A DNA stretch of 59,312 nt. It comes from Candidatus Omnitrophota bacterium (GTDB lineage: Bacteria > Omnitrophota > Gorgyraeia > DTHP01). Of the stretch, positions 1-59,312 are shown piece by piece. How positions within the stretch are numbered: position 1 is the stretch's first letter; each line of letters begins with the position of its first letter. The stretch lies in contig JAMWCW010000010.1 in the NCBI GenBank assembly GCA_023819145.1, positions 1 through 59,312 on the forward strand, given 5' to 3'. A model generated the notes under the pieces. That model searched no databases. It had not been told where the DNA came from and saw only the letters and a list, made by a program, of their open reading frames with translations. The position numbers and the translations under genes are program-made.

Positions 1-132
1 ACACAAAAAGGTTATTATAGCAGAGGTAACGAGGAGTGGATTACTTATAGCAACTGGATGACGGAGAAGGCCGGAGATACGATTACTTTTTATTTGAAAG
101 ATGGGAAGGTTAAAGGGTGGCTGGAGAAATGA
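1..132 (+). CDS. 3' end of an unidentified gene
   Basis: An open frame enters from the left edge and ends at a TGA at 130-132. The visible 43 residues are hydrophilic and finish with FYLKDGKVKGWLEK. That ending has the feel of a small beta-rich domain of the SmpA/BamE type, but this is only an impression and I do not assign a function. Its last codon and stop are formed within the first copy of the MNKKQLIVA start segment: the stop TGA overlaps the next ATG as ATGA. Codon use looks normal. The true start lies outside the window. Confidence 0.6.
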   Translation, partial: TQKGYYSRGNEEWITYSNWMTEKAGDTITFYLKDGKVKGWLEK

Positions 133-155
133 ATAAAAAACAATTGATAGTTGCT
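129..155 (+). repeat. MNKKQLIVA start-segment repeat, copy 1
   Basis: This 27-base segment encodes MNKKQLIVA. It is near-identical at 674-700 and 1137-1163. The first 17 bases are identical in all three copies, with only two to four differences after that. The copy begins exactly at the ATG, and the upstream gene's stop is made from bases 2-4 of the copy. Confidence 0.85.
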
Positions 156-677
156 GGGATAATAAAATCATTATTACCAATTTTAATATTGCTTCTATTG
201 CCCATTTCTTTATTTGCGGAAACCAAAGATTTCTTTGAGCTTATATTTGAGGCAGAAATTGAGGATATGAGAACCGGCTTGCAAGCGTGGACAGACCAGA
301 AGGAAATCGAAAAATTATCAGGGATAACATTAGACGATGAATATGTGAAGAAGTTATATCAGGAATTTAAGAGCGTTCTCATTAATCCTCCGAACCCAGA
401 TACCTACACAAAATATAGCATTAAAAACGAAAAAGAGGTATTAAAAAGAACTGAACAATTAGGCCGTAGGCTACACAATTTGCTTATGGCTTTATCAGAG
501 GAAGATTTTGAAAAGTACGGTAACTTAATAGCCGGGATGAGAGAACTGCTTTACATTGACGTAAAGCATATTCCTTTGGCAATCAAAGGTGACGAATCTC
601 GTGTTATCTACTGGTATACGTGGCATAATAGCGTATTGGAATTAATAAAGAAAGAATACTCAAGGTTATTTGAATGA
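129..677 (+). CDS. exported protein of unknown function, first MNKKQLIVA gene
   Basis: A 182-residue protein. The ATG at 129 is chosen over an in-frame GTG at 117 because it has a GGAG Shine-Dalgarno at 123-126 and starts the conserved MNKKQLIVA peptide. Residues about 10-30 form a hydrophobic segment ending ISLFA, a plausible signal peptidase site before ETKDFF. The mature part is helical and charged with no family I recognise. It overlaps the preceding stop by four bases (ATGA), and its own stop overlaps the next MNKKQLIVA start the same way. It is probably cotranscribed with its neighbours. Function unknown; secretion is inferred from the N-terminus only. Confidence 0.7.
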   Translation: MNKKQLIVAGIIKSLLPILILLLLPISLFAETKDFFELIFEAEIEDMRTGLQAWTDQKEIEKLSGITLDDEYVKKLYQEFKSVLINPPNPDTYTKYSIKNEKEVLKRTEQLGRRLHNLLMALSEEDFEKYGNLIAGMRELLYIDVKHIPLAIKGDESRVIYWYTWHNSVLELIKKEYSRLFE

Positions 678-700
678 ATAAAAAACAATTAATTGTTGCT
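674..700 (+). repeat. MNKKQLIVA start-segment repeat, copy 2
   Basis: Second copy of the 27-base start segment, again beginning at an ATG that overlaps the preceding TGA (675-677). Here the frame stops 15 codons in, so the segment acts as a mini-gene rather than as the start of a long protein. Confidence 0.85.
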
Positions 701-721
701 TGTGATAAAAATAGGTTATGA
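674..721 (+). CDS. 15-residue leader peptide MNKKQLIVACDKNRL
   Basis: The second repeat copy opens a 15-codon frame that ends at TGA 719-721. This stop overlaps the ATG of the GIY-YIG gene at 718-720, so the mini-gene is locked between two ATGA overlaps and would pass ribosomes from the upstream gene to the nuclease gene by termination-reinitiation. Alternatively it is a decayed start left when the repeat was placed ahead of a gene that kept its own ATG. Translation is plausible from the arrangement but not shown. Confidence 0.5.
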   Translation: MNKKQLIVACDKNRL

Positions 722-1140
722 AACAAGAAATTAAAGCCTGCCTTAAAAAAATTGGTTTTCTTCCAATTAATAAAACTCTTTGGCATACCTTAAAAATAAA
801 TCATATTAAAAAGAACAAAAACGAATGGAAAAAGATTAGACAAACAATTAAAAATAAAATTGGTAATAAAGGCGGTATATACATATATAAAAATGCATCA
901 AATAAAATTCTTTATATCGGAGAAGGAAAGCGGATTAAAGACAGATTATATATGCACCATCGTGCATCTTTTGAGCCAGTTCCAGGCGATACTGAAAATA
1001 TGAGGTGGCACAGATTTTGGTCAAAACATAAAGGTAAATTAACAGTTTATTGGAAAGAACAAAAAAACAAAAGAATCCAGAAAATGATAGAGCAAATGTT
1101 AGAATACGTATTAGTTCCTAAATTTGTAAAGTTTAAATGA
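718..1140 (+). CDS. GIY-YIG nuclease-like protein
   Basis: A 140-residue basic protein. It has the GIY triad at residues 53-55 (GGIYIYKN), YIG at 66-68 (ILYIGEG), a candidate catalytic arginine at 76 (KDRL) and a candidate metal-binding glutamate at 125 or 129 (IEQMLEYVL). This is the order seen in GIY-YIG endonucleases of the homing, repair and restriction types. About 50 lysine-rich residues precede the domain. No HTH or zinc motif is fused, so the target cannot be guessed. The ATG overlaps the stop of a 15-residue leader. Its own stop overlaps the third MNKKQLIVA copy. A stand-alone nuclease beside a repeated segment could be linked to its spread; that is speculation. Confidence 0.75.
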   Translation: MKQEIKACLKKIGFLPINKTLWHTLKINHIKKNKNEWKKIRQTIKNKIGNKGGIYIYKNASNKILYIGEGKRIKDRLYMHHRASFEPVPGDTENMRWHRFWSKHKGKLTVYWKEQKNKRIQKMIEQMLEYVLVPKFVKFK

Positions 1141-1163
1141 ATAAAAAACAATTAATAGTTGCT
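1137..1163 (+). repeat. MNKKQLIVA start-segment repeat, copy 3
   Basis: Third copy of the 27-base start segment. It is closer to copy 2 in the middle and adds a TGG after GCT (MNKKQLIVAW). It begins at the ATG overlapping the GIY-YIG stop (1138-1140). Confidence 0.85.
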
Positions 1164-1370
1164 TGGAATTTGAGGGGACGTTTCTCCTTCCTATCGAACT
1201 GCACCCTACTTGACGGAAGTCTTTATCCCACATATAGAAAGCCCTTTGACTTAGTTGCCAAAGGGCTTAATCGTTCTAATTGGCTGCCCTTCATCAACGA
1301 ATTTAGAACTATCTTATTAGAGATTCCGCAAGAATTTTTATATCACGAATTGCTGGAAATGGCAAGATAG
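1137..1370 (+). CDS. short open frame fused to repeat copy 3, probably a remnant
   Basis: After MNKKQLIVAW the 77-codon frame runs into NLRGRFSFL and then a sequence without the hydrophobic segment expected of an exported protein. The middle of the frame is a perfect 10-base inverted repeat (1239-1268), unusual inside a real coding region. I read this as the start segment joined to non-coding or degraded DNA rather than a working gene. It could still be expressed because the repeat supplies a start coupled to the nuclease gene. No family recognised. Confidence 0.35.
   Translation: MNKKQLIVAWNLRGRFSFLSNCTLLDGSLYPTYRKPFDLVAKGLNRSNWLPFINEFRTILLEIPQEFLYHELLEMAR
1239..1268. other. perfect 10-bp stem-loop
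   Basis: AAGCCCTTTG (1239-1248) and CAAAGGGCTT (1259-1268) pair perfectly around a 10-base loop. No T-run follows, so it is not a typical intrinsic terminator. It may be a recombination or RNA-end structure marking the close of the accessory array. Confidence 0.6.
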
Positions 1371-1380
1371 AATAAATCTC

Positions 1381-1401
1381 TACCCCACCATTCAGTCTAC
1401 A
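1381..1401 (+). repeat. 21-base site, outlying copy
   Basis: TACCCCACCATTCAGTCTAC plus A. It matches the left arm of the inverted repeat at 4960-4980 at 19 of 21 positions. It lies just beyond the 3' end of the minus-strand gene, so it may mark the left side of the integrative element or be a second binding site for an element-encoded protein. Confidence 0.6.
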
Positions 1402-1445
1402 TTAATTTTTTTCATCCGCTATCTGCTTTCACTATTAACAAGGTG

Positions 1446-2573
1446 CTAAATTTGACTGGAGCATATCTTCTGTAATTCTCTTTTTATTTTATCATGTGTA
1501 AAGTCTACTGCTAATCTTTTCTTTGTAATCTTTTCAAAGAGTTCAAACATTTTCATAATCTGTTTACTTCTGTGTATAATAAAATTAGAAATATGCTGAG
1601 TAGAGAAACAATCGGGAGGAAAAATATCAAAAAAACAAGGAGGAACAACCTTATTCTGAATTCTTCTCTTCATAAAATTAGTTACCCTACTTTTCTCCCA
1701 TCCATATTCTTTCTTAAAGAATTCTTGCCATTTTTTATAATTTTCTTCCATCTCCCACATTATTTTTATCATGGAGAAGACTTCTTCAAAAAATGGTAGA
1801 GCATTATAAGTTATGATATAAAAACCCCTTCCTCTGCTTTTCTCTAACAAGGGGAATCCTATGGTTTTTAAAGTATAAAGTAATTTTCTAAAATCGGCTT
1901 TCTTTTCCTTTGCCAATTGATATACTGATTTAGCTTTTAGGATATTATCTAATAGTTCTTTCAGGTTATTTCTATCGTGTCGATAAAAATCGTCTTTTAT
2001 TAAACGAACTACTTTTTTATCATTAAGCATCTTTATCTTTTCGTATAAATCCTTTAAAGGTTTTAGTTGCGTCTGTATTAATATTTCTATAGTTTCATTT
2101 ACCTTTCTGTCTTCTAAAGACGGGGGAGGAATTGTAGAAGGCACAAAGGAAGTTTCTTCTAAAAAATTCTTTCCCCTTTCTTTTTCCAATTTTTCTTTCC
2201 GCCTCTCACCTTCCCACTCATATCTATCTTTTAATTTCTCCTCAGAGAGCAACTCAGAAATTTTTCCCTCTATTATAAAATGAGTGTCAGGGTAAGTTTC
2301 TATCTTCGGATTCTTTATCCACTCTTTACTTTTACAGTAATAATCTCCTGCTATTTCATTCACAAGACTATCTAATTCCTCTTTCTTATCTTCTCTAGGC
2401 CAATATCTCTCTAACTTTTTATATTTCGGGTGATTTTCAATTTCCGCTTTTATTATTCTTAAATGTGCTTTTATTCCTTCTCCATTATTGCTTTCCCAAT
2501 CTCTAAGAAATACCTCTGTTATAACTATTCGTATAGCTACCTGAATAGCTTCGTTAAATTTCTTCTTATCCAT
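1446..2573 (-). CDS. 375-residue protein of unknown function, divergent arm of the element
   Basis: A highly charged protein without signal peptide or membrane segment. Residues about 160-290 are helical and include a stretch around LKTIGFPLLEKSRGRGFYI that resembles a winged-helix recognition helix plus wing, but no family is certain. The ATG at 2573 has a strong GGAGGAGGGAG Shine-Dalgarno and a good promoter upstream. It is transcribed away from the replication genes, the position that repressors, immunity genes or cargo defence genes often hold in phage-like elements. Function unknown. A regulator or a cargo gene are the two readings I would test. Confidence 0.7.
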   Translation of the reverse strand: MDKKKFNEAIQVAIRIVITEVFLRDWESNNGEGIKAHLRIIKAEIENHPKYKKLERYWPREDKKEELDSLVNEIAGDYYCKSKEWIKNPKIETYPDTHFIIEGKISELLSEEKLKDRYEWEGERRKEKLEKERGKNFLEETSFVPSTIPPPSLEDRKVNETIEILIQTQLKPLKDLYEKIKMLNDKKVVRLIKDDFYRHDRNNLKELLDNILKAKSVYQLAKEKKADFRKLLYTLKTIGFPLLEKSRGRGFYIITYNALPFFEEVFSMIKIMWEMEENYKKWQEFFKKEYGWEKSRVTNFMKRRIQNKVVPPCFFDIFPPDCFSTQHISNFIIHRSKQIMKMFELFEKITKKRLAVDFTHDKIKRELQKICSSQI

Positions 2574-2602
2574 CTCCCTCCTCCATTTTTTATAACATTT
2601 TT

Positions 2603-2631
2603 ATTTTAAATCTATTATAAAAAAATGTCAA
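2603..2631 (-). promoter_or_regulatory. sigma70-type promoter for the minus-strand 375-residue gene
   Basis: On the minus strand TTGACA (2626-2631) and TAAAAT (2603-2608) are spaced by exactly 17 bases. Transcription would begin near 2596, about 20 bases before the start codon. A tempting TATAAT lies only 6 bases from the -35 box and cannot be the partner. Confidence 0.55.
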
Positions 2632-2666
2632 GTTTTTTACTATTGATTCTATATTGATGGGAAAAT

Positions 2667-2798
2667 ATGAATAACCCAAACAGTTCACCTATGGAAATCT
2701 GGTCTAAATTATATGGTAAGCCTATTTCCGAAGAGGAATATAAGGAGATTTGTCAGAATTTAGATGGATTTTTTCTCTTTATTAAAAGAATGGGATGA
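2667..2798 (+). CDS. small hypothetical protein (43 aa)
   Basis: The frame MNNPNSSPMEIWSKLYGKPI continues through SEEEYKEI to LFIKRMG. The composition is protein-like and acidic-helical, and the reading frame fits the operon: its stop overlaps the next ATG as ATGA (2795-2798). A Shine-Dalgarno is weak (GATGGGAAAAT). This is the first gene of the rightward replication operon. Small proteins with an EEEYxEI-type segment are frequent in phage early regions; the role is unknown. Confidence 0.55.
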   Translation: MNNPNSSPMEIWSKLYGKPISEEEYKEICQNLDGFFLFIKRMG

Positions 2799-3064
2799 TG
2801 AGGAAAGGGTGGAAAAAGAGAATGATGAAGGAAAACGATGTATTTCTGACCAAAGACCTCTATGAGGCATCTTTCCTTTATGCTAACCGCTTAAAATTAC
2901 TTGATTTACAGAAAGAAGATAGGTTTTACTGGTTTGTCTTTGAGAATAAAGAATTAGCTGAGGAATTATCTAAAAAGTATTGGCAAAGGGAAGCTCCAAT
3001 TGATGCCTCTACCTATGCGGAGGCTATCCGTTCTTTAAAAGATAGGCTCTATGCAAGAAAATGA
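2795..3064 (+). CDS. small hypothetical protein of the element
   Basis: An 89-residue protein. The ATG at 2795 overlaps the preceding stop. An alternative start is the ATG at 2825 with AAAGAG upstream, giving MKENDVFLTKDLYEASFLYA. It has a compact fold-like pattern with FYWFVFENKELAEELSKKYW, resembling the small DUF5659-type proteins that sit just ahead of primase or zinc-finger genes in mobile elements. That link is from memory and tentative. It has no catalytic motif, signal peptide or membrane segment. It lies 12 bases upstream of the zinc-finger gene and is surely cotranscribed with it. Confidence 0.6.
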   Translation: MMRKGWKKRMMKENDVFLTKDLYEASFLYANRLKLLDLQKEDRFYWFVFENKELAEELSKKYWQREAPIDASTYAEAIRSLKDRLYARK

Positions 3065-3076
3065 AAGGAGATTGAG

Positions 3077-3706
3077 ATGGAAAGACAATATTATTTTGAT
3101 GAGGATTTAGGGAGGTATGAGGAAATCCTACCCAAATATTACCATCACAATCTAACCGATAGAGAACTTATTCAGACCTTCTTCTCTTCTTCCCAAGAAG
3201 CCCAAAAGCTTTTCTCAGAGAAAATTAAGGAATGGCAAGAAGTAAAAGAAAAAATTCTCCAGACAGAAGTTAAGCCTGCTCTTAAAGAAATAAGAGAGAT
3301 TAAAGATGAGTTTGGTAGATGGTTCTGGAGAGAAGCACTTAAAGTTTTGGTAGATGAGAGGCTAATTGAAGCAATAAACCATATTCAAAGGTTAAAACGC
3401 TTAAAACTCATCGCTTCGGATAAGCCTGAGGGAAAAATAAAGAACTTTGAAGCAGAAGTAGGGCTCGCCCGCCAGACTCCGATTTTAAATATTGCCTTTT
3501 CCTTTCTCCAGTTGAAGAAATCCGGTAGAAATTATACTGCCCTCTGTCCCTTCCATCCAGAAAAACATCCCAGTTTTTACATCTACCCAGAGACTAACTC
3601 TTTTTATTGTTACGGATGTAATCAAGGAGGTGATGTAGTAAAATTCGTCCAGTTGGCTTTAAATTATGATTTTAAAGAAGCAGTTGCATATCTAACAAGG
3701 AGGTGA
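3077..3706 (+). CDS. CHC2 zinc-finger (DnaG-type) protein
   Basis: A 209-residue protein. The C-terminal part carries a DnaG-like zinc finger: Cys157 and His160 in CPFHPEKHPSF, then Cys178 and Cys181 in CYGCNQGGDVVKF. In DnaG this domain leads the protein and is followed by the RNA polymerase (Toprim) domain. Here it is at the C-terminus with nothing after it, preceded by about 150 residues of helical sequence. It can therefore bind single-stranded DNA or a helicase but cannot itself be a standard primase. ATG 3077 has AAAGGAG upstream. It is followed by the P-loop ATPase gene 6 bases later, so the two likely act together in element replication. Confidence 0.8.
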   Translation: MERQYYFDEDLGRYEEILPKYYHHNLTDRELIQTFFSSSQEAQKLFSEKIKEWQEVKEKILQTEVKPALKEIREIKDEFGRWFWREALKVLVDERLIEAINHIQRLKRLKLIASDKPEGKIKNFEAEVGLARQTPILNIAFSFLQLKKSGRNYTALCPFHPEKHPSFYIYPETNSFYCYGCNQGGDVVKFVQLALNYDFKEAVAYLTRR

Positions 3707-3712
3707 ATAGAG

Positions 3713-4552
3713 ATGGATGAGAAAACTTTAGAGCAAGAATTTCAAAGGGTAGAAAAGGAAATCGAAGATGAGGAATTGATTCGCAGAAACAGAGAACATC
3801 TAAAAGCGAAGTTTTTACCTCTCTCAAGGCAAGAATTGTTGGAAGTGTTAGGTTTAACTGTTAAGCAAGATGATACAAATAAACTTATCACCTTTTTATG
3901 TTGTCTATCAGCCTATACGGAGAATAGTCAATTTAATATCAGTTTCAATGCTCCTTCCTCTACGGGTAAATCCTACATCCCAATTGAAATAGCCTCTCTT
4001 TTCCCAAAGGAAGATGTAATTAAAGTAGGTTATTGCTCTCCGACTGCTTTTTTCCACGATAAAGGCAAATTTATAAAAGAATTAGAGGGTTATTATATTG
4101 ATTTGGAGCGAAAAATTCTAATCTTTTTAGACCAGCCTCACACCATTCTTTTACAGCACCTAAGACCTCTTCTTTCCCACGATGAGAAGGAAATCCATAC
4201 GAAGATAACCGATAAAAGCCAAAAATATGGATTAAAAACTAAAAATGTGGTTATAAGAGGTTTTCCATCGGTTATCTTCTGTTCAGCAGGATTAAAGATA
4301 GATGAGCAAGAAGCCACAAGATTTTTATTGCTTTCTCCAGAAATTACTCAAGAGAAAATTAGAGATGGAATTTTAGAGGCCTTGAAGAAAGAGGCAGATT
4401 TTGAAAGTTATTTAGCGCAGTTAAACAGCAATCCTAAAAGACAACTTTTAATTGAGAGAATAAAGGCTATTAAGGAAGAAAAAATAGAAGAAGTAAAGAT
4501 ACACAATCCCAAATACATAGAGGGAAGATTTTTTCTCTACATAAGACCTTAA
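3713..4552 (+). CDS. P-loop ATPase of the element, N-terminal part (frame broken near 4550)
   Basis: This piece of 279 residues has a Walker A motif APSSTGKS (residues 80-87) and a Walker B-like KILIFLDQPH (Asp140), followed by an arginine-rich region with GFPSVIFCSA that fits sensor-type strands of a helicase or AAA-like ATPase. It ends at TAA 4550-4552, but the next frame continues the protein as LKPRHQRDVRR without a natural start. One missing base near AGACCTTAAAACC explains this. It follows the zinc-finger gene, so it is probably the replicative helicase/initiator. I cannot tell a real inactivating deletion from a sequencing or assembly error. Confidence 0.7.
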   Translation: MDEKTLEQEFQRVEKEIEDEELIRRNREHLKAKFLPLSRQELLEVLGLTVKQDDTNKLITFLCCLSAYTENSQFNISFNAPSSTGKSYIPIEIASLFPKEDVIKVGYCSPTAFFHDKGKFIKELEGYYIDLERKILIFLDQPHTILLQHLRPLLSHDEKEIHTKITDKSQKYGLKTKNVVIRGFPSVIFCSAGLKIDEQEATRFLLLSPEITQEKIRDGILEALKKEADFESYLAQLNSNPKRQLLIERIKAIKEEKIEEVKIHNPKYIEGRFFLYIRP

Positions 4553-4581
4553 AACCTCGGCACCAGAGAGATGTAAGAAGG

Positions 4582-5022
4582 TTGATTTCTATAATTAAAA
4601 GCCTTGCCCTGCTTAATCTCTGGCATAGAGAGACGACAGAGGATTTAGATGTGATTTTAACCTCCGATGAGGATATGCAAGAAGGCTTTAGGCTCTGGGA
4701 GGAAATATCCTTTAGCCAAGAGTTAAATCTTCCTCCTTATATCTTCAAGGTTTTTGAAGAGGTAATTTTACCTCTCTATCAGGAAAAACAGCAAGGATTA
4801 AACCGAAAGGAGATTATGCAGGGGTATTTAAGGATTTACAATAGACCCATAGCGGAGTGGCAATTAAGGCGGGAGATTATTCCAATGTTAGAGATGACCG
4901 GGCTGATAGTCCAAGAGCAAGACCCGGATGATAGAAGGAACAAGTTAATTATACCAGTCTACCCTACCATCCAGTCTACAATATCTAAGACGAAAAATAA
5001 TGTAGACTACACGGTAGGGTAA
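4582..5022 (+). CDS. P-loop ATPase of the element, C-terminal part
   Basis: The TTG at 4582 is only the first start-like codon of this frame. The natural reading continues from upstream (LKPRHQRDVRR at about 4549), so this is the second half of the gene that begins at 3713. The 146 residues end in a winged-helix-like region (NRKEIMQGYLRIYNRPIAEW, then WQLRREIIPMLEMTGLI), a plausible DNA-binding domain. The last 20 codons, YPTIQST to NVDYTVG, are written across an imperfect 21-base inverted repeat, so the peptide there may simply reflect a DNA site. Cotranscribed with the following small gene. Confidence 0.6.
   Translation: MISIIKSLALLNLWHRETTEDLDVILTSDEDMQEGFRLWEEISFSQELNLPPYIFKVFEEVILPLYQEKQQGLNRKEIMQGYLRIYNRPIAEWQLRREIIPMLEMTGLIVQEQDPDDRRNKLIIPVYPTIQSTISKTKNNVDYTVG
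4960..5021. repeat. 21-base inverted repeat, candidate origin or operator
   Basis: The left arm (4960-4980) and right arm (5001-5021) match at 18 of 21 positions, with a 20-base spacer. The left arm is also present at 1381-1401. A further CCAGTCTAC lies at 4954-4962, giving direct repeats 17 bases apart. Overlap with the end of a replication gene is a common place for iterons or origins in phages and plasmids. Confidence 0.6.
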
Positions 5023-5037
5023 AAGGAGGTGATAAAT

Positions 5038-5280
5038 ATGTCTTTGGAATCAAGGATAAAGAAAATAGAGGGAAAGGTTGGGGAAAAGAGTAAAGACTTT
5101 GCTCCTTTTATGCTTATCCTCTATCAAGACGATAATAAAGAGGAGATTCTTAAACGCCTTAAGGCTAAATATGGAGAAGATTACGAACCACGTATAATAG
5201 TTATATCTCCAATATCCAGAGAAGAAGCAAGGAGAGAAAGAGGAAATACCCTCTTTTATAAAGAAATTGAGGAATTATAA
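5038..5280 (+). CDS. small hypothetical protein of the element
   Basis: An 80-residue protein. The ATG at 5038 is chosen because AAAGGAGGT (5022-5030) sits at ideal distance; an in-frame GTG at 5029 lies inside that site. The N-terminus MSLESRIKKIEGKV resembles a short coiled coil, followed by PFMLILYQDDNKEEIL and a charged tail. Proteins of this build occur near terminase or portal genes in phages, but no function can be assigned. It follows the inverted repeat directly, so its expression could be affected by whatever binds there. Confidence 0.6.
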   Translation: MSLESRIKKIEGKVGEKSKDFAPFMLILYQDDNKEEILKRLKAKYGEDYEPRIIVISPISREEARRERGNTLFYKEIEEL

Positions 5281-5319
5281 ACAAAATTAATCAAATTTTG
5301 ACAGATTTAAGGGGGTAAT

Positions 5320-5706
5320 ATGCAGGAAGAATTGAAGAAATTAACTAACCGGCAATTGATGGCTATAAGCCATATCATTAACTCCGCTTCCATTGAGGAG
5401 GCTTCTTCTAAGGCGAAAGTATCCAGAAGCACCTTCTATAAGTGGCTAAAGGATGAGGATTTTAAAGCGGAGTTAAAGAGACAAAGGGATGAGGTTATTC
5501 GGAGTGCTTTAGATAGGCTAAAAAGTGCGATTACTAAGGCAGTTGAGGAGTTGATTAAACTAACGGATGCCCAGAGGGAAGAAGTAAGAAGATTAGCCTG
5601 CAACGATATTATTACCCATGTTCTAAAGAGCATTGAGATTGAAGATATTGAGCAGAGATTGGATAAGGTGGAGAGGATAGTTTTAGAAAGGAAGACTTAT
5701 AAATAA
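5320..5706 (+). CDS. HTH protein resembling small terminase subunits (phBC6A51-like)
   Basis: A 128-residue protein. Residues about 8-45 form a helix-turn-helix (IEEASSKAKVSRSTFYKWLK) of the type found in phage small terminase subunits and transposon resolvases. The rest is a long helical region with LDRLKSAITKAVEEL that would oligomerise. GGGGG at 5311-5315 serves as Shine-Dalgarno. If it is a small terminase subunit, the lack of a large subunit in the element fits a satellite that redirects packaging by a helper phage, as PICIs do. It could equally be a transcription factor. Confidence 0.6.
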   Translation: MQEELKKLTNRQLMAISHIINSASIEEASSKAKVSRSTFYKWLKDEDFKAELKRQRDEVIRSALDRLKSAITKAVEELIKLTDAQREEVRRLACNDIITHVLKSIEIEDIEQRLDKVERIVLERKTYK

Positions 5707-5717
5707 ACGATTGGATA

Positions 5718-5900
5718 ATGGAAAGACGGTTTATAGGTATAGATGATTTGGCCCAGTATTTAGATGTAAACAAAGGGACGCTTTATGTCTGGGTCTGCCA
5801 GAGGAGAATCCCGTATTTAAAGTTGGGCAGATTGTTAAAATTTGATATAATGGAGATAGAGAAATGGTTAAAGGATAAAAGGGTGAAAGAATTAACTTGA
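5718..5900 (+). CDS. excisionase-family DNA-binding protein
   Basis: A 60-residue MerR/excisionase-type winged helix: IDDLAQYLDVNKGTLYVWVC followed by RRIPYLKLGRLLKFD and a final WLKD, the standard layout of the helix-turn-helix 17 family. Such proteins act as recombination directionality factors or regulators of integrase genes. It lies 190 bases upstream of the integrase. The stop at 5898-5900 is embedded in the -35 box of the next promoter, so the integrase unit can be transcribed separately. Confidence 0.75.
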   Translation: MERRFIGIDDLAQYLDVNKGTLYVWVCQRRIPYLKLGRLLKFDIMEIEKWLKDKRVKELT

Positions 5901-5924
5901 CAATGTATATACAAATATTATAAT
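5897..5924 (+). promoter_or_regulatory. consensus sigma70 promoter for the RHH-integrase pair
   Basis: TTGACA (5897-5902) and TATAAT (5919-5924) both match consensus with a 16-base spacer. Transcription would begin at about 5931, where GTGGCTATG gives a GTG at 5931 and an ATG at 5937. The mRNA would be leaderless or have about six bases of leader. The -35 box overlaps the stop of the excisionase-like gene. Confidence 0.7.
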
Positions 5925-5936
5925 ATAAGTGTGGCT

Positions 5937-6086
5937 ATGGTAAAGAAAAAGCAGATAAACTTAAGGATTAGTGAGCAGGATAAGAAGATGCTTGAACAAG
6001 ACGCTGAAAAGGAAGAAAGAAGCATCAGTAATCTACTTCTCTGGTGCTGGAAGCAGTGGAGGAATAAACAGAGAGGAGGCAGGTAA
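5937..6086 (+). CDS. ribbon-helix-helix (Arc/CopG-type) protein
   Basis: A 49-residue protein that begins MVKKKQINLRISEQDKKMLE and continues with KEERSISNLLLWCWKQW. The beta strand (QINLRIS), first helix and second helix starting at ERSISNLL are the standard ribbon-helix-helix pattern. No Shine-Dalgarno precedes the ATG, and the consensus promoter just upstream would give a leaderless message; GTG 5931 is a possible in-frame alternative start. It ends one base before the integrase ATG. It is a likely autoregulator of the integrase operon, possibly binding the promoter that drives it. Confidence 0.65.
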   Translation: MVKKKQINLRISEQDKKMLEQDAEKEERSISNLLLWCWKQWRNKQRGGR

Positions 6087-6087
6087 G

Positions 6088-7164
6088 ATGGGTATATTCC
6101 TAAAGAGAGGTAATTGGTATATAGATTATTATGTTCAGGGCAAACGTAAGAGGGAAAAGATTGGACCCAGTAAGAGGCTGGCGGAAACAGTGCTAAAGAA
6201 GAGAAGAGTGGAGATTGCCGAGGGGAAATTTTTAGATGTTAGGAGAGAAGAGAAGATTAAATTTGAGGATTTTGCTGAGGAGTATTTAGAGTTACATTGT
6301 AAGCCAAATAATAAGTCCTGGAGGGGATTTGACCGACACAATATAAATGCTCTTAAGAAATATTTCTCCGGTAAATACCTTTATGAGATTACCCCATTAT
6401 CGGTTGAGAAATTTAAGGCAGAGAGAGTTAAAGAAGTTTCTCCGGCAACTGTGAATAGGAATTTAGCCTGTTTGAAGTCTATGTTTAATCGGGCTATTGA
6501 ATGGGGTAAGGCTAAAGAGAATCCGGTAAAGAAGGTAAAATTGTTTAAGGAAAATAATAAGAGGCTTCGTTATTTAGAGAAAGAAGAGATAATCAAATTA
6601 CTGGCGAATTGTAATAAGTATTTAAGACCAATCGTAGTAGTTGCCTTAAATACCGGTATGCGTAAAGGAGAGATTTTGGGACTTAAATGGCACGATGTTG
6701 ATTTTACACGAGGGATAATTTATCTCCTCAATACTAAAAATGGTGAGAAAAGAGAAATTCCTATGAATGAACAGGTCAAAACTGCTCTTATAAGGGTTAG
6801 AAAACATCCGGAGAGTCCTTATATCTTTTGTAAGCCGGATGGCAAGCCTTATGGGAATGTCAGAAAATCTTTCTATACAGCCTTAAAGAAATCTGGTATA
6901 ATTAATTTTCGGTTTCACGATTTAAGACATACTTTTGCCTCGCAATTGGTAATGTCAGGAGTAGATTTGAATACTGTAAGAGAGTTAATGGGGCATAAAT
7001 CCTTAGAAATGACCCTTAGATACAGCCATCTATCACCAGACCATAAGAAGCGGGCAGTGGACATTTTGAATAAGCGAATGGACACTTTTTGGACACCAGA
7101 GGTGAAAAGCGAGACTGCAGAGAAAAAGACTGAACTTGCAACTCTTAGTAATATAATTAGTTAG
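6088..7164 (+). CDS. tyrosine site-specific integrase
   Basis: The ATG at 6088 has GAGAGGAGG upstream and gives 358 residues; longer versions would overlap the ribbon-helix-helix gene out of frame. Residues 1-55 are an arm-type DNA-binding domain (GNWYIDYYVQGKRKREKIG), about 60-150 the SAM-like core-binding domain, and the rest the catalytic domain. The catalytic set is complete: Arg192 (TGMRKGEILGL), His277 and Arg280 (HDLRHTFASQL), His303 (MGHKS) and Tyr312 (RYSHLS). It would integrate and excise the element. It points toward the tRNA genes and ends 7 bases before the first one. Confidence 0.92.
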   Translation: MGIFLKRGNWYIDYYVQGKRKREKIGPSKRLAETVLKKRRVEIAEGKFLDVRREEKIKFEDFAEEYLELHCKPNNKSWRGFDRHNINALKKYFSGKYLYEITPLSVEKFKAERVKEVSPATVNRNLACLKSMFNRAIEWGKAKENPVKKVKLFKENNKRLRYLEKEEIIKLLANCNKYLRPIVVVALNTGMRKGEILGLKWHDVDFTRGIIYLLNTKNGEKREIPMNEQVKTALIRVRKHPESPYIFCKPDGKPYGNVRKSFYTALKKSGIINFRFHDLRHTFASQLVMSGVDLNTVRELMGHKSLEMTLRYSHLSPDHKKRAVDILNKRMDTFWTPEVKSETAEKKTELATLSNIIS

Positions 7165-7171
7165 TTATTTT

Positions 7172-7245
7172 GGGCCCATAGCTCAGATGGTTAGAGCAGC
7201 TGACTCATAATCAGCGGGTCTGAGGTTCGAGTCCTCATGGGCCCA
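7172..7245 (+). tRNA. tRNA with CAU anticodon (elongator Met or Ile2)
   Basis: A full cloverleaf of 74 bases. The acceptor stem GGGCCCA pairs with TGGGCCC, discriminator A at 7245. The D arm is GCTC/GAGC, the anticodon stem GCTGA/TCAGC with loop CTCATAA, and the T arm TGAGG/CCTCA with TTCGAGT. CCA is not encoded. CAU can be elongator methionine or lysidine-modified isoleucine; I cannot separate them by eye. It may be linked to the integration site of the adjacent element, although the integrase lies on its 5' side. Confidence 0.95.
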
Positions 7246-7264
7246 CTCTAAATAAAAAGTTTTT

Positions 7265-7338
7265 GGGCGCATGGCTCAGTTGGTTAGAGTGCTGCCCTCA
7301 CATGGCAGAGGTCGAAGGTTCGAATCCTTCTGCGCCCA
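7265..7338 (+). tRNA. tRNA-Val(CAC)
   Basis: A 74-base cloverleaf. The acceptor stem GGGCGCA pairs with TGCGCCC, discriminator A. The anticodon stem CTGCC/GGCAG holds the loop CTCACAT, giving CAC, which reads the valine codon GUG. The T arm is GAAGG/CCTTC with TTCGAAT. CCA is not encoded. It follows the CAU tRNA by 19 bases and is likely on the same transcript. Confidence 0.95.
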
Positions 7339-7363
7339 TTGAAGAAAAAGGATAAGATTGGCG

Positions 7364-8071
7364 ATGGCCGGAATAAAAGAGCAGTTGGGGATATTGATTC
7401 AATTGCAGAATATTGATAAGGAAATTTATGACCTGCGGGAGACATTAGCCGATAAACCGCGGGAGGAAGAGGCGATTCTTAAGGTTTTTGAGGAGAAAGA
7501 AAGGTTGTTTAAAGAATTGGAAGAAAAATCAAAACAGAAGAAAATTAAACTTAAAGAGCAAGAATTGGAACTTAAATCTAAAGAAGAAAATGTTAAAAAA
7601 TTACAGATTCAGCTTTATCAGGTAAAAACCAATAAGGAATATGCCTCGATGCAGAAAGAGATAGCGGATTTAAAAGCGGATAATTCTGTATTAGAGGAAG
7701 CGATTATTAAAGAAATGGAAGTAATAGATATTTTAGATAAGGAAATAGGGAAAGAAAAGGTTGTTTTAGAAGAAGAGAGAAAAAAGATGGAAGAGGAAGT
7801 GGCACGGGTAAAAAAGGAAACAGAGGAATTAAAGACAAGATTAAATAACTTGGAGAATTCGCGTGGTGAATTTGTTTCCAAAATTGACCTGCCCATTTTA
7901 ACAAGATATGAACGCCTTTTGGAAAATAAGAATGGGAGAGCATTGGCACAGATTATCAAAGATTCCTGTTCGGGTTGCAATATGGGGCTTCCTCCACAGG
8001 TGATCAGCGAAGTAAGGATCGGAGAAAAGGTTGTTACCTGTGAGAACTGTATGCGCATTCTTTATATATAA
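7364..8071 (+). CDS. coiled-coil protein with C-terminal C4 zinc ribbon
   Basis: A 235-residue protein. The ATG at 7364 is preferred to an in-frame TTG at 7358. Residues about 10-190 are an almost continuous coiled coil (heptads such as KEKVVLEEERKKMEEEVARV). The tail has two CxxC pairs, CSGC and CENC, forming the C4 zinc ribbon of the CT398/DUF164 family. Members are widely conserved beside RNase H or NIF3-like genes and have a suggested but unsettled role with secretion or flagellar ATPases. The next gene here is RNase HI-like, which fits. Cytoplasmic; no export signal. Confidence 0.85.
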   Translation: MAGIKEQLGILIQLQNIDKEIYDLRETLADKPREEEAILKVFEEKERLFKELEEKSKQKKIKLKEQELELKSKEENVKKLQIQLYQVKTNKEYASMQKEIADLKADNSVLEEAIIKEMEVIDILDKEIGKEKVVLEEERKKMEEEVARVKKETEELKTRLNNLENSRGEFVSKIDLPILTRYERLLENKNGRALAQIIKDSCSGCNMGLPPQVISEVRIGEKVVTCENCMRILYI

Positions 8072-8123
8072 ATATAAAAATACATAATAGAGATTAGAGA
8101 ATCGATAAACAAGAAGATAGGAA

Positions 8124-8588
8124 ATGAGAATAAAAAAAGTAGAAATTTTTACCGATGGTGCTTCTTGGGGGAATCCGGGAAAAGCAGGGATAGGGGTAAT
8201 TATTTGCGGGGATAATAAAAAAATAATAAAGGAATTTGGAAAGTATATTGGTGAGGCTACAAATAATGTGGCGGAGTATATGGCTTTACTTTATGGTTTA
8301 GAGGAGTCATTGAATTTAGGGGTGGAAGCAATAAAGATTAACTTAGATAGTGAACTTTTAGCAAAGCAGATTAAAGGTGAATATAAAGTTAAAGAACCAC
8401 ATTTAAGAATGCTTTTTGAACAATTAGCGGTTTTATGCAAAAAATTTAAAAAAATAGAGCTTAAAAATATTCCGCGGGAAAAGAATAAGAAGGCAGATAA
8501 ATTAGCAAATCAGGCAATTAAGGAGGCAGTAAGGAAGAATTTATCTCCGGAAAATATTTGTTTGCGGAAAGAAAAAGAGCTCTTTTAA
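8124..8588 (+). CDS. rnhA: RNase HI-family protein
   Basis: A 154-residue protein of the short RNase HI / reverse-transcriptase-like (RVT_3) type. The catalytic carboxylates are all visible: Asp11 (FTDGASWGNPG), Glu51 (NNVAEYMAL), Asp75 (INLDSELL) and Asp125 (NKKADKLANQA). It should cut RNA in RNA-DNA hybrids, clearing primers and R-loops. It lacks the basic handle region of E. coli RnhA, as archaeal and many deep-branching bacterial forms do. It sits between the zinc-ribbon gene and rnpB. The symbol is given by family; a second RNase H elsewhere would change its naming. Confidence 0.85.
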   Translation: MRIKKVEIFTDGASWGNPGKAGIGVIICGDNKKIIKEFGKYIGEATNNVAEYMALLYGLEESLNLGVEAIKINLDSELLAKQIKGEYKVKEPHLRMLFEQLAVLCKKFKKIELKNIPREKNKKADKLANQAIKEAVRKNLSPENICLRKEKELF

Positions 8589-8627
8589 AACACGAATTTT
8601 ACGGATTACCACAACACTTACGCATGT

Positions 8628-9012
8628 AAGCAGGCAGAGATGGTCACTCCGTCACATTTTGTGACGGGGAGGAAAGTCCGGGCTCCCCAGGGCAGCGTGC
8701 TGGATAATCTCCAGGCTTAAGGGACTATATTTCCTTAAGACGGAAAGTGCCACAGAAAATAGACCGCCTGCCACAAAACTTGGCGAGGTAAGGGTGAAAA
8801 GGTGGTGTAAGGGACCACCGCTCTTGTGGTGACACAAGAGGCAGGGTAAACCCCACGCGGAGCAAGACCAAATAAGAGAGAAGTAATGTGCCCGTTACGC
8901 TCTTACTCTCGGGTAGGTCGCTAGAACCCGGCGGTAACGGCGGGTCAAGAGAAATGACCATCAATCACAACCATAATCAGTGAGGCACAGAACCCGGCTT
9001 ATCTGCCTGCTT
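8628..9012 (+). ncRNA. rnpB: RNase P RNA, bacterial class A
   Basis: The ends pair as AAGCAGGCAG (8628-8637) with CTGCCTGCTT (9003-9012), forming P1. All conserved blocks are present in order: GAGGAAAGTCCGGGCTCC near 8670, GGTAAACCCCACGCGGAGCA near 8844, the following AGACCAAATA, GGTAGGTCGCTAGAACCCGG near 8914, and ACAGAACCCGGCTTA near 8988. About 385 bases fits the usual class A size. This RNA is the catalytic core that trims the 5' ends of tRNA precursors. It accounts for the long gap between the RNase H gene and the membrane protein. The exact 5' and 3' ends are estimated from the P1 helix. Confidence 0.95.
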
Positions 9013-9089
9013 TATAAATTTTGTCCCCAAGATAAAGCCTCCCTTGCTAAAAAGGGGGATAATGAATTTCAGATCATTTTTTTAGAAAG

Positions 9090-10625
9090 ATGCAGGATAA
9101 ATTCTCTTGGCGCAAAGCCAGTTTTATACTTATTATTATCTACATTGTTCTTTCTCTTTGGAGAATTGAACTTTTTCCTCCACAAGTAGATATCTACTAT
9201 CATCTGGGAGTGATGCAAGGATTTCATTTAGCAGGGGGAATTGTTACTTGGGATTTCTGGGAATTTGCCCCCGAGGGGAAGCCCCACTTTTATCCTCCTT
9301 TATTACACATTCTTATGCTCTTATGCTATAGATTAGGACTTTCTAAAATATCTATAGCCATTTTTTTTAGTTTTATTATCTTTCCGCTCTATATAATTAC
9401 TTTCTGGTTTGTCATAGATAGGTTATTTAATTCCCGCTTAGCCTTTTTTGCAGTATTAACAAACCTCCTTTCCTACAATTTGTTCTTGGGAATTACGAAT
9501 ACAATAGCGGCTACTTTAGCGTTGGTGATTTTATTCTGGTTATTTTTTTCGCTTGAACGCAATAAAAATGTTTCTTTAGTGATTTTAACTTCCTTGCTCT
9601 TCTATGCCCATTATGCTATTTCCACTATGGGAATCGGTGGTTTAGTTTTTTATGTTTTATTTAGAAAAGGTAAAAAGATTAAACCGCTTTTGTTTATAGC
9701 TGTGGGGATGATACTTGCTTTACCCTGGATTCTGCATTTTGCTTTTAATTTTAGCTATCTTCTTAAAACAATTTACTATGACCGCGACTTACCCGTTAAT
9801 ATTCTGTTACTATTACTCTCTTTGTTAGGAATCTTTTATTGTTTTAGGTTCAAAGGGAAGTATCTTTTCTTCGTCTTCCTTGTTTTTTTTGCTTTACTGG
9901 GGGCGTTTAAACATCTCTATCGCTTCTTTAATACTCAAGGTGCGGTGGGAATTGTTTTTACTGCTGCTTTTTTCTTGGAAAGATTGTTTGTCACATTCTC
10001 CTCCCAAAAAACATTGCATCAGTTAACTTGGGTTTTGATTCTGTTTTTTGCTTCCAATCTCTTATCCTACAGTGTTGGATTTGATTTTAATCCTTTTTCT
10101 TTAAACAAATTTGTTTCGGATAGTGTGTATTGGAATTTATTAGTATATCCGTTTACCGACCCCTCGGTATATAACTTTAGAGGAGTTTGTTTTTATCGCA
10201 GTTATGGGGAAGAGTTCAAGGAAGCAATAGATATTATTAATACCCACACAGATAAAAACGATATAATTTATAGCAACTTTGGATATCAAGCAGGGATTCT
10301 CTGTGCCTTTACAGAAAGAGCAAATGCTACTATGTCTCCTTACGATGAGAAAAATTATACTTATAATCCCTACATTCCTAAAGCCAAGTTGGTCGTGTGG
10401 TTAAAAAATCTTGAGGGTAAAATGGACGAGGAATTGATTAAATACATTTCTTTATTTAGGTTGGAGAAAATAAGAGAGACGAAGGAGTTTTTTTATTTCT
10501 ATAAAAATCCATATGCTAAATTTAAAATGCAGGTGCGTCAAGCAATAATTCCTGCAGAATTAGCATTTTTAATCGTATTTATTTTTTTGGGGATTTTAAT
10601 CTGGGACGGGGTAAGGAAAGGTTAA
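9090..10625 (+). CDS. multi-pass membrane protein, GT-C glycosyltransferase-like
   Basis: A 511-residue protein with about ten hydrophobic segments spread over residues 10-340 and one more at the C-terminus (about 485-505). The first loop has VDIYYHLGVMQGF and DFWEFAPEGKPHFYPPLLH: an acidic residue followed by a His/Tyr-rich loop and a proline pair, as in lipid-linked sugar transferases of the GT-C fold. The soluble C-terminal part (about 345-480) resembles the periplasmic domain of those enzymes. It would transfer a sugar from a polyprenyl-phosphate donor outside the inner membrane. No strict family match can be claimed. The PfkB kinase follows 4 bases later. Confidence 0.6.
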   Translation: MQDKFSWRKASFILIIIYIVLSLWRIELFPPQVDIYYHLGVMQGFHLAGGIVTWDFWEFAPEGKPHFYPPLLHILMLLCYRLGLSKISIAIFFSFIIFPLYIITFWFVIDRLFNSRLAFFAVLTNLLSYNLFLGITNTIAATLALVILFWLFFSLERNKNVSLVILTSLLFYAHYAISTMGIGGLVFYVLFRKGKKIKPLLFIAVGMILALPWILHFAFNFSYLLKTIYYDRDLPVNILLLLLSLLGIFYCFRFKGKYLFFVFLVFFALLGAFKHLYRFFNTQGAVGIVFTAAFFLERLFVTFSSQKTLHQLTWVLILFFASNLLSYSVGFDFNPFSLNKFVSDSVYWNLLVYPFTDPSVYNFRGVCFYRSYGEEFKEAIDIINTHTDKNDIIYSNFGYQAGILCAFTERANATMSPYDEKNYTYNPYIPKAKLVVWLKNLEGKMDEELIKYISLFRLEKIRETKEFFYFYKNPYAKFKMQVRQAIIPAELAFLIVFIFLGILIWDGVRKG

Positions 10626-10629
10626 ACTT

Positions 10630-11529
10630 ATGGCAATTTTAGTAGTGGGTTCAGTGGCTCTGGATACGATTGAGACTCCCTTTGGTTTAAAGAGGGAAGT
10701 TTTAGGAGGTTCTGCTACTTATTTCAGTTTAGCGGGAAGATTTTTTCATCCTGTAAGAATAGTGGCGGTGGCAGGTAAAGATATGTCCAAGGAGAAACTC
10801 TTTCTTTTAAGGAAAAGAAATATTGATTTAGAAGGACTAGAGATAAAAAAGGGTAGGACCTTTCGCTGGTGGGGAAGGTATGGTAATGATTTTAACCATC
10901 GCCAGACGATAAAATTGGAGTTAAATGTTTTTGAGAAATTTTCTCCTCGCCTTGCTTATCCTTATAATCGGACTCCTTTTGTTTTTTTAGCGAACATTGA
11001 CCCGGTTTTACAAAAGAAGATTCTTGGGCAGATAAGAGGTAGAAGGTTTGTGGGTTCTGATACCATTGACCATTGGATTAGAAATAAACCCGATGATTTA
11101 CTTTTGCTACTGAAAAAAACAGATGTGTTTTTTATTAATAATAGTGAAGCAGAACTTTTTTCCCAGCGTTCCAATATTTATCAAGCAGCGCGATGGTTAG
11201 CAGGAAAGGGGCCGGAAGTGGTGGTGATTAAAAAGGGAGAGCAGGGTGCTTTAATGTTTTGCGGTAATAGATTTTTCTCTTGTCCTGCTTTTCCGGTTAA
11301 AGAAGTAGTTGACCCTACGGGCGCAGGAGATGCTTTCGCAGGAGGATTTATGGGATACATTGCCAGTTATAAAAGGGTTTACGAAAGAGAATTTCGTCGT
11401 GCAGTAGTCTGTGGAACAGTAATGGGGTCTTTTGCGGTGGAATCCTTCGGCCCACAACGGCTTTTAGATTTAAATTTCTTAGAGATTAAAAAGCGAATAA
11501 ATTTTTTTAAAAAGCTTATCAATTTTTAA
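10630..11529 (+). CDS. PfkB-family sugar kinase
   Basis: A 299-residue protein. It opens with a VVGSVALDTI strand and the GGSATYFSLA substrate region, and ends with the PfkB signature DPTGAGDAFAGGF, where Asp234 is the catalytic base and the GAGD forms the anion hole. The family phosphorylates ribose, fructose, adenosine, ADP-heptose precursors and others; the substrate is not readable by eye. Close packing with the GT-C-like gene and the LPS-export genes suggests a sugar for surface polysaccharide or LPS, but that is inference. No frame problems. Confidence 0.8.
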   Translation: MAILVVGSVALDTIETPFGLKREVLGGSATYFSLAGRFFHPVRIVAVAGKDMSKEKLFLLRKRNIDLEGLEIKKGRTFRWWGRYGNDFNHRQTIKLELNVFEKFSPRLAYPYNRTPFVFLANIDPVLQKKILGQIRGRRFVGSDTIDHWIRNKPDDLLLLLKKTDVFFINNSEAELFSQRSNIYQAARWLAGKGPEVVVIKKGEQGALMFCGNRFFSCPAFPVKEVVDPTGAGDAFAGGFMGYIASYKRVYEREFRRAVVCGTVMGSFAVESFGPQRLLDLNFLEIKKRINFFKKLINF

Positions 11530-11542
11530 TATCCACATATCC

Positions 11543-11571
11543 TTGACTTTCTTCTTTATTTTTGCTATTAT
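11543..11571 (+). promoter_or_regulatory. sigma70 promoter for the LPS-export genes, near-leaderless
   Basis: TTGACT (11543-11548), a 17-base spacer ending in TGC (extended -10), and TATTAT (11566-11571). The start point should be about 11578, so the ATG at 11584 would have only about six bases before it and no Shine-Dalgarno. Confidence 0.6.
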
Positions 11572-11583
11572 TTCAGACGAAAT

Positions 11584-12402
11584 ATGTTGAGTAAAAGGGG
11601 ACTTATTTTTATTTTTTTGTTTGTCTTTTTCGCTGGTTGCGCAAAGAAAGAGATTAAAAGTTTAATCTCTCCAGAAGAGTCTCTTTTAGAAGAATCCCCT
11701 TCTTCTTTACAGAAAATTGATAATTTTAGTCTTGAGGGTTTTACGGACAAAGGGAAAAAGCAATGGGAGTTGGAGGCAAAAACTGCAGATGTGACTGAGA
11801 ATTTGGTGAAGATGGAAGAGGTTAAAGCTATCGCTTGGGGAGAGGAGGGGAAAATAGATTTAGAGAGTAAAAGAGGAGAATACGATAAGGAAGAGAAAAA
11901 AATACATTTGATAAATAACGTGCTGATAAAAACTTCAGAAGGCACAAAACTTACTACCGATGAACTAACTTGGGATGTCCAGAAACAAGAGGCTAATACC
12001 GATAAAGAAGTAGTAGTAGAGAGAGAAGATCTCGTTGCTCGGGGGAAAGGTGCGACCGCTTTGGCAGAGATGAAAAAAGTAGAGTTAAAAGAAAAAGTAG
12101 AGGTTAGAGCCGAACCGAAAACGGTGATTACCTGTAAAGGGCCTTTAGAGATAGATTATGAGAAAAATGTTTCCAAGTTTTATGAAGCAGTGGAAGTAGA
12201 GGATGAACGAGGCAAGATATTGGCGGATAGAATGGATGTGCTTTTTAATCCCCAAGAGAGAAAGATTGAAAAAGTCTTTGCCTATGGGAATGTGAAAATT
12301 CTCCATGGGGATAATGTCGCTTATGCAGATGAAGCAGTTTACGACGCCAAAGAAAGCAAGGTTATCCTTAAAGGGAATCCGCAGTTAGTAGTGGTGCCCT
12401 GA
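11584..12402 (+). CDS. lptC: lipoprotein with LptC-like and LptA/OstA-like parts
   Basis: A 272-residue protein. It starts with a lipoprotein signal ending FVFFAGC (Cys19), so it is predicted to be lipid-anchored. Residues about 45-160 have the LptC layout (DNFSLEGFTDKGKKQWELEA, then repeated beta strands). Residues about 175-272 continue with OstA/LptA-like strands (ADRMDVLFNPQERKIEKVFA and YADEAVYDAKESKVILKGNP). A single protein covering both would bridge LptBFG and the outer membrane during LPS transport. lptB follows 33 bases later. Separate LptA elsewhere cannot be excluded. No Shine-Dalgarno; the promoter predicts a near-leaderless message. Confidence 0.8.
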   Translation: MLSKRGLIFIFLFVFFAGCAKKEIKSLISPEESLLEESPSSLQKIDNFSLEGFTDKGKKQWELEAKTADVTENLVKMEEVKAIAWGEEGKIDLESKRGEYDKEEKKIHLINNVLIKTSEGTKLTTDELTWDVQKQEANTDKEVVVEREDLVARGKGATALAEMKKVELKEKVEVRAEPKTVITCKGPLEIDYEKNVSKFYEAVEVEDERGKILADRMDVLFNPQERKIEKVFAYGNVKILHGDNVAYADEAVYDAKESKVILKGNPQLVVVP

Positions 12403-12435
12403 AATTTTAAAATTGTTTAAAGGTTAGGATGGATA

Positions 12436-13161
12436 ATGGGAAATCTTTTGGAAGTGAAAGATATAAGTAAAGCGTATAATGGAAGGAAGGTTGTAGACGG
12501 AGCAGAGCTTCATGTAAGTAAAGGAGAAATTGTAGGGTTGCTTGGTCCTAACGGGGCAGGAAAAACCACCACATTTTATATGATTGTAGGATTGATTCAT
12601 CCCGACAGAGGCAAGATAGTCTTTGACAATTGTGATATCACTCAATTACCGATGTATAAAAGGGCACGTTTGGGAATAGGGTATCTTTCTCAGGAGCCTT
12701 CTATTTTTAGAAAACTGACAGTAGAAGAAAATATTATGGCAGTTTTGGAAACTTTGGGTATTCCCTATGCAGAACGGAGGAGAAGATTGCAGATTTTGCT
12801 TGATGAATTAAAAATATCACATCTGGCAAAGAACACTGCTTTTACACTCTCTGGAGGAGAAAGGAGAAGGTTAGAGATTACTCGGGCATTGGTCACAAGA
12901 CCCTCTTTTATACTCCTCGATGAACCCTTTAGCGGAATAGACCCTATTGCAGTTGCAGAATGTCAGGAAATTGTCCAGGAGTTAAAACAGAAAGGGATTG
13001 GGATTTTACTCACCGACCACAATGTAAGAGAGACTCTTGCCATTACTGACCGTGCCTATGTTATGGCAGAAGGGAAAATTCTTCTTTCAGGAACTGCTCA
13101 AGAGCTTATTAACGACTCTAAGGCAAGAGAGGTTTATTTAGGAGAGAAGTTTAGGATGTAG
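12436..13161 (+). CDS. lptB: LPS export ABC transporter ATPase LptB
   Basis: A 241-residue ABC ATPase. Walker A GPNGAGKTT is at about residue 36-44, the Q-loop at GYLSQEPSIF, the signature LSGGERRR, Walker B FILLDEPFSGIDPIA and the switch histidine in LLTDHNV. The GERRR form of the signature and the GYLSQEPSIFRKLTVEENI stretch are typical of LptB. With LptFG in the inner membrane it would drive LPS extraction. Gene order after lptC/A supports this. The usual downstream rpoN (sigma54) gene is absent; the hibernation factor follows directly. Confidence 0.93.
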   Translation: MGNLLEVKDISKAYNGRKVVDGAELHVSKGEIVGLLGPNGAGKTTTFYMIVGLIHPDRGKIVFDNCDITQLPMYKRARLGIGYLSQEPSIFRKLTVEENIMAVLETLGIPYAERRRRLQILLDELKISHLAKNTAFTLSGGERRRLEITRALVTRPSFILLDEPFSGIDPIAVAECQEIVQELKQKGIGILLTDHNVRETLAITDRAYVMAEGKILLSGTAQELINDSKAREVYLGEKFRM

Positions 13162-13248
13162 CATAAGATTTGCCGAATTGGTTATCTTGAATTGAGGCTC
13201 AGTTTTTATTAAGAATCACTGTTTTAGTTATAATGATGGAGGTGTAAA

Positions 13249-13545
13249 GTGCGCATTTCACTAACGGGAAGGCATTTTGATGTTGATGCTGATTTGAAGG
13301 CATATGTGGAGAAGCAAATAGACAAGCTTAACAGATACTACCACCATATTATTAGCGTGCATGTAATACTTGATGCAGAGAAATTTAGACAGCGTGCGGA
13401 AATTGTCCTTGCGCTTAAAAAACAGACTTTGAAAGTGCAAGAAGTTACTTCGGATATACATAGTTCTATAGACAGGGCTTTGAAGAAGTTAGAAGGGAAG
13501 TTGAAGCGTTTTGAAGAAAAGATTAAACTTCACAGAAAGGTGTAA
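13249..13545 (+). CDS. hpf: ribosome hibernation promoting factor, short form
   Basis: A 98-residue protein starting at GTG 13249 with GGAGGT upstream. The sequence MRISLTGRHFDVDADLKAYV and the LNRYYHH... ALKKLEGKLKR pattern is the beta-alpha-beta fold of the HPF/RaiA family. It lacks the C-terminal dimerisation domain of long HPF, so it is the short type, which works with a separate dimer factor or inactivates 70S ribosomes alone. Its place behind lptB is the classical one, although rpoN is not between them. TATAAT at 13229-13234 lies very near the Shine-Dalgarno with a poor -35 box, so I do not call it a promoter. Confidence 0.9.
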   Translation: MRISLTGRHFDVDADLKAYVEKQIDKLNRYYHHIISVHVILDAEKFRQRAEIVLALKKQTLKVQEVTSDIHSSIDRALKKLEGKLKRFEEKIKLHRKV

Positions 13546-13547
13546 CA

Positions 13548-14819
13548 ATGAAGAAGAAACTGCAGAAGGTAGACCATTGTCAGAGGGTTATGGAGATTGA
13601 AATTTATCCGGAAGAGATTGTTTCGATAGAAGAGGAGGTTTATCGGGATATTCAAAAAGTTGCTTCCCTTCCAGGATTTCGCAAAGGGAAAGCTCCTCTG
13701 GAAATGATTAAAAAGTTTTATCAGAATGAAGCAGAAAAAGAAATAGTTAAACGTTCTATCCCTGAATTTTTTAGAAAAGCGATTCTCTCGGAGGATTTAA
13801 CTCCTCTGGCATTACCGCAGATATACGATGTGAATTGGCAGCGGGGAAAGCCTTTGTTTTTTAAAGCCCGATTTGAAGTAAAACCCGATTTTCGTCTGAA
13901 GCCCTACACAAACTTGAAGATAAAGAAGAAAAAATTGGAGGTTAAAGAAGAAGAGATAGATAAAGTGTTTAAAGGTCTACAGGAAAAATACGCAGAGCTT
14001 GCGACCATCGAACCCCGTCCTTTGCAAAAAGGAGATTTTATTCTCTGTGATTATAAGAGTAGAACAAAGGAAAGGGTTCTTGAAGACAGAGAGAATGTAT
14101 GGCTTTCTCTGGAAGAGAATGCGAATTTTAGAGGATTTACCGAACAGCTATATGGAGCAAGAGTGGGAGAAACTAAAAGAATAGTTTTGAAAATCCCTCA
14201 AGAATTCCCCGATAAAGAGATACGGGGTAAAGAGGTTGAAATAGAAGTCAAGATTAAAGAGATAAAGGAGAAACGTCTGCCCGAAATAAATGACGATTTT
14301 GCCAAGACCGTAGGGAATTTTAATAGTATTTCTGACTTGCGAGAAGGCATAAGAAAAGACCTTTTATCTTTGAAAGAGATACAGCTAAAAAAAGAAATGG
14401 AGTCCCAGATTTTAGGAATTCTTCTTGAATTAAATACATTTACTGTTCCGGCTTCTTTAGTAGAGAAATCGAAGGATAATTTTATAAAGAGATTTCGTGA
14501 GGAATTAATTAAGAGAGGACTAAAGGAAAAAGAGATAGAAGAGGCCGATGAAACAATTAAGAAAAGGGCTGAAGAAGAAGCAGAGAAAGAGATAAGGATT
14601 TTCTTTATCTTAGCAGAGATAGCCGAGAAGGAAAACATTCAGGTGGCTGATGAAGAGGTGGAACAACAGATTAGAAAATTAGCAGAAGAATGGAAAGAAG
14701 ATTTTGATAAATTAAAGAAAGATTTTCTGAAGAAGAATCTGTGGGAAGAGATAAGGGTAGAGTTAAAAGAAACGAAGGTTATGAAATTTCTGCTTAAGAA
14801 TGCCCAAATAGAAGAATAG
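13548..14819 (+). CDS. tig: trigger factor
   Basis: A 423-residue ribosome-bound chaperone with peptidyl-prolyl isomerase activity. The ribosome-docking signature PGFRKGKAP is at residues about 42-50. Residues about 150-240 form the FKBP-type isomerase domain (ELATIEPRPLQKGDFILCDY, then a GFTEQLYGARVGETKRIVL loop). The rest is the helical SurA-like arm. It begins two bases after the hpf stop, and clpP follows 51 bases later, the conserved tig-clpP order. clpX is not next to it. The start codon is supported by the adjacent stop and by alignment of the N-terminus with the family. Confidence 0.93.
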   Translation: MKKKLQKVDHCQRVMEIEIYPEEIVSIEEEVYRDIQKVASLPGFRKGKAPLEMIKKFYQNEAEKEIVKRSIPEFFRKAILSEDLTPLALPQIYDVNWQRGKPLFFKARFEVKPDFRLKPYTNLKIKKKKLEVKEEEIDKVFKGLQEKYAELATIEPRPLQKGDFILCDYKSRTKERVLEDRENVWLSLEENANFRGFTEQLYGARVGETKRIVLKIPQEFPDKEIRGKEVEIEVKIKEIKEKRLPEINDDFAKTVGNFNSISDLREGIRKDLLSLKEIQLKKEMESQILGILLELNTFTVPASLVEKSKDNFIKRFREELIKRGLKEKEIEEADETIKKRAEEEAEKEIRIFFILAEIAEKENIQVADEEVEQQIRKLAEEWKEDFDKLKKDFLKKNLWEEIRVELKETKVMKFLLKNAQIEE

Positions 14820-14870
14820 ATGAGTAAGATGTTTTAAAAACAATTATCATTTTAACCAAAGGGAGGGACT

Positions 14871-15479
14871 ATGGAAATTTTTAATCAGACATTGGTTCCT
14901 ATCGTCGTGGAACAGTCCGCAAGGGGAGAAAGGGCATATGATATCTTTTCACGTCTTTTGAAAGATCGAATTATTTTTATAGGCACGCCTATCGATGATA
15001 CGATATCCAATCTAGTAATTGCTCAAATGCTCTTTTTACAGATGGAAGACCCCTCTAAGGATATCAATGTTTATATTAATACGCCGGGAGGCGTGGTTAC
15101 TGCGGGCCTTGCAATATATGATACTATGCAGTTTGTGAAACCGGATGTTGCTACTTATTGCGTAGGTCAGGCAAGTAGTATGGGCGCTCTTTTGTTAGCC
15201 GCAGGGACTAAGGGGAAGCGTTTTGCTCTACCCCATGCGCGCATAATGATACATCAGCCTTGGGGAGGAGTGAAGGGAGCAGCGATAGATATAAGTATTC
15301 AGGCAAAGGAGATTTTGAGATTGCGTGATAAAATAAACGAAATTCTTGCTAAACACACGGGACAGCCGTTGGATAAGATTCAGAAGGATACAGACCGTGA
15401 TTACTTTATGTCGGCGGAAGAAGCGAAAGAATATGGATTGGTAGATGAGGTAATTGTCGGCAAGATACCGAAGAAATAA
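14871..15479 (+). CDS. clpP: ATP-dependent Clp protease proteolytic subunit
   Basis: A 202-residue serine protease. Ser103 in [12 protein letters not shown], His128 in IMIHQPWGG and probably Asp177 in TDRDYFM form the triad. The N-terminal [20 protein letters not shown] is the axial-gate segment of ClpP1-type subunits. Fourteen copies would form the barrel that degrades proteins unfolded by ClpX or ClpA, which are not in this window. Strong Shine-Dalgarno GGGAGG at 14859-14865. It follows trigger factor, as usual. The full length and all catalytic residues argue for an active enzyme. Confidence 0.96.
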
Positions 15480-15567
15480 TAAAGTGTTTGCTGTTGTGGT
15501 GGGTTACTAGAGTAAAATTTATAGATATTAAAATAGTGGAGTGAATAAAAAATAGAGGGAGGTAAAG

Positions 15568-16707
15568 ATGCGTAAACAATTATTGCTTACTCCTGGCCCA
15601 ACACCGGTTCCACCCGAAGTTTCTTTAGCCATGGCAGCGCCGATTATTCATCATCGCACTTCAGAGTATCGGGCTATCTTTGAGGAAGCGATTAAAGGTT
15701 TAAAATATGTTTTTCAGACAGAAAATGATGTATTTACTTTTGCTTCTTCAGGTACAGGAGCGATGGAGGCAGCAGTAGTTAATCTACTTTCGCCAAAGGA
15801 TAAGGTGATTACAGTTCAGGGTGGAAAGTTTGGAGAACGCTGGACAGAATTGTGCCAAAGCTATGGGATGGAGACAGTGGTTATAGATGTGACTTGGGGT
15901 GAGGCGGTTGAACCAGCAAAGATTGCCGATATTTTAGATAAAGATGCACGGATTAAAGCGGTTTTTACTACCCTCTGTGAAACCTCTACAGGAGTGGTAA
16001 ACGATATTAAAACCATTGCGCAAATTACCCAGAGACATAAAGCGGTTTTGGTAGTAGATGCTATTAGTGCGCTTGCTTCTGTAGAATTGAAAACCGATGC
16101 TTGGGGAGTGGATGTGGTGGTCGCAGGTTCACAGAAAGGGCTCATGCTTCCTCCGGGATTATCTTTCTTAAGCATCAGTCCCAAAGCATGGGCACTTGTT
16201 AATGAAGCAAAGGTCCCCCGTTATTATTTTGACTTAAAGTTAGCAAAGAAAGCCTTAGATAAGATTGATACTCCTTTTACTCCAGCGGTATCCTTGGTGA
16301 TCGGTTTGCGTGAGGTTTTGCGAATAATACAGAAAGAAGGTTTGGAGAATATTTGGGCAAGGCATGCTTTAATGGCGCGGGCGACCCGTTCAGCAATGCT
16401 TGCTTTAGGATTGGAACTTTTTGCTCCCCGGGCTTCTTCAGATGCAGTCACTGCCGTAAAGGTTCCCTCGGGACTCGACGGTGAGAATATGGTTAAACTT
16501 CTGCGACAGAAATACGGCGTTTCTATTGCAGGGGGTCAAGATGAACTTAAAGGAAAAGTTTTCAGAGTTGCTCATATGGGATACATTACACCTGAAGAAA
16601 TTCTTCTTACAATTTCTTGTATTGAACTTGCTTTAAACGAAATGGGCTACAAGGCTCCTTTGGGTAAGGGAGTGAAAGCCGCAGAAGAGGTTCTGGAAAA
16701 AAGATAA
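15568..16707 (+). CDS. class V aminotransferase (alanine/serine-glyoxylate type)
   Basis: A 379-residue PLP enzyme. The N-terminus TPGPTPVPPEV and HHRTSEYR, and the PLP lysine Lys190 in VAGSQKGLMLPPG, are typical of the alanine-glyoxylate / serine-pyruvate transaminase group, including the small subunit of cyanobacterial soluble hydrogenase. It ends 13 bases before serA. In several deep-branching bacteria such an enzyme paired with serA replaces SerC in serine synthesis, using 3-phosphohydroxypyruvate or hydroxypyruvate. That role is inferred from the neighbour, not from residues. Shine-Dalgarno GAGGGAGGT. Confidence 0.85.
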   Translation: MRKQLLLTPGPTPVPPEVSLAMAAPIIHHRTSEYRAIFEEAIKGLKYVFQTENDVFTFASSGTGAMEAAVVNLLSPKDKVITVQGGKFGERWTELCQSYGMETVVIDVTWGEAVEPAKIADILDKDARIKAVFTTLCETSTGVVNDIKTIAQITQRHKAVLVVDAISALASVELKTDAWGVDVVVAGSQKGLMLPPGLSFLSISPKAWALVNEAKVPRYYFDLKLAKKALDKIDTPFTPAVSLVIGLREVLRIIQKEGLENIWARHALMARATRSAMLALGLELFAPRASSDAVTAVKVPSGLDGENMVKLLRQKYGVSIAGGQDELKGKVFRVAHMGYITPEEILLTISCIELALNEMGYKAPLGKGVKAAEEVLEKR

Positions 16708-16720
16708 TGAGGAGGTAGAG

Positions 16721-18304
16721 ATGAAAATTTTAGTTTCTGACCCTTTAGCCGAGGAAGGATTGAAGATATTGAGGGAAGAGAAGGATTTTCAAGTAGATGT
16801 TAAAGTCAAACAGCCAGAGGAGGTTATAAAAGAGATTATCGGAGATTATGATGCTTTGGTTGTGCGTAGTGAGACCAAGGTTACAGCGGGGATAATTGAG
16901 CGGGCACAAAGACTTAAGGTAATTGGCCGGGCAGGTGTAGGGCTGGATAATGTCGATGTTGAAGCAGCAACCAAGAGAGGAATTATTGTAATGAATGCTC
17001 CAGAAGGAAATACAATATCTACTGCTGAACATACGCTGAGTATGATTCTTGCTCTTTCACGAAATATTCCTCAAGCCGATGCCTCCTTGAAAAAAGGGGA
17101 ATGGAATCGTAAGAAATTTATGGGCGTAGAATTGTACGGAAAGGCATTGGGCATAATAGGTTTGGGGAGGATTGGGAAAGAGGTGGCTAAACGTGCTATG
17201 AGCTTTGGTATGAAAATCATTGCCTACGACCCGTATCTTCCTAGCGATAAAGCAAAGAGTTTAGGAGTTGAATTGGTGGATTGGGAAGAGTTGTTGAAGA
17301 AAGCGGATTATATAAGTTTTCATATACCTCTGACCGATGAGACAAAGAATATGATTTCCGAACGAGAGTTCAAAATCATGAAGAAAGGAATGAGGATAAT
17401 AAATTGTGCCCGCGGGGGTATTGTTGATGAGAAAGCTTTGGTAAAAGCAATTGAAGAGGGAATAGTTGAGGGGGTGGCACTCGATGTTTTTGAGAAGGAA
17501 CCCCCGGGGGATCATCCGCTTCTCAAGTCAGAAAAAGTAATCGCTACTCCTCATTTAGGGGCTTCTACAGAAGAGGCGCAGATTAGTGTTTCTATGGACA
17601 TTGCTCGTCAAATAAAGGATGTGCTTTTGGGTAGAGGAGTGCGTAATGCAGTAAATTTCCCGTGTGTCGAGGCTTCGCTTTTAGAATTGCTTAAACCTTA
17701 TCTTAATCTTGCAGAGCGTTTAGGAGCGATGCATACTCAATTGACCGAGGGGCATATTAAAGAGATTAAGATAAAGTATATTGGGGAAACTTGGGCTAAT
17801 ATTGATACTCAGCCTTTGACCATTGCTTTTCTTAAAGGTATGCTTTCACCAATTTTACAGGAAACAGTCAATTTTGTTAACGCTCCTTTTATCGCTAAGG
17901 AGAGAGGGATAAGAATAAATGAAATTAAGACGAACGAAATAGAAGATTTTGCTAATGTAATTTCCGTAGAGATGATAACCGAGAAAATAAGGAACGTTAT
18001 TACCGGTACTCTTTTTGCTGACAATTCTTCGCGGATCGTTAAGATAAACGAATTTTATGTTGAGGCAATTCCCCAGGGTTTTATGCTTATTTTTAACAAC
18101 TGGGATAAACCCGGAGTGGTGGGAAATATTGGGACTGTTTTAGGGAAAAATAATATTAATATTGCGGGTATGACCTTTGGAAGAGAAAAACCGGGAGGTA
18201 GGGCAATTACGGTTATTAATGTAGATAGCCCTGTGCCGGAAAACGTGCTTAAACAATTGAAAGCTACGGAAAATATTTTAGATGTGAAATTGATAAAACT
18301 ATAA
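16721..18304 (+). CDS. serA: D-3-phosphoglycerate dehydrogenase, long form
   Basis: A 527-residue enzyme that oxidises 3-phosphoglycerate for serine synthesis. The Rossmann motif GIIGLGRIGKEVA is at about residues 145-157. The catalytic Arg, Glu and His are in RGGIVDEKAL, FEKEPPG and PHLGAST. The C-terminal ~210 residues hold the intervening (ASB) domain and a final ACT domain (FNNWDKPGVVGNIGTVL), so feedback by serine is likely. This is the long type of serA. It forms a two-gene unit with the class V aminotransferase. GGAGGT precedes the ATG. Confidence 0.95.
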   Translation: MKILVSDPLAEEGLKILREEKDFQVDVKVKQPEEVIKEIIGDYDALVVRSETKVTAGIIERAQRLKVIGRAGVGLDNVDVEAATKRGIIVMNAPEGNTISTAEHTLSMILALSRNIPQADASLKKGEWNRKKFMGVELYGKALGIIGLGRIGKEVAKRAMSFGMKIIAYDPYLPSDKAKSLGVELVDWEELLKKADYISFHIPLTDETKNMISEREFKIMKKGMRIINCARGGIVDEKALVKAIEEGIVEGVALDVFEKEPPGDHPLLKSEKVIATPHLGASTEEAQISVSMDIARQIKDVLLGRGVRNAVNFPCVEASLLELLKPYLNLAERLGAMHTQLTEGHIKEIKIKYIGETWANIDTQPLTIAFLKGMLSPILQETVNFVNAPFIAKERGIRINEIKTNEIEDFANVISVEMITEKIRNVITGTLFADNSSRIVKINEFYVEAIPQGFMLIFNNWDKPGVVGNIGTVLGKNNINIAGMTFGREKPGGRAITVINVDSPVPENVLKQLKATENILDVKLIKL

Positions 18305-18407
18305 AAAATTCAGTTCTTGGGTTTTTGTATTTAATAAAGGTTTATATTTATCAAAACCATAATAAACAAACGCGCAATTTTATCATACGGTAAAAAAGGA
18401 GATAGCT

Positions 18408-19643
18408 ATGGAGAAGAAGAAAATTTATATTATTGATGTAACCAATCGTGATGGAGTGCAAACCGCAAAGATTTGTCTTTCTAAGCTTCAAAAGACGATG
18501 CTCAATCTTTACCTCAATGAAATGGGTATATTTCAATCTGAGTTTGGATTTCCGGTGACAAAGCATGAGACAAATTATTTAAACGCTAACTTAGAGCTTG
18601 CAAGGATGGGGGTTTTGAGTCCGATGCGTTTGGGAGGTTGGATACGCGCTACGGTAGAGGATGTAGAGGTTACTTTTCAGCGCATTCCGGAAATAGAACA
18701 TCTTAATCTCTCGATATCCACATCCGATCAGATGATTATTCATAAATTTAAAGGAAAGCTTGACCATGCTTCGGTAATAAAAGAAATGAATCAGGCAGTG
18801 AAAAGAGCGAGGGAATTGGGAATAAAGAGTATAGGGGTTAATGCAGAAGATGCTTCACGTACTCGGATAGAATATCTCATTGAATTTGCTTCGGCAGCAA
18901 AATCTGCAGGAGCGAATAGAATTCGCTACTGCGATACCTTAGGTTACGATACTCCTTTTACCATTTATGAGAGGACAAGAACTCTAGCGGAAAAAGTAGG
19001 GATTCCTGTCGAAATACATTGTCATAATGATTTGGGAATGGCGGTGGCTAATTCGGCAATGGGAGCAAAAGGAGTTCTTGATGGGGGACAAGATGCTTAT
19101 ATCAATACCTGCGTGAATGGAATGGGTGAGCGGGCAGGTAATGCAGATTTAGTGAGCGTAATTCTTGCGGTAAGATATGGAGCGGGGATGGAGAACTATT
19201 CTTTAGATGAACGGGTTAAGATGGACATCGCGTGGAAAATTTGCAAATATGCTTCTTACGCTTTTAGCATTCCTATCCCCATAAACCAGCCAGGAGTAGG
19301 AGCAAATGCTTTTGCACACGAGTCTGGTATTCATGCCGATGGTGCACTAAAGGACCGCCGAAATTATGAGCTCTATGATTTTGAAGAGTTAGGCAGGGGA
19401 GAGCCAGAAATAATCGAGACTGGTCGACAGATTATTGCTGGCGAATATTCGGGAATCAAGGGATTCCGCAATGTTTATGAAAAATTAGAGATCGAGTTTA
19501 AAAATGATGAAGAGGCAGCTAAAATTCTTGAGTTAGTGCGCTATGCCAATGTGCATAACCAGAAGCCATTGGTAGAGGATGAATTGCGTTTTATTGCCAA
19601 GTATCCTGAGATTGCAAGAAAGATATTTACTATGAATCCTTGA
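18408..19643 (+). CDS. homocitrate / 2-isopropylmalate synthase-family enzyme
   Basis: A 411-residue TIM-barrel enzyme of the LeuA/NifV/AksA group, which condenses acetyl-CoA with a 2-oxo acid. It has HCHNDLGMAVANS and NTCVNGMGERAGNADL, the metal-binding histidines and active-site loop, and AHESGIHADGALKD in the flexible region. The N-terminal motif reads DVTNRDGVQT rather than the usual DTTLRDGEQ, so it lies off the main branches. The length lacks the LeuA regulatory domain (about 120 residues), favouring homocitrate synthase or a citramalate-like role. No nif genes are near; lysine or leucine-like biosynthesis are options. Substrate not readable. Confidence 0.8.
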   Translation: MEKKKIYIIDVTNRDGVQTAKICLSKLQKTMLNLYLNEMGIFQSEFGFPVTKHETNYLNANLELARMGVLSPMRLGGWIRATVEDVEVTFQRIPEIEHLNLSISTSDQMIIHKFKGKLDHASVIKEMNQAVKRARELGIKSIGVNAEDASRTRIEYLIEFASAAKSAGANRIRYCDTLGYDTPFTIYERTRTLAEKVGIPVEIHCHNDLGMAVANSAMGAKGVLDGGQDAYINTCVNGMGERAGNADLVSVILAVRYGAGMENYSLDERVKMDIAWKICKYASYAFSIPIPINQPGVGANAFAHESGIHADGALKDRRNYELYDFEELGRGEPEIIETGRQIIAGEYSGIKGFRNVYEKLEIEFKNDEEAAKILELVRYANVHNQKPLVEDELRFIAKYPEIARKIFTMNP

Positions 19644-19739
19644 AAATTAATAATAAAATGGCGTTGACTGTGTAAAATTTTTGTTTGCCAGAAGGGGGTT
19701 AACGTAAAACAAAACTAAAAAGGTTGGATAAAGGAGAGC

Positions 19740-21005
19740 ATGTCTAACATAGTAGTCGTAGGGACACAATGGGGTGATGAGGGCAAGGGTAAGATTATCG
19801 ATTATCTTGCTAAAGATAGCGATGTTATTGTGCGCTATCAAGGTGGAAACAACGCCGGGCATACTGTAGTTATAAATAATAAAGAATTTATTCTTCATCT
19901 TATTCCCTCGGGGATTCTTCATAAGGGTAAACTCTGTATTGTGGGTAATGGAGTGGTAGTTGATCCTTCTGCTCTACTTTTGGAAATAAAGGAGTTGAAG
20001 AATAGAGGCGTGGATATAGACTCAAATCTCCTTATCAGCGAACAGGCTCATGTTATTTTTCCTTATCATAAACTCCTTGACCAGTTGCGGGAGAAGAAAA
20101 GAAAAATTGGTACAACCGGCAGGGGAATTGGGCCTTGCTATGCCGATAAAGTAGGTAGGGTCGGGATTAGAGTGGTTGATTTGTTGGATAAGGAAATTTT
20201 TGCTCAAAAATTGAAGTTAAATTTAGAAGAAAAGAACGAGATTATTAAAAAAGTTTATGGAGATAAAGGTTTTTCTTTCCAAAAAATTTATAAAGAATAT
20301 CGGGGGTATGCAAAGGAAATTAAAAAATATGTCAAAAACACAACACTTATTCTGAAAAAAGCAATAGATAGGAAAAAAAGTATTCTTTTTGAAGGAGCAC
20401 AGGGGACGCTTTTAGACATCGATTTTGGAACCTATCCCTATGTCACCGCATCAAACGCCTCTGTGGGAGGGGTGTGTACCGGGACAGGGGTCAGTCCGAA
20501 GAATATAGATAAAATTATCGGCGTAGCCAAAGCATATACTACAAGGGTGGGAGAAGGGCCTTTTCCTACCGAATTTAAATCAGATTTGATGGAAAAGATT
20601 CGTTTGCGAGGGAAAGAATTTGGTGCTACTACCGGAAGGCCACGGAGATGCGGATGGTTTGATACTGTTTTGGTAAGATATTCTATTATGGTTAATGGCA
20701 TAGACGAACTGGCTATTACCAAATTGGATGTTTTAGATGAAATGGAGAACATTAAAATTTGTGTGGGCTATAAGTATAAAGGTAAAATATACCACCATTT
20801 CCCCTCTGATTTGAAAATCCTCTTTGAAGGTAACCCCGTCTATGAAGAACAAAAAGGATGGTTGAGTGATACTTCTCAGATAACCTCTTTTGATAATTTA
20901 CCGCCTAATGCGAAACTTTATTTGAAAAGGTTGAGCAAATTACTGGAGATAAAAGTTAAACTTATTTCCGTAGGCTCAGAAAGAAATCAGACTTTTGTGT
21001 TATAA
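19740..21005 (+). CDS. purA: adenylosuccinate synthetase
   Basis: A 421-residue enzyme of AMP synthesis (IMP + aspartate + GTP). It has the P-loop WGDEGKGKIID at residues about 9-19, with the catalytic Asp and the following NAGHTVV. IGPCYADK and TRVGEGPFPTEF (IMP and aspartate sites) and a GTP-specificity NKLD-like segment (ITKLDVLD) are present. Length matches E. coli PurA. AAAGGAG precedes the ATG. It is preceded by 96 non-coding bases in which I saw TTGACT but no matching -10 box. Confidence 0.96.
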   Translation: MSNIVVVGTQWGDEGKGKIIDYLAKDSDVIVRYQGGNNAGHTVVINNKEFILHLIPSGILHKGKLCIVGNGVVVDPSALLLEIKELKNRGVDIDSNLLISEQAHVIFPYHKLLDQLREKKRKIGTTGRGIGPCYADKVGRVGIRVVDLLDKEIFAQKLKLNLEEKNEIIKKVYGDKGFSFQKIYKEYRGYAKEIKKYVKNTTLILKKAIDRKKSILFEGAQGTLLDIDFGTYPYVTASNASVGGVCTGTGVSPKNIDKIIGVAKAYTTRVGEGPFPTEFKSDLMEKIRLRGKEFGATTGRPRRCGWFDTVLVRYSIMVNGIDELAITKLDVLDEMENIKICVGYKYKGKIYHHFPSDLKILFEGNPVYEEQKGWLSDTSQITSFDNLPPNAKLYLKRLSKLLEIKVKLISVGSERNQTFVL

Positions 21006-21027
21006 AAACAGGTAAAGGAGGTTAGAA

Positions 21028-21489
21028 ATGAGAAAAGGACAGATTAAAATGTTTGTTTTTGGAGGTTTTTCTTTGATTGTTCTTGCCTTGGCCCTGCAAT
21101 CGCATTCTTCACTTAATAAATTAAAAGAAGAAAAGAATGCCTTAGAGACGAGGTTAAATCAGATGATTAAAGAAAGGGATTTTATGCGAGCAAGGTTAGA
21201 AGAGTTAGAGAAACGATTGGAGGAAGAAAAGAAATCCGGAAATCTACTCGCAGAAAGACTCGATACCGCAGAAAAAATGGTAGAGGAACTTCAGGCAAAG
21301 ATAGTGAGTTTGACCAAGGATAAAGAGAGCTTGGAGCAGGAATTGAATTCATTAAGAACAAGAGAGATGACCATAGAAGAACCACTAGAACAAAAATCTT
21401 CACAAGAATCCCCTTTAATTAGAGAAACTGCTCCCATCGAAGAAGGTGGTTCTTCTACTATATTAGAAGAGACCCTCCCCCAATTTTAG
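21028..21489 (+). CDS. membrane-anchored coiled-coil protein
   Basis: A 153-residue protein. One hydrophobic segment (residues about 8-26) is followed by a long coiled coil (residues about 28-115: LKEEKNALETRLNQMIKER and RLEELEKRLEEEKKSGNLLA). A short acidic tail follows. The layout is like FtsB/FtsL or other single-span inner-membrane proteins with a periplasmic coil, but no cell-division motif is evident. It is tightly packed between purA and uppS (3 bases before uppS), so cotranscribed with the envelope operon. Function unknown. Confidence 0.65.
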   Translation: MRKGQIKMFVFGGFSLIVLALALQSHSSLNKLKEEKNALETRLNQMIKERDFMRARLEELEKRLEEEKKSGNLLAERLDTAEKMVEELQAKIVSLTKDKESLEQELNSLRTREMTIEEPLEQKSSQESPLIRETAPIEEGGSSTILEETLPQF

Positions 21490-21492
21490 AAA

Positions 21493-22215
21493 ATGGACAA
21501 AGATAATAAACTTCCCCAACACATTGCTATTATTATGGACGGCAATGGAAGATGGGCGAGAAAGAGACGCTTACCGCGCCTAATGGGTCATCGTAAAGGA
21601 ATAGAAAGTGCTAAAAATATTGTAGAAGCATGTGTTAAATTGGGAATAAAAGTTTTGACTCTTTATACATTTTCCACAGAAAACTGGAAGCGCCCCAAGG
21701 AGGAAGTAGATTTTTTAATGGGAATGTTAAAGGATTATTTAACTAAGCATAAGAATTTATTTAAAGACTACAATGTGCGTTTCCAAGTCATTGGCCATTG
21801 GCAGGAGCTAGCCGAAGATATCCAGAGACAGTTGGTGGAGATTACCGAGAACACAAAGAATAATTCAGGAATGGTTCTAAATGTTGCTTTAAATTATGGA
21901 GGCAGGATGGAGATTGTGGATGCAGTTAAGGAAATTGCCTTAGCGGTTAGAAAAGGTGAGATTCTTGCAGAGGGAATTGATGAAAAAATTTTTAGCAATT
22001 TTCTCTATACTCAAGGATTGCCTGACCCCGATCTTCTAATTCGCACAGCGGGAGAATTACGCATAAGCAATTTTCTTCTCTGGCAGATTTCCTATACAGA
22101 GTTGTATTTTTCGAAGAAACTCTGGCCCGATTTTACTCCTCGTGATTTAGAAAGGGCAATAACAGTCTTTCAGCAAAGGGAACGCCGTTTTGGGGGTATT
22201 TTAAATAAAGAATGA
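21493..22215 (+). CDS. uppS: undecaprenyl diphosphate synthase
   Basis: A 240-residue cis-prenyltransferase that makes C55 undecaprenyl diphosphate, the lipid carrier for peptidoglycan and other envelope polymers. MDGNGRWA with its catalytic Asp is at residues about 16-23; FSTENWKRPKEEV and RTAGELRISNFLLWQ, containing the diphosphate-binding arginine and final signature, are present. Its stop overlaps the cdsA ATG (ATGA at 22212-22215), giving translational coupling. The uppS-cdsA-dxr-rseP order is the textbook bacterial cluster, though frr is absent upstream. Confidence 0.96.
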   Translation: MDKDNKLPQHIAIIMDGNGRWARKRRLPRLMGHRKGIESAKNIVEACVKLGIKVLTLYTFSTENWKRPKEEVDFLMGMLKDYLTKHKNLFKDYNVRFQVIGHWQELAEDIQRQLVEITENTKNNSGMVLNVALNYGGRMEIVDAVKEIALAVRKGEILAEGIDEKIFSNFLYTQGLPDPDLLIRTAGELRISNFLLWQISYTELYFSKKLWPDFTPRDLERAITVFQQRERRFGGILNKE

Positions 22216-23033
22216 ATATTACTCATAAGAGATTTATTGTAAGCATATTGTTAACGCTTCTTCTTATTTCTATTGTAATTAAAGCCCCTCCTTTTTTAGG
22301 AGCAGGGGTGGTGGTTTTCGTAGTAGGAGTAGCTCTCCTTGAATTCTATAAATTAGTAGAAAAAAAGGGCATTATTATTTCAAGAAAATTCGGTATTATG
22401 CTCGGTTGTCTTATCCCACTGCTTGTTTATCTCAATTCTTTGTTTAAAGTTTCTTCTCCTGCTACGTGGGAAATAGTTTTTACTATAATAATCTGTTTCA
22501 TTATCTTTGGTGTTCAATTTACCCGCAAAGATTCTCAACAGGCAATTGCCGTTTTATCCACTACGATATTCGGCATTCTTTATATCAGCTGGCCATTGAG
22601 TTTTTTTGTGAAATTCCTCTATATGGATAAAGGTCGTTGGCTGATTTTATTTTTGCTTTTAGTAATTAAGTTGGGAGATGTGGGAGCGTATTTAGTGGGG
22701 ACAAAATTTGGTCGTCACAGCCTTATTAAGAGAATCAGCCCCAATAAATCTAAAGAAGGCACTATCGCTGGACTAATTTTTAGTATTGTTGCCAGTTTGT
22801 TACTGGGAAAGATATATTTGGAAATGAAAACCTTTGAGGGCATTGTTTTAGGATTGCTTCTAGGCGGGCTGGGGCAATTGGGAGACCTTTGCGAATCATT
22901 GCTCAAACGCGATTGTCAGGTTAAGGATTCAGGGAATATTTTCCCAGGATTGGGTGGAATGCTGGACTTAATTGACAGTGTGATATTTGCCGTTCCTTTG
23001 TTTTATTTATATGTCAGTTTCTTCTTGAAATAA
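22212..23033 (+). CDS. cdsA: phosphatidate cytidylyltransferase
   Basis: A 273-residue, roughly eight-span inner-membrane enzyme making CDP-diacylglycerol from phosphatidic acid and CTP. The CdsA signature lies at the C-terminus: GDLCESLLKRDCQVKDSG and FPGLGGMLDLIDSVIF, with the acidic residues that hold the metal ions. SPNKSKEGTIAGL is the substrate loop before it. The ATG overlaps the uppS stop. It feeds phospholipid synthesis, and the plsC gene at 39787 would supply its substrate. No anomaly seen. Confidence 0.95.
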   Translation: MNITHKRFIVSILLTLLLISIVIKAPPFLGAGVVVFVVGVALLEFYKLVEKKGIIISRKFGIMLGCLIPLLVYLNSLFKVSSPATWEIVFTIIICFIIFGVQFTRKDSQQAIAVLSTTIFGILYISWPLSFFVKFLYMDKGRWLILFLLLVIKLGDVGAYLVGTKFGRHSLIKRISPNKSKEGTIAGLIFSIVASLLLGKIYLEMKTFEGIVLGLLLGGLGQLGDLCESLLKRDCQVKDSGNIFPGLGGMLDLIDSVIFAVPLFYLYVSFFLK

Positions 23034-23040
23034 AAAAACC

Positions 23041-24186
23041 ATGAAACGCATTGCCATTTTGGGTTCCACCGGTTCAGTAGGCAGGAGTGTTCTGGAAGTA
23101 GTGCGCACTTTAAGAAAGCAATTTAAGATAGTTGGTTTGACCGCTAATAGGAATTTATCTCTTTTAGATAAACAGATTAAAGAATTTAAGCCGCGAATGG
23201 TTGCGGTTCAAGATTTAAAGTCAGCAAATATGTTTGGTCTAAAAGGAAAGACAAAGGTTCTTAAAGGGATAGAAGGGGTGGTTAGGGTTGCCACAGAGGA
23301 AGAGGTTGATTTGGTAGTGGTTTGTATTGCCGGAGCTTCAGCTTTGTTGCCCTTACTGGAAAGTATAAAAAAAAGTAAAGAAATTGCTTTGGCAAGTAAA
23401 GAACCAATAGTTATGGCGGGGGAGTTAATCAATAGACTCTGTCGTTCACACAAGAGCCGAATAATCCCCATTGATAGTGAACACAGCGCAATTTTTCAGT
23501 GCTTGAATGGAAGAGATAAGAACGAGGTGAGACGGGTAATTTTAACTTCTTCGGGTGGACCTTTTCGGCTTACACAGAGGAGTAAGTTAGAGAAGATTGA
23601 GCCAAAGGAGGCTCTTAAACACCCGCGGTGGGATATGGGTAAGAAAATTACGATTGATTCTGCTACTTTAATGAATAAAGGTTTAGAAATCATTGAGGCA
23701 AGATGGCTTTTTGACCTTCCGCTAGAAAAAATTGACGTTCTAATTCATCCTCAGGCGATAGTTCATTCTTTAGTGGAGTTTGTTGATGGAAATGTTTTGG
23801 CCCTTTTGGGAGTTACCGATATGCGTTTGCCTATTCAGTATTCCCTTACTTATCCCGAGCGTTATCCTGTAGCTTTTGAGTATTTAGATTTGGTTAAGGT
23901 AAAAAACCTTACTTTTGAAAAACCGGATTTTAAAAAATTCCCTTCTCTTAAGCTTGCATATGAAGTTGCCTGTAAAGGGAAGAGTTTTCCCTGTGTACTC
24001 AATGCCAGTGACGAGGTATGCGTAGAAGCTTTTTTGGGAAAGAAAATAAAGCTTACCCAGATTCCTGGGATGATTTCAGAAGTGATAAAAAAACATAAAC
24101 CTCTGGATTTGGAAACCTTCGAAGACGTTATGTCCGTTGATACCTGGGCGCGGCGAGAAACCCAGAGTATTATTAGGGAGCGATAA
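23041..24186 (+). CDS. dxr: 1-deoxy-D-xylulose 5-phosphate reductoisomerase
   Basis: A 381-residue enzyme that converts DXP to MEP in the non-mevalonate isoprenoid pathway, together with ispG in this operon. NADPH-binding GSTGSVGRSVLEV is at residues about 7-19. IPIDSEHSAIFQCLNG and SSGGPFRLT form the metal and substrate sites, with the flexible loop at HPRWDMGKKITIDSATLMNK region. Length is typical. The gene begins 7 bases after cdsA and ends 2 bases before rseP. Confidence 0.96.
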   Translation: MKRIAILGSTGSVGRSVLEVVRTLRKQFKIVGLTANRNLSLLDKQIKEFKPRMVAVQDLKSANMFGLKGKTKVLKGIEGVVRVATEEEVDLVVVCIAGASALLPLLESIKKSKEIALASKEPIVMAGELINRLCRSHKSRIIPIDSEHSAIFQCLNGRDKNEVRRVILTSSGGPFRLTQRSKLEKIEPKEALKHPRWDMGKKITIDSATLMNKGLEIIEARWLFDLPLEKIDVLIHPQAIVHSLVEFVDGNVLALLGVTDMRLPIQYSLTYPERYPVAFEYLDLVKVKNLTFEKPDFKKFPSLKLAYEVACKGKSFPCVLNASDEVCVEAFLGKKIKLTQIPGMISEVIKKHKPLDLETFEDVMSVDTWARRETQSIIRER

Positions 24187-24188
24187 AA

Positions 24189-25271
24189 ATGCCAATACTT
24201 TCCTTTCTATTTGTGTTAAGTGTGCTTATTTTGGTCCATGAGTTTGGACATTTTATTACTGCCCGACGTTTGGGAGTAAAGATTGAAAGATTCTCTTTAG
24301 GTTTTGGACCAGTAATTTTTTCCTTTAGAGGGAAAGAAACAGAGTATTGTTTTTCTTTGATTCCCGTGGGCGGTTATGTAAAAATGGCAGGAGAAAATCC
24401 TACCGAGGCACTCTGTGGCGAAAGATGGGAATATCGCTCTCAGCCTATAAGAAATCGTTTTCTTATTGTGCTGGCGGGGCCGTTACTTAATTATATTCTT
24501 GGTTTTTTTGTTTTCTGGTTAGTTTTTGCGACAGGATATCCCACAGTGACTCCAAGAATAGGAAATGTGGTTAAGGATTATCCGGCGGAGAAAGCAGGTC
24601 TTCAGGAAAAAGACCTCATACTTAAAATTGACCAACATCCGGTAAAGACTTGGGAGGAGTTAACCGAGATTATACACAATACAAAAAAAGAATATTTGGA
24701 ACTGACATTGGAGCGCCAAGGTAAGATTATGAAAATTGCCGTTGTACCCAAAAGAGAAGTTTTTACGGATATTTTGGGAAGAAGACAGGAAATTGCGCTC
24801 ATTGGCATAAAACCATCAGAGGAATTTACGAGGATGCGTTATCCATTTTTAAAATCTGGTTTTCTCTCAGGGAAAAAAGTTCTTTATCTAACGCGCATTA
24901 CATTTCTCGCTCTTTCCCGATTGGTTATTGGACGTATGGCTTTAAAAGAATCAGTTTCTGGACCCTTAGGGATATTTTTTATTACGAAATGGGCGGCAGA
25001 ACTGGGGTTAAATGCTCTTCTGAATCTTCTTGCGGTATTGAGTATTTCTCTGGCTTTGTTTAATATATTACCTATACCTGTTTTGGATGGAGGGCATATT
25101 TTCTTTCTTATAATGGAGAAAATACGCGGGAGAGCAATAAGCGTCAGGACACAAGAAACCATTAGCCGGGTGGGGATGACTCTTTTAATTATTTTAATGA
25201 TTTTTGTTTTCTACAATGACCTTATACGTTTTCAAATCCTGGAAAAGATAATGAAATTCTGGAAAAGATAG
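24189..25271 (+). CDS. rseP: site-2 protease RseP
   Basis: A 360-residue intramembrane zinc metalloprotease. The zinc motif HEFGH is at residues 17-21 in the first membrane segment, and the third metal ligand lies in NILPIPVLDGGH near the C-terminus. One PDZ domain sits between them (about 115-200: KAGLQEKDLILKIDQHPVKT). E. coli RseP has two PDZ domains; this shorter form has one, like many bacterial S2P proteases. It cuts anti-sigma factors and signal peptide remnants in the membrane. It may process stubs left from the exported proteins in this genome, which is speculation. Confidence 0.94.
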   Translation: MPILSFLFVLSVLILVHEFGHFITARRLGVKIERFSLGFGPVIFSFRGKETEYCFSLIPVGGYVKMAGENPTEALCGERWEYRSQPIRNRFLIVLAGPLLNYILGFFVFWLVFATGYPTVTPRIGNVVKDYPAEKAGLQEKDLILKIDQHPVKTWEELTEIIHNTKKEYLELTLERQGKIMKIAVVPKREVFTDILGRRQEIALIGIKPSEEFTRMRYPFLKSGFLSGKKVLYLTRITFLALSRLVIGRMALKESVSGPLGIFFITKWAAELGLNALLNLLAVLSISLALFNILPIPVLDGGHIFFLIMEKIRGRAISVRTQETISRVGMTLLIILMIFVFYNDLIRFQILEKIMKFWKR

Positions 25272-25279
25272 GATCAAAA

Positions 25280-26365
25280 ATGGGAATTAAAAGAAGATTT
25301 ACGAGATTAGTGAAGATTGGGAAAGTGAAAATAGGTGGAGGGTATCCCATTTCCATTCAATCGATGACCAAGACCAAAACCTCTGACATTAAAAATACAG
25401 TTAAACAGATTAGGATTTTAGAGAATGTTGGTTGTGAAATAATCCGCGTTGCGGTTAAAGACGAGTCAGATGCAAGGGCGATAAAAGAGATCAAAAAAGA
25501 AATAAAGATACCTTTAGAATCAGATATACATTTTCATTATCAACTTGCAATTTTAGCGATTGCTTCAGGGAGCGATGCTTTGAGGTTAAATCCCGGTAAC
25601 ATTTATCGTCTTGAAGAGATTGAGCGGATTGTGGGTATAGCCAAGGATAAAAAAATCCCCATCAGAGTGGGGGTAAATTCAGGCTCAATACAAAATCAAA
25701 AATCAAAAAACAAAAGGCAGAGATTTAGTTTAAATTTAAGTGAATTAATGGTAAAGAGCGCCTTGGACTACATTGGGATTTTAGAAAAGAGGAAGTTTTT
25801 TGACATTATCGTTTCGCTTAAAGCTTCAGATATTTTGAATACGATAGAGGCATATCGCAAAATGGCAAAGTTTTGTGATTATCCCTTCCATTTGGGTATT
25901 ACTGCTACAGGGCTGGCTTTTGAAGGGGGAATAAAATCCGCTTTAGGAATAGGGATATTATTGTCCGAAGGCATAGGGGATACTATCAGGGTTTCTTTAG
26001 CCGGTGATCCTCGGGAAGAGGTTAAAGTGGCAAGATGGATTTTGTCCAGTCTGGGGTTAAGGAAGTTTGGACCGCAAATTATCGCCTGTCCTACCTGTGG
26101 CAGAGCGCAGATTGATGTAATAAAAATTGCCCAGAAGTTAGAAGACAATTTACGATTTGCTGATTACGAATTAAAGCTTAAAAAGCCATGGAAAGTAGCT
26201 ATAATGGGATGTGAAGTAAATGGCCCCGGAGAAGCCAGAGATGCTGATTTGGGAATTGCCGGCGGGAAAAATTGCGCCGTCTTGTTCAAGAAGGGGGGAA
26301 TTGTCAGTAACATAAAAAAGCATAAAATCATTCCTGTTTTACTTCAAGAAATTGGCAAGTTATGA
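25280..26365 (+). CDS. ispG: 4-hydroxy-3-methylbut-2-en-1-yl diphosphate synthase
   Basis: A 361-residue iron-sulfur enzyme of the MEP pathway. The N-terminal TIM barrel carries GGGYPISIQSMTKTKT. The C-terminal [4Fe-4S] domain has CPTCGRAQIDV with two cysteines and a third in MGCEVNGPGEA with its catalytic Glu. It follows rseP by 8 bases and closes the operon. It ends exactly where the convergent minus-strand gene ends (stops at 26363-26365 and 26366-26368 abut, with no terminator space). Electron donors are not in the window. Confidence 0.95.
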   Translation: MGIKRRFTRLVKIGKVKIGGGYPISIQSMTKTKTSDIKNTVKQIRILENVGCEIIRVAVKDESDARAIKEIKKEIKIPLESDIHFHYQLAILAIASGSDALRLNPGNIYRLEEIERIVGIAKDKKIPIRVGVNSGSIQNQKSKNKRQRFSLNLSELMVKSALDYIGILEKRKFFDIIVSLKASDILNTIEAYRKMAKFCDYPFHLGITATGLAFEGGIKSALGIGILLSEGIGDTIRVSLAGDPREEVKVARWILSSLGLRKFGPQIIACPTCGRAQIDVIKIAQKLEDNLRFADYELKLKKPWKVAIMGCEVNGPGEARDADLGIAGGKNCAVLFKKGGIVSNIKKHKIIPVLLQEIGKL

Positions 26366-26860
26366 TTATTCCCAATCACGGGACCAAAAAGTGCCATTTT
26401 TTAATGAGTCTAGGATTTTATTTAGCCAGCCCTCTATACTTCGGGAGTCCAATTCCTCTGCAAACATCGGTTCTAAATGATGGACTAATATCTCCAAAGT
26501 GCGTTCTAAGAATTCTTCCAATTGGTATTGATTTCCTCCTAATACTCTGAATGCTTCGGGAAGGAAATATTCGCTGAAAAATTCTACCCCTACACCACTC
26601 CACATCGCATCAACATATCTTTCTTCCCATTCGCTGATGATGGGTTTTAAGCGCGGGTCTATGGTAAGCAGAGTTTTATCTGATTCTTCGCCACTGTAAG
26701 GGTCTTCTTCTTCAGCTTTTTCTAAATCTCTGATAAGTTTATCTAAGAAGGGGTTAGTTTTAGCACGCCGTAAGGTTAATTTTTCTACAGTAGAAAAGTT
26801 GACCATAAAGCAAATTGTCCAGAGATGAAATAATAGCCAAATTGTGAATATAATTTTCAT
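26366..26860 (-). CDS. exported protein of unknown function with RR motif
   Basis: A 164-residue protein. Hydrophobic residues about 3-21 form a signal-like segment, followed by LRRAKTNPFLDKL at residues 30-42, matching the post-signal RR-x-K motif in other exported proteins of this window. The mature part is acidic and helical (LIRDLEKAEEEDPY; WLNKILDSLKNGTF) with a two-tryptophan C-terminus. The only minus-strand gene among 50 kb of + genes and with its own promoter, so it is an independent unit between two operons. AAAGGAGG-like bases precede its ATG. No family recognised. Confidence 0.7.
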   Translation of the reverse strand: MKIIFTIWLLFHLWTICFMVNFSTVEKLTLRRAKTNPFLDKLIRDLEKAEEEDPYSGEESDKTLLTIDPRLKPIISEWEERYVDAMWSGVGVEFFSEYFLPEAFRVLGGNQYQLEEFLERTLEILVHHLEPMFAEELDSRSIEGWLNKILDSLKNGTFWSRDWE

Positions 26861-26906
26861 TTTATCCTCCTTTTTTAAAATATTACCTTAAGGATTTCCT
26901 GATAGA

Positions 26907-26935
26907 AATATAACATATTGTTAAGTTATCGTCAA
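26907..26935 (-). promoter_or_regulatory. sigma70 promoter for the minus-strand exported protein
   Basis: Minus strand TTGACG (26930-26935), a 17-base spacer ending TGT (extended -10) and TATATT (26907-26912). The start point would be near 26900, about 40 bases before the ATG at 26860. It is back to back with the proS promoter. Confidence 0.6.
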
Positions 26936-26955
26936 GTGTGTGTGCTTGTTTATCA

Positions 26956-26984
26956 TTGACTTGAATTTTTTCTTATGCTATGCT
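26956..26984 (+). promoter_or_regulatory. sigma70 promoter for proS
   Basis: TTGACT (26956-26961), 17-base spacer ending TGC (extended -10), and TATGCT (26979-26984). Start near 26991, about 32 bases ahead of the proS TTG. It is divergent from the minus-strand promoter with only 20 bases between their -35 boxes, so one bound protein could affect both. Confidence 0.5.
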
Positions 26985-27022
26985 TTTACAAATAAAACTT
27001 TTATTAAAAGGAGGTTAATAAT

Positions 27023-28741
27023 TTGCACTGGGCGAATGCTTTCATTCCTACATTAAAAGAAATTCCCAAAGAAGCCGAGGCAATTAGCCATATCTTGATG
27101 CTCCGTGCAGGGTTAATTCGTAAACTTACCAGTGGCACCTATGCTTATCTTCCTTTAGGCTGGCGTGTATTAAATAAGATAATTAATATTGTGCGCGAGG
27201 AAATGGATAAAACGGATGCCCAGGAAATCCTTATGCCGGCAATGCACCCTAAAGAAATCTGGGAGAAAACCGGCCGCTATAACTTGCTTAAAGGGGATAT
27301 CCTTATTACTTACCACGACCGTCATGGGAAGGAGATTGTTTTTGGACCGACCCATGAGGAGATAGTTACCTTTTTAGTAAGCGGTGAAATTCGTTCCTAT
27401 AAACAGCTTCCGCAGATTCTCTATCAAATTCAGACGAAATTCCGTGATGAACCGAGGCCGCGTTTTGGGATAATCAGAACTGCAGAGTTTATTATGAAAG
27501 ATGCCTATAGCTTTGATTGTGATTGGGAGGGTTTAGAAAAAAGTTATAAGAAGGTGTATGATGCATATCAACGGATTTTTGAGCGGTGTGGTTTGGATTT
27601 TATTGCGGTAGAGGCGGATCCGGGGATGATGGGGGGGGATGTCTCCCATGAATTCATGGCTTTTACAGAGAATGGGGAAGATAATATTGTAGTTTGTAAA
27701 ACCTGTGCTTATGCTGTGAGTCTCGATATGGCAAGCGTTAGTGTACCAGAAAACCAAAATATAAAAGCCCCAGAGTTAAGACCGATTAAAGAAGTAGAAA
27801 CTCCCGGTGTATCCACGGTAGAGAAAGTTGCTAAATTCTTAAAGATGCATCCTAAGAAATTGGTTAAGACAATTATTCTTTTGGCAGATGGGAAAGAAGT
27901 TGCAGTTCTTGTGCGTGGAGATTACGAATTAAATTTGGTTAAACTCAGTCGTTATCTTAAAGCAAAAAACCTGGTTATGGCAGATGAGAAAACTATTGAG
28001 AGAATTACTGGTGGCCCTTTGGGGTTTTCCGGTCCTGTGGGCTTGAGGAAGATAAGGATGTTGGCAGATTATTCTGTGAAAAATCTCTTTAATTTTATAA
28101 CCGGGGCAAATAGCTTAAATAAGCATTTAATTAACGTTAACCTTAACCGCGATTTTCACATAGAAGAATTTGGAGATTTTCGTTATTTTACTTCTGAGGA
28201 CAAATGTCCAAGGTGTGGTAAGGAGACTTCTTTAAAAACTGTTTTGGAAATAGGGCATACCTTTAAGTTGGGGACAAAGTACTCAGAGGTGCTTAAAGCC
28301 CATTTTTTGGACAGCTCTGGTAAAGAAAAACCAATGATTATGGGCTGTTACGGAATAGGGGTAAACCGTATTCTCGCTGCCTTTGTTGAACAGAATTACG
28401 ACAAAAATGGAATTATCTGGAATAAGCATATTTGTCCTTTTCAACTTCTTATTGTTCCAGCACATATGGAAGATTCACGCGTTAGAGATAATATGGTAAA
28501 GATTTATGAAGCGTTGGGGAAAAAAGGTATTTCTTGCCTTTTAGATGATCGGGAGGTGAGCCCTGGCGTTAAATTTAAAGACGCAGACCTTTTAGGCATC
28601 CCCCTACGGTTGACTATTGGGAGAAGGTTTATAGATGAGAATGTGCTGGAATTAAAAGTAAGAAAAACTGGGGAGGTTGTTTTTTTCTCTTCCGGGGATT
28701 TTTTGGAAAAAATACTTGACAAAATAAAGAATTTAGATTAA
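27023..28741 (+). CDS. proS: prolyl-tRNA synthetase, bacterial type
   Basis: A 572-residue class II synthetase. The start is TTG at 27023, preceded by AAAGGAGG at good distance; there is no ATG that would keep the conserved N-terminus (ANAFIPTLKEIPKEAEAI). Motif 1 region LTSGTYAYLPLGWRVL, motif 2 FRDEPRPRFGIIRTAEFIMK, the insertion editing domain (about 225-385) with GPLGFSGPVGL, motif 3 GCYGIGVNRILAA and the C-terminal anticodon-binding domain are all present. It adds proline to tRNA-Pro and edits Ala-tRNA-Pro. The 3' end also contains a promoter for rimP. Complete. Confidence 0.95.
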   Translation: MHWANAFIPTLKEIPKEAEAISHILMLRAGLIRKLTSGTYAYLPLGWRVLNKIINIVREEMDKTDAQEILMPAMHPKEIWEKTGRYNLLKGDILITYHDRHGKEIVFGPTHEEIVTFLVSGEIRSYKQLPQILYQIQTKFRDEPRPRFGIIRTAEFIMKDAYSFDCDWEGLEKSYKKVYDAYQRIFERCGLDFIAVEADPGMMGGDVSHEFMAFTENGEDNIVVCKTCAYAVSLDMASVSVPENQNIKAPELRPIKEVETPGVSTVEKVAKFLKMHPKKLVKTIILLADGKEVAVLVRGDYELNLVKLSRYLKAKNLVMADEKTIERITGGPLGFSGPVGLRKIRMLADYSVKNLFNFITGANSLNKHLINVNLNRDFHIEEFGDFRYFTSEDKCPRCGKETSLKTVLEIGHTFKLGTKYSEVLKAHFLDSSGKEKPMIMGCYGIGVNRILAAFVEQNYDKNGIIWNKHICPFQLLIVPAHMEDSRVRDNMVKIYEALGKKGISCLLDDREVSPGVKFKDADLLGIPLRLTIGRRFIDENVLELKVRKTGEVVFFSSGDFLEKILDKIKNLD

Positions 28742-28744
28742 AAT
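28716..28744 (+). promoter_or_regulatory. promoter inside the proS 3' end for rimP-nusA-infB
   Basis: TTGACA (28716-28721), 17-base spacer, TAAAAT (28739-28744). Both boxes are close to consensus. The start point near 28751 lies beyond the proS stop at 28741, giving a leader of about 60 bases that holds a terminator-like hairpin. Confidence 0.6.
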
Positions 28745-28783
28745 TTTTAACAAAAGATCTTAAAGAAAGGAGTGAATTTAAGG

Positions 28784-28807
28784 AGTGGGTGAAAAACCCA
28801 CTTTTTT
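28784..28807 (+). terminator. attenuator-like hairpin before rimP
   Basis: AGTGGGT (28784-28790), loop GAAAA, ACCCACT (28796-28802) and a run of six Ts (28802-28807). This is a complete intrinsic terminator placed five bases before the rimP ATG. Since rimP-nusA-infB lie downstream, it probably acts as an attenuator, most likely governed by NusA or translation factors, rather than as an operon end. Confidence 0.7.
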
Positions 28808-28812
28808 GTTAA

Positions 28813-29274
28813 ATGTTTGAACAAGAGAGTATAGAAAAGATAAAGGAACTGGTTTGTCCCTTTCTAGAGATGCAGAAGGTAGAATTGGTGGATTTAATTT
28901 TACAGCGCCGGGGGAGGAATCTTCTTTTGCGGTTCTTGGTAGAGAAAAAAGGAGGCATAAGTCTAGATGATTGTGTTTTTTTAAATCAGGAGATAGGAGA
29001 AATGCTTGACCAGCATCCTGAAATAATGAACGAGAGTTATATTTTAGAAGTTTCTTCACCTGGTTTAGATAGGCCACTTGTTACAGAGAGAGATTTTGTG
29101 CGTAACTTGGGTAAGACGGTACGGCTTATTCTAAAAGAGGAATGGGAAGGGAAATATGAATATAAAGGTGAAATTTATGATGTCCTAAAGAAGGTTCTTT
29201 TACTTAAGATTAATTCCGAAGAGATCATTTCTCTTCCTTTGGAAAAAATCCAAAGAGGCAAGGTTATATTTTAA
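28813..29274 (+). CDS. rimP: ribosome maturation factor RimP
   Basis: A 153-residue protein of the RimP family, needed for 30S subunit maturation. Typical pieces are VELVDLILQRRGRNLLLRF, a GISLDDCVFLNQEIGEML helix and EVSSPGLDRPLVTERDF, the family's conserved SSPGLDRPL signature at about residues 77-86. The C-terminal part is an SH3-like barrel. No Shine-Dalgarno is present; the ATG lies 5 bases after the T-run of the attenuator-like hairpin, so translation may depend on readthrough leader structure. It heads rimP-nusA-infB. Confidence 0.93.
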   Translation: MFEQESIEKIKELVCPFLEMQKVELVDLILQRRGRNLLLRFLVEKKGGISLDDCVFLNQEIGEMLDQHPEIMNESYILEVSSPGLDRPLVTERDFVRNLGKTVRLILKEEWEGKYEYKGEIYDVLKKVLLLKINSEEIISLPLEKIQRGKVIF

Positions 29275-29285
29275 GGAGAAAAGCG

Positions 29286-30425
29286 ATGAATGATGAGATT
29301 ATTACGGCACTAAATTATATTGAACAGGAGAAAGGTATTAAACGAGAAACTTTGATTCAGGCGGTAGAGTCTGCTTTAGTTTCCGCAGCACGTAAGGCAT
29401 TACGGCTTAAGAAGGAAGATGAAATTATTGCGCGCTTAGAGCCAAATAGCGGAAAGATAAGGTTTTACTTAGGAGGGAAAGAGATTGATTCTACTCCTTT
29501 TAGTAGAATTGCTGCGCAGACTGCTAAACAGGTAATTATTCAGAAAATTCGAGAGGCAGAGAGGGGAATGGTTTTTAGCGAGTTTGAGGCAAAGAAGGGA
29601 GAATTGGTAAATGGCTTGGTGCACAGAGTGGAAAAAGGCAATTTGATTATTGATTTAGGAAAAACAGAAGGCATTATATTACGTCACGAACAGTCCCGGC
29701 ACGAGGAATTTAAACAGGGAGACAGGATTAAAGCATTATGTCTTGAGGTGCGTAGATGTAATCAGGAACCTCAAGTAATCCTTTCTCGTACCAGTCCGGA
29801 ATTTGTTAAGAAACTCTTTGAGATGGAAGTCCCCGAGGTTTATGAGGGTATTGTTGAGATAAAGGCTATTTCCCGGGAAGCAGGAGAACGCACTAAGATT
29901 GCAGTCTGGTCTAACGATGAGAAAGTTGACCCTGTGGGGGCCTGCGTAGGAGTAAAAGGAGTAAGGGTGAAGAATATTGTTAAAGAATTGCAAGGGGAAA
30001 AGGTGGATATCATTCGCTGGAACCCAGATTTGAGTGAGTTTGTAAAAGCGGCACTTGCTCCTGCTCAATTAGAGGAAGTAAAGGTTGACAATGGAGCAAA
30101 GAAGATTCAGGTCATTGTAAGTGATGAGCAGCTTTCTATTGCCATCGGTAAACGGGGGCAAAATGTAAGACTTGCCTGTAAACTTGTGGGCTGGGATATA
30201 GATGTGCGTACCCGTATCCAGTTAGCAGCACAGAAGAAAATTAGTTTAAAGGATATAAAAGGGGTGGGTGCTAAAACAGAAAAATTGTTAGAGGAGGCAG
30301 GTTTTACAGAACTTTCCCAGCTGGCAAATTCTACTGTAGAGGAACTTACGAAGATAAAAGGCATAGGAAAAACAACTGCGCAAAAAATTATTGAAGGAGC
30401 TAAAGATTTATTGAAGGAAAAATAA
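29286..30425 (+). CDS. nusA: transcription elongation/termination factor NusA
   Basis: A 379-residue protein. Domains in order: N-terminal RNA-polymerase-binding domain (residues about 1-100), S1 domain (GELVNGLVHRVEKGNLIIDL), KH1 (VGACVGVKGVRVKNIVKEL) and KH2 (AIGKRGQNVRLACKLVGW). A final helix-hairpin-helix segment (residues about 315-375: KGVGAKTEKLLEEAGF and IKGIGKTTAQKI) takes the place of the E. coli acidic repeats. It controls pausing, termination and antitermination. It may regulate its own operon through the upstream hairpin. Confidence 0.95.
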   Translation: MNDEIITALNYIEQEKGIKRETLIQAVESALVSAARKALRLKKEDEIIARLEPNSGKIRFYLGGKEIDSTPFSRIAAQTAKQVIIQKIREAERGMVFSEFEAKKGELVNGLVHRVEKGNLIIDLGKTEGIILRHEQSRHEEFKQGDRIKALCLEVRRCNQEPQVILSRTSPEFVKKLFEMEVPEVYEGIVEIKAISREAGERTKIAVWSNDEKVDPVGACVGVKGVRVKNIVKELQGEKVDIIRWNPDLSEFVKAALAPAQLEEVKVDNGAKKIQVIVSDEQLSIAIGKRGQNVRLACKLVGWDIDVRTRIQLAAQKKISLKDIKGVGAKTEKLLEEAGFTELSQLANSTVEELTKIKGIGKTTAQKIIEGAKDLLKEK

Positions 30426-30491
30426 AGTTTTTGTCCAATTATCAATAAAAGGTAAAGTTTATAACCTGAGTTTATATTTTTAGGTGGAAAG

Positions 30492-32492
30492 ATGAGTATG
30501 CGTGTTCATCAATTAGCCAAGGAATTGAAAATTACTTCTGCCGAACTCATTAACAAATTGAGGGCTTTAAAGGTAGATGTAAAGAGTCACATGAGTGTAT
30601 TAAATGACGAGGTTTCGCGTCTTATTAAGGAAGAGTTTACTCATAAAGCCAAAAAGGCACCATCTTTAAAAATCAAGAAAGAGACCAAGAAAGATTTTAA
30701 TCCTCCCCTTGAAACCACAGTAATAGCAGAGCCCATAAAGGAAGTTAAGAAAGTTGAGATAAAATTTCCTTTTACTATAAAAGAATTAGCAACAAAACTT
30801 TCGATTAAACCTTCGGAAATAATGCAGACGTTACTTAAAGAAAGGATTTTGGTAAATATAAACCAGTCTATCCCACCGGATATGGTAGATAAGATTGGAG
30901 AAAAGTTACATTGTGAGATAGTCAGGCTTCCTACGGAAGAAGAAAAGATTTTTACGGAACATTTTGTGACTACGGAAGCTTCCCATTTAAAACCCCGTCC
31001 TCCTGTGGTTACTTTTATGGGACATGTAGACCATGGTAAGACTTCCTTACTGGATGCTATACGTAAGAGTAATATTGTAGAGAGAGAAGCAGGGGGTATT
31101 ACCCAGCATATTGGAGCATACGAAATAGAGTTTCGGGGGAAAAAGATTACTTTTTTAGATACACCCGGCCACGAAGCTTTTACCGCGATGCGGGCAAGAG
31201 GAGCCAATGTAACCGATGTGGTAATTTTAGTAGTAGCGGCTGATGACGGAGTAATGCCTCAGACTATTGAAGCCATTGACCATGCACGGGCAGCGAGTGT
31301 TCCTATTGTAGTAGCAATAAATAAAATAGATAAACCTCAGGCAGATATCGACCGTGTAAAGAGGCAACTTCAAGGATTGAATCTTGTTCCCGAAGATTGG
31401 GGAGGAAAAACCATTACCGTGGGAGTTTCTGCCAAGAGCGGTCAGGGAATTGAGGAACTTTTAGAGATGGTTCTTCTGGAAGCGGAGTTGTTGGAATTGA
31501 AGGCGAATTACGATTTTCCTGCACGAGGAGTGGTTTTAGAAAGTAAGATTTCCAAAGGAGGACCGCGTGCTTCTCTCCTTGTTCAGAATGGCACACTTCA
31601 TGAAGGAGACGTGGTTTTGGCAGGAGAGCACTATGGGAAAATAAAGGCGATGTTTAATGACCGGTTCTTGCGCACAAAAGAAGCCCCTCCTTCTACGCCT
31701 GTAGAAGTTCTTGGGCTATCCGGAACACCTGAGGCGGGAGAGAAATTTTTTGTCGTAAAAAGTGAAATGTTGGCAAAAGAGATTGCCCAACGAAGACAAA
31801 GTTTACTTAGAGAGAAAGGACTACAAAAACCTCAGAAGGTTTCTCTGGAAGATTTGCATAAGAAGATTAGAGAAGGAGAAAAGGAATTACGTATTATCTT
31901 AAAGGCAGATGTGCAAGGTTCCTTAGAAGCAGTGAAAACAGTATTGGCAAAGATTCCTGCTCAGGAAATAGAATTAAATATTTTACACGAAGGGATTGGT
32001 GATATTTCCGAATCGGATATCATGCTTGCCGCTGCTTCCGATGCAGTGGTCTTGGGGTTTCATGTGGGCATAGATTCACGGGCAAATACCAGAGCAAAAG
32101 CAGAGGGGGTAGATGTTCGGATTTATCAGATTATTTATGAAGTGTATGAGGAAATCAAGAAAGCAATCGAAGGCATGCTTGAGCCCAGATTTAAAGAGGT
32201 GTTTGTTGGAAAGGCAGAGATAAAGCAGATTTTTAGAGTTTCTAAAGCAGGAACAGTGGGAGGGGCTTTTGTAATTAAAGGGAAAATTATCAGGAATTCT
32301 AACTGTCGGATTATCCGTGGTAACAATTTAGTATATAAAGGGAAAATCTCTTCCCTCAAGCGTTTTAAAAATGATGCACGCGAAGTTGAAGAAGGCTTTG
32401 AATGTGGAATAGGCGTAGATAATTTTAATGATTTTCAAATAGGGGATATAGTTGAAGTTTATGGAGTTGAGACAATAGAAAGAAAACTTTGA
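30492..32492 (+). CDS. infB: translation initiation factor IF-2
   Basis: A 666-residue GTPase that delivers initiator tRNA. Two short N-terminal IF2N-type domains ([16 protein letters not shown] and [15 protein letters not shown]) precede the G domain: G1 [10 protein letters not shown]3 DTPGHEAF, G4 NKID, G5 SAKSG. The C-terminal domains II to IV are complete. The N-terminal extension is much shorter than in E. coli, as in many non-proteobacteria. It follows nusA with 66 bases between. rbfA and truB, the usual next genes, are missing; trpS follows instead. Confidence 0.95.
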
Positions 32493-32571
32493 GCTTATTT
32501 TTTGCCGGTTAAGTTCGTTTGCAGAGCATAAGTTATATATAGAATGATAGTTAAGCGCGCAGAATAAAAGA

Positions 32572-33552
32572 ATGAAGAAACGTGTTTTAAGCGGAATGCG
32601 GCCTACGGGGTATTTACACCTCGGTCATTTAGTAGGAGCGCTCTCTAATTGGGTAAATTTACAAAGGGAATATAACTGTTTTTTTATGATTGCAGATTGG
32701 CATGCTTTAATGAGTGAGTATCAAAATCCGGAGGAGATAAAAAAATATGTTTTTGATAATCTTATAGATTGGTTAGCTTGTGGAATTTCTCCAGAGGAAT
32801 CTACGATTTTTCTTCAGTCAGAAGTAAAGGAGCACTTAGAACTCCATATGATTCTCAGTATTCTCACTCCTCTTGCTTGGCTGGAGCGTTGCCCCACTTA
32901 TAAAGAGCAGATAAAAGAATTAAAAGATAAAGATTTAACTAATTACGGATTTTTAGGCTATCCAGTGCTTCAAGCGGCAGATATTTTGCTCTATAAAGCA
33001 TCTTTTGTGCCTGTAGGACAAGACCAGTTACCTCACCTGGAATTGACCCGAGAGTTGGTGCGGAGGTTCCATACTCTCTATAAGAAAGAGGTTTTTGTAG
33101 AACCGCAAGCACTCCTTACAGAAGTTCCTAAACTTTTAGGGATAGATGGGAGAAAGATGAGTAAGAGTTATAATAATTTCATTGCTTTATCCGACCCACC
33201 CGAGATTATTCTCAAAAAAGCCGAATCAATGTTTACCGATCCACAGAGAATCAAACGGGATATTCCCGGTAGACCTTGGCTATGCAACGTTCACGGCTAT
33301 TATAAGATATTTAGACCGGAGCTGGCGGAAAAAGTAGAACAGGAGTGTATTCAGGCTAAGAGAGGATGCAGAGAAGATAAACGCCAATTAGGAGAGGTTA
33401 TTGTTGAAGTTTTGAAACCCATACAGGAAAAACGTAATAAGCTTAGAAAAGACAGAAAATTAGTAGAAGAGATTTTGGAAAAGGGAAATAAAAAGGCAAG
33501 AGAAGTGGCTAAAGAAACACTTAAGGAAGTGAAATCAGCTTTGAAATTATAA
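32572..33552 (+). CDS. trpS: tryptophanyl-tRNA synthetase
   Basis: A 326-residue class I synthetase. The HIGH-like motif is GYLHLGHLVGA (residues about 13-23), and KMSKSYNNF (about 196-204) is the KMSKS loop. VPVGQDQLPHLELTRE is the family's tRNA/dimer signature, and the tryptophan-binding strands are present. It attaches tryptophan to tRNA-Trp. scpA starts four bases after its stop, so trpS-scpA-scpB form one unit. The Shine-Dalgarno is weak (AAAAGA). Confidence 0.95.
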   Translation: MKKRVLSGMRPTGYLHLGHLVGALSNWVNLQREYNCFFMIADWHALMSEYQNPEEIKKYVFDNLIDWLACGISPEESTIFLQSEVKEHLELHMILSILTPLAWLERCPTYKEQIKELKDKDLTNYGFLGYPVLQAADILLYKASFVPVGQDQLPHLELTRELVRRFHTLYKKEVFVEPQALLTEVPKLLGIDGRKMSKSYNNFIALSDPPEIILKKAESMFTDPQRIKRDIPGRPWLCNVHGYYKIFRPELAEKVEQECIQAKRGCREDKRQLGEVIVEVLKPIQEKRNKLRKDRKLVEEILEKGNKKAREVAKETLKEVKSALKL

Positions 33553-33556
33553 TACG

Positions 33557-34300
33557 ATGTCTTACCAAGTTCGTTTAGAAGTGTTTGAAGGTCCTTTGGA
33601 TTTACTCCTTTACCTCATCAAGAAGAATGAGGTGAGCATTTTTGATATTCCTATTGCGCAGATTACAGAACAGTATCTTGAGTATTTGGAGCTAATGGAG
33701 ATGATGGATTTGAATATTTCCGGAGAGTTTTTGGTTATGGCGGCAACACTCATTCATATAAAATCAAAAATGCTTCTTCCACCCGAGGAGAGTCCGCTGG
33801 AGGAAGAAGAGGAAGATCCTCGTGCAGAATTAGTGAAACGTCTGCTAGAGTATGCGCGGTTTAAAGAAGCCGCTCTTACTTTGCGGGAGAGGGAATTGAA
33901 ACGCAAGGAAGAATTTATCCGCGCGGAAGGAGCTAAACAATTTATAGATGAGGAGGGTAATGTTTATTTTGAGGCATCACTTTTTGATTTAATCACTGCC
34001 TTTACAAAGGCAGTAGGGCCTATTTCACGCGAGGCTTTTCAAGAAATAATTCGCGATGAGGTGACTGTGGAAGGAAAGATTCATGAACTCCTCCATCTTT
34101 TGATGGCTAAAGAAGTTTTTTACTTTAGAGAACTTTTAGCAAATGCAAAGACAAAAATAGAAGTAATTGTTACTTTTTTAGCCATTCTTGAGCTCATCCG
34201 TCTCAAAGAAATCATTGCCCGCCAGAAGGAGCTTTTCGGAGAAGTAGAAATAGTAAGAAATGAAAAACACCGTCTTGCTCCTGCGGAGAATGTAGGATAG
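33557..34300 (+). CDS. scpA: segregation and condensation protein A
   Basis: A 247-residue kleisin that joins SMC heads in the bacterial condensin. FEGPLDLLLYLIKKNEVSIF at residues about 9-28 is the N-terminal SMC-neck-binding helix region, and LVMAATLIHIKSKMLLPPEE follows. A charged linker and the C-terminal winged helix (VIVTFLAILELIRLKEI) close the protein. scpB follows 4 bases later. The SMC protein is not in the window. Confidence 0.95.
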   Translation: MSYQVRLEVFEGPLDLLLYLIKKNEVSIFDIPIAQITEQYLEYLELMEMMDLNISGEFLVMAATLIHIKSKMLLPPEESPLEEEEEDPRAELVKRLLEYARFKEAALTLRERELKRKEEFIRAEGAKQFIDEEGNVYFEASLFDLITAFTKAVGPISREAFQEIIRDEVTVEGKIHELLHLLMAKEVFYFRELLANAKTKIEVIVTFLAILELIRLKEIIARQKELFGEVEIVRNEKHRLAPAENVG

Positions 34301-34304
34301 AGAT

Positions 34305-34934
34305 ATGGAACGGGAGGAAATAAAACATATTCTGGAAGCAATACTTTTTGTTCACCATGAACCTTTGATTATTGAAAGGTTGAGAGAGATTTTAGAGGAA
34401 ACCGATGGCCGAATTATAAGAGAGTTAATCTATGAGTTAAAGTCTGAATATGAACAGCAAGAACGTGGATTTATGATTCGAGAGGTAGCAGGAGGGTTTC
34501 AGATGGTTAGTCAACCCCGCTTTGCCCCTTGGATAAAGAGGCTTTATAAAACAAGTCATACAGAAAGACTTACTCTGCCTACTTTAGAAACCCTTGCGAT
34601 TATTGCTTATAAGCAACCCATTACTCGCTTGGAGATTGAGGAAATTAGAGGAGTAAATGTAGATAATATCTTGAGGAATCTTCTGGAGGCAAATCTTATA
34701 AGAGTAGTGGGAAGGAAGGAAGTCTTAGGAAAACCTATGCTTTACGGAACGACCAAAAAATTCTTAGAATATTTTGGACTCAATTCTCTTGAAGAACTGC
34801 CAAGATTAGAAGAGTTTATAGGCAAAGTAGAAAATCTATCTCATTCACAACTGCCATCGCAGAGGGATGCAGTTAATGGAGGAGAAGTGCTTCCTGAGAG
34901 AATTCCTGATGATACACAAAATAATACAGGGTGA
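34305..34934 (+). CDS. scpB: segregation and condensation protein B
   Basis: A 209-residue partner of ScpA with two winged-helix domains. The characteristic stretch LPTLETLAIIAYKQPITRLE and the following IRGVNVDNILRNLL are intact. LLEANLIRVVGRKEVLGKPM and LYGTTKKFLEYFGLNSLEEL close the second winged helix. It dimerises and binds ScpA. Its start overlaps the ScpA operon spacing (4 bases). The 3' end runs 29 bases ahead of the pheA ATG. Confidence 0.95.
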   Translation: MEREEIKHILEAILFVHHEPLIIERLREILEETDGRIIRELIYELKSEYEQQERGFMIREVAGGFQMVSQPRFAPWIKRLYKTSHTERLTLPTLETLAIIAYKQPITRLEIEEIRGVNVDNILRNLLEANLIRVVGRKEVLGKPMLYGTTKKFLEYFGLNSLEELPRLEEFIGKVENLSHSQLPSQRDAVNGGEVLPERIPDDTQNNTG

Positions 34935-34962
34935 GATTTTTGATAAAACAAAAGGAGTTTTT

Positions 34963-36024
34963 ATGGAATTGATTCAGTTACGGAAAAAAGTTGATATGGT
35001 AGATAAAAAAATCGTAGAACTGCTCAATGAACGAGCGGAGTTAACGCTTAAGATAGCGAAGGTTAAAAGGGGACTCAAGGAGTCTATCTACGTTCCTGAC
35101 CGTGAGAGTGAAGTTTACAATAAAGTGTTCAGGGCAAATAAGGGTCCTTTAAAGAACGAATCTCTTTCTGCCATATACCGGGAGATTATGTCTGCTTCAC
35201 TTTCACTAGAAAAATGTCTCAGGATTGCTTATCTTGGGCCACCCGCTACTTTTACTCACCTTGCTGCATTGCGTAAATTTGGAAGTCAGGTGGAGTATGT
35301 TGATTGTCGTGGTATAACTGATGTATTTAATGAAGTGGAAAAAGGTAACGCAGATTACGGGGTAGTTCCTATTGAAAATTCTATAGAAGGAGCAGTGACT
35401 CATACCTTAGATATGTTTGTAGATAGTGATGTAAACATCTGTTCTGAGATTTCTTTAGAGATAGAACACAATCTCTTAGCGAAGTGTAAGAAAAACGAGA
35501 TAAGGAAAGTTTATTCTAATCCTCAGGTTTTTGGACAATGTAGGATATGGTTGGAATCGAATTTACCGCGCGCAGAACTGGTTGAAGTTTCCAGTACTAC
35601 GAAAGCAGCAGAATTCGCTAGTTGTGAAAAATTATCTGCAGCGATTGCTTCTGAAATGGCAGCAGAGCGTTATGGACTGAAGATATTAGCGAGTTCTATT
35701 GAAGACAGTCCGCACAATGTAACACGATTTCTCGTAATTGGAAAGAGTTTAACTCGTCCTACAGGAAAGGATAAAACCTCAGTGATGTTTTCCATAAAGG
35801 ATCGTGTAGGAGCATTGCATGCGATGCTTTTTCCTTTCAAGAAACATAATATAAACTTGACTAAGATTGAATCTCGGCCTTCGAAAAGAAAACCTTGGGA
35901 TTATTACTTCTTTATTGACCTTGAGGGACACATAGAGGATAGAAAGGTTAAGAATGCGCTGGTGGAATTGGAGAAAATTTGCACCTACCTTAAGGTCTTA
36001 GGATCCTATCCTGCAGCCGGATAG
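34963..36024 (+). CDS. pheA: bifunctional chorismate mutase / prephenate dehydratase
   Basis: The ATG at 34963 with AAAGGAG upstream gives 353 residues; a longer frame back to 34867 would overlap scpB. Residues about 1-85 are an AroQ-type chorismate mutase (ELIQLRKKVDMVDKKIVELL). Residues about 90-265 are prephenate dehydratase (AYLGPPATFTHLAALRKFG, GVVPIENSIEGAV, and the TRF motif in SPHNVTRFLVIG). Residues about 275-353 form an ACT domain with the ESRPSKRKPW phenylalanine-binding segment. It makes phenylpyruvate and is likely inhibited by phenylalanine. Confidence 0.95.
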   Translation: MELIQLRKKVDMVDKKIVELLNERAELTLKIAKVKRGLKESIYVPDRESEVYNKVFRANKGPLKNESLSAIYREIMSASLSLEKCLRIAYLGPPATFTHLAALRKFGSQVEYVDCRGITDVFNEVEKGNADYGVVPIENSIEGAVTHTLDMFVDSDVNICSEISLEIEHNLLAKCKKNEIRKVYSNPQVFGQCRIWLESNLPRAELVEVSSTTKAAEFASCEKLSAAIASEMAAERYGLKILASSIEDSPHNVTRFLVIGKSLTRPTGKDKTSVMFSIKDRVGALHAMLFPFKKHNINLTKIESRPSKRKPWDYYFFIDLEGHIEDRKVKNALVELEKICTYLKVLGSYPAAG

Positions 36025-36047
36025 TAGGTAGAAGAATATCTATAGTT

Positions 36048-37145
36048 ATGAGTATAAAATCTCTGCTTAGGAAAAATATAGATAAAGTTCAGCCCTATCA
36101 TCCAGGGAAGCCCATACAAGAGGTAAAAAGAGAACTGGGCTTAAATGATGTGATAAAACTTGCTTCTAATGAGAATCCTCTGGGAGTTTCTCCTAAGGCG
36201 ATAGAGGCGATTCTAGAAGCACTTCCCGACGTCAACCGCTATCCAGAGTCAAGTTGCTTCTATCTTAAGCGTCGCTTGGCACAAAAATTTGGCTTAAAGG
36301 AGGAAAATTTTATTATTGGCAATGGTTCAGATGAGATAATTGTCCTTGTGCTGCGTGCTCTTATCAACCCAGGTGATACAGTAGTTATTGCCCATCCTAC
36401 TTTTCTAATCTATGATATTCAGTCGAATGCCTGCGGAGCAAAGATTATTGAAGTTCCTTTAAAATCTTTTCGCTATGATTTGAAGAAGATGAAAGAAAAA
36501 ATTAGTGATAAGGTAAAAATTGTTTTTATTGCTAATCCCGATAATCCTACGGGTACATATGTTACAGAAAAAGAGATTGAGGAATTTATGAAGGATATTC
36601 CCGAGAAAACGCTTGTATTCTTTGATGAAGCATACTACGAATTTGCCCAAGCATTCAAAGGTTATCCTGATACCCTTCGTTTTCTGGATAGAAAAAATAT
36701 TATTATTACACGTTCATTCTCTAAGGCTTACGGTCTTGCAGGGTTACGCGTCGGCTATGGTATTGGTTCACCTGATTTGATAAGTTATTTAGAGAGAATC
36801 CGTGAGCCTTTTAATGTAAATAGCCTTGCTCAAGCAGGGGCATTGGCTGCTTTGGATGACAGAAGTTTTTTAGAGAAAACATTAGAGATTACGCGTAAAG
36901 GTAAAGAATACCTTTACTCAGAGTTTAAGAAAATGGGGCTTTCCTTTATTCCCTCCGCGACAAATTTTGTGTTGGTGGATGTGATTAAAAACAGTGAGTA
37001 TATTTTTAAAGAATTATTGAAGAAAGGAGTGATTGTGCGGAATATGGAAACGTGGGGTTTGAACAATTTTATTCGGGTTACCATTGGGACTAAAAAAGAG
37101 AACGAGAGGTTTATAAAGGAACTTAGAAAAATATTAGGGGGATAA
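36048..37145 (+). CDS. hisC: histidinol-phosphate aminotransferase family
   Basis: A 365-residue class I/II PLP enzyme. [26 protein letters not shown] and [16 protein letters not shown], with the PLP lysine, fit HisC. Set between pheA and aroF it may act mainly on phenylpyruvate and 4-hydroxyphenylpyruvate, as HisC-type enzymes often do in such operons. The name is therefore by family. The ATG at 36048 has only a weak upstream site. Its stop (TAA 37143-37145) is directly followed by a 10-codon mini-frame. Confidence 0.88.
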
Positions 37146-37178
37146 ATGATAATTGTTTTAAAGAGGAGGAGGAGATGA
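37146..37178 (+). CDS. 10-residue mini-gene [10 protein letters not shown] before aroF
   Basis: ATG 37146 directly follows the hisC stop and opens [10 protein letters not shown], closed by TGA 37176-37178, which overlaps the aroF ATG (37175-37177). The first five codons give the same residues (MIIVL) as the aroF start, so it looks like a duplicated gene start. The arginine run is the AGGAGGAGGAGA that also serves as the aroF Shine-Dalgarno. Could couple translation of hisC to aroF, or be a chance reading. Confidence 0.35.
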
Positions 37179-38188
37179 TTATTGTTTTGCGTCCGGATGC
37201 TACTTCCGAACAGATAGAACATATTGTTAAAAAAGTAGAATCCTTGGGTTTAAAAACCATGGTTTCTAAAGGGGTGGAACGTACTATCATTGGGGTGATT
37301 GGGGAAGAAGATGTTTTGAGAGTTCAGCCTTTGGAAATATATCCGGGAGTAGAAAAGGTTATGCCCGTTTTAGCTCCCTATAAACTGGTTTCGCGTGAGT
37401 TTAAAACCGAGGATACTATTATTGATGTAAAAGGGGTGAAAATTGGAGGTAAGCGGATTGTGGTTATGGCAGGACCGTGTGCGATAGAAAGATACGATTT
37501 GCTTCTTGAAACCGCCAAAAAATTAAAGGCCTCAGGAGTAAATATATTAAGGGGAGGCGCCTTTAAACCACGCACTTCTCCCTACAGTTTCCAAGGCTTG
37601 GGAGAAGAGGGGTTGAAATATTTAAAAGAAGTAGCGGATAATGTGGGAATGATTACCGTAACGGAAATAATGGATCCTCGTGATCTGTCGCTAATTGAGA
37701 AATATGCCGATATTATTCAGATAGGTGCGCGTAATATGCAGAATTTTAATCTCCTTAAAGAAGTGGGGCTTTCGCGGAGACCTGTGTTATTAAAAAGAGG
37801 TATGATGTCTACAGTCAAGGAATTACTCATGTCTGCAGAATATATTCTTTCTAATGGTAATTTCAATGTTATTCTTTGTGAACGAGGGATCCGCACCTTT
37901 GAAGAATCTACACGTTTTACTCTGGATGTGAGTGCTGTTCCCGTTATTAAACAGTTGAGTCACCTTCCGGTAGTGGTTGACCCCTCCCACGCTGCAGGAA
38001 AATGGGGGCTTGTCCTGCCTCTTTCTTTATCAGCAGTGGCTGCAGGTTGTGATGGGTTAATTGTAGAAGTGCATCCCAACCCTGAGGAGGCGCTTTCTGA
38101 TGGGATACAACAACTTCTCCCTGAGAAATTTGCGGAATTGATGGAAAGTTTAAAAAAGGTTGCAAAAGCAGTGGGAAGGGAATTGTGA
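37175..38188 (+). CDS. aroF: 3-deoxy-7-phosphoheptulonate (DAHP) synthase
   Basis: A 337-residue enzyme of the AroF-I/beta (B. subtilis or Thermotoga-like) type. An N-terminal ferredoxin-like domain (residues about 1-70: [16 protein letters not shown]) precedes the TIM barrel. [25 protein letters not shown] and [13 protein letters not shown] hold the metal and PEP/erythrose-4-phosphate sites. It begins the shikimate pathway. The ATG at 37175 is preceded by a strong GGAGGAGGAG. The N-terminal domain type is often regulated by tyrosine or phenylalanine. Confidence 0.95.
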
Positions 38189-38243
38189 GAGATAATTATT
38201 CACCAAGTTCTAAAAAGAGCTAATAACAGTCCTTATAACGAAA

Positions 38244-39089
38244 TTGAGATTATTTAAACGAGTTACGATTATTGGGGTGGGTTTAATAGGAGGTTCCCTT
38301 GGTTTGGCTTTAAGAAGGAAAAATCTTGCGGAAGAAATTTTAGGGGTTTGTCGTCATCGGAGTTCCCTTGTTTGGGCTAAGAAACTTGGTGCAATTACTA
38401 AAGGATACAGCGATATAAAAGATGCGGTTAGAGATAGTGATTTAATTATTCTTGCTACACCGGTGAATGAGATTATAGAAATCATACCGCGTATCTATCC
38501 CTTTATTAAAAAAGGAGCAATTGTTACCGATGTAGGAAGCACAAAGGTAGAGATTGTCAAACAAGGGGAAAGGGTTTTTTCTAAAGATATTTATTTTGTG
38601 GGAGCTCATCCTCTTACCGGCTCGGAAAAGAGGGGGATTAAGGAGGCAAAGGAGAATATTTTTAGAAACAATTTTTGTATTATTACTTCCACTCCACATA
38701 CAAATAAAATGGCTTTGGAAAAAGTCTGTAGTCTCTGGAAATTATTGGGAGCAAAGATAAAAGTAATGACCCCCTCCGTACATGACTGTTTAATGGCAAA
38801 GATAAGCCATCTGCCCCATGCCGTGGCAGTGGCCTTGATTCTCAGTATAGAAGATAAAAATATCCCTTTGGGAGCAGGAGGATTGCGGGATACTACGCGC
38901 ATTGCTTCCAGTAGCCCTTATCTCTGGAGAGATATTTTCTTCACTAATCAGAAGTTGGTTCTTAAGACAATAGAGAAGTTTAATAGAGTATTGAATGATT
39001 TTTCTTCTGCTCTTTACCTAAGAGATAAGAGTGCTCTCTTTAATCTTTTGAAAAGGGCGCAGAAGAAACGTGCTTTATTGAAGGGATGA
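38244..39089 (+). CDS. tyrA: prephenate dehydrogenase
   Basis: A 281-residue enzyme of tyrosine synthesis. The NAD(P)-binding GVGLIGGSLGLALRRK is at residues about 10-25. GAHPLTGSEKRGI is the prephenate site and SHLPHAVAVALIL its partner. The start is a TTG at 38244; no ATG lies near the required N-terminus. The Shine-Dalgarno is poor. No ACT domain or chorismate mutase is fused. With pheA, hisC and aroF it gives the cell a compact aromatic amino acid operon. Confidence 0.92.
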   Translation: MRLFKRVTIIGVGLIGGSLGLALRRKNLAEEILGVCRHRSSLVWAKKLGAITKGYSDIKDAVRDSDLIILATPVNEIIEIIPRIYPFIKKGAIVTDVGSTKVEIVKQGERVFSKDIYFVGAHPLTGSEKRGIKEAKENIFRNNFCIITSTPHTNKMALEKVCSLWKLLGAKIKVMTPSVHDCLMAKISHLPHAVAVALILSIEDKNIPLGAGGLRDTTRIASSSPYLWRDIFFTNQKLVLKTIEKFNRVLNDFSSALYLRDKSALFNLLKRAQKKRALLKG

Positions 39090-39090
39090 T

Positions 39091-39783
39091 ATGGGTTCCG
39101 GAAAAAAGGATATAGTAGCCATAGACGGACCGGCAGGTGCAGGTAAGTCTACGGTAGCGAAATTGGTTGCAGAGAAGTTAAAGTATTTTTATATAGACAC
39201 AGGAGCAATGTATCGTGCACTTACTCTCAAAGCATTGCAGGAAGGGATAGATTTTAAAGATGAGGAAAGTTTAATCGATTTGTCGAAAAGGGCTGTTATT
39301 GAGTTAAAAAGAGATAGAGATGGAAGATTAAAGACAATTTTAGATGGTAAAGATGTTTCAAAGCGCATTCGGGACAAGGACGTTAATCTTAATATATCCG
39401 CCCTTTCTAAGATAAAAGGGGTAAGGATGAATATGGTTCTTCGTCAGAGAAAAATGGGAGAGCGAGGTAAAGTAGTATTAGAAGGGAGAGATATTGGGAC
39501 GGTGGTATTTCCCAATGCACGCTATAAATTTTATCTTGATGCGGATTTTCGTGAACGGGTGGCAAGAAGATATAGAGAATTTATTCTTCAGGGTAAAAAG
39601 ATATCGATGGAGGAAGTAAGAAGAGATTTGCTTCGGCGTGACCGTTCGGATAAATTGAGAAAAGTTGCTCCTTTGAAAAAAGCTAAAGATGCACTTTATA
39701 TTGATACGACTTGTTTAGATATTAATGAAGTGGTGGAAAAAATTATTACATCCATAAAGGCAGTTTCTCTATGTAAACGTTAG
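39091..39783 (+). CDS. cmk: cytidylate kinase
   Basis: A 230-residue enzyme that phosphorylates CMP and dCMP. The P-loop GPAGAGKSTVAK is at residues about 12-23, then YIDTGAMYRALTL and LEGRDIGTVVFPNA form the CMP site. The lid region RRDRSDKLRKVAPL has the usual arginines. Starts one base after tyrA. The downstream order cmk-plsC-rpsA is the conserved Gram-positive and PVC-like arrangement. Confidence 0.95.
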   Translation: MGSGKKDIVAIDGPAGAGKSTVAKLVAEKLKYFYIDTGAMYRALTLKALQEGIDFKDEESLIDLSKRAVIELKRDRDGRLKTILDGKDVSKRIRDKDVNLNISALSKIKGVRMNMVLRQRKMGERGKVVLEGRDIGTVVFPNARYKFYLDADFRERVARRYREFILQGKKISMEEVRRDLLRRDRSDKLRKVAPLKKAKDALYIDTTCLDINEVVEKIITSIKAVSLCKR

Positions 39784-39786
39784 GAC

Positions 39787-40380
39787 ATGTTTTATTGCGT
39801 ATCAAGATGGTTATGTTATGTTATTTTTAAGATATTTTTTAGATACAGGATATACGGGAAAAATAATCTTCCCCAGAGAGGTCCTTATATTATTGCTTCC
39901 AATCACTCAAGTTATCTTGACCCTATAGCGATTGGAATTTTGACACCTACACCACTTAATTTTATGGCACGGGAGGACCTTTTTAGAAATAGAGTTTTTG
40001 CTTTAATTATCAGAAACTTAAATTCCATCCCTCTGGACAGGGAAAGACAGGATATAAAAGCGTTACGCCGAGGGATAAAGGTTTTAAAAAAAGGTGGTAA
40101 CTTGGTGATTTTTCCCGAAGGGAGGCGTTCCCTAAACGGGGAATTGGGTAATCCTTTATTAGGTGTGGGGTTTCTAGCGCAGGTGGCAAATACAAAAGTA
40201 GTTCCTGTATATCTGGAGGGGACAAATCTGGCTTTGCCAGTGAATGCTTGTTTTATTCGTTTTAAAAAAATCCGTGCTTTTGTGGGAGAACCTGTTGATC
40301 CAGATAACCGCACCGCAGAAGAAATAGTTTCATTGGTTTGGGAAAGAGTGCGTCTTTTGAAAGAGAGAGCAAAATCTTAA
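39787..40380 (+). CDS. plsC: 1-acylglycerol-3-phosphate acyltransferase
   Basis: A 197-residue membrane-associated acyltransferase. Block I NHSSYLDP with the catalytic His-x4-Asp is at about residues 37-44; block II is SIPLDRERQDIKALRRGI, and block III FPEGRRSLNGELGN. It makes phosphatidic acid, the substrate of CdsA encoded at 22212. It starts 3 bases after cmk and ends 19 bases before rpsA. Short for the family but complete across the blocks. The name is by family and position. Confidence 0.9.
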   Translation: MFYCVSRWLCYVIFKIFFRYRIYGKNNLPQRGPYIIASNHSSYLDPIAIGILTPTPLNFMAREDLFRNRVFALIIRNLNSIPLDRERQDIKALRRGIKVLKKGGNLVIFPEGRRSLNGELGNPLLGVGFLAQVANTKVVPVYLEGTNLALPVNACFIRFKKIRAFVGEPVDPDNRTAEEIVSLVWERVRLLKERAKS

Positions 40381-40399
40381 AAAACGGAGGTGATATTTA

Positions 40400-41977
40400 A
40401 TGTCAGAAGAGAAAAAAGAAAGTTTGAGCAGGGAGGAGTTGGCAGAGATTTATGCCACGACGATTAAAAACTTGGAAGAGGGTAATATCATTAAAGGTAA
40501 AATTGTTGAAATTAGGGGTAATGACGTAATTGTGGATATTGGTTACAAGGCGGAAGGATTCCTTCCTAAATCTGAATTCTCGGATATTTCAGGTATAAAG
40601 GTGGGAGATGAGATTGATGTGTATATAGATGACTTGGAGAATGAGAACGGTGTTGTAGTCCTTTCTAAAATTAAAGCAGACCGTACGCTGGGGTGGGAAC
40701 GAATTCTGGAAAATTATAAAGAAGGCGATTTAATTGAAGGGAGAGTGGTGCGTAAAGTAAAGGGTGGGCTTATGGTAGATATAGGAGTAGAGGCATTTCT
40801 TCCCTCCTCCCTTTGTGGTGTAAAAGCCCCCGCAGGAGTTGACAGGATGCTGGGACAGACCTTTAAGTTCAGAATTGTAAAAATGAATAAACAGCGTCAC
40901 AACGTTGTAGTCTCTCGTAAGGATGTAATGCTTTTGGAGAAAGAAGAGGCGAAGAAGAAGATGCTTGAAAGCATGAAAGAAGGAGATATTCGTACTGGCA
41001 CAGTAAAGAACATTACCGATTACGGGGCGTTTATAGACTTGGGTGGCGTTGACGGACTTTTACACATTACGGATATGACATGGGGCAGAATCAGTCATCC
41101 CTCAGAGATGCTTGCTTTGGGGGACAAGATTGATGTGGTTGTTCTGAACGTAGACAGAGAAAATGCCAAGGTTTCTTTGGGTTTGAAACAGAAGACCGAG
41201 AACCCCTGGAAGGAAGTGGAAAAGAAATTTACGGTGGGTTCCCGAGTTAAGGGGAAGGTGGTAAACATTGTTCCTTACGGAGCATTTGTAGAGTTGGATA
41301 AAGGGATTGAGGGATTGATTCATATTTCGGAGTTCTCTTGGACGAAAAAAGTTCATGACCCCCATGAGTTTGTAGCAATAGGAGATGCGATAGAAGTTGT
41401 TGTTTTAAGTGTTGATGCAGAGAATAAAAAAATTTCTTTGAGTATAAGACAGTTGGAACAAGACCCGTGGATTAAAATTACTACCAACTATCCTGTGGGA
41501 ACAAAGGTCAAAGGTAAGATAAAACACATTACTGACTACGGAGCCTTTGTAGAATTGGAAGATGGTGTAGAAGGCATGATTCATGTTTCAGATATTTCCT
41601 GGACAAAGAAGTTGAGAACTCCTGCAGAAGTTCTGAAAAAAGGCGAGAAAATAGAAGCAATAGTTGTTTCCTTAGATGAGGAAAATCGTCGAGTTAATTT
41701 AGGGATAAAACAACTAATTCCTGATCCTTGGCAACAACTGGTAGAGAAGTTTAAAGTTGATACCGTTATAGAAGGAAAAATAAATAAGGTAACAAATTTT
41801 GGAGTTTTTGTAGAGCTTACTCCCGAATTAGAAGGGCTTTTACACATTTCGGAAATCGACCCTTCTCTGGCAAGTAAACTCGAAGAGATATATAAAGTCG
41901 GCGATAAACTTAAGGTAAAGGTGGTAAAGATTGATAATGAAAGGAGACAAATTGGTTTAAGTACCAAACTTGAGTAG
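40400..41977 (+). CDS. rpsA: ribosomal protein S1, six S1 domains
   Basis: A 525-residue protein. Six S1-type OB folds are visible starting near residues 30 (EGNIIKGKIVEIRGNDVIVD), 115 (GDLIEGRVVRKVKGGLMVD), 195, 285, 370 and 455. The central ones carry the strong KNITDYGAFIDL or NIVPYGAFVEL signature, the first two are weaker as in E. coli where they bind the ribosome. It recruits mRNA to the 30S subunit. GGAGGTGA precedes the ATG. If many messages here are leaderless or lack Shine-Dalgarno sites, S1 dependence would be of interest. Confidence 0.94.
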   Translation: MSEEKKESLSREELAEIYATTIKNLEEGNIIKGKIVEIRGNDVIVDIGYKAEGFLPKSEFSDISGIKVGDEIDVYIDDLENENGVVVLSKIKADRTLGWERILENYKEGDLIEGRVVRKVKGGLMVDIGVEAFLPSSLCGVKAPAGVDRMLGQTFKFRIVKMNKQRHNVVVSRKDVMLLEKEEAKKKMLESMKEGDIRTGTVKNITDYGAFIDLGGVDGLLHITDMTWGRISHPSEMLALGDKIDVVVLNVDRENAKVSLGLKQKTENPWKEVEKKFTVGSRVKGKVVNIVPYGAFVELDKGIEGLIHISEFSWTKKVHDPHEFVAIGDAIEVVVLSVDAENKKISLSIRQLEQDPWIKITTNYPVGTKVKGKIKHITDYGAFVELEDGVEGMIHVSDISWTKKLRTPAEVLKKGEKIEAIVVSLDEENRRVNLGIKQLIPDPWQQLVEKFKVDTVIEGKINKVTNFGVFVELTPELEGLLHISEIDPSLASKLEEIYKVGDKLKVKVVKIDNERRQIGLSTKLE

Positions 41978-41992
41978 AGGTGGGTATTGGTC

Positions 41993-43207
41993 ATGGGAGA
42001 AGAGACTTTAAGGGAAAAAATAGAGAAAGACATAGAATTAATTCAGCGGGGAGCAGTGGACATTATTTCTCTGGAGGAGCTCCATCAAAAATTGAAAAAT
42101 TTTTATGAGCGAGGGGTGCCCCTTAAGATAAAAGCAGGTTTTGACCCTTCAGCACCAGATTTACACCTTGGACACACTGTGCTTTTACGTAAACTAAAAC
42201 TTTTTCAAGATTTGGGGCATGTGGTTTATTTCTTGATCGGCGATTTTACGGCGAGGATTGGGGATCCTTCTGGGCGCTCGGTTACAAGAAAGCCCCTTTC
42301 ACGGGAGGAAGTAAAAAAGAATGTTTCTACTTACGAGAAACAAATTTTTAAGATTTTGGACAAGGGAAAGACAAAAATAGTCTATAATTCTTCTTGGTGT
42401 GAGAAAATGAAATTTGAAAATATTTTGGACCTTGCCTCCCGTTATACGGTGGCAAGACTTTTGGAACGCGATGATTTTTCTAAGCGTTATAAAGAGAATA
42501 GACCTATAACCTTACTTGAGTTTCTCTATCCACTAATTCAAGGTTACGATTCCGTAGTTTTGGATGCTGATTTAGAGATAGGAGGAACAGACCAGAAATT
42601 CAACCTTTTGGTAGGGCGTGAACTTATGCGGGATTACGGAAAGAGTCCACAGATAATTCTTACCATGCCTCTTCTGGAAGGTACCGATGGTAAAGAAAAA
42701 ATGTCTAAGAGTTTAAATAATTACATTGGTATTGATGAAGATTCCCAGGAGATGTTTGGGAAAATAATGTCTATTCCGGATGAAATCATGCCCAAATATT
42801 ACGAATTGCTTACAAATTTTCCTTTAGAGGTGTTAAAAAATACCCATCCCCGGGAGGCAAAATTAAATTTAGCCAAAGATATTGTTAGGCAGTATCATGG
42901 AGTAATAAAGGCAGAAGACGCTTTTGAGAATTTTGAGCGGGTTTTCAAAAGTAAGGAGGTTCCAGAAAACATCTTAGAGTTTAGAGTTCCACGTGGGGAT
43001 TTGAAAAATGACCGTATCTGGATTGTTAAACTAATGCGCCTGTTGAATTTTGCTTCTACCAATGCCGAAGCAAGACGTTTAATTGAACAAGGTGGAGTGA
43101 GCCTTAATGGTGAGAAGATTACCAATTCCGATTTAGAAATAGAGCTTAAGAAACCGGTGGTACTTAAGGTAGGAAAGTTGAAATTTGCTAAAATTTTTTC
43201 TAAGTGA
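41993..43207 (+). CDS. tyrS: tyrosyl-tRNA synthetase
   Basis: A 404-residue class I synthetase. The ATG at 41993 fits the GAGGTGG Shine-Dalgarno better than an in-frame TTG at 41987. [13 protein letters not shown] is the HIGH motif and [14 protein letters not shown] the KMSKS loop. [20 protein letters not shown] is the tyrosine pocket. A C-terminal S4 RNA-binding domain ([20 protein letters not shown]) is present. It is of the TyrRS-Z-like bacterial class. Last gene of the long + run before a new promoter at 43259. Confidence 0.95.
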
Positions 43208-43258
43208 ATACTGTTTTATTTTACGCTGTCCTCTGTATAACTCTTTAGTGGAATTCGC

Positions 43259-43287
43259 TTGCCTTTCCCCTTCTTCTAAAGTATAAT
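43259..43287 (+). promoter_or_regulatory. sigma70 promoter, leaderless
   Basis: TTGCCT (43259-43264), 17-base spacer and a perfect TATAAT (43282-43287). Transcription starting 7 bases further would begin at or next to the ATG at 43295, with no room for a Shine-Dalgarno site. Confidence 0.6.
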
Positions 43288-43294
43288 TTTCTCT

Positions 43295-44257
43295 ATGAAA
43301 ATAAAGGCGTTAAGTCTTTTTTCTGGAGGATTAGATTCTACTTTAGCGACAAAAATAATCCTCGATTTAGGAATAGAATTAAAGGCGGTTTATTTTTACA
43401 CAGTTTTCTGTCCGCATAGTAGGGATAAAGAAGGTTGTGAGCGAGTTATCCGGAATATAGCAGAAGAATTGGATGTTACTCTTGAAATAAAAGATGTTTC
43501 AGAAGAGTTCTTAGAAGTGGTTAAATCGCCTAAGTATGGTTACGGCAACAACTTAAATCCTTGTATTGATTGCAGAATTTTTATGCTCAAGAAGACAAAA
43601 GAATGTATGCTTGAGAACGATGCTAAGTTTGTGGTTACGGGTGAGGTGTTAGGAGAAAGACCGATGTCTCAGAATTTACGCAGTTTGGAATTGATAGACA
43701 GAGAAGCCGCTTTAGAGGGTTTTGTTTTGAGGCCACTTTCGGCAAAGTTATTAGAGCCAACCATTCCTGAAAAAGAGGGCTGGGTAGAGAGAGAAAAACT
43801 TTTTTCCATCCAGGGACGTTCACGGAAAAAACAATTTGAACTTTTGAAAAAATTAAATATTAAAAATTATTTAGAACCAGCAGGAGGTTGTCTTCTTACC
43901 GACCCAATTTTTTCTCAGAGGGTTGAAGAACTTTTAGAATATAACGAACTGGACTTAGATAATATTAATCTTCTAAAATTGGGGAGATATTTTCGTATCT
44001 CTTCAGGATTAAAACTAGTGGTGGGAAGAAATGAGGAGGATAATCGAAAATTGATAAATTTTGCTAAACCAAAAGATTTACTACTGCAGGTGATAGAAAC
44101 ACCAGGACCGGTTGCTTTAGCAAAAGGGGAAGATACCGATAAATTTATAAACGAGATTTCTAAAAAGGTTGCCTCTTATGCCGATAAGGTTAAAGGGGCA
44201 GTAAAAATTGTTTTAAAGAGAAAAGAACCTTTTCTGGAAGAGGTTCTAACTGTATAA
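43295..44257 (+). CDS. PP-loop ATPase with NFACT-like tail (tRNA thiolation family)
   Basis: A 320-residue protein. The PP-loop motif SGGLDSTLA is at residues 10-18, followed by the ThiI/MnmA-type region with paired cysteines in YGYGNNLNPCIDCRIFMLKK and GGCLLTDPIF. The C-terminal third (about 225-275: GRYFRISSGLKLVVGRNEE) resembles the NFACT-R/DUF814 RNA-binding region. Often annotated as a tRNA 2-thiouridylase or its homologue. It probably modifies tRNA with sulfur, target unknown. nadE follows, another PP-loop protein. The message should be leaderless. Confidence 0.75.
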   Translation: MKIKALSLFSGGLDSTLATKIILDLGIELKAVYFYTVFCPHSRDKEGCERVIRNIAEELDVTLEIKDVSEEFLEVVKSPKYGYGNNLNPCIDCRIFMLKKTKECMLENDAKFVVTGEVLGERPMSQNLRSLELIDREAALEGFVLRPLSAKLLEPTIPEKEGWVEREKLFSIQGRSRKKQFELLKKLNIKNYLEPAGGCLLTDPIFSQRVEELLEYNELDLDNINLLKLGRYFRISSGLKLVVGRNEEDNRKLINFAKPKDLLLQVIETPGPVALAKGEDTDKFINEISKKVASYADKVKGAVKIVLKRKEPFLEEVLTV

Positions 44258-44293
44258 TCTGGTTTCTAATTATTATAAACGTATTTAGTTGAG

Positions 44294-45019
44294 ATGATAA
44301 ACTTGGATAAAAAGATAATTTCTTGGATAAAAAAGGAATTAAAGAATTCTGGAAAAAAAGGAATTGTTCTAGGATTGAGCGGAGGAGTTGACTCAGCGGT
44401 CACCGCAGTTTTGGCAAAACAGGCAGTAAAAGACAGCCTTTTATGTCTTGTGCTTCCTTGCGAAAGTTCACAAGAAGATTTGGATGATGCGACGCTTTTG
44501 TCTCAGATTTTTGGTCTGGCGACAAAGGTTGTTGATTTGACCGATAGTTATCGAAGGCTGACCCAGATTTTACCTACAGGTAATAGAATTGCTTATGCAA
44601 ACTTAAAGGCAAGGTTAAGGATGCTTGTACTTTATTACTTTGCCAATAAACTTAACTATTTAGTTTGCGGAACCTCTAATAAATCAGAGTTACTCTGTGG
44701 ATATTTTACAAAATTTGGAGACGGAGCAGCAGACATTCTCCCTTTAGGAGACCTTTTGAAGTCTCAGGTGAGAAGGCTGGCTAAAGAAATAGAAATACCG
44801 GAAAAAATAATTAATAAAATTCCTACCGCAGGACTCTGGCCCGGGCAGGCAGATGAAAAAGAATTAGGAATTAGCTATCAGGAGTTGGATGAGATATTGG
44901 AAGGATTGGAGAACAAAAAAAAGATTAAACCCTCACCCCGATTAAAGAAAATAAAGAGTTTAATAAAAAATACGGAACACAAACGGCAAATGCCAAGAAT
45001 TTGTAAAATAGTTAAATAG
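44294..45019 (+). CDS. nadE: NH3-dependent NAD+ synthetase
   Basis: A 241-residue enzyme amidating nicotinate adenine dinucleotide. The PP-loop LGLSGGVDSAVTA is at residues about 27-39. YANLKARLRMLVLYYFANK, CGTSNKSELLCGYFTK and FGDGAADILPLGDLLKSQV are all family signatures. No glutaminase (nitrilase) domain is fused, so free ammonia is used. glnA lies near but is not in the same unit. Starts at ATG 44294 with weak upstream site; 36 bases after the PP-loop gene. Confidence 0.94.
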   Translation: MINLDKKIISWIKKELKNSGKKGIVLGLSGGVDSAVTAVLAKQAVKDSLLCLVLPCESSQEDLDDATLLSQIFGLATKVVDLTDSYRRLTQILPTGNRIAYANLKARLRMLVLYYFANKLNYLVCGTSNKSELLCGYFTKFGDGAADILPLGDLLKSQVRRLAKEIEIPEKIINKIPTAGLWPGQADEKELGISYQELDEILEGLENKKKIKPSPRLKKIKSLIKNTEHKRQMPRICKIVK

Positions 45020-45070
45020 TTTTCCATTTAACTTTTAAACAATTAATATTTAATTAATGGGGAGGTTAAA

Positions 45071-45556
45071 ATGGATGAGATATTGGAGATTTTAGAAAAA
45101 GATGCCCGAACTACTCCAGAAGAAATAGCTAAGATGACTAACAGGAAGGTTTCTGAGGTAGTTAAGGCAATAAAGAAGTATGAGAAGGAAGGAATAATTC
45201 TTGGGTATAAAGCAATAATTAATCAGGAATTGATAAAAGATGAAGATAATGAAGTGCGCGCCCTGATTGAGGTAAATGTTACTCCGCAAAAGAATTTGGG
45301 TTTTGACCACATTGCGGAAAGAATTTATCAATTTCCCGAAGTAATAAGTTGTTATCTTGTTTCTGGAACATACGATTTACTTTTGGTTGTAGAGGGTAAA
45401 AACATCCACACTGTTTCCAATTTTGTTGCAGAAAAACTTTCTCCTTTAGAGAATGTGAGGGGAACGGTGACCCATTTCTTGTTGAAAAAATATAAAGAAA
45501 ATGGAGTAATATTGAAACACAAGGAAGAAAATAGACGCATAGCGATTTCTTATTAA
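45071..45556 (+). CDS. Lrp/AsnC-family regulator
   Basis: A 161-residue protein. Residues about 1-60 form the AsnC-type winged helix (ILEKDARTTPEEIAKM and VSEVVKAIKKYEKEGIILGY). Residues about 65-145 are the RAM/ACT-like effector domain (ALIEVNVTPQKNLGFDHIAE; SGTYDLLLVVEGKNI). It would form octamers and sense an amino acid. Its neighbours are nadE and, downstream, an aminotransferase, glnA and ilv genes, so amino-acid-nitrogen control is plausible. GGGGAGG lies before the ATG. The AT-rich 45040-45060 stretch with an ATTAAT repeat could be its own operator. Confidence 0.88.
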   Translation: MDEILEILEKDARTTPEEIAKMTNRKVSEVVKAIKKYEKEGIILGYKAIINQELIKDEDNEVRALIEVNVTPQKNLGFDHIAERIYQFPEVISCYLVSGTYDLLLVVEGKNIHTVSNFVAEKLSPLENVRGTVTHFLLKKYKENGVILKHKEENRRIAISY

Positions 45557-45633
45557 GGGTTTGCTTTGTTTTGTTAGTTGATTTTGTTTGTATATTGATT
45601 AATCCAAAAAGGATAACGATTTAAACGAATCCA

Positions 45634-46800
45634 ATGGGAATAACGAAAATGGTTTCTAAACGCGTGGAAAATCTGGCACCTTCGGGTATCCGCCAATTTT
45701 TTGATTTAGTGTTAGGGATGAAGGAAGTAATTTCTCTGGGTGTGGGAGAACCAGATTTTGTTACTCCTTGGCATATCCGTGAGGCAGGGATTTATGCTTT
45801 AGAACAGGGATTTACTTCTTATACCTCCAACAAAGGGCTTTTTAAATTAAGACTCTCCATCTCACGCTTTCTTAAGAAGCGTTATGGCTTAGAATATGAC
45901 CCGGAGGAAGAGATTTTGGTTACGGTAGGAACAAGTGAAGGATTGGATTTGGTTTTAAGAGCCATTCTTGAGCCAGAAGAGAAGGTACTTATCCCTCAGC
46001 CGAGTTATGTTTCTTATGGACCGGTTACCATTCTTGCCGGAGGAGAACCTGTTTATTTAGAAACAAGGTCAGCTGAAGGGTTCAAATTGCATCCTGAGAC
46101 GATAGAAAAGGCATGTAAAAAAAATACCAAGGCAATAATTCTAAATTATCCTGCCAATCCTACAGGAGTTTCTTATACGAAAAAAGAACTAGAAGAGATA
46201 AAGAAAATTATCCTAAAGAAAAACCTTTTAGTAATTAGTGATGAAATATACGATGAATTGACTTATGATTTTTCGCATACCCCTTTTGCTTCGTTGAAAG
46301 GGGTAAAGGATAATACAATTTATCTAAACGGTTTTTCTAAAGCATATGCTATGACGGGCTGGCGTGTGGGTTATGTTTGTGGCAGAAAGGAGATTATCTC
46401 TGCAATGAACAAGATACATCAGTATACAATAATGTGTGTTCCAATTATAAGTCAAATGGCCGCTTCTGAAGCGTTGGAAAGTGGCCAAAAACAAGTGGAA
46501 GAGATGAAAAATGAGTATAGAAGAAGGAGAGAGTTTGTGGTTCAGAGGTTGAATGAGATAGGACTTGAATGTTTTAAACCCCAAGGAGCGTTTTATGTTT
46601 TTCCTGTTATCAATAAAACCGGATTAAGTTCTTTAGAATTTGCTAACCATCTTTTAAAAGAAGAGAAAGTAGCAGTTGTTCCCGGAACTGCTTTTGGTTC
46701 TTGTGGAGAGGGTTTTGTAAGAATTTCCTATGCAGCAAGTATGGATAAACTTAAGGAAGCAATGAAACGCATAGAGTCTTTTCTCAAAAAATGTTGTTAA
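45634..46800 (+). CDS. class I/II aminotransferase (aspartate aminotransferase type)
   Basis: A 388-residue PLP enzyme. ISLGVGEPDFVTPWHIREA near residue 35, NYPANPTGVSYTKKE, then the PLP-lysine motif YLNGFSKAYAMTGWRVGY. GEGFVRISYA carries the C-terminal arginine. It belongs to the PatA/AspC-I-gamma group, which act on aspartate, alanine or aromatic donors. Placed after an Lrp/AsnC regulator and before glnA. Substrate not readable from sequence. The upstream site is poor (AACGAATCCAATG). Confidence 0.87.
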   Translation: MGITKMVSKRVENLAPSGIRQFFDLVLGMKEVISLGVGEPDFVTPWHIREAGIYALEQGFTSYTSNKGLFKLRLSISRFLKKRYGLEYDPEEEILVTVGTSEGLDLVLRAILEPEEKVLIPQPSYVSYGPVTILAGGEPVYLETRSAEGFKLHPETIEKACKKNTKAIILNYPANPTGVSYTKKELEEIKKIILKKNLLVISDEIYDELTYDFSHTPFASLKGVKDNTIYLNGFSKAYAMTGWRVGYVCGRKEIISAMNKIHQYTIMCVPIISQMAASEALESGQKQVEEMKNEYRRRREFVVQRLNEIGLECFKPQGAFYVFPVINKTGLSSLEFANHLLKEEKVAVVPGTAFGSCGEGFVRISYAASMDKLKEAMKRIESFLKKCC

Positions 46801-46910
46801 TTTAAGATGAATTTAGATCCTAAACACAGAGTCCATATTTCTGAAAAGCGACATCAGTTCTGAGTTTATTTAGGGTTTATTGTAACAATATTTGATAATG
46901 GAGGAGAAAG

Positions 46911-48239
46911 ATGGCAGTAAGAACGAAACAGGATATTTTGAAAGTGGTTAAAGAGAAGAAGGTGAAATTTATTCGTTTATGGTTTACCGATGTGCTTGGT
47001 TTTTTGAAGGGGTTCACTATTACCATAAACGAACTACCGCGTGCCTTGGAAGATGGAATGGGATTTGACGGCTCTTCTATTGAGGGATTTGCACGTATAG
47101 AAGAATCGGATATGATTGCTCGTCCTGACCTTCGGACATTTGCTATTTTACCTTGGGAGTCGAAAGAAGAACCTATTGCCAGGATGTTTTGTGATATTTA
47201 TACTCCAAGGGGTAATCCCTTTGAAGCAGACCCGCGCTTTGTGCTGAAGAAAAATTTAGAACGAGCGAAGAAAATGGGATTTACATTTTATGTAGGTCCG
47301 GAATTGGAATTTTTCTATTTTAACAATCCAAAAAATACAATTTTTTTGGATAGAGGAAGTTATTTTGACCTTACTCCTTTAGACATTGCGCAGAGTGTAA
47401 GAAATGACACTGTGAATGCCTTGGAAGAATCAGGAATTATTGTTGAATATAGCCACCATGAAGTATCTTCCAGTCAGCATGAGATTGACCTGCGTTATAA
47501 CGAAGCACTTCTCATGGCAGATAGTGTGATGACTTATCGGTTAGCAGTTAAGGAAATTGCCCAACAGAAAGGGCTCCATGCTACCTTTATGCCCAAGCCA
47601 GTTTATGGGATAAATGGCTCGGGAATGCATACGCACCAGTCTCTATTCAAGGGAGACAAAAATGCTTTTTTTGACCCTAAAGATAAATTGCATTTGTCTC
47701 AAATAGCAAAATATTTTATTGCGGGTCTTTTAAAACATGCTCAGGAAATCACTTCCATAACCAATCAATGGGTCAATTCTTACAAACGCCTTGTCCCTGG
47801 CTATGAGGCGCCGGTATATATCTGTTGGGCACAGATGAACCGTTCGGCACTTATTCGTGTTCCGATGTATAAACCCGGGAAAGAAAAATCGATGCGTGTG
47901 GAGTATCGTGCACCTGACCCTGCGTGTAATCCCTATTTAGCCTTTTCGGTGATGCTTGCTGCTGGACTGGAGGGTATAGAGAAAAAATACGAACTTCCTC
48001 CTTCTGCCAATGATAATATCTATGAAATGACAGAAGAAGAGAGAAGGAAGGCAAAGATTGGTTCATTGCCTGAGGATTTGTATGAGGCAATAAAAATCAC
48101 CGAGAGGTCAGAGTTGGTAAAAAGAGCGCTTGGCGAGAGAGTTTTTGAATACTTTATCCGGAATAAAAAGATGGAGTGGGACGAATATAAAGCACAGGTA
48201 ACACATTACGAAATAGAGAAATATTTACCGATATTGTAA
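46911..48239 (+). CDS. glnA: glutamine synthetase, type I
   Basis: A 442-residue enzyme. FDGSSIEGFARIEESD at about residue 52-67, the metal-binding ELEFFYF, the ammonia/glutamate site SGMHTHQSLFK, and VEYRAPDPACNPYLAF are present. The length is short type I (alpha-like, as in Bacillus and Thermotoga), without the adenylylation Tyr loop NLYDLPPE of E. coli-type enzymes, so regulation by feedback or a repressor is likelier. ATTGT-A-ACAAT (46879-46889) upstream might be an operator. GGAGG precedes the ATG. Confidence 0.95.
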   Translation: MAVRTKQDILKVVKEKKVKFIRLWFTDVLGFLKGFTITINELPRALEDGMGFDGSSIEGFARIEESDMIARPDLRTFAILPWESKEEPIARMFCDIYTPRGNPFEADPRFVLKKNLERAKKMGFTFYVGPELEFFYFNNPKNTIFLDRGSYFDLTPLDIAQSVRNDTVNALEESGIIVEYSHHEVSSSQHEIDLRYNEALLMADSVMTYRLAVKEIAQQKGLHATFMPKPVYGINGSGMHTHQSLFKGDKNAFFDPKDKLHLSQIAKYFIAGLLKHAQEITSITNQWVNSYKRLVPGYEAPVYICWAQMNRSALIRVPMYKPGKEKSMRVEYRAPDPACNPYLAFSVMLAAGLEGIEKKYELPPSANDNIYEMTEEERRKAKIGSLPEDLYEAIKITERSELVKRALGERVFEYFIRNKKMEWDEYKAQVTHYEIEKYLPIL

Positions 48240-48268
48240 GATATTGTAAAACATGAAAGGAGTAAGCT

Positions 48269-49924
48269 ATGCGGAGTGATATTTATAAAGGGTCTTACCA
48301 ATTTGCTCCTCATCGAGCACTTCTTTATGCAACGGGGATTTCAAGAAGAGACTTGCATAAACCGTTCATCGCGGTGGCCACTGCTTATACCGATATCATT
48401 CCCGGCCATGTCCATATGCGTTCTCTGGAACGCTCCATTGAACGGGGGATTATGGCAGGAGGAGGTGTGCCTTTTTTCTTTGGTGTTCCTGGGATTTGTG
48501 ATGGTATTGCCATGGGACACTCGGGCATGAAATATTCGCTTGCCTCCCGAGAATTAATTGCCGATATAGTTGAAACAGTGATCAATGCCCATGCTTTAGA
48601 CGGGCTTGTTTGTCTTACTAACTGTGATAAGATAACTCCAGGTATGCTTATGGCTTGTGCAAGACTAAATATTCCCACAATAGTGGTGACTGCGGGACCA
48701 ATGTTGGGAGGAAGATATAAGCAACAACGGCTTGCTTTGGTCAGAGGTGCATTTGAGGCGGTGGGTAGATTTGAGAAAAAAGAAATAGACAGAAAAGAGT
48801 TGGAGGAAGTAGAGTTATGTGCCTGTCCGGGTGCAGGTTCTTGTCAGGGACTCTATACTGCCAATACTATGGCTTGTTTGACGGAAGCAATGGGAATGAG
48901 TCTCCCAGGTTGTGCCACTGCTTTAGCAGTTTCGGCAAAAAAATTACGCATTGCTCAAGAAAGCGGAGAAAGGATCGTGGAGTTGGTAAAAGAAAACATT
49001 ACTCCACGTAAGATTATGAACCTTAAAAGTTTCAAAAATGCCATTACCGTGGATATGGCTTTGGGGGGTTCTACCAATACTGTTTTACATCTTATGGCCA
49101 TTGCTCAAGAGGCGAAGGTAAAACTTGATTTGGATTTGTTTGATGAAATAAGCAGAAAAACCCCCAACATCGCTTGTATTGAACCTGCAGGTGAATATTT
49201 TATGGAAGATTTGGAATACGCCGGTGGAATTCCCGCGGTGCTTAAACGCTTAGAAGGTTTTTTGGAAGATAATTTTACAGTTTCTGGTAGAAGAATAAAA
49301 GAGATTGCCAAAGAGGCAGTAATTTTTGATGAGGAGGTAATTCGTCCTTTAGAACGTGCCTATCGTTTTGAGGGCGGGATTGCTATTTTAAAAGGAAATC
49401 TTGCTCCGGAAGGGGCGGTAGTAAAACAATCTGCGGTAAGTGAAAAGGTTTTGAAGTTTAGAGGTAGAGCCAAAGTTTTTGATTCTGAAGAATCCGCTAT
49501 GAAATTTATTTTACAGCGAAAGATTAAGGAAAAGAGCGTGATTGTCATTAGATACGAAGGTCCTAAAGGTGGTCCTGGAATGAGAGAGATGCTTAGTCCT
49601 ACTTCTGCCATTGCGGGTATGGGATTAGCAGAGTCTGTCGCTTTAATTACCGATGGAAGATTTTCCGGAGGGACCCGCGGTCCATGTATTGGGCATATTT
49701 CACCTGAAGCAGCCGAAGGCGGTCCTCTGGCTATCTTAAAGGATGGCGATGTGGTTAATATCGATATTCCCGCAAGAAAACTTGAAGTGGAATTAGACCG
49801 ACATCAGATAGAAAGACGCTTGAAAATGCTTAAGCCATTTACCCCCAAAGTAAAATCAGGTTATCTTTTCCGCTATACCAAAGAAGTTACCTCAGCTTCA
49901 AGTGGAGCGGTGTTTAAGGAATAG
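48269..49924 (+). CDS. ilvD: dihydroxy-acid dehydratase
   Basis: A 551-residue iron-sulfur enzyme making 2-oxoisovalerate and 2-oxo-3-methylvalerate. The cluster cysteines lie in [11 protein letters not shown] and [16 protein letters not shown], with a third near the N-terminus ([15 protein letters not shown]). [18 protein letters not shown] and [16 protein letters not shown] are the substrate motifs. GAAAGGAG precedes the ATG. ilvB, ilvN and ilvC follow after the transaldolase. No leu or ilvE genes are seen nearby. Confidence 0.96.
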
Positions 49925-50005
49925 GAGTTTGGTTTTAGTTGCGTATCTTTTAGGTTTTGAGTAGAAAGAATTTTCTAAGTTCTAAATGTAATTTCCGTGC
50001 CCACC

Positions 50006-50034
50006 TTGACATAAACAAAATCATATGCTATCTT
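50006..50034 (+). promoter_or_regulatory. sigma70 promoter for the exported transaldolase
   Basis: TTGACA (50006-50011), a 17-base spacer and TATCTT (50029-50034). The start would be near 50041, with about 57 bases before the ATG at 50098. The intergenic stretch 49925-50097 holds nothing else that I can see. Confidence 0.55.
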
Positions 50035-50097
50035 TAATTTTGTAGAGTTTTATATTTATTTTCATCCTGCCAGAATATTTTAAAAGGTACATAAGCG

Positions 50098-50781
50098 ATG
50101 AAAAAAAAGGGTTTAGTTTTTTGGTTTGCTACCTTGACTTATTTATCTCTCCTCTTGCCTCAAACAGTCTTGTGTCGTAGAGTAAAAGATGATTTGTCCT
50201 TGCGGATTAACGCCGTGGTCAAGGCAATACAGGCACAGGGTACGCAGGTCTGGGTGGATACTGCCGAGCCTACAGAGGTTAAAAAAGCGGTAGATTTAGG
50301 AGCTAGCGGTGGCACTTCTAATCCCGCACTCATTACTGAGGCGATTAGAAAAAATCCCCAAATTTACGAAAAAAGAATTCTCACTTTGGCAGATAAATAT
50401 TTAAAAGGTCCGAGAATGTACACAGAGCGTCTTTTGGATATGGGAAGGACTTTAGAAAGATTAAACATAGATGAAGACCCTTTGCTCAAAGCAGTTTTGC
50501 TGGAACTTACTGCCGATTTGTTAGAAAGTGCCTTAAAGGGATTCTCCGGCCCCATAAGTTGGGAAGTTGACCCTCGCTTTCATAACGATACAGAGGCGAT
50601 GGTAGAGGAGGCGAATTTAATTTATCAAATAGCTGAGGAGAGAGGTTTAGATGTAGAGAGAATTTTTATAAAAATTCCCGCTACCGAGGCAGGTTTAAAA
50701 ACGACGGAAATTCTTATCGCTTCTGGAATAAATGTAAATTTGACTCTAGTTTTTCCATTGCCCAGGCACTTGAGGGTTTGA
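50098..50781 (+). CDS. tal: transaldolase with signal peptide, N-terminal part (frameshifted)
   Basis: This frame carries a signal peptide (residues about 6-26, ending LLLPQTVLC), then RRVKDD, then the transaldolase fold: VWVDTAEPTEVKKAVDLGAS, GGTSNPALITEA and the Schiff-base lysine in IFIKIPATEAG. At about 50748 the reading frame breaks: GTTTTTCC should be read as GTT TTT TCC, and one T is missing. The continuation is the frame at 50778. The enzyme normally works in the cytosol in the pentose phosphate pathway; a signal peptide here is unexpected. The motif after it matches other exported proteins of this window. Confidence 0.8.
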   Translation: MKKKGLVFWFATLTYLSLLLPQTVLCRRVKDDLSLRINAVVKAIQAQGTQVWVDTAEPTEVKKAVDLGASGGTSNPALITEAIRKNPQIYEKRILTLADKYLKGPRMYTERLLDMGRTLERLNIDEDPLLKAVLLELTADLLESALKGFSGPISWEVDPRFHNDTEAMVEEANLIYQIAEERGLDVERIFIKIPATEAGLKTTEILIASGINVNLTLVFPLPRHLRV

Positions 50782-51368
50782 GAAGATTTGAGATAGGTAT
50801 ACAAAAAGCCCAAGAATCCGGTTTAGAGAATGATAAGATTAAGATGTGCATTAGTCCGTTTTTAGGAAGATGGGATGATTTTTTGGCAAGAGAGGGCAAT
50901 GATATAAAAGATTATCAAGGTAATCCTATAGCAGGCATATATTTTGCAAAGCTCCTCCAAAAAAGGTACTTAGCAGAAATAGAACAAGGAGGGTACTCAT
51001 TTTCTCACAGGCCCCAAATAATTACGGCAAGTATAAGAAATACAAATCATATCCAGCATTTGCTGGGAGCAGACATTTTTGCTATTCCCCCCACGGTTTT
51101 ATCTTCAGCGGAGTTTGCTTTGCTTCCTATAGAGAAAAGAACCACAGATGAGCCTGTAGCTGATGAATTATTAGCGAGATTATTAGAGAACGAGTTATTT
51201 GCGAGGTCAATGAAAGACATGATTTCTTTTGAAGAAGGTGGTTTAACTCTTTACGAAATTGACCACCATCCCCTCGTTGTAGAAGGTAACTTTAAATTTA
51301 TCCAACCCTATAAGGAACTACTGGAGTTAATTGAGAAAGTATTAACTTCTGGTTTTACTCTTCCCTAA
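50778..51368 (+). CDS. tal: transaldolase, C-terminal part (frameshifted)
   Basis: The frame continues the transaldolase; the real junction is near 50748 (VFSIAQALEGLRRFEIG), upstream of the ATG-less start-like codon at 50778. The C-terminal part has ISPFLGRWDDFLAREGND with the conserved FLGRWDD phosphate-site segment, and GADIFAIPPTVL. Together with the preceding frame it gives a protein of about 423 residues. The break is a single base in a run of Ts, typical of homopolymer error, but true mutation or slippage by tRNA-Phe (TTT to TTT) are possible. Completes the gene. Confidence 0.7.
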   Translation: MRRFEIGIQKAQESGLENDKIKMCISPFLGRWDDFLAREGNDIKDYQGNPIAGIYFAKLLQKRYLAEIEQGGYSFSHRPQIITASIRNTNHIQHLLGADIFAIPPTVLSSAEFALLPIEKRTTDEPVADELLARLLENELFARSMKDMISFEEGGLTLYEIDHHPLVVEGNFKFIQPYKELLELIEKVLTSGFTLP

Positions 51369-51384
51369 ACGTTAGATAATTTAT

Positions 51385-51413
51385 TTGCAAAGGTGCTTCT
51401 CTTTTGTTATAAT
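51385..51413 (+). promoter_or_regulatory. sigma70 promoter for ilvBNC
   Basis: TTGCAA (51385-51390), 17-base spacer ending TGT and perfect TATAAT (51408-51413). Transcription should start near 51420, about 33 bases before ilvB. The leader has no Shine-Dalgarno site and no evident attenuator. Confidence 0.65.
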
Positions 51414-51452
51414 TGCAACAAATAAATTAAACCATTTTTCAATTTTTAAAAT

Positions 51453-53123
51453 ATGAAACTTACGGGAGCAAAAATTTTAGCAGAGAGTTTACGCAAGGAA
51501 GGCGTAGAAGTGATGTTTGGTTATCCTGGGGGGTCAGTTTTGCCCATTTTTGATGTGCTTTATGATTCTCCCCTAAGATTTATTTTGACGCGTCACGAAC
51601 AAGGGGCAGCGCACGCTGCCGATGGTTATGCCCGAGCTACAGGAAAGGTAGGAGTTTGTATTGCTACCTCTGGTCCGGGAGCCACTAATCTTACCACGGG
51701 CATTGCTAATGCCTATATGGATTCTATTCCCATTGTGGCTATCACCGGACAGGTAAAAACATTTTTGATTGGTAATGATGCTTTCCAGGAAGCAGATGTT
51801 ACAGGAATAACCCGTCCGATTACTAAATACAATTATTTGGTAAAAGACGTTAAAGACCTTGCTCTTGTTGTGAGAGAGGCTTTTTATATTGCTTCTACAG
51901 GAAGACCTGGTCCGGTTTTAATTGACCTGCCCGTGGATGTGCAATTGCAAGAAACGGAATTCATCTGGCCCCAGGAGGTTAATATTCGGGGATACAAACC
52001 TACTTACTTTGGGCATTTGGGGCAGATTAAGAAATTAGCTAAGGCAATCACTGAAGCCAAAAAACCCATTTTTTACATTGGAGGAGGGGTGATTTCTTCA
52101 GGAGCGAGTCGAGAGTTAAAATCACTTGCGGAAAGCCTCAAAATTCCCGTGGCTTCAACTTTAATGGGACTGGGTGGTTTTCCGGGAACACATGAACTCT
52201 TTTTAGGGATGTTAGGTATGCACGGCACGGTTTACGCTAATTTAGCAATTCAGAATGCGGATTTGGTTATTTCAGTGGGGGCGCGTTTTGATGACCGTGT
52301 TACGGGAAAAGTGGATGCTTTTGCACCTTATGCAAAAATTGTGCATATTGATATAGACCCCGCTTCTATCAGTAAGAATGTTAAAGTAGATATTCCTATT
52401 GTGGGAGATGCGAAGAATGTTTTGGGGCAATTGCAAGGAGAAATTAAAGAATTTCCTGATACGGCTAATTGGCTTAAACAGATTAATGAATGGAGGTTGA
52501 ACAACCCTTTAAGATATAAAGATGATGGGAAGCTCAAACCTCAGTATGTAGTGGAGCAGATTTATGAAGCAACAAAAGGCGAGGCAATTATTACTACGGA
52601 AGTAGGACAAAACCAGATGTGGGCAGCCCAGTGGTATAAGTATAATAAACCGCGCACATTTATTTCTAGTGGTGGGTTGGGGACGATGGGGTTTGGTTTT
52701 CCTGCGGCAATGGGTGCAAAAGTTGGCTGTCCTGAGAAACAAGTTTTCGATATTGCAGGAGACGGCTCAATTCAGATGAATATTCAGGAATTGGCTACCT
52801 GTGTCTGTAATCATATAAATGTCAAAGTGGCAATTCTTAATAATGGTTATTTAGGAATGGTAAGACAGTGGCAGGAATTATTTTACAAAAGACGTTATTC
52901 TCACACCTGCCTTAATAATCCCGATTTTGTGAAATTGGCAGAGAGTTATGGAGCGGTGGGGATACGTGTGACCAAAAAAGAGGAAGTCCGTCCGGCAATC
53001 GAGAAGGCACTTTCTATAGACAATACTGTATTTATCGATTTCCAGGTTGAGCCAGAAGAGAATGTTTTTCCCATGGTTCCCGCTGGAGAGGCGATTGATA
53101 GAATGATTGGCGGAATGGCGTGA
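51453..53123 (+). CDS. ilvB: acetolactate synthase, large subunit
   Basis: A 556-residue thiamine-diphosphate enzyme. The catalytic glutamate is in ILTRHEQGAAHAADGYAR, with ATSGPGATNLTTGIANAY beside it. The FAD-binding middle domain and the ThDP/Mg motif GDGSIQMNIQELATCVCNHI with LNNGYLG are present. Length fits IlvB/IlvI. It starts valine, leucine and isoleucine synthesis with ilvN. No Shine-Dalgarno precedes the ATG although a promoter does. Confidence 0.96.
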   Translation: MKLTGAKILAESLRKEGVEVMFGYPGGSVLPIFDVLYDSPLRFILTRHEQGAAHAADGYARATGKVGVCIATSGPGATNLTTGIANAYMDSIPIVAITGQVKTFLIGNDAFQEADVTGITRPITKYNYLVKDVKDLALVVREAFYIASTGRPGPVLIDLPVDVQLQETEFIWPQEVNIRGYKPTYFGHLGQIKKLAKAITEAKKPIFYIGGGVISSGASRELKSLAESLKIPVASTLMGLGGFPGTHELFLGMLGMHGTVYANLAIQNADLVISVGARFDDRVTGKVDAFAPYAKIVHIDIDPASISKNVKVDIPIVGDAKNVLGQLQGEIKEFPDTANWLKQINEWRLNNPLRYKDDGKLKPQYVVEQIYEATKGEAIITTEVGQNQMWAAQWYKYNKPRTFISSGGLGTMGFGFPAAMGAKVGCPEKQVFDIAGDGSIQMNIQELATCVCNHINVKVAILNNGYLGMVRQWQELFYKRRYSHTCLNNPDFVKLAESYGAVGIRVTKKEEVRPAIEKALSIDNTVFIDFQVEPEENVFPMVPAGEAIDRMIGGMA

Positions 53124-53136
53124 AAATATAAAATAA

Positions 53137-53610
53137 ATGAAACATACTATATCGGTTTTAGTAGAGAACAGACCAGGAGTTTTAGCAAGGATTTCCGGTC
53201 TTTTTAGTGCTCGGGGATTTAATATCGATTCTTTAGCTGTTGGAGAGACCGAAGACCCGACGGTTTCTCGAATGACCCTCGTGGTAGATGCAAAGGATGA
53301 AAGAATATTAGAGCAAATAATAAAACAACTGCGTAAACTCATTGATACTATTTCGGTAATTGACCTTACCAAGAAGAATTTTATTCACCGTGAGCTTGCC
53401 TTAGTGAAGATAAGTTTTAATAAAGAGGATAAAGTCAAAATTACTTCTCTGGTGCATAAATATAAAGCCGAACTTTTAGAGATTCGCGAAGATTTGGCTA
53501 TTGTGGAAATATGCGCGGAATCAGAAAAAGTAAAAAGTTTTTTGGAAGAGTTAAAAGTATTTGGAATAAAAGAATTGATGCGCACCGGAAGAGTGGCAAT
53601 GGCAAAGTAG
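53137..53610 (+). CDS. ilvN: acetolactate synthase, small regulatory subunit
   Basis: A 157-residue ACT protein. VLVENRPGVLARISGLFSAR at the N-terminus is the ACT domain that binds valine; FNIDSLAVGETEDPTVSRMT follows with the conserved Asn. A second ACT-like domain closes it (residues about 78-157). It confers feedback inhibition on IlvB. The start lies 13 bases after ilvB and ilvC comes 61 bases later. Also called ilvH in organisms with one set. Confidence 0.95.
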   Translation: MKHTISVLVENRPGVLARISGLFSARGFNIDSLAVGETEDPTVSRMTLVVDAKDERILEQIIKQLRKLIDTISVIDLTKKNFIHRELALVKISFNKEDKVKITSLVHKYKAELLEIREDLAIVEICAESEKVKSFLEELKVFGIKELMRTGRVAMAK

Positions 53611-53671
53611 TGTGGTGAGTTGAATTGTTTAATGGTTATTTTTTATTTAACCCATCAAAAAGGAGGAATTA

Positions 53672-54664
53672 ATGGCTAAGATTTATTATGACCAAGATGC
53701 GGATTTAGAGATTTTAAAAGATAAAACGATTGCCATTATTGGATATGGGATTCAAGGAAGAGGTCAGGCGCTCTGTTTAAGAGATTCCGGATGCAAAGTA
53801 GTGGTTTCCGAATTAGAAGGAACTCCAAATTTTGAACAAGCAAAGAAAGACGGTTTTGAACCAGTTTCGGCCTTTGAAGCAGCAAAACAAGCAGAGATTA
53901 TCCAGATTTTAACTCAAGACCATGTGCAAGCAAAGGTATATAAAGAAGCCATTCGTCCTCATTTAAAAAAAGGTAAAGCCCTCTGTTTTTCTCACGGTTT
54001 TAATATTCGTTTTAAACAGATAAAGCCACCCAAAAAGATAGATGTCTTTATGGTTGCTCCTAAAGGGCCGGGTGCTTTGGTAAGAAAGATGTATGAAGAA
54101 GGTAAAGGAGTGCCTTCATTAGTGGCAGTATACCAAGATGCAAGCGGATGTGCTTTAAAACTTGCTTTAGCTTATGCTAAAGCAATTGGTGCTACAAAAG
54201 CAGGAGTGATTGAGACTACCTTTGCTGAAGAGACTGAAACCGATTTATTTGGAGAGCAAACTGTTCTCTGTGGAGGAGTTACCGCTCTTATTACTGCCGG
54301 GTTTGATGTTTTAGTAGAGGCAGGATATCAACCCGAAATTGCCTATTTTGAAGTTTTACATGAGCTGAAGCTTATTACGGACTTAATTCAAGAGTACGGA
54401 ATTTCAGGAATGCGGAGAAGAGTTTCTAATACTGCTTGCTATGGAGACCTTACCCGTGGTCCAAAGATTATCACAGAAAAGACACGCAAATTGATGCGTA
54501 GGATACTCAAAGATATTAAATCCGGTAAATTTGCTCGGGAATGGATAAAGGAAAATGAAATAGGTAGACCTCTTTTTAATAAACTTCTGGAAGAAGCAGA
54601 TAAACATCGCATTGAAGAAGTAGGTAAAGTCTTGCGGGAAATGATGCCTTGGATGAAAAAGTAA
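53672..54664 (+). CDS. ilvC: ketol-acid reductoisomerase
   Basis: A 330-residue class I enzyme of branched-chain amino acid synthesis. The NADPH motif [20 protein letters not shown] is at residues about 22-41, with [14 protein letters not shown] next. [15 protein letters not shown] and [20 protein letters not shown] hold the metal-binding Asp/Glu residues. GGAGG precedes the ATG. It closes the ilvBNC operon. The ilvN-ilvC gap is AT-rich without a clear promoter. Confidence 0.96.
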
Positions 54665-54761
54665 AGGTTAAGTAAAACCCTTCCCGAAAATTGGCATTAA
54701 TTTTGCTCATCTCTATTTTTTTATCCTCTTCATTTACAAGTTTATAAAGTATTCCTACCCC

Positions 54762-54806
54762 TTGTCAAAAGCCTAAATTCATGTTATATCTTCTTAAGGA
54801 AGATAT
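54762..54806 (+). promoter_or_regulatory. weak promoter overlapping an 8-bp palindrome
   Basis: TTGTCA (54762-54767), 17 bases, TATATC (54785-54790). ATATCTTC (54786-54793) and GAAGATAT (54799-54806) form a perfect 8-base inverted repeat over the -10 region and start point. It may be an operator that blocks the promoter, or a hairpin ending ilvC transcription. The rest of the 185-base gap holds nothing I recognise. Confidence 0.4.
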
Positions 54807-54849
54807 TTATTATTATAAAATATAACCACATATTAACCGGGAGGATAAG

Positions 54850-56391
54850 ATGGTGGGTTCGCGGAAATTTAAAGTGCTCCTTGTAGCAATAATTTCTTTT
54901 CTCATGACAGCGAATCAATTGTTTGCCCGCCGTCTGCAGACACCTCATGCTCCTTTTATGGAAAAACTGCTTAAATCTTTAGAGGAAGATACACCGGTAG
55001 AAGAAGCAATTCAACCCGATTTTTTTGCTAAGAACTGGGAATCTCTTGATGTCGGTATAAGGATTGGTTTTAGGGAAAATACTTTCTTGGAAATAAGAGA
55101 ATCTAAAGGCGAGGTATTAGTGATGCAGTTATTTGGAATGCTTACTGCTGAAGATAAGGCGAATTTGCGGATTATCGAAGAGAATATTGAAGAGGAATGT
55201 AATAATAAATATCGGGACAATATACCTGCAATAGTTTTTTTGGATGTTTCGGGAAAGATAATGGAGCGAAAGGAAATAGAAGGAGTATATAGTATACTTA
55301 GCCTTCCTGCTGAGGATTTTGCTTTATTTATAAAAGACATCCGTAGCGGAGGAATTAATGCTTTACCTATTGAAATAGTTGAAATAATCGATGAGTGCAC
55401 TGATACCTTGGAGAGATATATAAAATATGGTTTGATTGATATAAGTTCTTTACCAACGAACAGAAAAGAATTTATAGAACTTCTTCACGAGGCAATAGAA
55501 GAAATGGAGAGAGATATTGTCCAAGATAAGGAGATATTGGAGGTAATTGAGGAAGATATTTTTAGCGTGATTGACTTATTCCTGGGAGAGTATGGAGAAA
55601 TTATTTTTCGGAATTTTTACCGCGAGGTGCTTGAACCTTGTAATCATTCACTCAAGTCGCAATATACGCTTAGAGATTTAGCAACCAATGGATTTGCGCA
55701 AATTAGCCAAACGGTGCTAAAACACGGCATTTTAATTGAATTAAGTCCCAGTGCTTTTATTGAGTTTAGATTAAGTGATGACACGGGCATTGTGAATGTC
55801 GTAGGTACCAGTCTAAAGGGAGGGTTACCCTCTTTAGGGATGGTTATAGAGAAATTCTTTAAATTATGTGAGGAAAAAGGATTGGATGTGCATATCTTAC
55901 ATGGAGCGATGGTTTCATCCATAGAACCACTTCGCGATGCTTTTGGCATTACGCATCTTTCTGAAGGAGAATTTTCTCTTTTGGTCAAAGACATTAAAGC
56001 AGGTGGGAATGCTTCGGGATACTTTGGCGTAGGAGAAAAATTAATTGATTTTGTCGCCGCAATGTATGATGACCTCATAAATTACGAATTTGAAAGGCTC
56101 GGTCTTAATGTGGAGGACTTGTTTATGAATAAGATAAAACTTTCTGCCTATATTGAGGCGATTATAAGAGCCTATGAGGTACTAATTACCAAGTATAAGG
56201 CAGAGGTTGATATTATTATTTCAGGAGAAAAAATCTCTCATGAAGAAATAGAAAGAAGAATAAATAGATACAAGGAATATTTAAAATCGCTCTTTACGGG
56301 AAAAGGCAATATTATCTACCGTATTTTTTATCGCGATTTCTTGCGCACCGACCCTCTGGTAATAAGAATTATAAAAAGCGAAACAGATTAA
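54850..56391 (+). CDS. exported protein with internal duplication, RR motif
   Basis: A 513-residue protein. A signal peptide (residues about 7-26, ending ANQLFA) is followed by RRLQTPHAP. The mature part shows two related halves: residues about 69-262 (GIRIGFRENTFLEIR to YREVLEP) and 293-502 (GILIELSPSAFIEFR to YRDFLRTDP). Matching landmarks are DFALFIKDIRSGG versus EFSLLVKDIKAGG and GEIIFRNFYREVL versus GNIIYRIFYRDFL. Several segments are long amphipathic helices. No enzyme motif is seen. GGGAGG precedes the ATG at 54850. Function unknown; probably periplasmic or surface located. Confidence 0.7.
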   Translation: MVGSRKFKVLLVAIISFLMTANQLFARRLQTPHAPFMEKLLKSLEEDTPVEEAIQPDFFAKNWESLDVGIRIGFRENTFLEIRESKGEVLVMQLFGMLTAEDKANLRIIEENIEEECNNKYRDNIPAIVFLDVSGKIMERKEIEGVYSILSLPAEDFALFIKDIRSGGINALPIEIVEIIDECTDTLERYIKYGLIDISSLPTNRKEFIELLHEAIEEMERDIVQDKEILEVIEEDIFSVIDLFLGEYGEIIFRNFYREVLEPCNHSLKSQYTLRDLATNGFAQISQTVLKHGILIELSPSAFIEFRLSDDTGIVNVVGTSLKGGLPSLGMVIEKFFKLCEEKGLDVHILHGAMVSSIEPLRDAFGITHLSEGEFSLLVKDIKAGGNASGYFGVGEKLIDFVAAMYDDLINYEFERLGLNVEDLFMNKIKLSAYIEAIIRAYEVLITKYKAEVDIIISGEKISHEEIERRINRYKEYLKSLFTGKGNIIYRIFYRDFLRTDPLVIRIIKSETD

Positions 56392-56418
56392 ATCAAAGAG
56401 CATAAAAATTTTCTAAAG

Positions 56419-58032
56419 ATGGGAAAGATAAAGTGTTTCAGGTTAATAATGACAAAATTTGTTTTCTTTAAATTTTGGGTAAGTTTATTAATTTTATTTA
56501 ATTTTTCTTTTCTTTGTCTTCTGGATGAGACCGCTCTTTGCTTTCGTAGAGTAAGGGATAGAGGAGCGGTTTTAGTTTATCCTGAGGAGCCCATCTTTAT
56601 CAAGGTTTCTTCTCCCCGGCTAGAATTAGCTGATATGTCCCCAGAACTTAAAGAGGTGGTTAGTTGGTTAGAAAATTATTTAAGAACACAAGGTTTTGGT
56701 TTTGCCCTTGATTATTTTGATCCCGATACGGTGCTTATATCTTTAGAAGAGGATACGGTTAGATACAGTAAAGAAATGCCTGAATTGTTAACGCAAACGC
56801 TGGCAGGTAACTGGACAGTTATTTTTCAACAGTTAGTTCATCACGGACGTGACCTACAGGTTGAATTTGCCACCCGCGATAGAGCGACAGGTGAACTTAA
56901 AATAACGACTCTTGTTTTTAAAGGAGCAGGTCGAGGGAGGGTGCATGCTTATATCAGTGGTTTGGTAAATGGTATGGAGACTGTTTACCAGAGGCCATTT
57001 TATATCAGAGTTCCCAAGGTATTAAAGGACTTTTCTTTGGGACGTAAAGAGGTCGAACGTTTATATGCGGAAGAAAGCGAGAGAACCCAGTTTAGCACGC
57101 ACGCCTTTATTGGAGGAATGGACTATGGATATGCGGTCGCCGAGTATAAACGTGCTTTAGCAATCCATAAGCTGTTATTTGAATTAGATGGTAACCCCGC
57201 GGGAATCCCTTTGTATACCGGGATAAATTTAATTGAAGAGATTCCTGTAAAACGGGAGGGTGAATTATTTATGGTATCAAGAGAGGATTTTCTTACTACT
57301 CCGGGAATATTGACCTGGAAAGAACTTCTGGCAGTTGCCTATGAGTTAAGAGAGAGAGTGAGGAATTATTCCCAAGATTTAAAAGTAGTGGAGCAATATT
57401 TAGATTTACTCTGGAGCAATGATTATCCGTATACCATAGAAAATAACCCCCGGTTGATGGAAAGGGTAAGAAGTTTGGTAAAGAGAGAGATGCTTATGAC
57501 TACGCTTACCAAATGGGAAACCTCCAATTTCCGGGTTTGGGATTGGAGTCGTTATGATGCAGAGATACTGGAATATATAAGACTTATTTATGGCGTGAGC
57601 GAATGGAATGGATATTCTGCACGCGAAGTAGTAGAAAGATTTACTCGCTCTCTTGCCCGAACTTTAGGGGCAATACACGGCGCAGGAGGTGCTTTGAGCA
57701 ACGATACCGAATTTACCTCTTCGGTTGCTTCCAAGGATATTAGTTTAAGTGGCGAGATGCAGGATTTTATGGATTCTGCCTATATTCCTTTCTTTGGTGC
57801 AGACCCTGAAATTTCTGGAATAGATCTTAGTGCTTGGCAGGCAGATGACCGTCGTTTTGCATTACAGTGTATAAGGGGATTTTGCGATAAGCTGTATTCT
57901 GCTTTAGATGAAAATGGGATATTAACCTATCCCGATTCTTTGGATAGTTTGTATCTAAGGATTTTCAATGAGGTATACGCTGAGTATTACGAGCGTGCTA
58001 AAGAGTACATGCAATTAAAAGCAGATTTATGA
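56419..58032 (+). CDS. exported protein, RR motif, weak SelO/APH-kinase-like loop
   Basis: A 537-residue protein. An ATG at 56449 in the same frame may be the real start. The hydrophobic segment (residues about 14-38) ends DETALCF, followed by RRVRDRGAV. About residues 415-460 read GAIHGAGGALSNDTE and later KDISLSGEMQDFMDSA, which faintly recall the catalytic and metal loops of kinase-fold proteins such as SelO (HG, Asn, then a DF-type motif), but the key catalytic Asp is not clear. No confident function. Its stop overlaps the ATG of the transglutaminase-like gene (ATGA at 58029-58032), so the two are coupled. Confidence 0.6.
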   Translation: MGKIKCFRLIMTKFVFFKFWVSLLILFNFSFLCLLDETALCFRRVRDRGAVLVYPEEPIFIKVSSPRLELADMSPELKEVVSWLENYLRTQGFGFALDYFDPDTVLISLEEDTVRYSKEMPELLTQTLAGNWTVIFQQLVHHGRDLQVEFATRDRATGELKITTLVFKGAGRGRVHAYISGLVNGMETVYQRPFYIRVPKVLKDFSLGRKEVERLYAEESERTQFSTHAFIGGMDYGYAVAEYKRALAIHKLLFELDGNPAGIPLYTGINLIEEIPVKREGELFMVSREDFLTTPGILTWKELLAVAYELRERVRNYSQDLKVVEQYLDLLWSNDYPYTIENNPRLMERVRSLVKREMLMTTLTKWETSNFRVWDWSRYDAEILEYIRLIYGVSEWNGYSAREVVERFTRSLARTLGAIHGAGGALSNDTEFTSSVASKDISLSGEMQDFMDSAYIPFFGADPEISGIDLSAWQADDRRFALQCIRGFCDKLYSALDENGILTYPDSLDSLYLRIFNEVYAEYYERAKEYMQLKADL

Positions 58033-59030
58033 AAAAGGAAATTTTTGGTTTTAAAATTCTGTTTCTGTTCTTTATAAGCATTGCGCTTACGGATCTCTTT
58101 ACTCTACGGTTCTTTGAAAATTCAGATAATGGAGGAATAAATCTGGGAGCGAGAAGATTGAAAGATGCAAATAGTGTATTCAGCACTTTGCTTGAGGTTA
58201 TTAGAGGAATTGGCTACAGAAAGAAAGGAGAGGAAATTAGCAGGCGGATAACAGAAGTTTTCCCTCGTTTAGGAGATTTACAATCTTTATCTACTCATGA
58301 GAAAATTACTGCTCTTGCGGTAATGATAGAAAAAGAGATAAGGTACGATGAATCGGTATTTGAATTGCCGAATGTGCTTCAAGATAAGAAAGCGAATTGC
58401 TTAGGCTATGCTCAACTGGTCTATGTTTTAGGTAGGGCTTTGGGTTTGGAAGTAGCTATAATTTCAGCTTATCTGGACCACTTATCCAATTTAATAAAAT
58501 TATACAGGGATTATATAATTTTGGATTTAACTCCTATAGAAGGATATTACAAAAGTAAAGTTTTTAGTTGGGAAGATAATTATACAAAGGTAGGGTCGGT
58601 ATGGATTCTTAAAGAAGGTAGCCCGATAGAGGACGGTTTAAGAATTATCCAATTGTTAGATGAAAGAGGAATAATTGCTGTAAGGTATAACAGTCGCGGG
58701 GTTTCCAAAGTAAACGCTAGTGATCGTCAAGAGGCAATTAACGATTTTACAAGAGCCATTAGGTTTTATCCTGATTTTGCTCTGGCGTATTACAATCGTG
58801 CGGTTTCCCAAGCTAATTTAGGTTTAGATAGAGAAGCAATCAGTGATTATTATAGAGCCATTGAACTCAATCCCTGTTTTGCATTGGCATATTTGGGCCG
58901 TGGTTTAATGAGGTACTATGCACTTCATCAAAAAGAGGAAGCCTTAGCAGATTTTAGAGAAGCACTGCGCTTAGACCCGAAGTTATCTGAGCAGTTTCCT
59001 AAAGAAATACTAGCATTGTTAGATAAATGA
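58029..59030 (+). CDS. exported transglutaminase-like protein with TPR repeats
   Basis: A 333-residue protein. The hydrophobic signal (residues about 9-25) is followed by a glycine-rich stretch and ARRLKDANS at 41-49. Residues about 95-170 carry a transglutaminase-like core: Cys124 in KANCLGYAQLVYVL, His151 in YLDHLSNL and Asp166 in ILDLTP, in the spacing of a cysteine-histidine-aspartate triad. Residues about 235-330 are three TPR units (EAINDFTRAIRFYPDFALAY, REAISDYYRAIELNPCFALA, EEALADFREALRLDPKL). Likely periplasmic peptidase/amidase or cross-linking enzyme. The next gene is a paralogue. Confidence 0.75.
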   Translation: MKKEIFGFKILFLFFISIALTDLFTLRFFENSDNGGINLGARRLKDANSVFSTLLEVIRGIGYRKKGEEISRRITEVFPRLGDLQSLSTHEKITALAVMIEKEIRYDESVFELPNVLQDKKANCLGYAQLVYVLGRALGLEVAIISAYLDHLSNLIKLYRDYIILDLTPIEGYYKSKVFSWEDNYTKVGSVWILKEGSPIEDGLRIIQLLDERGIIAVRYNSRGVSKVNASDRQEAINDFTRAIRFYPDFALAYYNRAVSQANLGLDREAISDYYRAIELNPCFALAYLGRGLMRYYALHQKEEALADFREALRLDPKLSEQFPKEILALLDK

Positions 59031-59052
59031 CGATGGATAAGGCAAATTTAAG

Positions 59053-59312
59053 ATGAAAAAGGTTAGTTTAAAAATTATGTGGTTGATTATTGTGGTTATA
59101 ATTTTTTTATGTTCGCAACCCACGGATGCAAGGAGAGTAAAAGATAATATTGGTTTCTCAAGTTCTTTACATAAGACGCTTCTTGCTATCGGCTACGAAG
59201 AGAAGGCAGAAGAAATTATTGCTTTGATAAAAGAGGTTTTTCCTGATTTGGAGGAACTAAAGACATTACCTGTTGAGGAAAGAATTGAACAACTGGCTTT
59301 GATGATAAAGGA
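59053..59312 (+). CDS. 5' part of a tandem paralogue of the transglutaminase-like gene
   Basis: The frame begins MKKVSLKIMWLIIVVIIFLC and continues SQPTDA-RRVKDNIGFSSSLHK to the right edge (86 codons). It aligns with the preceding gene from the RR motif onward: LLAIGYEEKAEEI against IRGIGYRKKGEEI, IKEVFPDLEELKTL against ITEVFPRLGDLQSL, and LALMI against LAVMI. So the transglutaminase-like core should follow beyond the window. A weak Shine-Dalgarno is seen (TTTAAG). Tandem duplication of this gene is the likeliest origin. Confidence 0.75.
   Translation, partial: MKKVSLKIMWLIIVVIIFLCSQPTDARRVKDNIGFSSSLHKTLLAIGYEEKAEEIIALIKEVFPDLEELKTLPVEERIEQLALMIK

Follow-up and report, generated by a model that had tools for sequence, protein, structure and literature searches.

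Bacteria of the phylum Omnitrophota carry a 31-bp DNA module, ATGAATAAAAAACAATTRATAGTTGCTTGGG, which was found only in this phylum, apart from one MAG (AUK197), in an exact-core scan. Based on its sequence and on the genes that surround it, this Omnitrophota-specific module may represent a ready-made gene start or leader spread by recombination at gene joints, an interpretation that we hold with evenly balanced confidence, and recombination of DNA seems to provide Omnitrophota genes with ready-made starts.

An array of three modules

The window analyzed here (59,312 nucleotides) is the whole contig C10 of a 1.5-Mb Omnitrophota genome, and the module array lies at its first base, so that the left part of the array is cut off (Table 1). 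ATGAATAAAAAACAATT occurs exactly at positions 129, 674, and 1137, with no further site in the window at up to 2 mismatches; 100 shuffles of the window produced a mean of 0.13 copies and in none of them were three copies reached. The three near-identical start segments reported in the initial annotation are thus present far above chance, and their overlap with the preceding stop codon in a constant phase also held, as the stop of the upstream frame is the TGA of ATGA, in the same phase, at the three copies. Base 18 (G/A) and base 21 (A/T) are the only variable sites among the window copies over the 27 bases originally delimited; this segment is indeed conserved, but alignment with copies from other genomes extends the unit to 31 bp. 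With regard to the genes behind the copies, the exported protein, the 15-codon leader and the remnant are as they had been described, but the GIY-YIG assignment of the second gene is weak (Pfam PF01541, E = 0.003, below the family cut-off). The 182-aa exported protein had no match in Pfam or PHROG, and the 77-aa ORF behind the third module showed neither a family match nor a hydrophobic N-terminus.

Table 1. Module array and adjacent integrative element at the left end of the window.
Feature	Position	Strand
Upstream ORF, 3' part only (truncated at the contig start); its stop codon TGA overlaps with module copy 1	1..132	+
Module copy 1 (ATGAATAAAAAACAATTGATAGTTGCTGGGA)	129..159	+
Cargo 1, exported 182-aa protein; the module is its signal-peptide n-region	129..677	+
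Module copy 2	674..704	+
15-codon leader ORF MNKKQLIVACDKNRL; stop overlaps the next start (TTATGA)	674..721	+
GIY-YIG-like nuclease gene, 140 aa; weak family match	718..1140	+
Module copy 3	1137..1167	+
77-aa ORF opened by module 3; probable remnant	1137..1370	+
375-aa protein; homolog in the related element of L054 (34% identity)	1446..2573	-
Integrative element: 89-aa ORF, CHC2 primase, ATPase-like ORF, terminase-small-subunit-like HTH protein, excisionase-like HTH, tyrosine integrase	2795..7164	+
tRNA-Met (CAT), adjoins the integrase; candidate integration site	7172..7246	+

The integrative element next to the array is satellite-like, with no capsid genes seen. The same type of element, with 58-86% identity in the core proteins, was detected in MAG AUK197 (L054) with a module beside it. 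No left att site in the form of a direct repeat of the tRNA-Met region could be detected in the window, and G315, the nearest relative in the family, can be aligned only from tRNA-Val onward, where its contig begins.

Sequence and limits of the module

A codon-degenerate search for the encoded peptide MNKKQLIVA in 384 genomes of the phylum retrieved 13 places in 10 genomes, all of which spell the first 17 bases identically. Given the codon usage of these genomes, the probability of ten genomes using identical codons for Asn, Lys, Lys, Gln, and Leu by chance ranges from ~1e-9 (early-codon usage) to 2e-12 (all codons). In the alignment of 40 distinct copies the substitutions are distributed flatly over codon positions 1, 2, and 3 (21, 18, and 26, respectively). 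The single codon spelling and the flat substitutions indicate conservation of the DNA, or a very recent common origin.

Both edges of the module are sharp: information amounts to ~1.8 bits at most of bases 1-29, ~1.0 at bases 30-31 and ~0.26 from base 32 on, and to ~1.0 bit at the two bases preceding the module (AA at -1/-2). The right edge lies outside all the search patterns used and the left edge outside the 3-mismatch pattern, which began at base 7; most matches of the latter still begin ATGAAT. Besides the start in its own frame, the module gives stops in the two other frames (TGA at +2, TAA at +6). Decayed copies were detected with in-frame stops (L060, L065) or with loss of the ATG (L071, L072). 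In two loci of different genomes (L044 5130 and L050 4186, reverse strand) about 20 additional bases are common after the module (GTRTGCRGAGTTATTAAC) and are followed by different genes; the shared start can thus exceed 31 bp.

Genes behind and in front of the module

Among the 40 aligned copies, 16 are continued in frame by an ORF of 50 aa or more. In 15 of these ORFs the N-terminus is strongly hydrophobic, evidencing a signal peptide or membrane anchor (94% vs 21% of background ORFs); this excess derives in part from the LIVA of the module itself, with the hydrophobic run extending into the cargo in each ORF. Signal peptides and lipoprotein signals are represented among them (L095, ..IMSGC; L100, ..LLNGC, an M48 peptidase). 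The proteins opened by the module are mutually non-homologous, with the exception of six small two-helix proteins that end in IYTLRDKKK or a close variant and whose 3' ends are also conserved at the DNA level. Except for these six, the full-length homology that a single protein family would display, and that the initial annotation had regarded as contrary to its reading, was absent. About half of the copies are not in-frame fusions; they form a short leader of 9-30 codons, which stops at or near the first codon of a gene on the same strand (e.g., window 674-721). The proposal that the module delivers a start codon and an N-terminus to its cargo agrees with the 16 in-frame ORFs but not with these separate leaders.

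In 30 of 42 copies the upstream same-strand gene ends at most 60 nt away or inside the module, and the stop codon of the upstream gene is built from module bases in 16 of 42. The cargo includes toxin-antitoxin-like and nuclease genes, and the arrays are direct repeats in one orientation. The arrangement of gene cassettes, i.e., unrelated single genes in one orientation with a common site between them, was found, as was that of an interspersed short repeat in coding sequence, namely a DNA-identical repeat in unrelated genes.

Other recurrent gene ends occur in the same islands (L035:3275-3724, L109, L121, L123, and, in G263, L050 and L034). These include the N-terminus MDKKKIKRIIAREG, the C-terminus IWAVRTLREK followed by a stop (DNA GGGCACTAAGGACATTGAGGGAGAAATG, the end of which resembles a ribosome binding site) and the N-terminus MEKKRSKGVT, which extends over 42 bp at 86% between G342 and G206. 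In L037 and L075 the WAVRTLRE end directly follows the MNKKQLIVAW start. Visual inspection revealed GGGCACTAAGGACATTGAGGGAGAA as a second recurrent end, which corresponds to the C-terminus of another small membrane family.

Distribution

Approximately 40 copies were recovered from ~30 Omnitrophota genomes belonging to at least 14 families and two classes (both classes sampled), although arrays yield several copies per genome and the 40 copies are thus not 40 independent events. The exact-core scan covered 84,980 species and, as it required the exact core, would miss diverged copies elsewhere; it retrieved 21 stretches, 20 labeled Omnitrophota and one corresponding to MAG AUK197, which agrees with the tentative link to similar N-termini in this phylum made in the initial annotation. 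In a search allowing 3 mismatches in 384 Omnitrophota genomes, 33 places were found in 26 genomes, and none with the reversed control; two near matches were discarded, one as the probable start of pyrF (L058) and the other as out of context (L063). Copies are spread across the phylum, but those of the window's own assembly are confined to the array at the start of contig C10, apart from three 2-mismatch matches elsewhere in this assembly that are at the level of the reversed control.

Copy number is low (1-4 per genome, in ~7% of the genomes), so that a dedicated moving system is not evident. No convincing copy was detected in the viral contigs, plasmids, and phages searched, the plasmid matches being mostly chance matches inside traM. 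When 14-mers common to 42 loci were sought as a second conserved boundary, the module alone was recovered. The literature search found no mention of MNKKQLIVA and nothing relevant on Omnitrophota together with gene cassettes or integrons. All data come from draft MAGs, some with short contigs, and copies near contig ends may be under-sampled.

Gain and exchange of cargo

In G263 two contigs share a 312-bp unit with 93% identity, beyond which the DNA is unrelated on both outer sides. It carries a gene for 64 aa as well as a second module, and ends at the short start IKRxIAREG. The left edge of this duplicated unit lies inside a module near the center of its dyad (see below), where it abuts a second partial module. 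A PD-(D/E)XK gene ends exactly at the module in G284 and G149, which belong to different genera, and is followed by different genes; other copies of this gene in that family have no module and unrelated neighbors. In the wider set of loci (L135-L163) the neighbors of the PD-(D/E)XK nuclease gene, both upstream and downstream, are unrelated in nearly every genome of one family, and this gene is apparently a single-gene mobile unit.

A comparison of close relatives was possible in G145, in which a 2.1-kb block comprising a module, an M48 lipoprotein gene and a HigBA-like pair (by inspection) separates two genes; in the congener G069, with flanks ~90% identical, only 8 bp lie between them, and a third congener (G125) carries a different 1.2-kb insert at this site. 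In this comparison, of the kind proposed in the initial annotation, cargo was gained beside a module, but the insertion begins ~23 bp before the module and not exactly at it, and the empty site corresponds to the insertion of module plus cargo rather than of the repeat alone. Between a radical-SAM gene and archease, G089 and G342 each have a module, with cargo that differs between them, and in several relatives this interval comprises only 240-320 bp. In this phylum the interval (L105-L134), usually with a tRNA, is a hotspot for the insertion of small exported proteins.

Homologs of cargo 1 with 38-42% identity and without the module are present in G123, G138, and G254, and their N-termini (MKHAFFVVS.., VRALIVISF.., and MKKYIIAGALF.., respectively) are unrelated; in G161 a truncated homolog is followed by a decayed module. 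Signal peptides drift fast, so that differing N-termini in distant homologs are weak evidence alone, and these comparisons support, but do not prove, that the N-terminus of cargo 1 would have been replaced by the module. The M48 cargo of G145 has no close relative in the 89 genomes of its family and provided no homologs for a second comparison of this kind.

Altogether, these comparisons of genomic sequences give partial support to a mobility of the module and/or its cargo. The mobile or recombining element originally envisaged agrees with the cargo gained or exchanged at or next to the module in G263, G284/G149, and G145, but no dedicated recombination system was found.

Alternative explanations

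It is possible, if unlikely, that a dedicated site-specific recombinase acts on the module, with cassettes of one gene and one module cut and joined inside it, as in integron attC or dif, the start function being secondary. Such a site would agree with the sharp 31-bp boundary, the direct repeats in a single orientation, the toxin-antitoxin-like and nuclease cargo typical of cassettes, and an imperfect 19-bp dyad (AAACAATTA-A-TARTTGYTT) around base 19, the two mismatched positions of which are among the most variable and near the center of which the G263 unit breaks. However, this dyad is a weak one, transitions account for its variation as well, as a rule no recombinase gene lies beside the modules, and the sole pair of filled and empty sites (G145/G069) is off by ~23 bp. 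The integron integrase model TIGR02249 was applied with its curated cut-off to the 25 module genomes, 24 of which gave no match above it, other matches being weaker tyrosine recombinases, many of ~290-350 aa. Neither were attC cores with paired arms (RYYYAAC/GTTRRRY) found, since the dyad is short and imperfect and the consensus has GTTGCTT, which does not satisfy the RRRY of the integron core. A classical integron was rejected on these grounds. A full-length integron integrase above the cut-off was observed in an Omnitrophota genome at G376:C12:65326-66285 (L174). A dif/Xer module was likewise not supported, as the 11-6-11 site with the XerD arm TTATGTTAA is absent from the consensus.

The modules could also be relics of one abundant gene. 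In this view, which we find unlikely, they would be 5' ends of a family of small membrane proteins with two helices (MNKKQLI[IV]AW...IYTLRDKKK) that underwent repeated truncation and chance fusion in unstable islands. The six full-length members that begin with the module and have a common 3' end conserved in DNA, as well as the degenerate copies with in-frame stops or lost ATG, agree with this origin, and the relic reading possibly holds for some copies. On the other hand, it leaves unexplained why the module is cut off sharply at 31 bp, why hydrophobic, signal-like continuations are in excess, why the cargo is non-homologous in most fused copies and why synonymous drift is absent.

Control of the gene behind by a cis-regulatory leader, be it a leader peptide, an RNA element, or a protein-binding site, would account for the many copies in which a 9-30-codon leader stops at the next start or close to it, and for the common orientation of the module and that gene. 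This is highly improbable considering that sixteen copies are fused in frame to proteins, that Rfam matched nothing in the window except RNase P and two tRNAs, none of them within the array, and that no stable conserved structure was readily apparent.

Lastly, ordinary protein-level conservation or gene duplication, with which the conserved N-terminal peptide would agree, is refuted because wobble positions are as conserved as the rest and the downstream proteins are unrelated, while a control peptide from the same islands (IKRIIAREG, three places only) varies in its codons; the original statement that only the start region is conserved and that this is not ordinary duplication is upheld by the non-homologous cargo and the sharp module edges.

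Comparison with known systems

In class 1 integrons, attI1 with ORF-11 constitutes a short constant sequence at a gene joint in which a start codon and short ORF are coupled to the following cassette (PMC8876359). The module resembles attI1/ORF-11 and its cassettes in the constant start at the joint, the putative translation coupling and the unrelated small cargo genes (PMC8876359). In contrast to the class 1 integron, it occurs at several joints rather than once, is often fused in frame to the cargo as a signal-peptide start, and lacks both the GTTRRRY core and, in 24 of the 25 genomes, an integrase above the cut-off. The pdif sites of Acinetobacter plasmids have the Xer arms CGTATAA and TTATGTTAA in alternating orientation (PMC13141974). 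They share with the module the conserved sites of ~30 bp between unrelated accessory genes, including toxin-antitoxin genes, and module shuffling (PMC13141974), whereas neither arm is matched by the 31-bp module, the copies of which are in one orientation.

The module can also be compared with the Xer1-type surface-antigen shuffling of mycoplasmas (Vpma, Vsa; PMC2268961). The likeness consists in a conserved, signal-bearing gene start that recombination joins to variable surface proteins in mycoplasmas. The mycoplasma system involves within-strain switching of homologous families at one locus, whereas the genes considered here are unrelated and distributed phylum-wide, and no inversion was seen. 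Rickettsial palindromic elements lie inside genes and are longer and palindromic. Like the module, they are short repeated DNA translated within unrelated proteins and lineage-specific (PMC2635572); the module differs in being located exactly at the start codon and in its length of 31 bp.

Proposed mechanism and implications

If the module is a gene start spread by recombination at gene joints, translation would begin at the module, or would restart there through coupling to the upstream gene. The ribosome may then read on into the cargo, in which case MNKKQLIVAW would make up the charged n-region of a signal peptide or anchor together with the beginning of its hydrophobic core. Otherwise it may produce a leader peptide of 9-30 codons ending at or near the cargo's own start. 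Gene blocks would be exchanged at modules in accessory islands and on integrative elements, where the modules would provide short stretches of identical sequence at the joints between genes, and a block may thus arrive behind or in front of an existing module. It is proposed that the module spread because these identical 31-bp blocks let gene blocks recombine, perhaps by ordinary short-homology recombination, which is favored over the rival dedicated recombinase. The two-helix family, which is the best conserved and possibly ancestral and has a DNA-conserved 3' end, could have left part of the pattern as its relics.

A doubtful extension, put forward very tentatively, is that Omnitrophota possess a gene-cassette system specific to the phylum, with a recombination site that would itself be the translation start, ending the gene in front in both other frames, starting the gene behind and supplying the n-region of its export signal. 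If this were true, any captured mature protein could become expressed and exported.

For annotation, identical N-termini in Omnitrophota do not imply homologous proteins. The module may mark cassette-like gene exchange in an uncultivated phylum without genetics. The acquisition of working starts and export leaders by new genes is rarely caught in the act, and the module makes this question testable from sequence.
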